DNA of 36,447 nt from a virus: IMG/VR virus record IMGVR_UViG_3300009285_001594, positions 1-36,447 of that record; one strand, 5' to 3'. Position numbers and translations under genes: made by a program. The notes below the pieces were generated by a model. That model made no database searches and was not told the DNA's origin. It saw only the letters and a program-made list of their open reading frames with translations. Positions 1-36,447 of the stretch are shown here, piece after piece. The stretch's first letter is position 1, and each line of letters opens with the position of its first letter.

Positions 1-11
1 GATCACAAAAA

Positions 12-60
12 AGCAGCTAAAAAAATTCGCCTCTAAATTAAACAAATTTTATTAGCTGCT
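12..60 (-). terminator. Intrinsic terminator at the left end of the minus-strand transcript
   Basis: AGCAGCTAA at 12-20 and TTAGCTGCT at 52-60 are perfect 9-bp inverted arms, and the pairing can be extended with A/T pairs and one bulge. Read on the minus strand the second arm is followed by TTTTTTG, the U-tract of an intrinsic terminator. It lies just after the stop of the leftmost gene and would end the long leftward transcript. Loop and stem energy were not computed. Confidence 0.7.
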
Positions 61-84
61 GGTAAAGAATCGGCAATTATGTGG

Positions 85-438
85 CTATATCTCTGAAAAA
101 CTGTTTATCAGATTATCGATAATTTTCTTTTGGCTGGCAGAAAGTTTTTCGTATTTAGCCTCGAATCCGGATGGCTGGCGAGCCGCAATCAGTCTTTCGA
201 TGACCTGGTGCACCTCGGCGCAATCGGTTTTTTCGCTGGTCACCTGGAGCCATGCGGCGAAAAAATCCAGCTCCAGCACCTGGCAAATCCGCACGAGCAG
301 TGCGTCGCTAGGCAACGAAAAGCCCTTTTCCAGACGTGATATGTAGGCGGGCACGACGCTCAACGCGGCGGCCAGCGCGCGCTGCTGGATATCGGCGCTG
401 AGGCGCGCTTCCCTGAATAGCAAATAAAACGGCATCAT
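85..438 (-). CDS. XRE-family helix-turn-helix regulator (candidate phage repressor)
   Basis: This 117-residue protein carries an N-terminal XRE/Cro-type helix-turn-helix at about residues 16-45, with the family pattern of a QQRALA helix, a recognition helix PAYISRLEKG and then PSDALLVRICQVLEL. The C-terminal half is a short helical tail with no catalytic residues. The start is set by AAGGAG about 7 nt before ATGATG. It is the last gene of the leftward array and sits next to an upstream region carrying an operator-like element (492-507) that is nearly repeated at the head-gene promoter (22316-22331). That makes it a plausible repressor of itself and the late genes, but this is inference. It has no LexA-type protease domain. 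Confidence 0.85.
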   Translation of the reverse strand: MMPFYLLFREARLSADIQQRALAAALSVVPAYISRLEKGFSLPSDALLVRICQVLELDFFAAWLQVTSEKTDCAEVHQVIERLIAARQPSGFEAKYEKLSASQKKIIDNLINSFSEI

Positions 439-469
439 AAAAAAACTCCTTGAATGAAGCGGAAGTGAA

Positions 470-508
470 TTGGTTATTGATTGTGATGCCGTATAGTAAC
501 ATGTTTCT
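470..508. promoter_or_regulatory. Candidate operator/promoter region upstream of the XRE gene
   Basis: The plus strand reads TATAGTAACATGTTTC at 492-507, with an 8-bp palindrome AACATGTT at 498-505. The minus strand at the head promoter reads TATAGTTACATGTAAC (22331-22316), identical at 13 of 16 positions. A weak plus-strand -35 (TTGGTT, 470-475) and a minus-strand TACTAT box are also present, so the transcription direction is uncertain. The shared element suggests one DNA-binding protein acting at both sites. Confidence 0.45.
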
Positions 509-531
509 TAGGGGAAAGAAAGGGGGCTGGA

Positions 532-1176
532 TTAAAAATGAAGCTGTTTCAATAGATTATCTATCTCGGAGGAATCTATAAAAGCTAAATTATCTGGTTT
601 GCTGGCTGGGATAATTGCGGATTTATCAGATTCTGCGCCTAAAACAAATATAGCTCTATTGTAAATTATTGGCGATAATGTCAATTTCTTAATAAATGCA
701 ATGTTCATTATCGGTTTAATATTCTGATTTTTAAGAATTTGTGTATAAATATCCCACGTATGACCGGTTGTATAATAATCATCCACTAAAATGCAATATT
801 TGTTGGCACAATTAATCTCAATTGTCTCGGATTCGCTTTCAGTGCTCATTTTAATTTCGGGGTGTTTATGCCGGCTGGCGCGCTCTTTTATCCGTCTCAG
901 GTATCCGCATCGCTCAAAGGAATTTTGCCAGTTAGATGTATCAAGATTATGTTTCGGGATGCAAAGGATGGGTAATTCAAATATATCCCATAGGCATTCG
1001 CTTAAGCGATTTAGCAATTCAATGCGCTTATCAGTCAGCGCAAATTTTATCAAATAGCCGAAAAGATCTTCGTCACCAGCTAATGACCGCCGGCGAGTTT
1101 TGTATGCGTCAAGAAAGAAAATGCCTTCCTGTTCACTGAATATGAATAAAGACTTTTTTATTTTGTTTATGAGCAT
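532..1176 (-). CDS. Phosphoribosyltransferase-like protein
   Basis: The 214-residue product contains YCILVDDYYTTGHT at about residues 128-141. This matches the PRPP-binding signature of type I phosphoribosyltransferases: a hydrophobic strand, two acidic residues, then TTGxT. The base or other acceptor cannot be told from the sequence. The N-terminal 100 residues are a Lys/Arg-rich helical region without a recognisable domain. The ATG at 1176 lies inside the end of the upstream SLOG gene (44-bp overlap), so the two are probably translated together. The gene is visibly more AT-rich than the structural genes, suggesting later acquisition. Possible roles are nucleotide salvage, nucleotide signalling or conflict with the host; none is proven. 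Confidence 0.7.
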   Translation of the reverse strand: MLINKIKKSLFIFSEQEGIFFLDAYKTRRRSLAGDEDLFGYLIKFALTDKRIELLNRLSECLWDIFELPILCIPKHNLDTSNWQNSFERCGYLRRIKERASRHKHPEIKMSTESESETIEINCANKYCILVDDYYTTGHTWDIYTQILKNQNIKPIMNIAFIKKLTLSPIIYNRAIFVLGAESDKSAIIPASKPDNLAFIDSSEIDNLLKQLHF

Positions 1177-1474
1177 AATCTATCGTAAATTTAGTTCCCC
1201 TGGATTTTCCATCCCAAATCGCAATGGCATAATCAGCCCGTTGTACCATCTCCTCATTACGTACTAATGGCGCTCTCCTGCCGTAAAGCGCATACTGAGG
1301 TTTGTAAATCGTATAGGGAATGCGCGATTCTGTGGCGTATCTAATAGCAAGCTGATCCACTCCAATTGCTCCCCCGCAGATGATTTCCCCCAAATCATAG
1401 GTCTGTAAAATATCCTTAACAAACTTATAATCCGTGATTTGCCTTGAGCCGCTAACAAGCGTGATCGATTTCAT
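1133..1474 (-). CDS. SLOG-domain protein (DUF2493/YspA-like)
   Basis: The product of about 113 residues is a Rossmann-like nucleotide-binding SLOG domain. Visible motifs are VSGSR near the N-terminus, GGAIGVDQLA in the middle, RNEEMV, and WDGKSRGT near the C-terminus; this is the order seen in DUF2493/YspA proteins. SLOG domains are thought to bind or process nucleotides or NAD-like ligands. I chose the ATG at 1474 because conserved strand 1 begins immediately after it. A TATAAT box lies only 6 nt upstream of this ATG, so a leaderless message is possible, although no good -35 is seen. The gene overlaps the phosphoribosyltransferase gene that follows, implying a two-gene cassette. Confidence 0.8.
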   Translation of the reverse strand: MKSITLVSGSRQITDYKFVKDILQTYDLGEIICGGAIGVDQLAIRYATESRIPYTIYKPQYALYGRRAPLVRNEEMVQRADYAIAIWDGKSRGTKFTIDYAHKQNKKVFIHIQ

Positions 1475-1505
1475 GTTTTGATTATAGCAGAAAAAAATCA
1501 AAGAG

Positions 1506-1516
1506 GCGCTTCGCCC
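1506..1516 (-). terminator. Short hairpin with T-tract between the holin-like and SLOG genes
   Basis: GGCG (1506-1509) and CGCC (1513-1516) form a short GC stem with a 3-nt loop. On the minus strand it is followed by TCTTTGATTTTTTT. This could end the tail/lysis transcript before the SLOG cassette. The stem is only 4-5 bp, so the call is weak. The rest of 1475-1653 holds no gene that I can support. Confidence 0.35.
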
Positions 1517-1653
1517 CGCGCAATTTACCCACGGGCGGCTCTGATTTTTTATCAGTAGTTAATTTCGCATTAGCAATAGCCTCCGAGAAATTCATTTCAA
1601 GCCCGCCATTAACGTTTCGCGATTTTTAGACTAGTATACTGCCATCTTCCTCA

Positions 1654-1938
1654 TCAGAGAGGGTCTATATCGCTCCCACGCGGTTTTTTGGGCATTCCTG
1701 GCGCGAGCTTCACGGAGTCAGGAAGCGGCGCCGGCGGAGTGCCGACGGTGACAGGCTGATGCGTGATTAGCCTCAGTGCGATGTTTAGTATCGCCATCGC
1801 CGGCGTGAGATACTCCAGCGGGATCAATCCGGTGCCGGCGAGCTGGTCGCCGAGCGCGGCCAGAGCCGCCAGAAGGTTCATCCAAAACGTTTTTGAGCTA
1901 AATATCGATTTGCCGAGTTGGGCCTTTGTGTCGCTCAT
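1654..1938 (-). CDS. Holin-like small membrane protein
   Basis: The 94-residue form begins with MSDTKAQLG. It has a hydrophobic segment at about residues 17-32 (FWMNLLAALAALGDQL), a turn containing PLEYL, and a second segment (TPAMAILNIALRLIT), followed by a Pro-rich charged tail. The pattern FxSKTFWxN, two short membrane helices and then a V-x-V segment resembles small phage holins that sit beside the cell-wall hydrolase. A longer form starting at 2007 is possible; I prefer 1938 because the extra N-terminus is a basic amphipathic stretch and the overlap with the preceding gene is shorter. Shine-Dalgarno support is weak for both starts. Confidence 0.6.
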   Translation of the reverse strand: MSDTKAQLGKSIFSSKTFWMNLLAALAALGDQLAGTGLIPLEYLTPAMAILNIALRLITHQPVTVGTPPAPLPDSVKLAPGMPKKPRGSDIDPL

Positions 1939-2155
1939 GGTTTTTCTTGCCTTTCTTTTTAGAAGACAGATTAAAATGCGATAAACCAGTTTTTCCATTA
2001 TTGTCATTGCCTTGTTTTAATATCTCGTTAAACGCCTGCAATGCCGACAATTTTCGGCAGCCCTGGGGAGCCATAATCGGCGAAGCCTTGCCCGTTACAG
2101 CGCATTTAGCAAGCAATTTACATGTTTCGCACTCATCCCGATGGTTTTTACGCAT
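1898..2155 (-). CDS. Small Cys-rich protein of unknown function
   Basis: The 85-residue product starts MRKNHRDECETCKLLAKC. Five cysteines lie in the first 35 residues (CxxC, then CxxxxxxC and more), suggesting a metal-binding or disulphide knot. The C-terminal half is Lys-rich. Its ATG at 2155 overlaps the stop of the NlpC/P60 gene and its end overlaps the holin-like gene. This tight packing between hydrolase and holin suggests a lysis accessory role, for example a spanin or regulator, but no signal peptide or membrane segment is visible. Similar short Cys-rich N-termini occur in many phage proteins of unknown function. Confidence 0.5.
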   Translation of the reverse strand: MRKNHRDECETCKLLAKCAVTGKASPIMAPQGCRKLSALQAFNEILKQGNDNNGKTGLSHFNLSSKKKGKKNHERHKGPTRQIDI

Positions 2156-2609
2156 AGTCCACCCCCGGCATGAGTCCGCCAAAACCTTTAGTCACCCACG
2201 TCCCGCCTGGCAGGCAGCGAGTCAGTGTAACCGCCTTTATCCTACCGCCGACGGCCTCAATGATCATCATCGGGAGCGTGACGACTCCGACGTGGCAAGC
2301 AATACCTCTGGAATTCGCCAGAAACACAATCACTGCTGGCGTATGCAGGCATTCGATCATAGGGCGTTCCAGCTGATAGTTTTTTACCCACTGCCACTGA
2401 TAGCGAGCGCCGTCGGGGCAGATTTCGCGAAGCGTTTTTCCAGTGCCAAGCTCCCATCGGCGAGCCGCCTCCCGATAAACGGCCTCCACCAGCTCCGAGC
2501 AATCAACTGGCTGCGTCATATCGGAGAGGTCGGCGACTTCAGCGCCGAATTTATATTTTCGTCCGAGCTGGCTCATAGCAATATCCACAATTGATTTTGC
2601 TGATATCAT
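2148..2609 (-). CDS. NlpC/P60-family cysteine peptidase (tail-tip cell-wall hydrolase or endolysin)
   Basis: The 153-residue protein has the NlpC/P60 layout: an N-terminal helix leading to LGRKYKFG, the nucleophile at C37 in VDCSELV, and a histidine at about residue 106 in CHVGVV. Such enzymes cleave peptide stems of peptidoglycan. It follows the tail hub gene by 3 bp, in the order distal tail, hub, NlpC/P60 known from gene transfer agents and lambda-like tails. A tail-associated hydrolase used during entry is therefore the best reading. The holin-like gene downstream leaves open that it also serves lysis. No signal peptide is present. Confidence 0.85.
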   Translation of the reverse strand: MISAKSIVDIAMSQLGRKYKFGAEVADLSDMTQPVDCSELVEAVYREAARRWELGTGKTLREICPDGARYQWQWVKNYQLERPMIECLHTPAVIVFLANSRGIACHVGVVTLPMMIIEAVGGRIKAVTLTRCLPGGTWVTKGFGGLMPGVDYA

Positions 2610-2612
2610 TGG

Positions 2613-5267
2613 CTACACCTCATATCCCATCACCTCGATCTCATAAACTCCCATTTTCTTAACCTCATAGACATACAAGAGCTTATCAGTACATCCCAGC
2701 CCATCGGCGCTCGGCCAGTCAGAGTCGGTTAGTGCTATGATGTCGTAGCGCTCCAATGGCAGCGCTCGGAGGTCAGTCCGAAACGTGATGCCTCGTTTGA
2801 GATAAAAACCTGCTCGCAGGAAACCGTAGAGGTTCTCGATGCTGGCCAACGTGCGAATAGCATAGCAATCAAGCTCCAGGCTCATCTTTTGGCGATAGCG
2901 CGCCTGGCTGTCAGCCAACTCGCCATCGCCAGCGCTCGTCTTAGTTTGAGCCGCCAGTGTCAATTGCCCTGTCGGAAGCCGCAAGGCGTCGCTATTCTGG
3001 GCGTATTGCTTCTGCCAATAAAGCCGAATGTCGTTTATCAGTGTCTCAAGCGGCGTCCAGTGATAGCGCTTATCGCTGATGCTGCTATTGTCGAAGAAAT
3101 AAACAACGCTATCCTCTTCCGACGGCGAGACGGTGGCCAGCGAAAACATTGGCACCATCCGCAACCGTCCAACTTCCCACAGAAAAATGCAATGGCATTG
3201 CCAGGCTAATTCCTCCAGGTAGGCCATTAAGTTTTGTCGTTCCGATACCGCAAAGTTAAACACTATCGGCTGTTGCGTCAGCATACTTAAAGCAGTTTCG
3301 AAGCTGTCGCGGTCTAAATATCGTTCGTCTATGATTTTCTTGCCGATATACCAGGCAACATCGGCAGGATTGGTAAGCAGCTTATAAGTTCCGTCAAGCG
3401 AGGTCTCCTTGAGTCCGTCAATATCAAGTAGCAGCGTCCAGTCGTCGTCGTGGTAATACTCCACCTCCAGCCAGGCTTCGTAAAGTTGAAACACCCCATC
3501 AAGTGCCGCCTCGGTGTTGGTAAGCGCAAACCGTATTTCGCCGATAAAATCCGACAACCAGTCCCAGCTTGCGGGCGTTTTTCCAAACTCATTGGTGATG
3601 TCAATTTCGGCGATGGCGGCCACCTGATCGCCGACATCGCTTAAGCCAGTATTGTCTAGCGGGTGTCCGGCGCCTTGCGTCAAGATGTTGGTCAGATAAT
3701 AGGAGGCGCTGGCCGTGATATAGTCGTCCTTCCAGTATTTGACTTTGAGATAAACCGCCTTGATTGCGCCATAATCCCGATAACCGCATAAGCGATACTT
3801 TATCACGTCGAGATCAGCGCCAGCCAGGATGCTGTACTGAAAGAACGTATCAATATCCTGGTCATCGGCGGCATTATGGCCGCCCTGGTTGGCAAAATTC
3901 AGCATGATGCGCTGAGTCTTGGAACGGCTCGGAAACCCTATGCGCGGCGGCTGTTTTGTTACCAGGATATTCTTACGAAGGTCAGTCGTAGTCGGCCCGT
4001 AGTCGTAGTCGTTGGCGTCAAGCTGGCTCAAATAGCCATTGGAAAGCAGCGCATAAGCAGCGTTGATCGTCGCACTGTCAGGCGACCGCCCTTCAGCATT
4101 GGTTATCGCCCAGTATTCAGGGCATAGCTCCAGCGTTACCGTTTCGCCTGGCTCATGGGCCATCATTGCCGTCCCCAGCGACAAGCCCCGATTGACGTGG
4201 CCGAGCGAATGGGTCGCCGTATCGAAATAATGAAAAACAACCAGCTCTTCACCGATTTTCGCAAACATGCAAAGCGAAAATGCTAATCCTGCTGGGTGTT
4301 GGGTCGGGCAACTGAAGTAAAGCCCGCGTTGCAACTCGTCAAAAGCATAGACGCCCGCTCCGAGTGCGGTAATTTTACCAGTGTAAATGAACTCATTGTC
4401 AATGCGGAAGTAGCCTCGACCTGGTGGTGCGCCGCTGGTAATCGTAGCTTCTATGTAAAGTGCGTTCTCATTGAGCACGCCATTGAGCGTCGCATAACAG
4501 CCGCCGACGCCGGGATATAACCCGATAATATCACCTTCCAGCAGGTCAGTTTCCAGCGCCACCGCGATATAGCTATCAGTCGTAGCGTCCAACGTATCAG
4601 CCAAGATTGCCTGCGGTCGCTCGAAAACCTTCGGCGGCGCCCACAATCCGCCATTAGCCAGGCCAATCTCACCGAATACATACGGCCAGCCTTGACCGAT
4701 GGCGTCCTTTGGGCAACTCCAGAGCACCGAGTCCTTGATAATAACTTCATCGGGAAATGGCTGGTTGAAGCGACTGGTGAAGTCTTCAATCGTAAGCTCT
4801 ACCTCATAAGGATTGCCTTGTATCTGGCGAATAGCCCCCCAGAATATCAGCTCGGCAGCGATATTGCCCTGCTGATTGCCAAGATAACCCCACTCGTCAC
4901 CCCAGGGGCCGCCCCAGCCATAGGGCAAATAGACGTCATCGCCATATATCTTGTAAATCTTGGCGTCTTTATTGTGGAGGTCGAATTGAGCGTCGAGCTG
5001 CCAGAACTTGCCAGTCAGCTTAATGGTCATGTCGCCGAGGGCGCTGGTACGAGCGCTGAACTCCAGGTGCTCAGTGATGTCGCCCCACTCCAGCACGTAG
5101 TTGTAGACTTCGATGTCAATGCCGACGATAGTCAGCTCGCGGCTGGTGAGGAAGATGTCTTTTATTGGCTCGCCGCCGACTTCGATTTGCAGGAGATAGG
5201 AGTGCGGCAGGCCGCAGCGAGCGGCGTTCTGGACGGCTTCGAGGATGTGGGCGTCAATGTGTTTCAT
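2613..5267 (-). CDS. Tail hub / baseplate protein
   Basis: This 884-residue protein occupies the tail-hub position, after the tape measure and distal tail protein and before the NlpC/P60 peptidase. The N-terminal part (about 1-180) has the alternating strands expected of a hub domain, with segments such as EPIKDIFLTSRELTIVGI and a Trp/Gly-rich stretch YLPYGWGGPWGDEWGYLG. The middle is beta-rich and the C-terminal 250 residues include a region like gp27/gpL-type hub domains. The layout resembles RcGTA hub proteins of the DUF2163 type. Family assignment rests on position and general pattern, not on a diagnostic motif. The start has no alternative nearby. Confidence 0.7.
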   Translation of the reverse strand: MKHIDAHILEAVQNAARCGLPHSYLLQIEVGGEPIKDIFLTSRELTIVGIDIEVYNYVLEWGDITEHLEFSARTSALGDMTIKLTGKFWQLDAQFDLHNKDAKIYKIYGDDVYLPYGWGGPWGDEWGYLGNQQGNIAAELIFWGAIRQIQGNPYEVELTIEDFTSRFNQPFPDEVIIKDSVLWSCPKDAIGQGWPYVFGEIGLANGGLWAPPKVFERPQAILADTLDATTDSYIAVALETDLLEGDIIGLYPGVGGCYATLNGVLNENALYIEATITSGAPPGRGYFRIDNEFIYTGKITALGAGVYAFDELQRGLYFSCPTQHPAGLAFSLCMFAKIGEELVVFHYFDTATHSLGHVNRGLSLGTAMMAHEPGETVTLELCPEYWAITNAEGRSPDSATINAAYALLSNGYLSQLDANDYDYGPTTTDLRKNILVTKQPPRIGFPSRSKTQRIMLNFANQGGHNAADDQDIDTFFQYSILAGADLDVIKYRLCGYRDYGAIKAVYLKVKYWKDDYITASASYYLTNILTQGAGHPLDNTGLSDVGDQVAAIAEIDITNEFGKTPASWDWLSDFIGEIRFALTNTEAALDGVFQLYEAWLEVEYYHDDDWTLLLDIDGLKETSLDGTYKLLTNPADVAWYIGKKIIDERYLDRDSFETALSMLTQQPIVFNFAVSERQNLMAYLEELAWQCHCIFLWEVGRLRMVPMFSLATVSPSEEDSVVYFFDNSSISDKRYHWTPLETLINDIRLYWQKQYAQNSDALRLPTGQLTLAAQTKTSAGDGELADSQARYRQKMSLELDCYAIRTLASIENLYGFLRAGFYLKRGITFRTDLRALPLERYDIIALTDSDWPSADGLGCTDKLLYVYEVKKMGVYEIEVMGYEV

Positions 5268-5273
5268 AGTGTT

Positions 5274-5738
5274 TCATAGCTCTTCTTCTATGACTATGTT
5301 TATCATATAACTGCCCTGTGGATTCCACGCGATAGATAGATCGCCGATAAATCGCACAGTGTAGGCGCTTCCCAGGGGATCGGTAAACGTCCAGCTCTGG
5401 TGTTTTCCAACTCGCAGAAACCAGTCCTCAAAACTATTTTTTTCAGCCAACGGCACGTACCGCCAACCGATATTCCATCGGCGCTGCTGGTCTCGGCCGG
5501 TATCGTAGGCGATTTTTGAGCCATTCTGAAACGCATGCACAATGTCAAAATCCATCCGCATCGGTTCGTAGATTTCGGGATCATTGGCTGGTTGGAAAAC
5601 ATGCTGAAATGCAGGATAGAGAGAATCTCCGCTCCCGCTCACCAGGGCAGGCGTGTAATCGGTGCCGCTTTTGATGGTGACACCAGCGTTGTCGAGGTCG
5701 CCAAAACAAATGGGACGGGAAAATTTATTTGTGCTCAT
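5274..5738 (-). CDS. Distal tail protein-like (DUF2460-like)
   Basis: The 154-residue protein contains RRWNIGWRYVPLAEKNSFEDWF followed by a beta-rich end (FTDPLGSAYTVRFIGDLSI). This corresponds to the pattern of distal tail proteins: a strand with RRW, a helix with a run of acidic and aromatic residues, then a phage-specific strand pair. It lies between the receptor-module genes and the hub gene, as the distal tail gene does in siphoviruses and gene transfer agents. It would form the ring that joins the tail tube to the hub. Identification is by context and pattern only. Confidence 0.6.
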   Translation of the reverse strand: MSTNKFSRPICFGDLDNAGVTIKSGTDYTPALVSGSGDSLYPAFQHVFQPANDPEIYEPMRMDFDIVHAFQNGSKIAYDTGRDQQRRWNIGWRYVPLAEKNSFEDWFLRVGKHQSWTFTDPLGSAYTVRFIGDLSIAWNPQGSYMINIVIEEEL

Positions 5739-5742
5739 AATT

Positions 5743-6150
5743 TTACGATTCCTTTATAATAACTATAATGTACAGCGTCAAAATTTTCGCTCCCTCAGAA
5801 AACATGATTTCGTTAATGTCTGAAATTTTAATTTGAAAACTACCGGCCACCATATTTTCTAGCGCAATTTGAGACAATTCCTCTAATAAATTGGCACTAA
5901 CAAAAACAAAATACGGCGTTGCCCAGGCCGGCACATGCGCAACGAAACTCACGGTTACATCACCCGCTCCATTGCGCACCACAGCCGTCTCCATCCCAGA
6001 GCCCACCAGATTAGTCAGTGTGTAGGTTGACCCGCTACTCACGATTTTAGCGGCCATGATGGTGAGCCCGTCGAAATCGTTCGCCCCACCCCGCACCCAT
6101 TTATTGAGCGTATCCGCATTTATCGGCGCTCCGGTTATTGCTATAGCCAT
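5743..6150 (-). CDS. Small tail protein with one receptor-type beta module
   Basis: The 135-residue protein begins with a segment INADTLNKWVRGGANDFDG. It then has a strand pattern AVVRNGAGDVTVSFVAHVPAWATPYFVFVSA that repeats, in divergent form, twice in the neighbouring 265-residue protein. The alternation of a short N-terminal helix and an H-type-lectin-like beta sandwich suggests a surface or receptor-binding role. The start ATG at 6150 is almost contiguous with the stop of the gene upstream. A chaperone or tail-fibre role is not excluded. The function is inferred from repetition and location only. Confidence 0.5.
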   Translation of the reverse strand: MAIAITGAPINADTLNKWVRGGANDFDGLTIMAAKIVSSGSTYTLTNLVGSGMETAVVRNGAGDVTVSFVAHVPAWATPYFVFVSANLLEELSQIALENMVAGSFQIKISDINEIMFSEGAKILTLYIIVIIKES

Positions 6151-6151
6151 A

Positions 6152-6949
6152 TTATCCTCCTATCGCTAAAAAACTAAATGCCCCGCTGGTTATTTGCGCG
6201 TTAGTCTGGTTTCTCAGCTCGATGTCAACATAATCGGTTGCAACTGTCACGATAATCACCTGGTAGAAATTTGCTGTGGTGGCCCCGAATGACGTCGCTA
6301 TGACCGTCGGGATTGCGCTAAACCGACCCCGGAAGCGCAAACGGTAGCTGCCATCGGCATTCTGTCGGGCATTGGTTTGCATACCGAACGACGCGGATAT
6401 GTTGATAATCGCGCCAACCACAACAGCATATCCACCACAGAGTCGCGAATATTTCGTGTCATAACTCCCACCGGCCACCATTTTATTGAGGTTGGCGGCC
6501 AGTAAATCAGTCGAGTCGCTATTTACCCAGTATGGCGTGCGGTATTTGCCGGCTATCAGCACCAAAATGTATCGATCGAGGTATGCCAGGCCGCCTCCGT
6601 CGGTATCGCACCGCATACTCCATATCACCGCCTGGGCGGTACTCACGCTCTGCAGTGCTGGCACGCCATAATAGGGTATGCCGATAGGCTGGCATACGAT
6701 AACCGGCTCATCCAAAAATGCGTCCAGTCCCCCCACTAAATCGAACGGCAGTGTGTATTTTCCGACGGCATCCCGACTAAATGAACCCTCGGCTAATCCG
6801 CCCAAATAATCGGTGAACGTGCCGGCTGAATCATTTATCAGTCCGCCCATCAGCACTACATCGGCGGCATCCAGGCCAAACGCGCCGGCGGCAACGTGCA
6901 TGTTAAAATTGTCGGCGCTAAGCGCTTGCGGATCAGTCCAGATTGGCAT
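6152..6949 (-). CDS. Tail protein with two repeats of a receptor-type beta module
   Basis: The 265-residue protein is an internal duplication. Module 1 (about 1-110) starts LSADNFNMHVAAGAFGLD and contains FSRDAVGKYTLPF. Module 2 (about 150-265) starts LLAANLNKMVAGGSYD and contains NARQNADGSYRLRFRGRF. Both align by eye with the neighbouring 135-residue protein. The late beta strands in module 2 (YVDIELRNQTNAQITSGAFSFLA) resemble H-type lectin folds used by phages for glycan binding. It follows the tape measure gene with stop and start codons overlapping at 6949. A receptor-binding or tail-tip adhesin role is likely but not proven. Confidence 0.55.
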   Translation of the reverse strand: MPIWTDPQALSADNFNMHVAAGAFGLDAADVVLMGGLINDSAGTFTDYLGGLAEGSFSRDAVGKYTLPFDLVGGLDAFLDEPVIVCQPIGIPYYGVPALQSVSTAQAVIWSMRCDTDGGGLAYLDRYILVLIAGKYRTPYWVNSDSTDLLAANLNKMVAGGSYDTKYSRLCGGYAVVVGAIINISASFGMQTNARQNADGSYRLRFRGRFSAIPTVIATSFGATTANFYQVIIVTVATDYVDIELRNQTNAQITSGAFSFLAIGG

Positions 6950-8988
6950 TATCGTCTCCTCCCCAAGGGATTCCCCTTAAACCACGGCGCTCGGGCGTTA
7001 ACTGGCACGACATATCCCTGGCGCGTGGCATCTCCGATGGCGCCCGCCACAATCCGAGCGAACGACCGGAGTCCTCGCGTATCCAGAATCGAACCAGCTC
7101 CGGCGTTGATTGTGATATTGACAGTCGCACCCATGCCAGCGCGCCCGCCAGGTGCAGCGGCATAGCTCGTATGATCGTCATAATCATCATCCGATGGATA
7201 ATCAGGTATTTCATCGTCAGCAGGCACATCCCCGCCCTCGTCGCTCGGAGGAAACGTACCCTCCGGTACATCCCCCGGCCCACCGGATTCACGCGCGGCG
7301 GCCGCGGCTTCGGCAGCTCTCTGCGCTGCTCTGCCAGCCGCGGCCGCTCGGCCGGTGATAGCCTCAATCATATCAGAAATCCACTGCAGCACGTCAATCA
7401 ACGGCTGGAAAGCCTCCACGCAATCAATGGCCCACTGTATGAGTTTTTCAATAGATTTATCTAGTGTTTTTGTCAGTTCTTCTGTTATCCAGTTGAACGC
7501 GGGAATAATTGCGTCATATTTTATGTACGTCCACGCGAGCAGAATCAACTGCCAGAGCATGTCCCAGAACGGCACGATCCAGACAGTGTAAAAATACATC
7601 AGCCAGCCCCCTGCCCAATCCCAAATTGACGCAAATGCTCCCCGCCAGTCGCCCTCAATGAGCTGCAATAATGCAACGCCCAGGGTAGTCAGCCCTGATA
7701 AAACAACATCAACTATACCCAAAAACATATTCCAAAAACTTTCCAGCACCGAAACAATCACCTCCCAATTTTTTATCACCCAGCCATAAACGTACATAAA
7801 TAGCTGCTCAAATATTCCCCATAGCAACCCCAGTACACTCCACACCGCCTCTCCTATAGCCTCTATCACCGGCGCTATTTTATCACGCAGCCATGCGAGA
7901 ACCGCATAAATGCGGTCGCGGCTGGCTAAAATATAGTCATACAATCCAGTGATATATCCTTTGATTTTCGCAAATAATGTTTGCCAATTCCAATCCGACC
8001 CAGCCAGCAGACCCACTATCAGAGCGCCCAGCGCTATCAGCGCCGGATAGAGTGTCCCGATGGCCGTCACTATTATCGGAATGACTACCGCTATGCCTGC
8101 AAATAATGCCAGAATCGGCGCCATAATCGCAGCGAAGGCGATCCCCTTGGCGATAAGAGCCTTATAGCTATCATCAAGTGAACTATACCAATCAATCACC
8201 TTGATAACTATCGCCATAAGCTTTTCTTTTATCGGGATGAGTTTTTCGCCCATCTCCACGTAAAGCTCTTCTATGCGTTTTTTTATGAGGTCATTTTTGC
8301 CAGCGAAAGTATTTGCGTATTCGCTCGCCCTGCTCATCTTGCCCGATGCCTGCTCCAGTAAGACATTATATCGCACCTGGGCCTTTTCGGCGTCAGTAAG
8401 TTTTTCCCAAAGTAGTCCGTGCGCCTGAGCATAAACTTTGACGGTATTGTCATTCAGGCTTAGCCCTAAATATTCGGCACTTTCAGCTTCGCCTCGCATA
8501 GCACCGGCAATACGCTCTATATTTCCATTCAGGTCGCCCATGCCCGCGCCGAGGTTCCCCGTGACTTTCGTCAGCATGATCATCTGTTCTTGAGAGAATC
8601 CCAGGCGCTTGGTCATGTCAATCATGCGGGCGCTTGCGTTGGCGAGGTCTTTATCGGAGTAGATTTTCAGTTCATCGCCGAGCGATTTGAGCGACGTCTT
8701 CCAATCATCAAGAGTTCCGATTTTAAATTGCTGGTTGGCGGCGTCAACAGCATTCTGTAGATTGAAAAATGCTTTTTGGCTTTCGACGGCACCATCTATC
8801 AGTTTGTTGGCAAAATCAGCCGCTTTAGTGCCCAGTTCCTGGAGCTTTTCCCCCAAAACAAAAATCTGAGCGAAATTTTCCTTAACGAAATTCTTGAATT
8901 TCTCGAAGCGCCCCTCGGACTGACCGAGGCCGGCGTCGGTTTTATCGTCGGCGAGAATACTGACAACGACCTGATTTTCAGCGGCCAT
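6949..8988 (-). CDS. Tail tape measure protein
   Basis: The 679-residue protein has the marks of a tape measure: long helical N-terminal part (about 1-270), central hydrophobic segments (about 290-350, with many Ala/Ile/Val), amphipathic Trp-rich repeats, an Ala-rich coiled stretch and a Gly/Asp-rich hinge near 590-620. It ends in a small beta segment GATVNITINAGAG followed by a helix. It directly follows the frameshifted tail chaperones, as in lambda-like phages. At about 0.15 nm per residue the tail would be near 100 nm, an estimate from the family rule. The central membrane-like segments may help DNA passage through the inner membrane. Confidence 0.85.
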   Translation of the reverse strand: MAAENQVVVSILADDKTDAGLGQSEGRFEKFKNFVKENFAQIFVLGEKLQELGTKAADFANKLIDGAVESQKAFFNLQNAVDAANQQFKIGTLDDWKTSLKSLGDELKIYSDKDLANASARMIDMTKRLGFSQEQMIMLTKVTGNLGAGMGDLNGNIERIAGAMRGEAESAEYLGLSLNDNTVKVYAQAHGLLWEKLTDAEKAQVRYNVLLEQASGKMSRASEYANTFAGKNDLIKKRIEELYVEMGEKLIPIKEKLMAIVIKVIDWYSSLDDSYKALIAKGIAFAAIMAPILALFAGIAVVIPIIVTAIGTLYPALIALGALIVGLLAGSDWNWQTLFAKIKGYITGLYDYILASRDRIYAVLAWLRDKIAPVIEAIGEAVWSVLGLLWGIFEQLFMYVYGWVIKNWEVIVSVLESFWNMFLGIVDVVLSGLTTLGVALLQLIEGDWRGAFASIWDWAGGWLMYFYTVWIVPFWDMLWQLILLAWTYIKYDAIIPAFNWITEELTKTLDKSIEKLIQWAIDCVEAFQPLIDVLQWISDMIEAITGRAAAAGRAAQRAAEAAAAARESGGPGDVPEGTFPPSDEGGDVPADDEIPDYPSDDDYDDHTSYAAAPGGRAGMGATVNITINAGAGSILDTRGLRSFARIVAGAIGDATRQGYVVPVNARAPWFKGNPLGRRR

Positions 8989-9687
8989 TTTGAGCCTCGG
9001 CGTGGATTAGGTTTTCCAATTCCATTTTCGTATTCACGAGATCATCCCACTCCCAGGGCATAATAGCCAGTTGCTCTGGCGGTCGCCCTAGCTCCAGATG
9101 TTTGAGCGCTCGAAAAATCCATAGAATATAAGAATCAGGCGCCGGCGTATCATCTTTATCTGGATCGAGCGTACAAATCGAACAGCACCGGTCGCGAAAA
9201 GTCGTTTGCCAATGTTCTCTGTCGCTTCGCTCCAGGTAAAATCCCGTGGCCTGATAATATGAACATGACCGACTTGTTATTCCTCGGCATCGTGGGCGGC
9301 GCAGCCAGTGCCAGGCATACCGCACGCCCACTGTCAGTTTTTTGAGTTGCCCGTTATGGAGGTGAGCAGCGGCATACACACTTCCATTTTCGCTGTCTGC
9401 GGGATGTAGCGGTGCCAGTCTGGGAGCGTCGAAATTGGCGTATCAATCTCATAGACATAGCCGTCAACGCCGATCACGACCTCATCATAGATCGTTATAG
9501 CCAAGCTAGATAGCACACCCAAATCCATATCCGGCGTTTGGCCTGCATTTGCTTTAAAATCCAGCTTAAATACGCGAAACAATAGTTCGGTATAGTTCCC
9601 GCGCCGGAATTTATTCATATCAATTGTATGCTCAGCCCCATCGCTGCTTTTAACGGTTTTGGTAGCCGCAATATCAAGTTTTATCAT
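8978..9687 (-). CDS. Tail assembly chaperone, -1 frameshift fusion (gpGT type)
   Basis: Two overlapping frames meet here. The upstream frame stops at 9334-9336. The downstream frame continues to 8978 and is open upstream through the slippery heptamer A AAA AAC (9337-9343), so a -1 slip gives a fusion of about 236 residues: 117 from the first frame plus 119 beginning LTVGVRYAW. The second part ends with helices rich in acidic residues (PPEQLAIMPWEWDDLVNTKMELE), as in other gpT-like parts. The internal ATG at 9379 has no Shine-Dalgarno, so independent initiation is unlikely. Such fusions guide tail tube polymerisation around the tape measure. Confidence 0.75.
9334..9687 (-). CDS. Tail assembly chaperone, unshifted product (gpG type)
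   Basis: This 117-residue protein lies between the tail tube and tape measure genes, the standard place for the short tail assembly chaperone. Its N-terminus is a beta-rich unit with VKSSDGAEHTIDMNKF and its middle has helix-forming stretches. It ends at a TGA directly after the slippery heptamer. AGGA lies about 10 nt upstream of the ATG. In lambda-like systems the unshifted form is made in excess over the fusion. Identification rests on order, size and the frameshift signal rather than on a sequence motif. Confidence 0.75.
   Translation of the reverse strand: MIKLDIAATKTVKSSDGAEHTIDMNKFRRGNYTELLFRVFKLDFKANAGQTPDMDLGVLSSLAITIYDEVVIGVDGYVYEIDTPISTLPDWHRYIPQTAKMEVCMPLLTSITGNSKN
9337..9343 (-). 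promoter_or_regulatory. -1 programmed ribosomal frameshift site, A AAA AAC
   Basis: In the zero frame the message reads AAC TCA AAA AAC TGA. The heptamer A AAA AAC fits X XXY YYZ exactly and is followed at once by the stop codon, which also favours slippage. After a -1 slip the frame continues as CTG ACA GTG into the downstream chaperone frame. Confidence 0.8.
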
Positions 9688-9707
9688 GGTTTCATCCTGT
9701 TTTATGG

Positions 9708-11126
9708 TTACGGCGCTATTGATTGGCGGTTCTGCACAACAACCGCGATAGCGGATGATATATCGGCGATAGGAGCCGCCTTGTCTACACTCGTCACGTT
9801 ATATAGCTCGGCATCCTGCTCAAATAGCGGGATCGGCTCACCGATGATACCCTGAGTGGCATCATTCGGTTTATATGGGAATCCGCCCCGGAGCGTGATT
9901 TTCGGCTGGAGCAGCCCATTCGTTTTTGGCGACGTGTCCACGTCCAGCACCCAGACTGCCGGCAGGTAAACCAACAATTCGTTATAGTAATTGCTGACGA
10001 TATTGCTTCCCCTGAGGCTAATAATCGCTCGAAGTTCTGTTTTGTTCTGGTGCCAATAGAGATAGTCGCTGGCTGCGTAGGCCTCATCCCAGGCGATCCG
10101 TTCGAGTTCTAGTGTCACCTCCGGTGATTTTTCTGCTCGTTTCGGGATGATTTTTCCGGCAGCGGTTGAGTTTTCGTCTGTCAAATGGTTGTCTATTGTG
10201 AGCGAAAACGATTTGGCATTGATGCGGTGCGACGTGGTAGGCAACGGCACGATCAAATAGCTCTGTACAACCGTCGGCTCAGTGCCGCCAGTCCATCCCT
10301 GCGCTGAGAGCGCTCGAGTCGTGTAAATTTTCACCTCCGCAGCAGAGCCACCGACGCCACCGCAGTATCCCCATGCACAATTGACGCCAGCATCGCCGTA
10401 GACTATGGCGGCATAACCGGCGTTGGGCGCTGTGCCAAAATATGGAGTAAATACCTGGCCAATATCCTTGAGGATAGGCGTCGCCGGCCCGGTCAGGATA
10501 CTCAGGGCACCGACCGGAGCCAGAACCGTGGCAGGATTCCAGATAAAAATACCGCAGTCATCGCCAGTGTGGAAATGGTCGAAATTCACGATTTCCGGAT
10601 GCTCTATATCTATCGGATTTACAGGATCGACGTCGCCGGCGAAACTCACTCCGTTAGCCAGGCAATCCAAGCTCAGCTTCACTTCCTCCCCGCCCTTGCC
10701 TGAAAGCGTGGCCTTATTTATAGTACATCCCTCGAACTCATGTATTTGCGGCCCTAGATTTAGATTGGCAGTGAAAAGCTCCGTTAGCACCTCCAGGAAT
10801 GCAAAATGGTTTTTATATGCTACCGTAGCAGCCTGTTGAGTCGGGCCGAGGCCCTGCCCCATCATCGTTTTCCAGAACAGGTCCATCCCCCAGTAGGGGA
10901 CGGTGGTTTCGACGCTAAATTTATGCTGTTTATATTCGCTGATAACGCGAGTTGGCCAAAACCGGCCATTAAACTCGTCGGTATTAATTTTAACGTTGAG
11001 TTTCACGTCCTCGTTAATTGCGCTGATATATGGCAGCGTTTGCGTCATCGCTGTCGATGCAGTTCCAAGCGAGGCCTGATCGGCCGCCTGAAATTCGGTA
11101 TGGCCCGCATGAGCTGGATTCGGCAT
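9708..11126 (-). CDS. Major tail tube protein-like
   Basis: The 472-residue protein sits between the connector genes and the tail chaperone pair, where siphoviruses encode the tail tube. It starts with a typical tube-protein opening (GHTEFQAADQASLGTASTAM), and has a segment TINKATLSGKGGEEVKLSLDCLANG resembling the tube strand pair that follows a conserved Glu-rich hairpin. The length exceeds that of most tube proteins (150-350 residues). The extra C-terminal beta-rich part may be Ig-like domains exposed on the tail surface. There are no sheath-like genes nearby, supporting a non-contractile tail. Identification is by context and general pattern. Confidence 0.65.
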   Translation of the reverse strand: MPNPAHAGHTEFQAADQASLGTASTAMTQTLPYISAINEDVKLNVKINTDEFNGRFWPTRVISEYKQHKFSVETTVPYWGMDLFWKTMMGQGLGPTQQAATVAYKNHFAFLEVLTELFTANLNLGPQIHEFEGCTINKATLSGKGGEEVKLSLDCLANGVSFAGDVDPVNPIDIEHPEIVNFDHFHTGDDCGIFIWNPATVLAPVGALSILTGPATPILKDIGQVFTPYFGTAPNAGYAAIVYGDAGVNCAWGYCGGVGGSAAEVKIYTTRALSAQGWTGGTEPTVVQSYLIVPLPTTSHRINAKSFSLTIDNHLTDENSTAAGKIIPKRAEKSPEVTLELERIAWDEAYAASDYLYWHQNKTELRAIISLRGSNIVSNYYNELLVYLPAVWVLDVDTSPKTNGLLQPKITLRGGFPYKPNDATQGIIGEPIPLFEQDAELYNVTSVDKAAPIADISSAIAVVVQNRQSIAP

Positions 11127-11135
11127 TGTTTTCTC

Positions 11136-11645
11136 CTAATTGTGTGACAGATATTGCATATAAAATTTTAATTCGATGTATCTCACCAAAGCGCCATCGT
11201 CTTCGATTTCTTGGCAAGAGCCGATGGCGTCGATTCTGGTCGTACAGATTTTAGAATCAGAAAACCGATTGAGATTGAGCAGATCAACTACGGCGTTGGC
11301 GTATAAATCTATCACTGTTTTATCAGCCTCGCGTCCACTCTCTGTTGCCCTCGGTCGGCGCTCGATGATGAATACAGAAAACGGCCAGTCAACGAGCGTG
11401 TATTGAAATGCCCGATTATTAAACTCACCCGGCGCTCCATAAATCGCTATCACAATGGCCGCCAGATTAACTCGTTGGCGGTAGCTATCCTCGATGGTGC
11501 GCAAAATATCCTCTATTTGGTCACTGGTCGCCAGAATAACATCGCGTGCAATTTTAGACACTGTCCCGCTATCGGCGTTGAAAGCGGTTTCAAGTGCCGT
11601 CTGAATCTTGCGCAGTAGAGGATCTTGGCTGAAAATTGTTGGCAT
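11136..11645 (-). CDS. Mu gp37-like / tail terminator-type protein
   Basis: The 169-residue protein has the position of Mu-like gp37 or a tail terminator: after the gpG-like morphogenesis gene and before the tail tube gene. It has an N-terminal helix (LLRKIQTALETAF), a strand with NLAAIVIAIYGAPGEF, and a beta segment WPFSVFIIERRPRATES followed by a helix-strand pair. These are compatible with the tail completion fold of DUF1834/gp37 proteins. The gene overlaps its upstream neighbour by one base at 11645. No catalytic motif is present. The assignment is mainly by order in the operon. Confidence 0.5.
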   Translation of the reverse strand: MPTIFSQDPLLRKIQTALETAFNADSGTVSKIARDVILATSDQIEDILRTIEDSYRQRVNLAAIVIAIYGAPGEFNNRAFQYTLVDWPFSVFIIERRPRATESGREADKTVIDLYANAVVDLLNLNRFSDSKICTTRIDAIGSCQEIEDDGALVRYIELKFYMQYLSHN

Positions 11646-12283
11646 TAATCGGCCCTCAAATAAACTTTAGCGAGCTTGTAAATCGCCTTGCGCATAGGGT
11701 CAATCGCTTTCACCATGAGGCGCTCGCGTCGGAATCGTTTTTGGCCATGCAATCGCATCAACCGTTTCTTTATCCGTTTAAACGTCTTTGCCGTTGTGTT
11801 TTTCCGAAGCCGCTCTTCGCTCAAAACAAAATCAGGCCCACCCCGCTGGGAACTACCGGCGTTCCATTTATAGGTAAATGGCGCTCCGTCCTGGTTGGGG
11901 CGAGCGACCGGATCGTCGGAGCCAAACTCAATACGCAATTTAGTGATGGTAAAGATATTATGTTTTTCGCCAACCTGAAAACTTTTCATCAACTCGCCGG
12001 TATCCTGAAGCGATTGCGGCTGGCTGTCCATTGTGGCGTCATTCCATGATTGATATTTTTTGCCCCGCTTGCGTCTCATTAGTTTGGTGGGCGTCGCCGG
12101 CGGTGCCCACGGCGCATCAAATCTCTCGCCCTGTGTATCAAAATTTCTCAGTATTTCGGCGCTAATAGCCAGTGCCGCTTCATTTGCAAACTCACGCCCC
12201 GCCCCTTTGCGAAAATCCGCAACGGCAGCGACTTTTATCAGTGCGGCCGTTAGCTTGTTATCATCTATGATAGCTTTTAGCAT
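11645..12283 (-). CDS. Phage virion morphogenesis protein (Mu gpG-like)
   Basis: The 212-residue protein has the features of the virion morphogenesis family: an N-terminal helix (ALIKVAAVADFRKGAGREFANEA reads as helix, turn, helix), a segment RFDAPWAPPATPTKLMRRKRGKKYQSW, the DTGELMKSF core and a strand pair with IEFGSDDPVARP. In the family this block is W-x-P-L, followed by L-x-x-T/D-G-x-L-x-x-S and a G-[ST] strand, all matched here. It acts in head-tail joining or tail completion. The very basic C-terminus (RIKKRLMRLHGQKRFRRERL) is notable. It lies between gp36-like and gp37-like genes, as in Mu-type phages. Confidence 0.75.
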   Translation of the reverse strand: MLKAIIDDNKLTAALIKVAAVADFRKGAGREFANEAALAISAEILRNFDTQGERFDAPWAPPATPTKLMRRKRGKKYQSWNDATMDSQPQSLQDTGELMKSFQVGEKHNIFTITKLRIEFGSDDPVARPNQDGAPFTYKWNAGSSQRGGPDFVLSEERLRKNTTAKTFKRIKKRLMRLHGQKRFRRERLMVKAIDPMRKAIYKLAKVYLRAD

Positions 12284-12284
12284 A

Positions 12285-12791
12285 TCATGCCGTTTCTATC
12301 ACGTCACCATCATGCTGGTCGGTATCGCTCGGAATGCTGCCAGGATCGCCCCAGTCCACAAAATCAGAGCTGGGCTCCATGTACATTTTTTCGACGCTCA
12401 TGAAGGTCTCCTCAGTCCAGCTGTCGCCGTCATACTCGCTCCATACCGTAATCTCGCCATTTTTTATGCGCTCGAGCGCCTGAATAGAATTTGAATATAA
12501 ATCGCTGTTTTTGAAGCCGCCCCGCTGCAAAAGAAAATAACCTGTCAGGTCGGTAACAAGGCTCTTTAAAAATCTCGGTGCGTTTGTTGTAGTGATGGAT
12601 TTAATTTTTGCGTAATATCGTTTTGCCAGATAAGCAAAAATCGTGCCTTCAGCCCGGTAAATAGCGTTCTGGAAATGATTTTCGTCAATAGCCGAAGGTG
12701 TACCGTCATCATCAGTAAGATTAATAACGCCTTGAGTCGTGAGAGCATACTTGATTTCGGTGTCAGTGGCGATTTTAGCGGTGATGGCCAT
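12285..12791 (-). CDS. Mu gp36-like head-tail connector protein (DUF1320)
   Basis: The 168-residue protein follows the gp36/DUF1320 pattern. It opens with helices around ATDTEIKYALTTQGVINLTDDDGT, then a helix with ENHFQNAIYRAEGTIFAYLAKRY. A later helix LKSLVTDLTGYFLLQRGG and the segment ALERIKNGEI are characteristic of the family. These proteins form the adaptor ring beneath the portal. Its C-terminus is acidic (YDGDSWTEETFMSVEKMYMEP). It is followed by the gpG-like gene, matching Mu-like order. The ATG at 12791 is directly after the stop of the XhlA-like gene. Confidence 0.75.
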   Translation of the reverse strand: MAITAKIATDTEIKYALTTQGVINLTDDDGTPSAIDENHFQNAIYRAEGTIFAYLAKRYYAKIKSITTTNAPRFLKSLVTDLTGYFLLQRGGFKNSDLYSNSIQALERIKNGEITVWSEYDGDSWTEETFMSVEKMYMEPSSDFVDWGDPGSIPSDTDQHDGDVIETA

Positions 12792-12792
12792 A

Positions 12793-13002
12793 TTATATTA
12801 CCTTTGCGACAAGTTGATATAAGAGCAAACCCACTACCGGGATAGCCGCACCAGCAGCTCCCCAGAGGCCGGATTTGATTTTTAGTGCTTCGATGTCAAA
12901 TTTGAGCGAAGCCATTTTTTCATCCAGACGGTCAATTGCCTTGCCGAGCCGCTCAAGCTCCTTCATAATGAAAAGCGCGTGTTCCTCAAAGTTTTCACTC
13001 AT
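12793..13002 (-). CDS. XhlA-like small membrane protein
   Basis: The 69-residue form starts MSENFEEHALF with AAAGGAG nearby upstream, which decides the start over a longer frame at 13065. A helical segment with heptad spacing (MKELERLGKAIDRLDEKMASLKFDIEAL) is followed by a C-terminal membrane helix (GLWGAAGAAIPVVGLLLYQLVAKVI). This is the layout of XhlA haemolysin/holin-accessory proteins: coiled coil, then one transmembrane segment. Its place between the secreted-protein cassette and the connector genes is unusual because XhlA genes normally sit with lysis genes. A membrane anchor for the secreted neighbours is an alternative. Confidence 0.65.
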   Translation of the reverse strand: MSENFEEHALFIMKELERLGKAIDRLDEKMASLKFDIEALKIKSGLWGAAGAAIPVVGLLLYQLVAKVI

Positions 13003-13003
13003 T

Positions 13004-14905
13004 TTATAACTCCTTTTGCAGCCTTCGTTTTTCGTTATCAATACCCTGCGTTGTCTTTCTCTCAAGTACCGGCCATTCGCGACTTTTAAAGTACGGGTCA
13101 GCCCGCTTAAACATAACGGTTAGCGTAAACTCCTGCCGCTGATTGCCGGGACTGTGAATGATGATCGTTTCATTGCGGTCAAGGTCTTCTTCTACCCATA
13201 ACGGAGAGTAACCGTTGAGGCAAGCGAGTTGATAGGTGCCCGACTTGAAATCGCAGACGTGCCTGGCCCATTCAGGGAGTTTTATGCGAGCTTCGCCACG
13301 AGTGGTAGCGCTACGGAAGGTGTAAAGATTGCGCTGGTAGTCGGTCTCAATGACGTAGTGGTAAAGGCTGTAATTGGCGTCGGGAGGGTAGTCAATCAAA
13401 AATGAGACGCTGCCAGTCTTGGTAATGTTGCCGACAACGTGAACGTCACCACTAAAGTAACCGGCCTTTTCACCAGCCGCAGCCGAACCGTAAATAGCGT
13501 AAGCCGTGCCTGCGCCGGCATTGGATACCGCGGCCTTGATGCCGTAATTATCGCCAGTGCTGCTAGTAATGCAGCTTATTTCGGCTCCGATATTGGCGCC
13601 ACTGGCATTTTGGGAGCTGGCAAAAATAGCGGTACTCTGACCACTGTGATTGCTTTTGTCGTATATAGCGGTAGCATACGAAGCGCCTGCGCCAGTATAA
13701 CCAGCGTCTAGCGAAAAATAAGCGATGCGGTGATTAGCGGCGTTATCGCCGGCTCTTGATACTGAAAGCCACCAATCGGAGGCCGGCGTGCCAGTGCCAA
13801 ACTTGGCTTCGCCAGTGTCGGCTATCGTGAAAGCGGGAGTGCCAGCGGCTTTCGCCGTGAAGATGTCACCAGTAGAGGCTTGATTGATGGTAAGCGCTGG
13901 CTGTGAAGCGCTATCGCCATTAACGATAACTTCATCACTGAACTCGAACCAGCCGTCGTTATCCCATTGCAGATATTCGCCAGTGCTAGAGCCACCTTGA
14001 TAGAAATAGAGATGGCGCGTGTCATCTCCACCATCGGCGCCGATATACATGTCATCAGCAGCCGCTACATTCGGCTCTCCATACACGCCCCAGGTATTGG
14101 TAGCGCCATTGGTAGCATAGCCATAAACGCCGGCGTTGGTGCCTCCAGTGATGCCGTCGGAAGTCCCGTAAACTCCATAATGAGTTTTTGTGGAACGCTT
14201 GCCCGCGGCTCTAGCATACACACCCATACACGATGCAATATTGGCGTCGGCCAGGCTGTTTAATCCGATACAAGAGGCAAGGCCATTGCCGAGTGAGTTG
14301 TTCTCTATCTGGATGACCGATGAGCCGGAAGCGCCTGTAAAACCGGCTGATAACGTCAGTTCTATCATATTGGAGTGAGTAGCATCGCCGGCTTTCGTGC
14401 CCTTTATCCACGTCGAAGTAGCTGCATCAGTATTCCACAACTCAATCTGTCCCGTGTTTTCAGTGCGAAAGACGGAGGTTGGAGTAGCCGCGCCGTTCAT
14501 TATGTCGAAAATAGTACCGGTAATGTCATGGCCAACGATGCCAAGATAGCTGTCCATCGTGATATTGCCGTCGGCGGTGCGCTCGCTGGCAGTGCTGTAG
14601 CCTTCATCGGTGCGATGGAGGTAAACGCCATAAGTCGGAGTGGCTGTAGGTGTATCGGTCGGAGTAGCCGTGTCAGCGGGAGTGTTGGTGGGGGTGGGCG
14701 TCATCGTTAAATCAGCTCGGATAGTGGCAATGCAATCGTAGAGATCGGAAAAATTTGAGTTAATTAGCGCCTCCCAGCCAGTTTCACGGGAGGCCGGGAG
14801 GTAGACGCGACAGGCGCCGGAACCGTAATATTGCCCGCTAATAGCAAACCCGTACAATCCCAGACCCAGGCACATTATAACGATAGCGGCAATGTCGCGT
14901 TTCAT
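13004..14905 (-). CDS. Secreted fibre-like protein with signal peptide and Thr-Pro linker
   Basis: The 633-residue protein has a Sec signal peptide (MKRD, hydrophobic core IAAIVIMCLGLGLYGFAISG). A segment NSNFSDLYDCIATIRADL follows, then a Thr-Pro linker at about residues 68-90. The long middle is Gly/Asn/Ala-rich with imperfect repeats such as GVYGTSDG, GVYGYATNG and GVYGEP, typical of trimeric beta-structured fibres. The last 140 residues form a distinct domain (FLIDYPPDANYSLYHYVIE, GEARIKLPEWARHVC, YQLACLNG) that I associate with C-terminal parts of large exported proteins. GGAGAG sits before the ATG. The reading as host adhesin, head fibre or surface decoration is open. Confidence 0.7.
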   Translation of the reverse strand: MKRDIAAIVIMCLGLGLYGFAISGQYYGSGACRVYLPASRETGWEALINSNFSDLYDCIATIRADLTMTPTPTNTPADTATPTDTPTATPTYGVYLHRTDEGYSTASERTADGNITMDSYLGIVGHDITGTIFDIMNGAATPTSVFRTENTGQIELWNTDAATSTWIKGTKAGDATHSNMIELTLSAGFTGASGSSVIQIENNSLGNGLASCIGLNSLADANIASCMGVYARAAGKRSTKTHYGVYGTSDGITGGTNAGVYGYATNGATNTWGVYGEPNVAAADDMYIGADGGDDTRHLYFYQGGSSTGEYLQWDNDGWFEFSDEVIVNGDSASQPALTINQASTGDIFTAKAAGTPAFTIADTGEAKFGTGTPASDWWLSVSRAGDNAANHRIAYFSLDAGYTGAGASYATAIYDKSNHSGQSTAIFASSQNASGANIGAEISCITSSTGDNYGIKAAVSNAGAGTAYAIYGSAAAGEKAGYFSGDVHVVGNITKTGSVSFLIDYPPDANYSLYHYVIETDYQRNLYTFRSATTRGEARIKLPEWARHVCDFKSGTYQLACLNGYSPLWVEEDLDRNETIIIHSPGNQRQEFTLTVMFKRADPYFKSREWPVLERKTTQGIDNEKRRLQKEL

Positions 14906-14906
14906 A

Positions 14907-15743
14907 TTATTCTCTCCAGGAAGCGGGCATGAGTATCAGTTTGTAACTGGCAGTGCCGGCGGGCGTACCGGTGCCGACCAGTCCGGTTACTCGGATGTCG
15001 GTTTTTTCGGGGAGGCCCGGCAGGTATGTCGATATGAGATTTTTGCCCTCACTCAGATATCCCTGCCACTGAAACCATGTTACCGATAAACCACCATACG
15101 CTTTTATCAGTATTTTTACCGTCGTCGCAACGGCAGCGTTACTCGATGCGTGAAGCTCTGTAATGTATCCCGTGTATTCATCAGGTATCGTATAACTGGC
15201 GCTGTTGGATTTGTTTTCTCCTGCCAGGATAACCGCCTGCGTCCCGCCTATGGCTATAGTGATAATGCCCTCATTAGCTCCGGTACTCCCAGCGGTCGCA
15301 ACGCTGGCTCCCAGCACTCGCAAATATTTGAGCGCGCTTGTTACCGTTGCATTTCCGTCCAGAGTCATCGTCAGACTCGTGATGTCGTACCCACTGGTCA
15401 TCAGTGTGAGCGCGACCGTACGCGCGCCCGTGCCCACAGGCGAACCGTCATCCTGATCATCATCAGATACGATAGTCACGTTAGCATCAGCTGTTGGCAG
15501 TGTCAGCACTCCACCAGCGCTCCAGTAGTCCTCTGCGCCAGTTGAGAGCGCTGGGTTGGTTCCGTAAATAAAAAGCGCATACGGATCGCCACCGACTCCG
15601 TCGGTTTTGTAGCCCCTCAGATATGCTTCCATGCCCAGTCGAAGAGGGTCCGATAAAACAGTTTTTTGGTTAAGATTCCACGCCTGAGCGTTCATTGCCA
15701 ATAATACGATAATACCGATGATTGCTATTTTGAGTGGTTTCAT
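14907..15743 (-). CDS. Signal-peptide protein with phage virion-type beta domain
   Basis: The 278-residue protein begins with a clear signal peptide (MKPLKIAIIGIIVLLAMNAQA, AxA cleavage). The body contains a block VTIVSDDDQDDGSPVGTGARTV, TMTLDGNATVTS, LRVLGA and TAGSTGANEGIITIAI. This strand order recurs in structural proteins of tailed phages (virion or head-fibre domains), recognised by memory rather than search. It ends with a beta sandwich part GLPEKTDIRVTGLVGTGTPAGTASYKLILMPASW. A virion domain behind a Sec signal is odd because phage capsids assemble in the cytoplasm. No Shine-Dalgarno is seen upstream of the ATG. Confidence 0.7.
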   Translation of the reverse strand: MKPLKIAIIGIIVLLAMNAQAWNLNQKTVLSDPLRLGMEAYLRGYKTDGVGGDPYALFIYGTNPALSTGAEDYWSAGGVLTLPTADANVTIVSDDDQDDGSPVGTGARTVALTLMTSGYDITSLTMTLDGNATVTSALKYLRVLGASVATAGSTGANEGIITIAIGGTQAVILAGENKSNSASYTIPDEYTGYITELHASSNAAVATTVKILIKAYGGLSVTWFQWQGYLSEGKNLISTYLPGLPEKTDIRVTGLVGTGTPAGTASYKLILMPASWRE

Positions 15744-15769
15744 ATATATTTTTTCATTACGAAAATTTA

Positions 15770-15794
15770 GGAGGGGCAGGGGGTGTGCCCCTCC
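15770..15794. terminator. Strong GC hairpin between two cassette genes
   Basis: GGAGGGGCA (15770-15778) and TGCCCCTCC (15786-15794) are perfect 9-bp arms with a 7-nt loop. On the minus strand the arm is followed by TAAATTTTCG, a poor U-tract. It could be a partial terminator, an RNase-processing stem or a block that sets expression of the downstream signal-peptide genes. Confidence 0.5.
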
Positions 15795-15805
15795 ATGATG
15801 TGTGG

Positions 15806-17158
15806 CTAGGGAATACCAGCATGAATGGCGTTCAAATCACCGTTGGTATCAATAATTATATAGACTCTAAACTTTGAATAATTATTCATACCAATATACG
15901 GCACCCCTGTTGCGCCTGTTGATATATCAATTTCTTTGCTTTTTGCCTCTGTGAATCGAAAATGCGTCGCTGAAATATCTAGATACCCATCGGTTTGATT
16001 ACTGATACTAGCGCTATTCCGGAGTTTAATCTCCTCCCACCAGGATTTCCATGTGAGCGAAAACGTCCGCATTTTATACCAGATCGGGCCATACCGCTCT
16101 ATTTTAATGCCTGCTGGCGTTATCGTTGGCGTCGCTGTTGGAGTTCGAGTTGGCGTTCTGGTTGGTGTTGCGCTCGGAGTGTGAGTCGGGGTCTTGGTCG
16201 GCGTGCTCGAGGGCGTATCCGTCGGTGTATTCGTGGGTGTATCGGTTGGCGTTTCCGTCGGTGTCTCTGTGGGCGTATTCGTGGGAGTATCAGTCGCCGT
16301 ATCGGTCGGAGTAGGCGTGTCAGTCGGCGTTGGCGTACTAGTCGGTGTATGAGTTGGAGTATCTGTGGCTGTGTCGGTTGGCGTAGGCGTATCGGTCGGC
16401 GTGTCAGTGGGTGTCTCTGTTGGCGTGTCAGTCGGTGTTTGAGTAGCCGTATTGGTTGGCGTATTGGTTGGGGTGCTAGTTGGCGTGCTCGTACATGTCC
16501 CAATAGCGTCTTCGGTTATTTCTATCTCGTCAAAATACGCGCTCATGCCCGCGCCATCTTTGGCTGTTGTTATCAATAGGCACACAGTTGAGCTAGTCGG
16601 GTTGAAATTGGTCAGCGCTTTTCTTTGCCACGTCAACATAAACGCTGGTTTTATGTCATCACCACCGATAGCCGCCTCACAGGCGCACTCATTGCAAACT
16701 CCGTTTTTTAACTCGGCCATGATAACTGTGTCGCCAGATATATCGGTCGCGTATACCCATATAAACGCCGTGTAGGTCGTGCCAGGGTTGACGGTGAAAT
16801 AACGAACGCTAGAAACATCATTCCCGCTGGCCGAGTTGTGGCGGAGGCTATATGTCCCGGCATACACCGTGCCAGTATTGTAACTAGCGGTGCCGCCCGT
16901 ACCGCAATGCGACCACAATGACTGCGTGGCCAGCTCAAAACCATCAGAAAACGAATCACACGCCCACGGCGTTGACGTTGCTAATGGCGTACAAGTTGGC
17001 GTATTGGTTGGGGTGCTGGTTGGCGTATTGGTTGGGGTATTGGTAGGCGTGTCGGTTGGCGTTTGGGTAGCTGTTTGCGCATACGCATATCCGCTCATGA
17101 GCATAAAAAATGCTAGTATAAATACGACGCTACCGCTATGGCATGGTGATCGAGACAT
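15806..17158 (-). CDS. Secreted protein with long Thr-Pro repeat linker and C-terminal beta domain
   Basis: The 450-residue protein has a signal peptide ending in AYA after a hydrophobic core ([13 protein letters not shown]). A first Thr-Pro run (about 28-60) is followed by a beta domain with cysteines ([34 protein letters not shown]) that resembles a carbohydrate-binding jelly roll. A second Thr-Pro run of about 110 residues (225-340) leads to a C-terminal domain [30 protein letters not shown]. The C-terminal domain is paralogous to that of the next gene. The start codon overlaps the end of the upstream gene by 23 bp. Probably an exported or surface protein. Confidence 0.75.
16130..16495. 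repeat. Degenerate tandem repeats encoding a Thr-Pro linker
   Basis: About 360 bp of short GTCGG/GTTGG, GTAT, GTC units encode the Thr-Pro-Thr-Asp/Asn linker of the 450-residue protein. Shorter tracts of the same kind occur at about 16985-17075 and 17445-17505, and in the 633-residue gene at about 14635-14705. The repeats are imperfect and in frame, so unit gain or loss can change linker length without a frameshift. Confidence 0.8.
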
Positions 17159-17564
17159 TCAGATCACCTCCTCCGTCCACCCAAATGTAATAATCACTGC
17201 CGGTCCGCCCCCTCATTTTTAGGTAGGGCATACCGGCTGCGTTGGTTGTAATTGTGAGTATCGTCCCCGTGGAGTTTTTGACTCGGAGATACGTCGCTCC
17301 GATATCTAGGTATCCACTGGTTTCATTGGAGATATACCCGCCGTTCCTAAATTTCAGTTCCGGCCACCAGCTCGGCCAGGCGACGGGGTCGGCCGGCGTT
17401 TTAAACCAAACCGGCCCGTACTGCCAGTTGGTCTGTCCTGATATGGTCGGAGTCGGCGTTGCTGTATTAGTCGGCGTGTTGGTCGGCGTCGGTGTATTGG
17501 TCACTCCATAGGCAGGGCCGGCTATCGCCAGGAAAACCAGGAGGACTAAAAAAAATCTTTTCAT
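17136..17564 (-). CDS. Small secreted protein with Thr-Pro linker and C-terminal beta domain
   Basis: The ATG at 17564 is preferred because AAGGAG precedes it and it opens a signal peptide [20 protein letters not shown]. The mature part starts with a Thr-Pro linker of about 20 residues, then a domain of about 95 residues: [39 protein letters not shown] and ending [12 protein letters not shown]. That domain matches the C-terminal domain of the downstream 450-residue protein at many positions. Its ATG overlaps the stop of the preceding gene (ATGA). The two proteins probably share a partner or assemble in the same surface structure. Confidence 0.75.
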
Positions 17565-17776
17565 GTTTTTTTTTCTCCTTTTTTCGGCTCTACCAGCGCC
17601 TCTGGCTGCCCAGCGGAAACTGGGGCAATAATGAACCATTTATCAGCCAGGATCGCTTTTTCCTGTTTTGCATCCAGCTCCACCACTGTCGGCCAGCCCT
17701 TGACAAATAGCAATCCCGATCGTCTCCGGCTCTCAAACTCAAAGAATTTTTTAAGTGTTACTGTAAAAAGTGCCAT
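17561..17776 (-). CDS. FluMu N-terminal-like head protein
   Basis: The 71-residue protein has the pattern of the short N-terminal domain of Mu-like prophage FluMu proteins (HI1506-like): an aromatic residue, then SRRRSGLLFVKGWPTVVELDAKQEKAILAD, in which a strand, a turn and a helix lead into a short strand (KWFIIAP). The gene follows the capsid gene directly and Mu-like genomes carry a similar gene at this point. Its role there is not settled. The end overlaps the ATG of the first secreted-protein gene. The C-terminus is charged. Confidence 0.55.
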   Translation of the reverse strand: MALFTVTLKKFFEFESRRRSGLLFVKGWPTVVELDAKQEKAILADKWFIIAPVSAGQPEALVEPKKGEKKT

Positions 17777-17785
17777 GAGAACCTC

Positions 17786-18721
17786 CTATAAACCAGTGAT
17801 CGAAAAACTTCCGGATGCGTCGCACGCGGCGGCAGCAGGCCAAAATACTGGCATGATCTCATAGCGGGCATCCCCGCCGTATTTGACAAATTTTTCTTCT
17901 GTGACCATATCGGGTGTCAGGCCATTTATCCAGCCCATTTTCAGCGCCTTGCGCTCCTGGAGAATAATCGCTTTATAGGCGGTTTTTAGCTGCATTAAAA
18001 ACCAGATATCCTCGCTATAGGCATCCAGCCACGGAAATTCGATGATCTCGATTCCTCGGTGGATATTTACCAAGCCAGTGGCATCTGTAAGCGACAAAGA
18101 TTCAGTAAGTTGTCGAGCGGACTTCGATTTCGCTGTGGGTACCACGATAGTATCCGGCCAGATACCCATGAGCTTCCCCTGATCATCTTTCAGTTGTTTC
18201 ATAGCGTTCATGGCTGTAGTCAGCCCATCGTCGTCCAGCGTAGCCGTGAGTTTATTCGATTGCGCACCCGAACTCCCGCTGGAGTGATCAGTATCGAAAA
18301 AATTCTGGCCGTCATACGCCAGGATTGCGCCGGAAATGCCCTGCATGAGCCGTAGAGCAAGCAGCTCAACTTTGTGCTGAACAAATTTTCGGCCTGCTGC
18401 CATAGCGCGCTGCATTATAGCGCCATACTGTTCGTCGTCAATCGTGTTTTTGTTGAACGCTATCGTGACGATCCAGTCGCGGTTGGCGACTGTTTTGTAA
18501 TATTCAGATAGCTCATATTCGGTGCGCTTCGATATCCACTCCTCCACGCCCGGAAGCTCTCCAAGAATGGGATACGTTTCAGATTCTTTCGTGCTGGGCA
18601 CGGTGTCCAGTATAGACAGGATTTTGGCAAGCTCCTGCTCTCGCGCTTGCATGGCCGCATTGAATTTTGTATTCATGCCAGCCGCGAGTTGTTTAGGTGT
18701 CAATGATCCAGTAATAGGCAT
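17786..18721 (-). CDS. Major capsid protein, Mu gpT-type
   Basis: The 311-residue protein matches the Mu gpT major head subunit pattern. It has an N-terminal helix LAAGMNTKFNAAMQA, segment GELPGVEEWISKRTEYELSEYYKTV, the E-loop region with DRDW-like ANRDWIVTIAFNKNTIDDEQYG, and helix AGRKFVQHKVELLALRLMQG. The FFDTDHSSG block and the core strand WPDTIVVPTAKSKSARQL are also characteristic. The fold is HK97-like and the protein would form the icosahedral shell. It lies between the decoration-like and FluMu-N-like genes. The length of 311 residues is normal for the family. Confidence 0.9.
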   Translation of the reverse strand: MPITGSLTPKQLAAGMNTKFNAAMQAREQELAKILSILDTVPSTKESETYPILGELPGVEEWISKRTEYELSEYYKTVANRDWIVTIAFNKNTIDDEQYGAIMQRAMAAGRKFVQHKVELLALRLMQGISGAILAYDGQNFFDTDHSSGSSGAQSNKLTATLDDDGLTTAMNAMKQLKDDQGKLMGIWPDTIVVPTAKSKSARQLTESLSLTDATGLVNIHRGIEIIEFPWLDAYSEDIWFLMQLKTAYKAIILQERKALKMGWINGLTPDMVTEEKFVKYGGDARYEIMPVFWPAAAACDASGSFSITGL

Positions 18722-18739
18722 TTTTTCTCTCCTTTGCGG

Positions 18740-19150
18740 TTAGCAATAGCCGTCGATACGCACGCGTACGGCGGTGGCTGATATAATGGCGACAACACGT
18801 CCAACGGCATAGTTGCCGGACGTGACGTTGACGGTTTGATCGTCGGTGCAGTAGGCGGTTTTCCCAATCCAGGTATTGTCGGCTCCCGATGCGGCAAATT
18901 CAAACTCGCCCCTAATGTAGGTTTTCACGGTCAGCGCCGAAGCTGCGCCGCCGGTATTGTCATACTCCTCGTAGGAAACGCCCAGAAAATGGGATGCCGC
19001 GTCGGTATTGGCGGCGGGCATAGCCAAATACGGAGTTTGGTAGTCCACCTCGACGAGTGTGCCCTGGTAGATGTGGACCGCGGCTTTTATGCCGAGATGA
19101 TTCATAGCATTGTCAGAGCGCTTCGTTAATCGATTTGCAGAAGCTGCCAT
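18740..19150 (-). CDS. Capsid decoration / DUF2190-like protein
   Basis: The 136-residue protein sits between the protease and capsid genes, where Mu-like and lambda-like phages place decoration proteins. Its middle has a strand-rich block with AAVHIYQGTLVEVDYQTPYLAMPAA, ASHFLGVSYEEYDN, KTYIRGEFEFAASG and IGKTAYCTDDQTVNVT. This is the pattern of DUF2190-type decoration proteins (barrel with F-x-G-V-A/S and a terminal VGRVVAI strand). GGAGG lies before the ATG. The stop of the upstream gene overlaps the start. Assignment is by pattern plus place. Confidence 0.6.
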   Translation of the reverse strand: MAASANRLTKRSDNAMNHLGIKAAVHIYQGTLVEVDYQTPYLAMPAANTDAASHFLGVSYEEYDNTGGAASALTVKTYIRGEFEFAASGADNTWIGKTAYCTDDQTVNVTSGNYAVGRVVAIISATAVRVRIDGYC

Positions 19151-20121
19151 TATTTACCTCCATTCGATTTGGGTTTAGCGATGAGGCTGAAGCTCTCAAT
19201 TTTAGCTCCAGCGTTAGCCTCGTACTGGGTCATCCCCATGAGAGCGGCAATTTCGACGCTGATGGCTGGCTCCTCTGGGATAGTCGACGGAGTGACCAGC
19301 TCGCCCACCGGCACCCTAGCAGCGTGCTCAGCGGCAAACGCCAGCATTTTTGCATATCCATCGGGCGATGCCTGCATAGCCATAAGCATTGGCTTGAGAG
19401 TGTCTACGGCCGCTTTGGTCAGGCGTTTTTCCAGAATGAGCGATTTGCAATCGGCGTCAACCCTGGCTGCGAAATACTCGGTTTCGAGTGCCTGCATGCG
19501 TATTAGTAATGCCTTTTTGTCAGCATTGGCTGCATCAATAGTCGCCTGCATCGCAATAATCCGCGCCTCGGCGGCGTCAGTGGGTGTCGCCTGCGGCGCT
19601 TCGGGAGCGGTCGGGGCAACGGGTTTCACGATAGTATCGGGCATAATTCCCTCCGTGTATTCAATGATTATACTGGTCAGCCCTTGAGCTGCCAGCGTGA
19701 TTTCTGCCAGACCTGCCACCTCGGGCATTTCAGCGCCCAGGAATGCAATTGTTTTTAAAACCAGTGGCAGAATCTTATCAGTTAGTTTATTTTTAAAACC
19801 AGTTAAAATCTCTATACTCCGACTCAAAATCTGTCCATTTTTGATGCCCTGAACGATCTCTTCATTCACCATGCAATCGGCAAATAAATGAGAAATTCCC
19901 GCGATTGTTTTTTTATAGATTCTGATAATCCATCCCTGGGCGTCGGGCGAAAAATGCAAATAAGTGACTGGAAATTTGTACTGCTCCCTCAGCTCGTCAA
20001 ACGCATTTATTAGCTGATCGATTTCTGGCTTGCCATATCTCACGCCGTGCCATGTGCCCTCCCTGAAAATATCGATCCCCTTGATTTCTCTCACTATTTT
20101 TTCCCCGGCTTCCCGTAGCAA
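19150..20121 (-). CDS. Head maturation protease / scaffold (Mu gpI-like)
   Basis: The 323-residue protein lies between the portal-MuF and decoration genes, as does Mu gpI. The N-terminal half has the protease-like pattern with GKPEIDQLINAFDELREQYKFPVTYLH, a hydrophobic strand block, and SRSIEILTG. The C-terminal third is an Ala/Glu-rich coiled region (about 190-260) typical of scaffold sequence carried by these proteases. The catalytic residues of the I-type proteases cannot be fixed from eye inspection. Its start is within the end of the portal gene (28-bp overlap), so the products are likely made together. Confidence 0.7.
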   Translation of the reverse strand: MLREAGEKIVREIKGIDIFREGTWHGVRYGKPEIDQLINAFDELREQYKFPVTYLHFSPDAQGWIIRIYKKTIAGISHLFADCMVNEEIVQGIKNGQILSRSIEILTGFKNKLTDKILPLVLKTIAFLGAEMPEVAGLAEITLAAQGLTSIIIEYTEGIMPDTIVKPVAPTAPEAPQATPTDAAEARIIAMQATIDAANADKKALLIRMQALETEYFAARVDADCKSLILEKRLTKAAVDTLKPMLMAMQASPDGYAKMLAFAAEHAARVPVGELVTPSTIPEEPAISVEIAALMGMTQYEANAGAKIESFSLIAKPKSNGGK

Positions 20122-22301
20122 GCGATTTTTATACTCTCAGGCACGCGTCCGCTGTGCCAATTAATATCCACCTCATACCACATCACCGGTCGCATTACGC
20201 TGCGACAATAGGGATGATTAGGTGGCGTGATCCAGTCCAGATCAGGATGATCTAGTTTAAAATATTTACCGGCCAGCCACGCGCACGGCTTCGATTGGCG
20301 GCTATCGCTGATGCCCACAAAACGCACGCCTACGACACCGCGGCTATTGCGGAACAACTCACGACGGGCAGCGTTCGTAAATCGCTCAACAGCGTTTCGG
20401 AGTAGCCGGTGTAGCAGGTCGCCATCTAACACCGCAGAGCCGGCCTCACTGGGAGCGTCCGGGAACGACCGCCGGGCAATCCATCGCTCATACATTTCAT
20501 CTATGCTGGCCATGTACTCCGGCAGTGTGGCAGCGTTGATGGGGATATCGGCAAACAACCCCGCCATATCTGCTCGCAGCTCATCCATGCTCTCCGTCGC
20601 TCCGTATTCAGCCCACGCCTGAAGCCGGCTCCGAATGCTCTCGAACGCGGCTCGAAGCGCCTCCGGTATATCAGTCCCGCCCATCGGGTCGGCGGCAAAG
20701 GGCATCTGGCGACCGGCCAGCTCAGATTTGATTGTTCTGGCTGATATGTCTAACGCTTCCCACGTCATATCTGTGAGCTGGCGTTCAAAGGTTTTCACAA
20801 TTTTCGTTCGGATTGGGGGGTTTTGAGCGATTCTGGTCTGAAATTGGCCGGCAGGGTCTAATGCGATCGTCGGATCGGCAACGATTTTTTCCCAGTGGTC
20901 GGCAACGTATTTTTTGATTTTTTCTTTTAGCATTGCGTACAGTGGCGAGAGCGCTTCGCGCATGATCTCTAGGTATTTGTCCTGGAGCGCAAGCAGCTCA
21001 TCCACGTCGTCATCGCCACTACCGGCGCTAAACGCGGTCATAGCGGATTTCTCTGTGAGTATAGGCAGCGCACCTCTATTCAGTGAAAACATTGTTTCAT
21101 CATTGGGCCCAGGCTGGGTCAACCCAAAAGCCCGATATACATCAGTTTTTAGTATGGGGATGTCGTTGTCTAGGCACATCTTTACCGCCTCACGCTCTTG
21201 CGCATTCAACTCGCTCACGGCCTGTACCCAGCTAAACGCTGGCAACTCAAGCATTTTTCCCCAGTTGTACTCCACTATCAACGGGATTATCTGCGTGTTG
21301 ATCGCGTCGGAAAGCAACCACCTTAGATACTGTACGCGTGTTTCGCGTGTTTCTACATGAATCGCCGCCTGAGCGCGGCTTCCGAATTTGCCCTCGTTAC
21401 TGGCCAGCGTTTGCCCTGTGATAGCCAGACTAATTTCAGTTTTCAGATCCTGGAGACAACTCCCAAATGCTTCGGTATCAGTGGGAGCGCTTTCAATCGC
21501 TAGATCAAACCGGTCAGGCAGGATGATAAATCCTTCCGCGGTAAGTTTTCGGCATTGCGTTTTAAAATCGGCGATAGCGCCCTCGGTAGCGTCGGATGGA
21601 TATTTTCCGATTTTAATGCCGCTGGCCATTTTCTGGAGGTGCATACCGCGCAACCGCCAAAGCATATCTAATAGGTAATAAGCTCGATAAACAGGCCGCA
21701 AAAGTGAATTGCCGTAAGCCCAAGCAGCGGGTGTTGGCTTGTATGGCATGATGATGAGTCGCCCTGGCCATATCAAACGCTCGGTCCGTCCGCCGAGGCT
21801 CAGAATCACCCCGTCAGATTTGAGGTTCCCGTATGAATCGAAATCAAACGCTATATTCCACGGCGTACGCGGCTTTAGCGCTGGGCGATACAACTCCCGC
21901 TCCAGGTCGAACTGCCAAACCAACTCCGTCACCGAGTAGCCGTACACAATGCATTTCAACATCTCCTCGAAAACGGCCTGATTCGTGAGCTGGCTCTCGG
22001 CTCCATTTTCCGTTTTCAGCCATTGATGGTAAAGGCAATACTCAATCCACTTAGCTATTTCAATGGATTTTTCGCTCTCATCGGTCGGTGTGATTTGCCA
22101 GTCGCTTGAGAGCACGGAGGCTATAAGCGCCTCGACAGAATCTCGGACGTAAGGATCTTTCGAATACATGGCGTGATAGATGGCAAGTCCATCAGCATGC
22201 TCATTTACTAGAGTGTCAGGATTGGGGAGTCCTTGAGGCAGGGCGCTAGTCCAGGAGCTGTACTCCTCTATGAGCTCGGTCATTTTGGAACGGTCTAGCA
22301 T
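20094..22301 (-). CDS. Portal protein (DUF935, Mu gp29-like) fused to a MuF head-morphogenesis domain
   Basis: The 735-residue protein has an N-terminal DUF935 portal of about 420 residues: APTDTEAFGSCLQDLKTEISLAITGQTL, VETRETRVQYLRWLL and NDIPILKTDVYRAFGL are visible. A linker and helical region follow. The last 130 residues are MuF (gp30/gpF-like): SRGVVGVRFVGISDSRQSKPCAWLAGKYF, DLDWITPPNHPYCRSVMRPV. In Mu the two are separate genes, so this is a fusion or natural read-through form. The portal forms the dodecameric DNA entry ring. A leader of about 18 nt separates the predicted transcription start from the ATG, with no Shine-Dalgarno. Confidence 0.85.
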   Translation of the reverse strand: MLDRSKMTELIEEYSSWTSALPQGLPNPDTLVNEHADGLAIYHAMYSKDPYVRDSVEALIASVLSSDWQITPTDESEKSIEIAKWIEYCLYHQWLKTENGAESQLTNQAVFEEMLKCIVYGYSVTELVWQFDLERELYRPALKPRTPWNIAFDFDSYGNLKSDGVILSLGGRTERLIWPGRLIIMPYKPTPAAWAYGNSLLRPVYRAYYLLDMLWRLRGMHLQKMASGIKIGKYPSDATEGAIADFKTQCRKLTAEGFIILPDRFDLAIESAPTDTEAFGSCLQDLKTEISLAITGQTLASNEGKFGSRAQAAIHVETRETRVQYLRWLLSDAINTQIIPLIVEYNWGKMLELPAFSWVQAVSELNAQEREAVKMCLDNDIPILKTDVYRAFGLTQPGPNDETMFSLNRGALPILTEKSAMTAFSAGSGDDDVDELLALQDKYLEIMREALSPLYAMLKEKIKKYVADHWEKIVADPTIALDPAGQFQTRIAQNPPIRTKIVKTFERQLTDMTWEALDISARTIKSELAGRQMPFAADPMGGTDIPEALRAAFESIRSRLQAWAEYGATESMDELRADMAGLFADIPINAATLPEYMASIDEMYERWIARRSFPDAPSEAGSAVLDGDLLHRLLRNAVERFTNAARRELFRNSRGVVGVRFVGISDSRQSKPCAWLAGKYFKLDHPDLDWITPPNHPYCRSVMRPVMWYEVDINWHSGRVPESIKIACYGKPGKK

Positions 22302-22315
22302 ATTGTTGCACTGGT

Positions 22316-22354
22316 GTTACATGTAACTATAAGTTAATAGTAGCGACTTGTCAA
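22316..22354 (-). promoter_or_regulatory. Late/head promoter with palindromic operator
   Basis: The minus strand has TTGACA (22354-22349), a 17-bp spacer and TATAGT (22331-22326), a near-consensus sigma70 promoter. A perfect 12-bp palindrome GTTACATGTAAC (22316-22327) overlaps the -10 and the start site. The predicted start lies about 18 nt before the portal ATG. This is the clearest promoter for the head and tail operon. Confidence 0.75.
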
Positions 22355-22362
22355 GCGGTTTT

Positions 22363-23685
22363 TTACCATTTTTTTTCGTTTATTTGCTCTTCTTGATGGA
22401 AAATTTCTATTTTTTGGCAGGAATGCCTCATCCTCGATACTCCCAATCGTTGGATGGCGAGCGCCAACGCTATCACGCCATCATCGTGGAATCCTTCGGG
22501 AGCGCCATAATCTATGCCCCCTGATTTGTGCAACTCAAAATCAAAAATCGAAAGCTCCTCGTGGAGCCACTGAAACTCTGGCGTCGCTGGCACGCGAAAG
22601 CTCTGCGATTCCACGGCGACCTGCAAATCCTGAATAAGCCGTTCCTTGCCGAGGGTGTAAATAAGCCCTTCAGTCGTCGCTTTTTGTGTCAGCTCTCCAC
22701 GTCCACCAGTTATCCATATCCCGGCGAGTTTTGTTTTGGCTTTATGCGTTACGAGAGCAGCCTGTAACAACGGATAAAAAACCGTGCCGTAGCTCGTGGC
22801 GTCCAGATAGAGCAGCCCAGGATACTGCTGTAGATACTCGGCGATGATATCGGCCTGCTGCCGCCAGGTATAATGGCGAAATCGTTTTTGGTCAGCCAGT
22901 GTGCGGCTATTTTTTCCGATGGTGACGATGGCAGTGTAGTCGGCGTCCTGGCCGATGTCCAGTCCGTGCACATATTCGGTATCTCTGGCCGGTGCTCCAG
23001 CGAAAATTTTGTCTAATCCACTGAAAACCAGCCCTGCATCATCCGTAAATTCAGCTAGATAATGGATTTTGAAAACCGCCTCCGGAAGCTGTCGTTTTGC
23101 CTCGGCGATTTCAGCGGGATCGATGTACGGATTATTAGCGCTCACAGCGTGGAAGCTCATATATTCAGGATAATCGGGGTCATTGCCACGCAAGAACTCC
23201 TGGTAAAACCAGTTCTTGCCTCGCGGCCGACTGATGAGCAGAACGCGGCCTTTGGTATCAGACAGCGCCGGCCGCAGCGCCTCCTGCCAGACTCGCGAAC
23301 CGTCCTTCAGCAGCGCGGCCTCGTCAATGACCAGAAAGTTGATGCCCTCGCCTTCGAGGTGCTGTGGATTATCGGCGGATTTGATCCAGATTCGGGAGCC
23401 GTTGAGCAACTCCACGTATTTTTCCGATTTGTTCCACGCCTTAATCAAACACTTCGGCAGGTACTGCTCAAAAAATCGCCAGCCCTTCATGGCCTGGGCG
23501 TACACCGGCGCCACCCACCAGATGACCTGGCTAGGCGCTTCGCCTGCCCGGATGGCGGCATCCACCCCAAGCAGAGTTTTTCCGAACCGGCGACCAGCGG
23601 ATACAATTCGGAACCGGTGCGAATCGTTTATAATCTCGACTTGGCGGCGGAAGGCCAGGAGGTTGTAGCCATCTATTTTTGGCAT
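22363..23685 (-). CDS. Terminase large subunit (ATPase and nuclease)
   Basis: The 440-residue protein starting MPKIDGYNLL is a TerL. The ATPase part has the Walker A SAGRRFGKT (residues 29-37), a Walker B INFLVIDEAAL with catalytic acids, and motif III-like VLLISRPRGKNW. The nuclease part has HGLDIGQDADYTAIV, YLDATSYGTVFY and HDDGVIALALAI, giving the acidic cluster of the RNase H-like fold. It cuts concatemers and packages DNA through the portal. The ATG at 23685 is preferred, as it overlaps the stop of the preceding AT-rich gene; an ATG at 23715 is possible. The nearby small terminase and portal genes agree. Confidence 0.9.
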   Translation of the reverse strand: MPKIDGYNLLAFRRQVEIINDSHRFRIVSAGRRFGKTLLGVDAAIRAGEAPSQVIWWVAPVYAQAMKGWRFFEQYLPKCLIKAWNKSEKYVELLNGSRIWIKSADNPQHLEGEGINFLVIDEAALLKDGSRVWQEALRPALSDTKGRVLLISRPRGKNWFYQEFLRGNDPDYPEYMSFHAVSANNPYIDPAEIAEAKRQLPEAVFKIHYLAEFTDDAGLVFSGLDKIFAGAPARDTEYVHGLDIGQDADYTAIVTIGKNSRTLADQKRFRHYTWRQQADIIAEYLQQYPGLLYLDATSYGTVFYPLLQAALVTHKAKTKLAGIWITGGRGELTQKATTEGLIYTLGKERLIQDLQVAVESQSFRVPATPEFQWLHEELSIFDFELHKSGGIDYGAPEGFHDDGVIALALAIQRLGVSRMRHSCQKIEIFHQEEQINEKKW

Positions 23686-23686
23686 A

Positions 23687-24187
23687 TCATAAATACAAAT
23701 AATCCATGTTATCATTTATTCGGCACTTATAGGTACTATACTCTCTAACAAAATGCATTTTATTTTTAAATAGTGGCCATACCCACTGCAACAAATATGT
23801 TATTATCTCGCATATTTTCAGATTATTCAGATTCGCTTTTACATATCTATCGATTAGTTTTACCTCATTGGTGTCTTGCGATATCGTGCATTTTGGAAAG
23901 AAATAACACTGTTCAAAATGCAATATAATGCAAAAATCCTCTGTACCAAAAATATCTTTTTTTGACCTTATCAGATTTTTTAATATCTTCAAAATCCCAA
24001 TCTGCAATTGCTGAACTGCCTCTGCGTTAAACGTCAAAAATGTCGATTCACTTAAATTGCAAATATCTAGCAATTGCTTGCCTATATCATCAAATATTTT
24101 GCCTACCTCCTTTTCGGTATCGTATACTATAATAATAAATTGATTATCTTTTTCATTATCGGTTAAATATATTTTTTGAGTTTCCAT
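23687..24187 (-). CDS. AT-rich protein of unknown function
   Basis: The 166-residue protein is of unknown family. It has many Lys, Asn, Ile and Phe residues, a strand IIIVYDTEKEVGKIFDDIGKQLL near the start and helices around LQIGILKILKNLIRSKKD. No catalytic motif, membrane segment or signal peptide is seen. Its base composition (visibly AT-rich) differs from the GC-balanced neighbours Dam and TerL, so it was likely acquired separately. AAGAGGAAT lies before the ATG. It sits in the packaging region, between the DNA methylase and terminase large genes, and could be a moron gene, for example a host-takeover or superinfection-control gene. Function is open. Confidence 0.55.
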   Translation of the reverse strand: METQKIYLTDNEKDNQFIIIVYDTEKEVGKIFDDIGKQLLDICNLSESTFLTFNAEAVQQLQIGILKILKNLIRSKKDIFGTEDFCIILHFEQCYFFPKCTISQDTNEVKLIDRYVKANLNNLKICEIITYLLQWVWPLFKNKMHFVREYSTYKCRINDNMDYLYL

Positions 24188-24190
24188 TTA

Positions 24191-25096
24191 TTATTCCTCT
24201 TCATCTAGTTGTGGCAGCAATAAAATATTCCCACCGAACCGCCTAGCGCACAGCCGGCGCAGCTCCGGTCGCATAGCAGCGCTTCGGTCGACTACCCAGA
24301 CGCACTCGGCGCGGTCGTTGTCGCCTCGGTTTTGTTTCTCGGTTTTATTTCCGTTGCTTTTGGCGCAGCTCATCTTGGCCGTGAATTTATGGCAAGGCCA
24401 TTCGGCGGGCACCATCGGATTTTCGTAGCTGGAGAGCACGAAGCTGCCTTGACAAGTGATCAGAGCGGCTATGAGCAACTGATATTGCAAGTTGTTGTAT
24501 TGGCTTGCGTATCCCTGGTGCGTTCCGGGATAGGGCGGATCGCAGTAGAAAACTGTTTGCGGGCTATCCCATCGCTGGATCACAGCGATAGCGTCGTCGC
24601 ACTCCAGGTGCGCCAGTCGGAGGCGCTCCGTGTATTTGCGCAAGCGTTCGGTGGCGGTTTTCCGGTTCCAGGACATAGCCTGGTTTTGGCCAAAAACGCA
24701 CGTTCCCCATCCGCCATGAAAGATTTTCGCAAAACTCATCATAATATTCGTGAAATATGCCCAGGCTCGGTCGATGTCGGTGCCGTCGGCTGATTTACAG
24801 ATTTGCTTGGCAAGTTGATGCTCCGCTTTTGCATAAGGCGTGAGCGATAGTCGATGAATGATCACTTCGGCCTTGGATTTATCCTGCATAACTCGGAAGA
24901 GATTGACCAGATCTCCGTCGATGTCATTGAGCACTTCGCTATAGTTGCCACTATTGGCGGGCGTCCACGGTTTGCCAAAAAACACGCTGGCAGCACCGCA
25001 AAACGGTTCGCAATAAACTGTATGCGGCGGGATTAGCGGGATAACGTTGTGTGCCATACGGCCCTTACCGCCATAGTAGGAAAAGAGAGAGTCCAT
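24191..25096 (-). CDS. DNA adenine N6-methyltransferase (D12/Dam class)
   Basis: The 301-residue protein is a D12-class DNA adenine methyltransferase. The start SLFSYYGGKGRMAHNVI is the N-terminal motif X, EPFCGAASVFF (about residues 30-40) is motif I for S-adenosylmethionine, and FYCDPPYPGT (about 187-194) is catalytic motif IV DPPY. It would methylate adenine, most often in GATC, to resist host restriction or regulate transcription; the target site is not known. It sits beside a radical SAM gene and the terminase genes. No restriction partner is seen, so it is an orphan methylase. Confidence 0.9.
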   Translation of the reverse strand: MDSLFSYYGGKGRMAHNVIPLIPPHTVYCEPFCGAASVFFGKPWTPANSGNYSEVLNDIDGDLVNLFRVMQDKSKAEVIIHRLSLTPYAKAEHQLAKQICKSADGTDIDRAWAYFTNIMMSFAKIFHGGWGTCVFGQNQAMSWNRKTATERLRKYTERLRLAHLECDDAIAVIQRWDSPQTVFYCDPPYPGTHQGYASQYNNLQYQLLIAALITCQGSFVLSSYENPMVPAEWPCHKFTAKMSCAKSNGNKTEKQNRGDNDRAECVWVVDRSAAMRPELRRLCARRFGGNILLLPQLDEEE

Positions 25097-25099
25097 ACA

Positions 25100-25825
25100 T
25101 CAATCTCGCTTTCTCAGCAGTTTTTTAACTGAATCTTTCCAGCGGATTTTCGGATTATTCATCAGCTCATCATATATCGCCTGAATATTCTCCCGTTTTT
25201 GAAACTCGACCTGTTTCCTCACAAACTCATTATCACAATCTTTCACTCTGCCTTTAATCCTGTTCATTAGCCCTATCCATATCTCGCTAACATCAGCGCA
25301 TAGCGCATCGGCAATGTATGGATAACTCAACATCGGCTCAACGCTTAAACTACATTTGAAACCAAAACTCCGCATGAAACAAATACAGCGCACCCTCGAC
25401 TGCAAACTCGGCGCATTAGGCTCCCAGAATTTAAGCAATTCATCATTCATTGCGCCTATCGTTACCCTGAACTCCACCTGCTCTATATATGGATAAAGCA
25501 AATTTTTTAAGGGCAATAAAACCTTTGGATCATTATCTGCTTTCGTTACCATTAATACCCGATTACCCAAATCCAGCAGTCCCTTCAATGTCCATAAACA
25601 CCTCTCCAAATTTCCCTCGTGAATATCGTGCGCCGTCGGGAACATAACCACACCGTTATATTTTTTAATTTTTGGAATTGATTCCGTTTCGATATTCCAA
25701 CTCCCCAATTTCAATCGCTTAAATCGCTCGGCCATCTCTCTAGCATAACAATATCTGCAATTATTTTTGCAACCCAAAATGCAATTAACACTATGCTCTG
25801 ACCATTCCCTAGTACCAGTTTTCAT
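25100..25825 (-). CDS. Radical SAM protein
   Basis: The 241-residue protein begins with CILGCKNNCRYCYA. The cysteines C19, C23 and C26 are the CxxxCxxC motif that binds the 4Fe-4S cluster in radical SAM enzymes. The barrel has a strand GVVMFPTAHDIHEGN, a second strand RVLMVTKADNDP and a strand VEFRVTIGAM, followed by SLSVEPML. This resembles the short radical SAM proteins of phages (DUF5131/Gp37-Gp68) and the spore photoproduct lyase group. A role in DNA repair or nucleotide modification is inferred only. It is encoded between the small terminase and the Dam methylase, with a 1-base gap to the terminase gene. Confidence 0.85.
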   Translation of the reverse strand: MKTGTREWSEHSVNCILGCKNNCRYCYAREMAERFKRLKLGSWNIETESIPKIKKYNGVVMFPTAHDIHEGNLERCLWTLKGLLDLGNRVLMVTKADNDPKVLLPLKNLLYPYIEQVEFRVTIGAMNDELLKFWEPNAPSLQSRVRCICFMRSFGFKCSLSVEPMLSYPYIADALCADVSEIWIGLMNRIKGRVKDCDNEFVRKQVEFQKRENIQAIYDELMNNPKIRWKDSVKKLLRKRD

Positions 25826-25826
25826 T

Positions 25827-26519
25827 TTATCCCCTTTCCGGCCCGCTATTTTTTTCTTCCTGCTCTTGTTTTTTCAGTCGTATCCACTCCCGCACCTCAT
25901 CGGCAGTGAGTCCCCCCGGAAGCAGTTTTTTTAGCTCCTCGCCAGTAATGCCAGCAGGAGGGAGCATGACGACGCCCTGGCCAACCAGGTTGGTATTGGT
26001 GATATTTACTTCGGTTTTGTTCTCTGTCTCGCCGGCACAGCTTCGCATGAACTTTTCGGCAACCTCGTACATTTTTACAGCACTGGCCTTATTCCATCTA
26101 TCATTCGGGATAACTATCGTGATTTCGCCTTTCTCTCCTTTGATTTCCTTGCGCGCTATAGGATAATCCATCTCTCGCTGAGCCTCTTTCAACAGCGATT
26201 CGATAGTATCATCATAAAATTTTTCTAGTTTTTTCTTGTATTTTTCTCGGCGCTCATTGGCCATCGCCAAATCCCACGCAGCAGCCCGCTCTAGCCAGCG
26301 CCATGCATTGCGCATCTCATACCAGTACGTGGGGCACCTGGTATCTCTATTTGTAGATTCTTTTCCCGTCCCCTCACGTCGAAAAATCTCACTCATTGTT
26401 CTCCCCGTCCCCAGCGTCAAAAACACCGTGAACCGCGCAAACCAATCCTCCGGCTCGTCGGTGAGCCGCTCCCAGGGACGGTCAGGGGGCAGAATGGGAA
26501 AGTTGAGGCTGGGTGTCAT
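25827..26519 (-). CDS. Probable terminase small subunit
   Basis: The 230-residue protein begins with a region PWERLTDEPEDWFARFTVFLTLGTGRTMSEIFRREG. It is the pattern seen in small-terminase-like proteins (PWxRLxxEP, aromatic, then a helix-turn-helix). A long helical coil (ANERREKYKKKLEKFYDDTIESLLKEAQREM) and a C-terminal domain with GITGEELKKLLPGGLTADEVREW follow. It would recognise phage DNA and load TerL. It lies 2.1 kb upstream of the large subunit, with radical SAM, Dam and an orphan gene between, whereas the two terminase genes are normally adjacent. The identification is moderately sure. Confidence 0.7.
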   Translation of the reverse strand: MTPSLNFPILPPDRPWERLTDEPEDWFARFTVFLTLGTGRTMSEIFRREGTGKESTNRDTRCPTYWYEMRNAWRWLERAAAWDLAMANERREKYKKKLEKFYDDTIESLLKEAQREMDYPIARKEIKGEKGEITIVIPNDRWNKASAVKMYEVAEKFMRSCAGETENKTEVNITNTNLVGQGVVMLPPAGITGEELKKLLPGGLTADEVREWIRLKKQEQEEKNSGPERG

Positions 26520-26522
26520 GGT

Positions 26523-26981
26523 TTAATCGCCCTGTAATTTCCACCATGCCTGCAGCATAAATCGCAGCGCAGCCTGGACGCAAATTTTCTTGGTCGGAAA
26601 ATTCATGATATGCACCCCATATCTCACCGCATCGGCCATCATTTTTCCAATAACCGCGTTCGGGTGAGCCTGACTCCGGCAGCGCTCCGTGCCAACATCC
26701 TCTATCAGCCCCTCAATAACGATGGCGGCGTGCGCCATCTCCGCCATTCGCTCTAGCTCCCGCTGGAATCGGTCAGTGAAAACGCAACCGCAATAATCGC
26801 TGATAGTTTTTCGCTCGACGCATATCCGGCTCTCAAAACCGACGATTGAATAGTCACCGGTTTTGAGAGCCTGTTCACGGATAGTCAACCCGCAGTCGTC
26901 CAGGAAATACGGCGATTGCTCGCGGGTGTCCTGAATGAGAACAAGGTTATGTTTGCGGGCGAGGGTGATAATGTCAGACAT
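26523..26981 (-). CDS. ERCC4/XPF-type nuclease
   Basis: The 152-residue protein is a stand-alone ERCC4-type nuclease. DTREQ at 18-22, GDYS at 42-45 and ERKT at 56-59 are the conserved acidic and basic motifs of this fold (D, GDY, ERK). The rest has the strand-helix order AAIVIEG, followed by basic helices for DNA. Such enzymes cut branched or flapped DNA; in phages they act in recombination or concatemer processing. The start follows the 49-residue gene by 4 nt without a clear Shine-Dalgarno, so translation is probably coupled. Length is short because there is no helicase domain. Confidence 0.85.
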   Translation of the reverse strand: MSDIITLARKHNLVLIQDTREQSPYFLDDCGLTIREQALKTGDYSIVGFESRICVERKTISDYCGCVFTDRFQRELERMAEMAHAAIVIEGLIEDVGTERCRSQAHPNAVIGKMMADAVRYGVHIMNFPTKKICVQAALRFMLQAWWKLQGD

Positions 26982-26985
26982 TTAT

Positions 26986-27135
26986 TTAGACAAAAACGGG
27001 CGAATGCTCAGCAGTGATTTTTCCATTGAGCTGGCTGTCGAGAAACTCCCGCTGGACGGCGTCCTGTTGAGCAGTATCCAGAGCCTGATCAATCGCTTTA
27101 ATTAGCTCAGGCATTTCCCTGATTGAAAATTTCAC
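26986..27135 (-). CDS. Small protein of 49 residues, unknown
   Basis: A GTG start at 27135 overlaps the TGA of the preceding gene (GTGA), with AAGGAG 7 nt upstream, giving a clear translational unit. The product is MKFSIREMPELIK, then AIDQALDTAQQDAVQREFL and a short tail ending SPVFV. It is mostly helical and has no cysteines. The frame is open for 49 codons and is followed by the nuclease gene after 4 nt. Its short length would keep it out of many gene lists. Function is unknown; a small accessory to the nuclease or the upstream protein is a guess. Confidence 0.75.
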   Translation of the reverse strand: MKFSIREMPELIKAIDQALDTAQQDAVQREFLDSQLNGKITAEHSPVFV

Positions 27136-27449
27136 TTTTTTAGCTCCTTTGCTTGTTGCTTGATTACTCTATATTGCCATACCCGATCATGGCTGCGCCA
27201 TTTGCGCTCCATCCCGTAGGCGTCCGGCCATTCATTGCCCACCACCCACCGCAGCTGCCAGCCCAGAGCGATAGCTGGCCGCTGGTAGATTTTTTTACTC
27301 ATTAGCCGGACAAGATGATATTCCAGCCCCCGTGACGTGCGCTCGCTGTGCGCCTGGCAGTATGCAAGCGCCTCGGCAGCTGTTACCCATCGGAAGCCGA
27401 AGCTTTGATGCCAGAATTTTAGGAGTTCGTCGCCGGAAAAATTTTTCAT
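27132..27449 (-). CDS. Basic protein of 105 residues, unknown
   Basis: The product opens MKNFSGDELLKFWHQSFGFRWVTAAEALAYCQ and is rich in Trp, Arg and His. The tail is Lys-rich (QQAKELKK). The sequence FRWVTAAEALAYCQAHSERTSRGLEYHLVRLM looks like a winged helix or HTH with an added helix, so DNA binding is possible. It lies directly downstream of the origin-like region and its own promoter (27455-27483), whose predicted start is at the ATG itself, so the message may be leaderless. No homolog is recognised. The gene starts the packaging operon. Confidence 0.65.
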   Translation of the reverse strand: MKNFSGDELLKFWHQSFGFRWVTAAEALAYCQAHSERTSRGLEYHLVRLMSKKIYQRPAIALGWQLRWVVGNEWPDAYGMERKWRSHDRVWQYRVIKQQAKELKK

Positions 27450-27454
27450 TCCTC

Positions 27455-27483
27455 ATTATAACTTACCCGCAATTCCCCAGCAA
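27455..27483 (-). promoter_or_regulatory. Promoter upstream of the nuclease/terminase operon
   Basis: TTGCTG (27483-27478), a 17-bp spacer and a perfect TATAAT (27460-27455) lie on the minus strand. The predicted start coincides with the ATG at 27449. GAGGA lies too close to the ATG for a normal Shine-Dalgarno, so leaderless translation is suggested. Confidence 0.6.
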
Positions 27484-27655
27484 GAGGTTTTTTCGGTCCT
27501 CGCAACCTGTTGATTTGCGCAGTATCAAAATTTATTATCAAGTTTGCGTCAAAGCGGACCCAAGTATATTTTCCCTATTGCATTTTCGGATTACCTCTAA
27601 TCACTGTTAGTTAGTACCGTCCAATTTGAGCAAAATCCTTTTAAATCAATGAATT

Positions 27656-27918
27656 GGAACTTGGCTAGTAAATTTCGTTCTGTCGATCTAGTTCCAGCCT
27701 TAGCGCCACTAGGCGGGAAACGATTTTCTGGAACTAGCTGGAACTCTTCCCCTACCCCTATATATGGGACCCTATTTATTTTATTATTTTATTATTTAAT
27801 CTCGACCCCTATATATTGATTCTAGTTCCGTAGTTCCGCGACTATGGGATTCTGTAGGGCTAGCGGTCAGGAACTAGCAAAAAACCTAGTTCCGTCTAGT
27901 TCCGTAGTTCCGCGACTA
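27656..27918. other. Candidate replication origin with iterons and an AT-only unwinding tract
   Basis: The 446-bp stretch 27450-27895 has no supported gene. CTAGTTCC or its complement occurs at 27688-27695, 27730-27737, 27822-27829, 27870-27877, 27886-27893 and 27896-27903, with partial copies at 27656, 27740, 27831 and 27905. A 23-bp repeat occurs at 27822-27844 and 27896-27918; the second copy lies in the last codons of the primase gene. A 28-bp A/T-only tract (27773-27800) is flanked by direct copies of ACCCCTATATAT at 27754-27765 and 27805-27816. Iterons plus a flanked AT tract beside the primase gene are what a phage origin would show. Confidence 0.7.
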
Positions 27919-30751
27919 CGGTTTTGTTCACCCTATAGGCCGATAGTTTAATTTTTGGCAAAAATTCTTTATCCAGCCGGTACTCGCCAAACACTCTGCC
28001 GGCCATCCGTCGGAGCAGCATCCCGGCGCTGATATGTAGCTTCTTGCCCTCTAGGTTTAAATCAAAACAGTCAGGGAAGCTCTCTCGTAATTTCCGATTT
28101 AACGGCTCATCCATCCCGGAGTCGGTAATAACTTCCTTCACTAGCACTTGCCGATCCCCATAGAGGGCATGCCAGGCCGCCAGGAAGCCCTCCCACTCGC
28201 CGACCTCCTGGTCTAGCCGCTCAAATACAAAGCCTTTATTAGCAAGAAATTCCCGCTCGCCGGAAAACGCCAGAATCGCTCCGATTATTTGCGTCCATGA
28301 TTCGTAGCTGGCGAGTGACTTGATTTGGGTTGGTGGTCTATCGGCGTCAAGCCAGCTCTTAATCATGATAATTAGCGCTTTTACGAGGTCCCCGCGATTA
28401 GCTCTAGCCCAGGCAATTAAATCGGCGTGCTTGAAATTTTCTCGCTCCCAGGGATTGGCCGTTTTGGCATCTATTCGTATCCGATAACACCGGCGCGCTA
28501 GAGTATCCATCACCTGGAGGTTATTCCCTGTGGCCGCCCACGTCGCCTCCTGAGCAAAAGATTTGCTTTCGTTGCGGCCCAGTAGTCGATCCGTCCAAAA
28601 TGGATTTGTCAACGCTAGCGCAAGCACGCTTGATTTTAACGGCACTTCGATATTATCGAAAATAAATAAATTCTGGCCCTTGGCCAGTTCGCTAGTTATC
28701 AATTTTCGGAGTTCCTCGTCTCCGACATCCTGGCGGTCGGTGGGCAACGTCAGGAAACCAGCATCGCTCCCAGTGGCTATGATAGAAAACAACTTCGCCA
28801 GCAAACTCTTGCCGCTCCCCATGATGGGCGCATCTATCAGCGCCAGTGGCACCTGTCCATCGAACAGGCAGCGAACGAACGGCGTTAGGAGTAGGCCCAG
28901 ATAATTAGTTTTATCAGCTTCGGTATCGAACCGAAAATCACCTAGTAACTCATCCTCAATGAACTGCCTGGCATAGCTGGCATCCTCGGCAGTTGGAGTA
29001 TCATCTATCGGCGGAAGCGTAAAACCGGGCGCTGGTAGATAATAATAGCGCGTTACTGGGTCGTATCCCTCTTTTGCGATCACAGTGCCGTCAGCTCTGA
29101 TAATTGGCGTTCGAGTTATGAGTTTTAGCGGCGGTAGGTTCTGGTATGATTTTTGTTTCACTAGATTTTTAGCGATTTCTATTGGCGGGTAGGCGGGCGC
29201 AAGTTTGTCCTCACTCTGCCGCAGGCAACAGATAATCCGGCTGATTTCACCCCGCAGACTCTCGGCGTCATAAAAATCTATGCTGGCAAGGCCAGATTCG
29301 TCTTTGATTATGCGTGAGAGCGCGCCCGCGTGGAGGAAAAGTTTTTCCGGTTTATTGGCGGCCATGAGAGCGGCCATGAACTCGTCGCTCAATTCAGCCA
29401 TATCGCGATTTGATACAATTACCGTCGGAAGTGTGTCATTTCGCTTAAATGTATCTTTTGGAGTACGCTCCTTGATCGCTCGTTTTACCTCCCGTGTTCC
29501 CATGCTGATTGCCTGGCCAATCATTTTGGCGATTTCGTCTCTATAGAGAGGGTCCTGAATAGCTGCATTTTTGGCGAGGTCGTCTAAAAGCATTTCTTTC
29601 TCTATGGCGCTATTAAATTGCCCGCTGGCAAGCACAGCCCTGGCCAGCCATATCGGTGCAGCCTGCGCCCGGTCGATCATACGCACGTACTGGGGAGCTC
29701 CGAGCCGACGGACGGTAGTGTCGGGGTCCTGTTTTTTTTCTGGATTATCGCCATCCCGCATCTCGCAGGGCTCTATAACATAAACTCGCTGGTCGGTAGC
29801 GCTTGCCAGACGCTTGATTGCGCTGATGGTATTCTCGTGGCCGGCTCGCCGACCGTTCTTGACCTCGTCGAGGTCAAAATTCAGAATTAGACGTTTCGAT
29901 TTGAGCGCCTTGAGTGTTTGGATTTGTTCATCTGTCAGGTGTCCACCCCCAGTGGCGACAGCACATTTTATGCCCTCTCTATGGAGCGCCAGGCAATCGA
30001 TCATTCCCTCCACGATAAGCAACTGCTCAGTATTTTCGACATACTGGAGCCCAAACGGACTCGTTTTTTTGTGGTCTGCCAGAAAGAAATATTTAGGTTC
30101 TTGACCGGTCAGCGACCGTCCCCACCAGGTCAGGATTTGGCCGTTTCGTGCACGCCAGGCGCCGGTTATGCGGCCCTGCCAAACCCATACGGAACTGTGG
30201 TCGTTGGCCGGGAGCGGGATGAGTCCGTGTTTGCGCAATATTCCCAGCGGTAAATCCGCTTTGTTGGCCAGCTCTGCGATTTCTTTGCAGGTGGAGTAAT
30301 AGCCGAGTTGGAATCGGCGCAAATCATCATTATCGAAACCGCGCTCGTTCATGTATTGCCGAGTCGCATTTGCTTCCGGCTCATCTCGCCACAGCCTGCG
30401 CTGTAAAAGCGAATTGAATCCTTCCAGGGTCTGTTTTTCCGTTACTTCATATTGGATTTGCTCTTGGGTTTTTCGCTCGAGAGTTTTGTATCTGGGCGTG
30501 CCGTAGGCGTCTGCTAGCCAATCAATTGCCTCCGGCAAAGCGAAATGTTTAACGGTGTCCAGCAGGTCGAAAATATCGCCTCCCCGCTGGCAACTGAAAC
30601 AATAGACGCTGCTCGTTGACTCATACACCTGGAGCGATGGGCTATGATCCTCATGGAATGGACACAGAGCCCGCTTGTTTTTTACCTGGTGGCCGAGGCG
30701 CTCTAGGACAGCGGTGATGCTGATTTGGGATTTGATAGAATCTAAATTCAT
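27896..30751 (-). CDS. Fused DNA primase-helicase
   Basis: The 951-residue protein has three parts. A CHC2 zinc finger uses C30, H33, C51 and C54 (CPFHEDHSPSL, YCFSC). A Toprim domain has LLIVEGMIDC at about 246-255 and LILNFDLDE at about 290-298. A P-loop ATPase begins near residue 640 (DAPIMGSGKSLLAKLFS), with a Walker B-like LFIFDNIE near 696 and a sensor-like segment EATWAATGNN; this resembles SF3/D5-type or AAA+ phage helicases. It would unwind and prime phage DNA. AAGGA lies 8 nt before the ATG, and the leader upstream is strongly structured. Length and fusion are typical of P4-alpha-like or phage primase-helicases. Confidence 0.88.
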   Translation of the reverse strand: MNLDSIKSQISITAVLERLGHQVKNKRALCPFHEDHSPSLQVYESTSSVYCFSCQRGGDIFDLLDTVKHFALPEAIDWLADAYGTPRYKTLERKTQEQIQYEVTEKQTLEGFNSLLQRRLWRDEPEANATRQYMNERGFDNDDLRRFQLGYYSTCKEIAELANKADLPLGILRKHGLIPLPANDHSSVWVWQGRITGAWRARNGQILTWWGRSLTGQEPKYFFLADHKKTSPFGLQYVENTEQLLIVEGMIDCLALHREGIKCAVATGGGHLTDEQIQTLKALKSKRLILNFDLDEVKNGRRAGHENTISAIKRLASATDQRVYVIEPCEMRDGDNPEKKQDPDTTVRRLGAPQYVRMIDRAQAAPIWLARAVLASGQFNSAIEKEMLLDDLAKNAAIQDPLYRDEIAKMIGQAISMGTREVKRAIKERTPKDTFKRNDTLPTVIVSNRDMAELSDEFMAALMAANKPEKLFLHAGALSRIIKDESGLASIDFYDAESLRGEISRIICCLRQSEDKLAPAYPPIEIAKNLVKQKSYQNLPPLKLITRTPIIRADGTVIAKEGYDPVTRYYYLPAPGFTLPPIDDTPTAEDASYARQFIEDELLGDFRFDTEADKTNYLGLLLTPFVRCLFDGQVPLALIDAPIMGSGKSLLAKLFSIIATGSDAGFLTLPTDRQDVGDEELRKLITSELAKGQNLFIFDNIEVPLKSSVLALALTNPFWTDRLLGRNESKSFAQEATWAATGNNLQVMDTLARRCYRIRIDAKTANPWERENFKHADLIAWARANRGDLVKALIIMIKSWLDADRPPTQIKSLASYESWTQIIGAILAFSGEREFLANKGFVFERLDQEVGEWEGFLAAWHALYGDRQVLVKEVITDSGMDEPLNRKLRESFPDCFDLNLEGKKLHISAGMLLRRMAGRVFGEYRLDKEFLPKIKLSAYRVNKTVVAELRN

Positions 30752-30775
30752 TGCCGATCCTTAAAAAACAGAAAA

Positions 30776-30800
30776 GCCCACGGCGGTTCATGCCGTGGGC
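30776..30800 (-). terminator. Intrinsic terminator in the leader of the primase gene
   Basis: GCCCACGGC (30776-30784) and GCCGTGGGC (30792-30800) form a perfect 9-bp GC stem with a 7-nt loop. On the minus strand it is followed by TTTTCTGTTTTTT, only about 25 nt before the primase ATG. A terminator between a strong promoter and its gene suggests attenuation or antitermination. Confidence 0.85.
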
Positions 30801-30806
30801 GAAACG

Positions 30807-30893
30807 GAGAGACACGATGGATATGAAGATAAAAATGCGCTATAAAATAAAATCACTGTGTCTCTCGCTCCTAGAAATCGTGAACCGCGATTT
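30807..30893 (-). promoter_or_regulatory. Structured leader RNA upstream of the terminator
   Basis: Two further inverted repeats lie between the promoter and terminator: AAATCG/CGATTT (30875-30880 and 30888-30893) and GAGAGACAC/GTGTCTCTC (30807-30815 and 30858-30866), the latter closing a 42-nt loop. With the terminator stem they form a nested leader of about 140 nt before the primase. It does not match a riboswitch class that I recognise. Confidence 0.5.
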
Positions 30894-30898
30894 CGTTT

Positions 30899-30927
30899 AT
30901 TTTATTATTTTATCAGCGCTTTGTCAA
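30899..30927 (-). promoter_or_regulatory. Strong promoter of the replication operon
   Basis: TTGACA (30927-30922), a 17-bp spacer and TAAAAT (30904-30899) lie on the minus strand. The -35 is inside the last codons of the XRE gene. A GCGCTT/AAGCGC inverted repeat (30916-30921 and 30926-30931) surrounds the -35 and might act as an operator. The predicted start is near 30892. Confidence 0.75.
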
Positions 30928-31212
30928 GCGCACTTCGTTCCGTGCCGGCGCTTCGCCGTCAAGACTTCGCCTCAAAAACCCCTTCACATCGAGAAGGTTT
31001 GTTTTTTCGTGTTGGATCAGCGCCCAGGCCATAGTCACTTCCATCCATAGATGGAAGCAAATTTTAACCAGTTTTTTTTCGTTCGGATAGTCTCGGCCTT
31101 TGAGCATCCGATTAAGGCTTGGCGCCGATATTCCTATTTTTCTGGCCGCTGCTCGCTGGCTCATCCCGCTCTCGGCGAGAGCTTTTTTCAGATATTCGCT
31201 GAAAGTTACCAT
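30913..31212 (-). CDS. XRE-family regulator
   Basis: The 99-residue protein has a helix-turn-helix at about residues 14-40: LAESGMSQRAAARKIGISAPSLNRML, then KGRDYPNEKKLVKICFHL. This is a Cro/C1-like pattern. The short C-terminal part (after residue 60) includes a hydrophobic stretch TMAWALIQH and a basic tail. GGAGGATGAAATAG precedes the ATG. Its stop codon is in the primase promoter, so binding near its own end could switch the replication operon. It is the second of the HTH proteins in this early region. DNA target is not known. Confidence 0.85.
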   Translation of the reverse strand: MVTFSEYLKKALAESGMSQRAAARKIGISAPSLNRMLKGRDYPNEKKLVKICFHLWMEVTMAWALIQHEKTNLLDVKGFLRRSLDGEAPARNEVRLTKR

Positions 31213-31242
31213 TCTATTTCATCCTCCTCGTAATAAATTTTT

Positions 31243-31491
31243 TTATCGTAATCTGGCGTTGGCTGTATCCAGCGCCCACAGTTCAATGTCCAACATGTCC
31301 GCCAGGGTGAAATATTTGCAGGCGGGCGTAAATGGAAGATCTTTTATTTTCTCATACAGCATCACGAGCTGCTCTGTGGTGGCGGATTCCGTCCACGCTC
31401 TCAGTTTGCGGCAGTCTTCGCCGGTCGCATACGGCGGCAATTTATCGAATATCAGAGTTTGGTATCCGGCTCGTGACAGCGTAATTTTCAT
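31243..31491 (-). CDS. Small protein of 82 residues, unknown
   Basis: The product starts MKITLSRAGYQTLIFDKLPPYATGEDCRKLRAWTESA. It contains helices around TTEQLVMLYEKIKDLPFTPACKYFTLADMLDIELWAL. Two cysteines, no signal peptide and no membrane segment are seen. ATG at 31491 overlaps the stop of the upstream Cys-rich gene (ATGA), so this start is preferred over an upstream one. Coupled to that gene, it may be a partner protein. Family is not recognised; a small DNA-binding or regulator protein is possible because of the early-operon position. Confidence 0.6.
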   Translation of the reverse strand: MKITLSRAGYQTLIFDKLPPYATGEDCRKLRAWTESATTEQLVMLYEKIKDLPFTPACKYFTLADMLDIELWALDTANARLR

Positions 31492-31652
31492 GATTGCGAC
31501 TCCCAGACCTCGCACGTGCCGCACTGATTTGTTTTGAACGTTATGCCGAAACTGCGGCAATATTGGCATTCGATTAATCCGATATAATTGTCACCGCTCC
31601 AGTGGCAATTATCGCAACGGTGGTCAGGGATAACCCTGGCTGTGAAGCTCAT
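31488..31652 (-). CDS. Small zinc-ribbon-like protein
   Basis: A start at 31652 (MSFTARVIPDHRCDNC) is preferred because GGAGG lies 10 nt upstream; the longer form at 31703 lacks a Shine-Dalgarno and overlaps the palindrome at 31697-31714. The 54-residue product has three cysteine pairs (CDNC, CQYC, CGTC). Such spacing suggests a double zinc ribbon or rubredoxin-like metal site. It is followed by the next gene through an ATGA overlap. Small zinc ribbon proteins of phages often bind nucleic acids or modify host RNA polymerase, but this is speculation here. Confidence 0.6.
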   Translation of the reverse strand: MSFTARVIPDHRCDNCHWSGDNYIGLIECQYCRSFGITFKTNQCGTCEVWESQS

Positions 31653-31696
31653 TGATCGCTTGGCCTCCGTAACTGTATGAGGGAGGTTTTTTTTCG

Positions 31697-31714
31697 CTTG
31701 CATGTATCTGCAAG
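31697..31714. repeat. Operator-like inverted repeat CTTGCA-N6-TGCAAG
   Basis: CTTGCA (31697-31702) and TGCAAG (31709-31714) are perfect arms spaced by 6 nt. It lies in the 150-bp gap between the zinc-ribbon gene and the small HTH gene, near a TAAAAT box on the minus strand. No other gene is seen in 31704-31858. Spacing suits a dimeric repressor. Confidence 0.45.
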
Positions 31715-31815
31715 TATTTTATTAAATTCTAGTATATTCACAGTATCTCCATTATGCTAGACAACCGAGCGCCGTACTGCCATGCGAGAAATGAAAACAA
31801 AAAAAAGTCGCTTAA

Positions 31816-31829
31816 CTCGCCTTGGCGAG
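31816..31829 (-). terminator. Terminator-like hairpin after the 78-residue gene
   Basis: CTCGCC (31816-31821) and GGCGAG (31824-31829) form a 6-bp stem with a 2-nt loop, followed on the minus strand by TTAAGCGACTTTTTTTT. The U-tract starts 9 nt after the stem, which weakens the call. A second GC hairpin at about 31836-31850 is also present. Confidence 0.4.
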
Positions 31830-31858
31830 CTGGGGTTCGGGTCGCCCGGAAGGTTTTT

Positions 31859-32095
31859 TTATTTCAGTTTTTTCGGTCCTTGCTTCAGGAGTATTTTCAT
31901 TTTTGGGCTGATTTTTAGGTTGTTAATAATTGTATTCCGATCTGCTCCGCATGCCTCGCAAATACACTCAAAACTCAGGTCGCCTCCGCTCCGGCCCTGG
32001 AACCATGCTATCGCATCATCCCGCTCGGATGGTAGCTCTAGATCGTCGGCGGCGCGTCTGACGATTGCGCCCAAGAGAGAAATTTCTTCAGTCAT
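31859..32095 (-). CDS. Small acidic protein, unknown (possible HTH)
   Basis: The 78-residue product starts MTEEISLLGAIVRRAADDLELPSERDDAIAWFQGRSGG. The middle has ECICEACGADRNTIINNLKIS, in which GADRNTIINNL resembles a recognition helix. The tail is basic. Start and stop overlap with the upstream XRE gene by ATGA, so it is a translational partner of that regulator. Two cysteines lie in a CxxxC arrangement with another upstream. No known family is recognised. It may be an antirepressor or a small DNA-binding protein. Confidence 0.5.
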   Translation of the reverse strand: MTEEISLLGAIVRRAADDLELPSERDDAIAWFQGRSGGDLSFECICEACGADRNTIINNLKISPKMKILLKQGPKKLK

Positions 32096-32354
32096 GATCC
32101 GCCTCCGCCAACCATTTTGCCCAGCTCGAAAAAATTTTCTCTATTTTGCAGTCCATAAAGACTGCGATTTTTTTTAGCGACCGCTGCGACGGTTGCCCTC
32201 CGTTGCACCAATTGTTGATGGTGATTGGCGTAACGCCGATTTTTCGGCCGAACTCAGCCAGGCTAATTTTTTTCTGCCTGACGTAACATCGTATTGGGCA
32301 AGCCGCAGCCCATTTTTTTTTGGCCTTGTCTATATCTGTCCGTTTTTTACCCAT
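32088..32354 (-). CDS. XRE/HTH regulator
   Basis: The 88-residue protein has a helix-turn-helix at about residues 30-55: KKISLAEFGRKIGVTPITINNWCNGG, then QPSQRSLKKIAVFMDCKIEKIF. The N-terminal segment MGKKRTDIDKAKKKWAAACPIRCYVR is basic. The Shine-Dalgarno is weak and a large inverted repeat lies upstream. It is coupled with the following 78-residue gene. Two Cys residues in the N-terminal part (ACPIRC) are unusual for this family. A Cro- or CI-like switch role with the other HTH proteins is inferred. Confidence 0.8.
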   Translation of the reverse strand: MGKKRTDIDKAKKKWAAACPIRCYVRQKKISLAEFGRKIGVTPITINNWCNGGQPSQRSLKKIAVFMDCKIEKIFSSWAKWLAEADHD

Positions 32355-32375
32355 TTTAAGCCGCTTTCGTGGGAT

Positions 32376-32406
32376 AAGCCCGCTTTTGCCTGCGCTAAAC
32401 GGGCTT
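32376..32406. repeat. Inverted repeat AAGCCCG-N17-CGGGCTT
   Basis: AAGCCCG (32376-32382) and CGGGCTT (32400-32406) are perfect 7-bp arms around a 17-nt loop. It lies between the SbcC-like gene and the XRE gene. No U-tract follows on the minus strand, so it is more likely a mRNA stem or operator than a terminator. Confidence 0.45.
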
Positions 32407-32416
32407 GGTTAAACAG

Positions 32417-33664
32417 TTAATTTCTAGTCTTGATTTCGCCTTCCTCGATATAGAAACCGACGCCTGCTTCATTGGCGACGGCCTCCACCCAGACCTGAAA
32501 ATCCTTTTCCTCTGCCATTTTAGCAACAGCAGTCATGCTATCCGCATCCAGGAGCGACCCGTCTTTCACGCTCATAACTCGGAGACCGGGGTTGAGCGCC
32601 ATCCCAATAGCCAGTCCGATGCGCCATTTTTCGGCCTGCGAAAGTTGTTTTATCGGGATGCCATTAAAATCGACACCGGCGTCGGTCAGCGCCAAGCCGG
32701 CGATAGGCATTTTGGCCGATTTGATAAGCTCGCCCTTGGCGATTTCGGTTCGGGTTATTTCATCAGTCATGCTCTGGCTTTGCAGTTCAGCGTCGCCAAG
32801 TTCCCCTTGAAACCGCTGTTTTTCTTGGTATTTAGCGACAAGCTTATTTTGCTCAAGAGCATGACTGATTCGCTGGTTGATCGCTGCCATATCAATCCGA
32901 GCAATTTTGGTATCAGTGATGGCTTTCAAGGAACTTGTGAGCATTGATTTTTTTATTTCAAGTGCAGCAATTTCCTGCTTTAACTGCTCAATGCGTTGAT
33001 CACAGATGACCATTTTATCTTGGTATTCCAGCGATTTTTGTTCCATTAAATTGGTATAGTCATTCTTTTGATGGGCGTCATTTAGTTCCATCTGAAGAGC
33101 GCTTATGTCAACGGCGGCCTCAGGGCAAGCCGCAGGCAACTGAATAGAATCCGTCTGGGCTTTTAGCCGTTTAACGTCCCGATTAATTGCCGTTCGCTCA
33201 TCATAGGCAGCCTTGCGCTGCGCTTCAAGCTCATCCCATTGCGTCTCGATGCCGAGCAGCCCTTTCAGCGTTTTAGCCTGTTCAGCGTGAGTCGCTTCTA
33301 TGAATTTTAGCGGGTCAAAGCTTAATTTGCCGACGAACCCATCCAAGAGAGCCTGGGGGCTTTTATAGATGGAATTATCCCGTTTATTTTCAACGATCAA
33401 TTTGCTTTTTCCATCGGCCTCGATAGTCTGGATGACCAGCATGTCGCCGAGGTCAATCCGTATGCTCCCAAAGGCTTCACCGGCGCGCACCGGTTTTTCC
33501 TCATGCGCACCCTTGCCACCGAGCGCGTACATGATAGCGTCAATTACGCTGGTTTTTCCAGCTCCATTTTTGCCGGTTAGCATTACAATATTTCCGGCGG
33601 GAGTAATATCAACGGCTTTGAGTCCTTTGATATTATTGATTTTTAAATTGATTATTTTGTACAT
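32417..33664 (-). CDS. SbcC/Rad50-like ATPase (AAA_23 type)
   Basis: The 415-residue protein is a short SMC/Rad50-like ATPase. The start IINLKINNIKGLKAVDI and GKNGAGKTSVIDAIMYAL carry Walker A (GKNGAGKT, residues 31-38). A coiled coil follows at about 165-290 with Gln/Glu/Lys/Leu heptads. The C-terminal part holds LSQAEKWRIGLAIGMAL, the ABC signature, and a late Walker B-like strand. Such proteins hold or open DNA ends for a partner nuclease; no SbcD-like phosphoesterase gene is seen in this window, but an ERCC4 nuclease is. GAGAAG lies before the ATG. Likely function is recombination or DNA-end processing. Confidence 0.85.
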   Translation of the reverse strand: MYKIINLKINNIKGLKAVDITPAGNIVMLTGKNGAGKTSVIDAIMYALGGKGAHEEKPVRAGEAFGSIRIDLGDMLVIQTIEADGKSKLIVENKRDNSIYKSPQALLDGFVGKLSFDPLKFIEATHAEQAKTLKGLLGIETQWDELEAQRKAAYDERTAINRDVKRLKAQTDSIQLPAACPEAAVDISALQMELNDAHQKNDYTNLMEQKSLEYQDKMVICDQRIEQLKQEIAALEIKKSMLTSSLKAITDTKIARIDMAAINQRISHALEQNKLVAKYQEKQRFQGELGDAELQSQSMTDEITRTEIAKGELIKSAKMPIAGLALTDAGVDFNGIPIKQLSQAEKWRIGLAIGMALNPGLRVMSVKDGSLLDADSMTAVAKMAEEKDFQVWVEAVANEAGVGFYIEEGEIKTRN

Positions 33665-33683
33665 ATTACTTCTCGGTTGATTG

Positions 33684-33956
33684 TTATAAGCTCCCCGGAT
33701 GTGGGGGCTCGTTCATTTGCATAACCAGCGACCGGGGTCGCCTTGCGACATCCCGTTGGCAGGCGTGTTCCTCGCACCGGTACTCAGTATCGCCGTCTGT
33801 GAGGGCGACATAGAACTCGCCCTCCTCGGTACAGCCGCGAACGGCGCAAATTTGCATATCGGACTGCGCCAGACGTTCCGCTTCACACTCGCCGCTTTCC
33901 ACGCAGCCGAAGCAGCTGCGGGGCAGTTCCTCGTATCCATGCTTACAAGTTGTCAT
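33684..33956 (-). CDS. Cys-rich zinc-binding protein
   Basis: The 90-residue product has a run of cysteines: TTCKHGYEELPRSCFGCVESGECEAE in the first 30 residues and QICAVRGCTEEGEF, YRCEEHACQRD later. Two four-Cys/His clusters may bind zinc. The first ten residues (CKHGYEELPRSCFGC) resemble short zinc ribbon/HNH-like knuckles found in many phage early genes. AGGAG lies before the ATG and start and stop codons overlap with the gene upstream. Function is not known; nucleic acid binding is the general inference. Confidence 0.6.
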   Translation of the reverse strand: MTTCKHGYEELPRSCFGCVESGECEAERLAQSDMQICAVRGCTEEGEFYVALTDGDTEYRCEEHACQRDVARRPRSLVMQMNEPPHPGSL

Positions 33957-34222
33957 TATTTTGGTCTCCTATTGGTGTAATTGCCGTTGGCGTCGAACCC
34001 GTCGGTGTGTTCGGCGGTCGCCGAGTGGAGTATGGTGTGCATGCGTCCAGCGGCGTCCTGATATTGGCGACGGATTGTTTTTAACGGTTTCATCGTCTGT
34101 TTGCGCATGAAAGCCACTGCAGCGGCTTTCGATTCGAATACCTCTGAAACTCCAAACGGTGTGCCGTCGTCGCCTTCGACGCGCCAATCACCATTTTCTT
34201 TGTCTTGGTATAAAAACATCAT
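33956..34222 (-). CDS. Small protein of 88 residues, unknown
   Basis: The product begins MMFLYQDKENGDWRVEGDDGTPFGVSEVFESKAAAVAFMRKQTMK and ends with HTDGFDANGNYTNRRPK. The first half suggests a small beta-sheet (strand-turn-strand, then a helix with KAAAVAFMRK), similar in look to DUF2188-type proteins. No cysteine is present. AAAGGAAAAA lies before ATGATG. It sits between the Sak4-like and Cys-rich genes in the early operon. The family match is tentative. Confidence 0.55.
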   Translation of the reverse strand: MMFLYQDKENGDWRVEGDDGTPFGVSEVFESKAAAVAFMRKQTMKPLKTIRRQYQDAAGRMHTILHSATAEHTDGFDANGNYTNRRPK

Positions 34223-34240
34223 TTTTTCCTTTACATTTCC

Positions 34241-35272
34241 CTACAGTTTCGGCCCGGTTTCGTACTGGAGAGCTGCCCACAGCGCTTCCTTCATCCCCTC
34301 TGTGCACTGTGCCAGCGGGGTGCCGTTGCAGTGAGCACGCACCAGGTCATTGCGTTTTGCCTCTGGCAACTCGGCCAGGAGGCGCATAATCTCAACGTCG
34401 GTCACCGGTTCCGGTGCCGGCTCTGGCGCTGGAGCAGCTGGAGTGTGAATATCGATATATGAACGAAGCGCCTTGCCCTGCTCAATCATTTCCGATTCAG
34501 TGGCAGGCTCGGTCTCGCTGGGTGTGTAGCCCAGCTCAATCGCCTGAGCGAGGCGCTGGCTATACGCGGCCAGAATGCGGGGGCTGATGGCTGAGATCGC
34601 CGTCGGCGAGGCCGGAAAATATTTAGCCAGTTCATCATACCGAAGCGGTATCCACTCAGGGAGCCGCCCCGTACGGTCGCCGGCCTCGAATGCGCCGGCT
34701 GGCTGGCAATAGAGTCGACGTCCCAGTTTTTCTAGGCACGCATAGCCTATGATGGTGCTGGAGCCGGTGATAAACTCACGCGCCTTCCCCGACAATGACG
34801 GCACGGTTTTCGTCCGTTTTTTCGTGCCATCATCGACCTCTCTGTCGCAGCTGTGGCTCGTCATCACCAGCCCGAATGGGCTGGTGATGAGCATGTTGAG
34901 GGCATCGCGAAACTCCCTCATGACCATGCTAAAGCCCTTGCCAAAACCCTGGTCGCCCTCGTAGTCGATGCCCGCTTTGCGGCAGTACCATTGCTGACAG
35001 TACAGCCAGGCATTGTCGATGGTGTCTATGATAATTGTTTCATAGAAATGCGTTTCGCTTAAAATATCATTGATGGCCCCGCGAAATTGGAGCCAGTTCG
35101 ACACAATGACTTTACTCGCCCGCAGGGCGACGAGTCCATTCTCAGTATCCAAAAATAAAGCTTTTGGAAACTGAGTGCAGAACGTGCTTTTCCCTATCTT
35201 CGGTTCTCCGTGTATTAATACTCGGAGCCGCCCCAGGTCGACCTGGGGCTCAGTTGGTTTTGTCGGTAACAT
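34241..35272 (-). CDS. RecA-like ATPase, Sak4-type
   Basis: The 343-residue protein is a single-domain RecA-like ATPase. Walker A is GEPKIGKS (residues 22-29) and the Walker B aspartate is D83 in ETIIIDTIDNAW. Later FGLVMTSHSC is the strand with a conserved His/Ser, typical of Sak4-type phage ATPases. The C-terminal third is Pro/Glu-rich (about 265-310: PAAPAPEPAPEPVTDVEI) and then has a helix pair. Sak4 proteins are single-strand annealing/recombination factors that act with an SSB. AAAGGAAAAAAAC lies before the ATG. No SSB gene was found in this window. Confidence 0.85.
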   Translation of the reverse strand: MLPTKPTEPQVDLGRLRVLIHGEPKIGKSTFCTQFPKALFLDTENGLVALRASKVIVSNWLQFRGAINDILSETHFYETIIIDTIDNAWLYCQQWYCRKAGIDYEGDQGFGKGFSMVMREFRDALNMLITSPFGLVMTSHSCDREVDDGTKKRTKTVPSLSGKAREFITGSSTIIGYACLEKLGRRLYCQPAGAFEAGDRTGRLPEWIPLRYDELAKYFPASPTAISAISPRILAAYSQRLAQAIELGYTPSETEPATESEMIEQGKALRSYIDIHTPAAPAPEPAPEPVTDVEIMRLLAELPEAKRNDLVRAHCNGTPLAQCTEGMKEALWAALQYETGPKL

Positions 35273-35298
35273 AGTTTTTTTCCTTTGAGTTTGTGGCG

Positions 35299-35556
35299 TT
35301 AATAGTTCTCAATCCGCTCCAACCAGCGCAGAACGTCGATGGCAGTTAAGTCACCCCAACGGCCTGCATTCCGTTGGCCGGTAAAAAAAACAATCAAAAA
35401 TTGAGGAGATCCGTCTTCCCATTGCTCGGGACATTCATCCAGTAGCCGATCGGTATCTTCGACAATGTTCGTTGGCGTGATTGCCTTGGGGAAAAAGCCA
35501 GGCCAGGGCTTGTACCCCGGCCGGCGCTGATCAGCATCCGCACCGAGATTTATCAC
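35299..35556 (-). CDS. Small protein of 85 residues, unknown (GTG start)
   Basis: A GTG at 35556 is the only good start of this frame; it overlaps the end of the preceding gene by 26 bp. The product contains GYKPWPGFFPKAITPTNIV and DRLLDECPEQWEDGSP, then FLIVFFTGQRNAGRWGDLTAIDVLRWLERI. The region GYKPWPGFFPKAITPT is encoded by a 35-bp-plus DNA repeat that also occurs at 35792-35848. No known domain is recognised. The tail is amphipathic and may be a helix. Its early-operon place suggests a host-takeover or replication helper, as a guess. Confidence 0.5.
   Translation of the reverse strand: MINLGADADQRRPGYKPWPGFFPKAITPTNIVEDTDRLLDECPEQWEDGSPQFLIVFFTGQRNAGRWGDLTAIDVLRWLERIENY
35470..35524. repeat. 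Direct repeat copy 1 (inside the 85-residue gene)
   Basis: The first 35 bp (35470-35504) are identical to 35792-35826, and similarity continues for about 20 bp with few changes. In this copy the DNA encodes GYKPWPGFFPKAITPT. The second copy reads the same in frame (GFKPRPGFFPKAITPT) but has no start codon. Confidence 0.8.
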
Positions 35557-35737
35557 GAATGCTATTTACCCAATCCTCGTAATTCTGTGGATCATCCATA
35601 GTATCCATATCAGAATAATCAAAATCAGCATCGTCAGCATCGTCAGCATCAATCTGCGATGCGTCGTTAGCTGCATCAAGCTGTCCCGCTCGGGCAGATG
35701 CATTGTTTCGTCTTATAATTTCTAATGTACTTCTCAT
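35531..35737 (-). CDS. Small acidic protein with DAD repeats, unknown
   Basis: The 68-residue product starts MRSTLEIIRRNNASARAGQ and contains an acidic stretch of DAD repeats encoded by a 9-bp unit repeated almost three times (35626-35650). GGAGAAACCA precedes the ATG. The frame is open upstream as far as the stop codon of the 100-residue gene, and the upstream part encodes GFKPRPGFFPKAITPT, the paralog of the next gene's N-terminus, with no ATG, GTG or TTG. So this gene may be a truncated relative. An acidic DNA-mimic is possible but speculative. Confidence 0.5.
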   Translation of the reverse strand: MRSTLEIIRRNNASARAGQLDAANDASQIDADDADDADFDYSDMDTMDDPQNYEDWVNSIRDKSRCGC

Positions 35738-35791
35738 TGGTTTCTCCGTGTGTCTCCTTTTGTACCGTTTTTCGGCGGTGTTTATGATCTC

Positions 35792-35848
35792 CGTTGGCGT
35801 GATTGCCTTGGGGAAAAAGCCAGGCCGGGGCTTGAACCCGGCCGCCGG
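35792..35848. repeat. Direct repeat copy 2 (in front of the 68-residue gene)
   Basis: This copy shares 35 identical base pairs with 35470-35504 and more in the flank. It lies between two early genes and partly overlaps the T-arm-like fold at 35818-35863. Confidence 0.8.
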
Positions 35849-35863
35849 CCTGACCGGCTGGCT
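35818..35863 (-). ncRNA. Compact T-arm-like RNA fold, uncertain
   Basis: On the minus strand AGCCAG (35863-35858) can pair with CTGGCT (35823-35818). Between them lie a CCGG/CCGG hairpin and a 5-bp CCGGG/CCCGG stem with the 7-nt loop TTCAAGC, which fits the tRNA T-loop TTCRANY with the G53-C61 pair. A U-tract (TTTTT) follows. There is no D-arm, anticodon arm or CCA, so it is not a tRNA. It may be a tRNA-like element, a terminator or a former att sequence. Confidence 0.35.
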
Positions 35864-35866
35864 ATT

Positions 35867-36121
35867 TTAGACCTCAAGTCCTTTGCTGGCGCAAATCGCC
35901 AGCACCTGATTGAGGTTTAACCGCTGTCCAAATTGTCTAAAGCTTATCTTTGACCGGTTCCATTTACACGAAATATCAACTGTCCATTCAGTTAGGATTT
36001 CAAACTGATATATTTTTTCAGCGAAACCCTTAAATTCGCCTTCCAGACGACGCTCGTCTCGTCTCCGCATGTCGGCGGATGTCGCCGGTTTATAAATCCT
36101 AAAAAACTCTTTCGTTGTCAT
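35867..36121 (-). CDS. First early gene, small protein of 84 residues, unknown
   Basis: The start at 36121 (MTTKEFFRIYKPATSADMRRR) is favoured because GGAG lies 6 nt upstream; a longer form from 36169 would include MRKQPPPRGGTKTEKT. The product has a basic region DMRRRDERRLEGEF and a segment TEWTVDISCKWNRSKISFRQFGQRLNLNQVLAICASKGLEV, which could be a small winged-helix or ribbon-helix fold. It is the first gene after the early promoter, a place often used for host-takeover or anti-defence proteins. No family is recognised. Confidence 0.55.
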   Translation of the reverse strand: MTTKEFFRIYKPATSADMRRRDERRLEGEFKGFAEKIYQFEILTEWTVDISCKWNRSKISFRQFGQRLNLNQVLAICASKGLEV

Positions 36122-36186
36122 CGTCTTCTCCGTTTTTGTGCCGCCTCTCGGCGGCGGTTGTTTTCTCATTCATTCTGTATGATCTA

Positions 36187-36217
36187 AATATATCATAAAA
36201 AAACTGCTTGTACAAGC
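36187..36217 (-). promoter_or_regulatory. Early promoter with palindromic operator GCTTGTACAAGC
   Basis: TTGTAC (36215-36210), a 17-bp spacer and TATATT (36192-36187) lie on the minus strand. A perfect 12-bp palindrome GCTTGTACAAGC (36206-36217) covers the -35. The predicted start lies about 60 nt before the ATG at 36121. The 280 bp to the right of this gene otherwise hold only this region and the partial plus-strand frame. Confidence 0.65.
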
Positions 36218-36294
36218 GCAAATTTGATGGTGAATTATTCAGTAGTTTCAAGCGTCATCTAAATAAAAAAGTTTATTTAAAACAGCAGCGATTA

Positions 36295-36447
36295 ATGCTC
36301 GCCCCTAGCGGCGGGCGGGTCACAAAAAAAAAGCCAAAAAAAATTTTTTTGAAAGTTTTTTTTGGAAGGAGAAAAACAACAACCGCCAGCAAGCTTGCAA
36401 AATACTATAAGAAAAAAGGATTGAAAGTTGCTCTTGTACAAACTGAT
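36295..36447 (+). pseudogene. Partial SRP54/Ffh-like G-domain reading frame, probably damaged, cut by the window end
   Basis: This is the only plus-strand frame with family resemblance. From the ATG at 36295 it is open to the window edge (51 codons). It includes KPKKIFLKVFFGRRKTTTA, then SKLAKYYKKKGLKVALVQTD. SRP54/Ffh proteins have KPxKIL-hydrophobic-GxxGxGKTTTA-xKLAxYYKKxG-x-KVxLVxxD at this place. Here the P-loop glycine is replaced (GRRKTTT), and the upstream homopolymer runs suggest indels. The likeness is by eye. It may be host DNA at an integration or assembly junction. Confidence 0.5.

Follow-up and report, generated by a model that had tools for sequence, protein, structure and literature searches.

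Do the repeats crowded into the largest intergenic gap of a tailed phage (27450–27895) form a replication origin, and does the gene beside them encode the protein that acts there? To our knowledge, tailed-phage origins have seldom been mapped. We approached these questions in a 36,447-nt stretch of viral DNA, analysed at its full length (IMG/VR virus record IMGVR_UViG_3300009285_001594; hereafter, the window), which carries terminase, portal, Mu-like major head, tape-measure, and tail genes, with nearly all genes on the minus strand. Our reading, in which we place high confidence, is that positions 27656–27921 are the phage's replication origin and that gene 27896–30751(-) encodes its initiator; two opposed hexamers would load there and the A/T centre would melt. 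Origins of this kind are already known from the rep-ori modules of P4, PICI, and SaPI elements; here, one is found in a tailed phage with structural genes of its own.

A mirrored repeat array beside a primase-helicase gene

The original prediction described an iteron-bearing origin with an A/T-only unwinding element beside the primase-helicase gene, and its sequence particulars were borne out. All six exact copies of the iteron CTAGTTCC in the window, where 0.60 would be expected, fall at 27688–27903 (four on the plus strand and two on the minus), and none of 100 shuffles reached this count. The prediction also hinged on the rarity of the repeat outside 27656–27918, and no copy was found elsewhere in the window. 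When the stretch itself was shuffled 2,000 times with dinucleotides preserved, no 8-mer rose above three copies, against the six observed, and an A/T run of 28 was never reached. Shorter forms are less exclusive—8 of the 12 window copies of the core TAGTTCC, and 10 of the 24 of AGTTCC, lie within the proposed origin—and four near copies join the iteron set (27740 and 27656 on the minus strand, 27831 and 27905 on the plus). The predicted 28-bp A/T-only tract between two identical 12-mers is the longest such run in the window (the next being 18), and the 23-bp repeat said to continue into the primase codons proved to be the core of a 27-bp direct repeat with one mismatch (27821–27847 and 27895–27921), the second copy of which takes in the final codons of the primase gene together with its stop. 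Two features absent from that earlier description are the mirror-image arrangement of the arrays and the 12-mers as a conserved element of the centre (Table 1).

Table 1. Coordinates of the proposed origin, its parts, and the adjacent gene. The sense strand is taken from the primase-helicase gene (-), so that the left half has the higher coordinates.
Feature	Position	Strand	Remarks
Primase-helicase, 951 aa, proposed initiator	27896–30751	-	CHC2 zinc ribbon, DnaG catalytic N, Toprim, SF3 D5/PriRep-like ATPase, C-terminal winged helix (predicted)
Whole proposed origin	27656–27921	-	266 bp; sense strand that of the primase-helicase gene
Left outer array	27887–27911	+	Three TAGTTCC, at 27887, 27897, and 27905; last two within the end of the primase reading frame (final codons and stop)
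Left opposing copy (GGAACTA on +)	27870–27876	-	39 bp start-to-start outside inner pair
Left inner tandem pair	27823–27837	+	TAGTTCC at 27823 and 27831, 8 bp apart
Centre	27747–27822		76 bp, 70% A+T
A/T-only tract, proposed unwinding element	27773–27800		28 bp; longest in window
12-mer ACCCCTATATAT (sense ATATATAGGGGT)	27754–27765	+	Adjoins right inner pair
12-mer ACCCCTATATAT	27805–27816	+	Adjoins left inner pair
Right inner tandem pair	27730–27746	-	GGAACTA at 27730 and GGAACTC at 27740, 10 bp apart; mirrors left pair
Right opposing copy	27689–27695	+	41 bp start-to-start outside inner pair
Right outermost copy	27656–27662	-	GGAACTT, one mismatch

Several other signals were considered in the window. 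GC skew falls steadily with no turn at 27.8 kb and was set aside as uninformative, nearly all genes lying on one strand. A hairpin at 27902–27921 was rejected as a terminator or origin stem: it is on the strand opposite the genes, is not above chance, and its stem is not kept in the close relative described below. The DnaA box consensus TTWTNCACA has a single match in the window, at 740, and none near 27.7 kb, which sets the site apart from DnaA-dependent iteron plasmid origins, and a search for RNA families and tRNAs returned none.

Away from the site, eight copies of ACGCCAAC at 16125–16486 (16 nearby in all) lie within an open reading frame (15806–17158, minus strand) with a weak match to a carbohydrate-binding domain, and form a coding repeat. 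The two contig ends carry similar TCACAAAAAA..GC..AAAAAAATT stretches (1–40 and 36320–36350), perhaps a degraded terminal repeat or an assembly artefact. The last ~100 bases (36350–36447, plus strand) encode a fragment of an SRP54-type GTPase (Pfam PF00448, E 3.8e-5), with homopolymer runs ahead of it, and are likely host sequence or a chimeric contig end.

The proposed initiator

The C-terminal (helicase) half of the 951-aa protein had no match in Pfam, and a profile search of the PDB by sequence gave no meaningful match. Its AlphaFold model (mean pLDDT 83) ends in three helices followed by two strands, a succession that we read as a predicted winged helix. The best solved neighbours of this model in Foldseek were SF3 primase-helicases—AsfvPrimPol, PriRep1 with dsDNA, SaPI5 Rep, NrS-1, and D5.

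Repeat clusters follow the helicase gene in relatives

Conservation in related phages was a further point on which the original prediction could be judged. The sole close relative, a viral contig (L001), encodes a primase-helicase 82% identical to that of the window, and in the region downstream the inner pairs, the opposing copies, the A/T centre, and the TATAGGG elements all remain in place; there, too, the iterons encode the final residues of the protein (AELRN*). A pattern search with GGAACTACGGAACTAG gave three further matches in viral contigs (L002–L004), which were rejected as chance because they are located in unrelated coding sequence.

Profile searches with the helicase half led to about 40 distant loci in archaeal viruses, a Methanothrix genome, and Planctomycetota genomes, the window and its near-duplicates being excluded. 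Of 392 genomes from the phylum of L017 (titled Planctomycetia), 33 carried members of the helicase profile, as did 8 of 200 from the class of L014 (titled Methanothrix), both group names being inferred from the titles. Taking the densest 8-mer cluster of each locus, we found it at -20 to +400 nt relative to where the helicase domain ends in 26 of the 40 (3.6 expected; maximum 15 in 200,000 simulation runs). Among loci with GC below 0.66, the top cluster lay in this interval in 22 of 25, and a second score, which set the post-helicase zone against control zones within the locus, ranked it above all of them in 23 of 27 (1.7 expected). Loci with GC above about 0.66 were mostly without a post-helicase cluster, reflecting either background or true absence of the site. 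No repeat cluster follows the helicase of actinophage phiAsp2 (L007).

These distributions bear on whether the repeats might instead be operators, through which a phage repressor or the primase-helicase controls transcription of the surrounding genes, no origin being involved. Initiator binding sites often autoregulate too, and the window encodes two small HTH proteins (85–438 and 30913–31212). However, it is the 3' end of the helicase gene, and not its promoter, that the site occupies, and the same placement after that gene recurs in genomes from two domains of life. Promoter-like matches do not exceed chance, and neither a 28-bp A/T-only centre nor mirror arrays would be needed by an operator; we regard this explanation as improbable. 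An origin best explains the data: the close relative keeps position, repeats, and centre, and most of the distant helicase relatives of moderate GC do likewise, using repeat words of their own.

In several relatives (L015, L016, L017, L052, L053, L054, and L058), the iterons are read through within the open frame. The helicase frame of these loci extends ~220–600 nt beyond the domain end as a low-complexity linker, in some cases followed by a cysteine-containing tail (for example, CPHT...CRDCG in L016). Separately, one iteron word, GCGGGTAT, is common to L006 and L010 (Methanosarcinales virus) and to L039 and L042 (of the phylum of L017, titled Planctomycetia), despite helicase cores only about 30% identical.

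Spacing and polarity of the repeats

The repeat words themselves vary between loci (GGAACTA, TGCGGGTAT, GGTGACA, GGGACTA, TACTGGGAT, GGGGACGT, and others). Read on the sense strand of the gene, the G-rich word usually points towards the centre from both sides, and this polarity was seen at both ends in 18 of the 25 loci having at least two tandem pairs. Tandem copies are spaced 8–10 bp, and 53–108 bp of centre separate the facing inner arrays; the simple forms have three copies, a centre, and three mirrored copies (L041, L019, L018, and L017). Where a two-copy half-site has an outer neighbour, it stands 39–48 bp out in 16 of 22, and five loci (L014, L048, L039, L042, and L049) have a reversed outer copy near 45 bp followed by copies near 65, 75, and 86 bp. 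With opposing copies at 39 and 41 bp and left outer copies at 56, 66, and 74 bp, the window follows the plan of these distant relatives, not their exact numbers. Elements of the form TATAGGG.TA, similar to the right-hand 12-mer, occupy its place in L001, L011, L014, and L048. Iteron word and winged helix covary significantly among the loci (partial Mantel r 0.17, p 0.015), a relationship kept out of the main evidence because it is weak.

Comparison with known origins

The locus combines several hallmarks of P4/PICI/SaPI rep-ori modules: a DnaG-type zinc ribbon and Toprim fused to an SF3-like ATPase in one 951-aa protein, an origin directly 3' of the helicase gene with repeats beginning inside its final codons, and mirrored arrays flanking a 76-bp centre that contains a 28-bp A/T tract. 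In PICI, a pri-rep-ori segment whose A/T region lies between two sets of iterons supports plasmid replication (PMC6092414), and SaPI Rep binds repeats directly downstream of its own gene via its C-terminal domain, as the SCCmec helicase Cch2 binds repeats downstream of its gene (PMC7581432). PICI and SaPI modules share with the window both the order of initiator helicase then ori and the two iteron sets about an A/T-rich region. These elements are satellites or islands, however, whereas that of the window carries head, tail, portal, and terminase genes of its own, and its helicase half is without a Pfam match. SCCmec Cch2 differs further, having only three iterons and a separate primase.

The alpha protein of satellite phage P4, like that of the window, joins primase and SF3 helicase in one polypeptide; crr lies directly 3' of the alpha gene, and the annotated type 1 repeats are short iterons in both orientations with a half-site similar to that of the window, although the iteron word is different. 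In crr, read along the sense strand of alpha, the two inner copies are 9 bp apart, the opposing copy stands 43 bp outside them, and past the pair lies an A/T-rich tract. In ori1 the pair is spaced 10 bp, the opposing copy again stands at 43, and further copies occur at 65, 76, and 86. These three outer offsets of ori1 are those of the Methanothrix locus L014 (three of four offsets identical), a coincidence shared by 11 of 200,000 random halves, while crr fits the template less well (two of four positions); the template was set after the data were seen, so these counts are a guide only. The halves of P4 are split, ori1 and crr being about 4.5 kb apart, whereas those of the window face each other in one site. 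The window helicase could not be placed in the P4 alpha family by sequence homology (hhalign probability 0.9%), the likeness being at the level of the SF3 fold only; since the two helicases share no detectable sequence similarity, the half-site match would reflect either deep kinship or a shared constraint.

In P4, attP arm repeats are located near crr, and iterons also occur in the arm sites of integrases and in partition sites. We therefore weighed whether the window repeats could be an attachment site, a centromere-like partition site, or a packaging site. Neither an integrase nor a partition protein was found among the window proteins searched (some small ORFs were outside this search), and in relatives the site is located by its place after the helicase gene; we give this alternative almost no credence.

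The archaeal comparison raises another alternative, in which a folded strand, and not the iterons, is recognised. The plasmid pRN1 depends on a stem-loop of 100 nt situated downstream of rep (PMC4234260), and its orf904, like the window protein, is an SF3 primase-helicase with a required site just 3' of its gene. The mirrored arrays of the window could pair with each other, but its strand folds barely better than shuffles (z -1.60), and no even stem forms because the inner pairs are spaced 8 bp on the left and 10 bp on the right. Relatives, moreover, keep tandem iterons and same-side outer copies that would be useless to a single hairpin. The window thus lacks the long even stem-loop of a pRN1-type origin as well as the archaeo-eukaryotic prim-pol domain of orf904, its primase being DnaG-type, and no sequence similarity between the window helicase and pRN1 Rep was detectable. 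A stem-loop origin in the window is, in our judgement, quite unlikely.

In pRN1 itself (L059), we observed that each stem arm (5084–5104 and 5163–5183) holds a pair of TGTCCA words with a 9-bp spacing, the two arms mirroring each other across an A/T-rich centre. From these letters, an iteron reading of the pRN1 origin is possible; the authors read the site as a stem-loop without iterons, and their compensatory mutation favours the stem (PMC4234260), for which reason we take the iteron reading as a lead and not a result. In Bordetella phage BPP-1 (L060, reverse-complemented locus, 4291–4394), the 11-bp word TTGCCTCGTTT forms two mirrored tandem pairs in an intergenic gap about 470–570 nt beyond the stop of the primase gene bbp29, a candidate origin distinct from the stem-loop proposed previously (PMC4234260).

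Proposed mechanism and implications

Returning to an iteron-based origin in the window, SaPI and PICI provide the precedent for its operation (PMC7581432, PMC6092414). The C-terminal winged helix would bind the TAGTTCC iterons, and copies on either side of the centre would position two SF3 helicase hexamers in opposite directions. ATP-driven loading of the hexamers would melt the A/T tract, and the DnaG-type primase half of the same protein would lay the first primers, with two forks departing both ways. The role of the outer copies, ~40 bp beyond, is probably either to wrap or loop the DNA about each hexamer as it assembles or to control copy number.

A family-wide mirrored geometry in an uncatalogued helicase family, together with its match to P4, appears to be new with respect to the open-access literature searched. 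We suggest a broader model, one that we hold with slightly more doubt than conviction: that self-loading SF3 primase-helicases may share one half-origin, comprising a tandem pair, a reversed copy ~45 bp out, and further copies at about 65, 75, and 86 bp. In the phage family studied here, and in its relatives among bacteria and archaea, two of these halves would be opposed across a centre that melts; in P4 they would be separated into crr and ori1, and the stem-loop of pRN1 would be a reduced form. Spacing, not sequence, would be conserved because it fits two opposed hexamers, and some relatives would read the whole origin through as a protein linker. Such a plan would provide a sequence-independent rule for finding origins in a family whose members (phages, archaeal viruses, and mobile elements of bacteria) have a helicase half without a Pfam match; it would also link the two-part origin of P4 with the stem-loop of pRN1, and it predicts the placement of the two SF3 hexamers.
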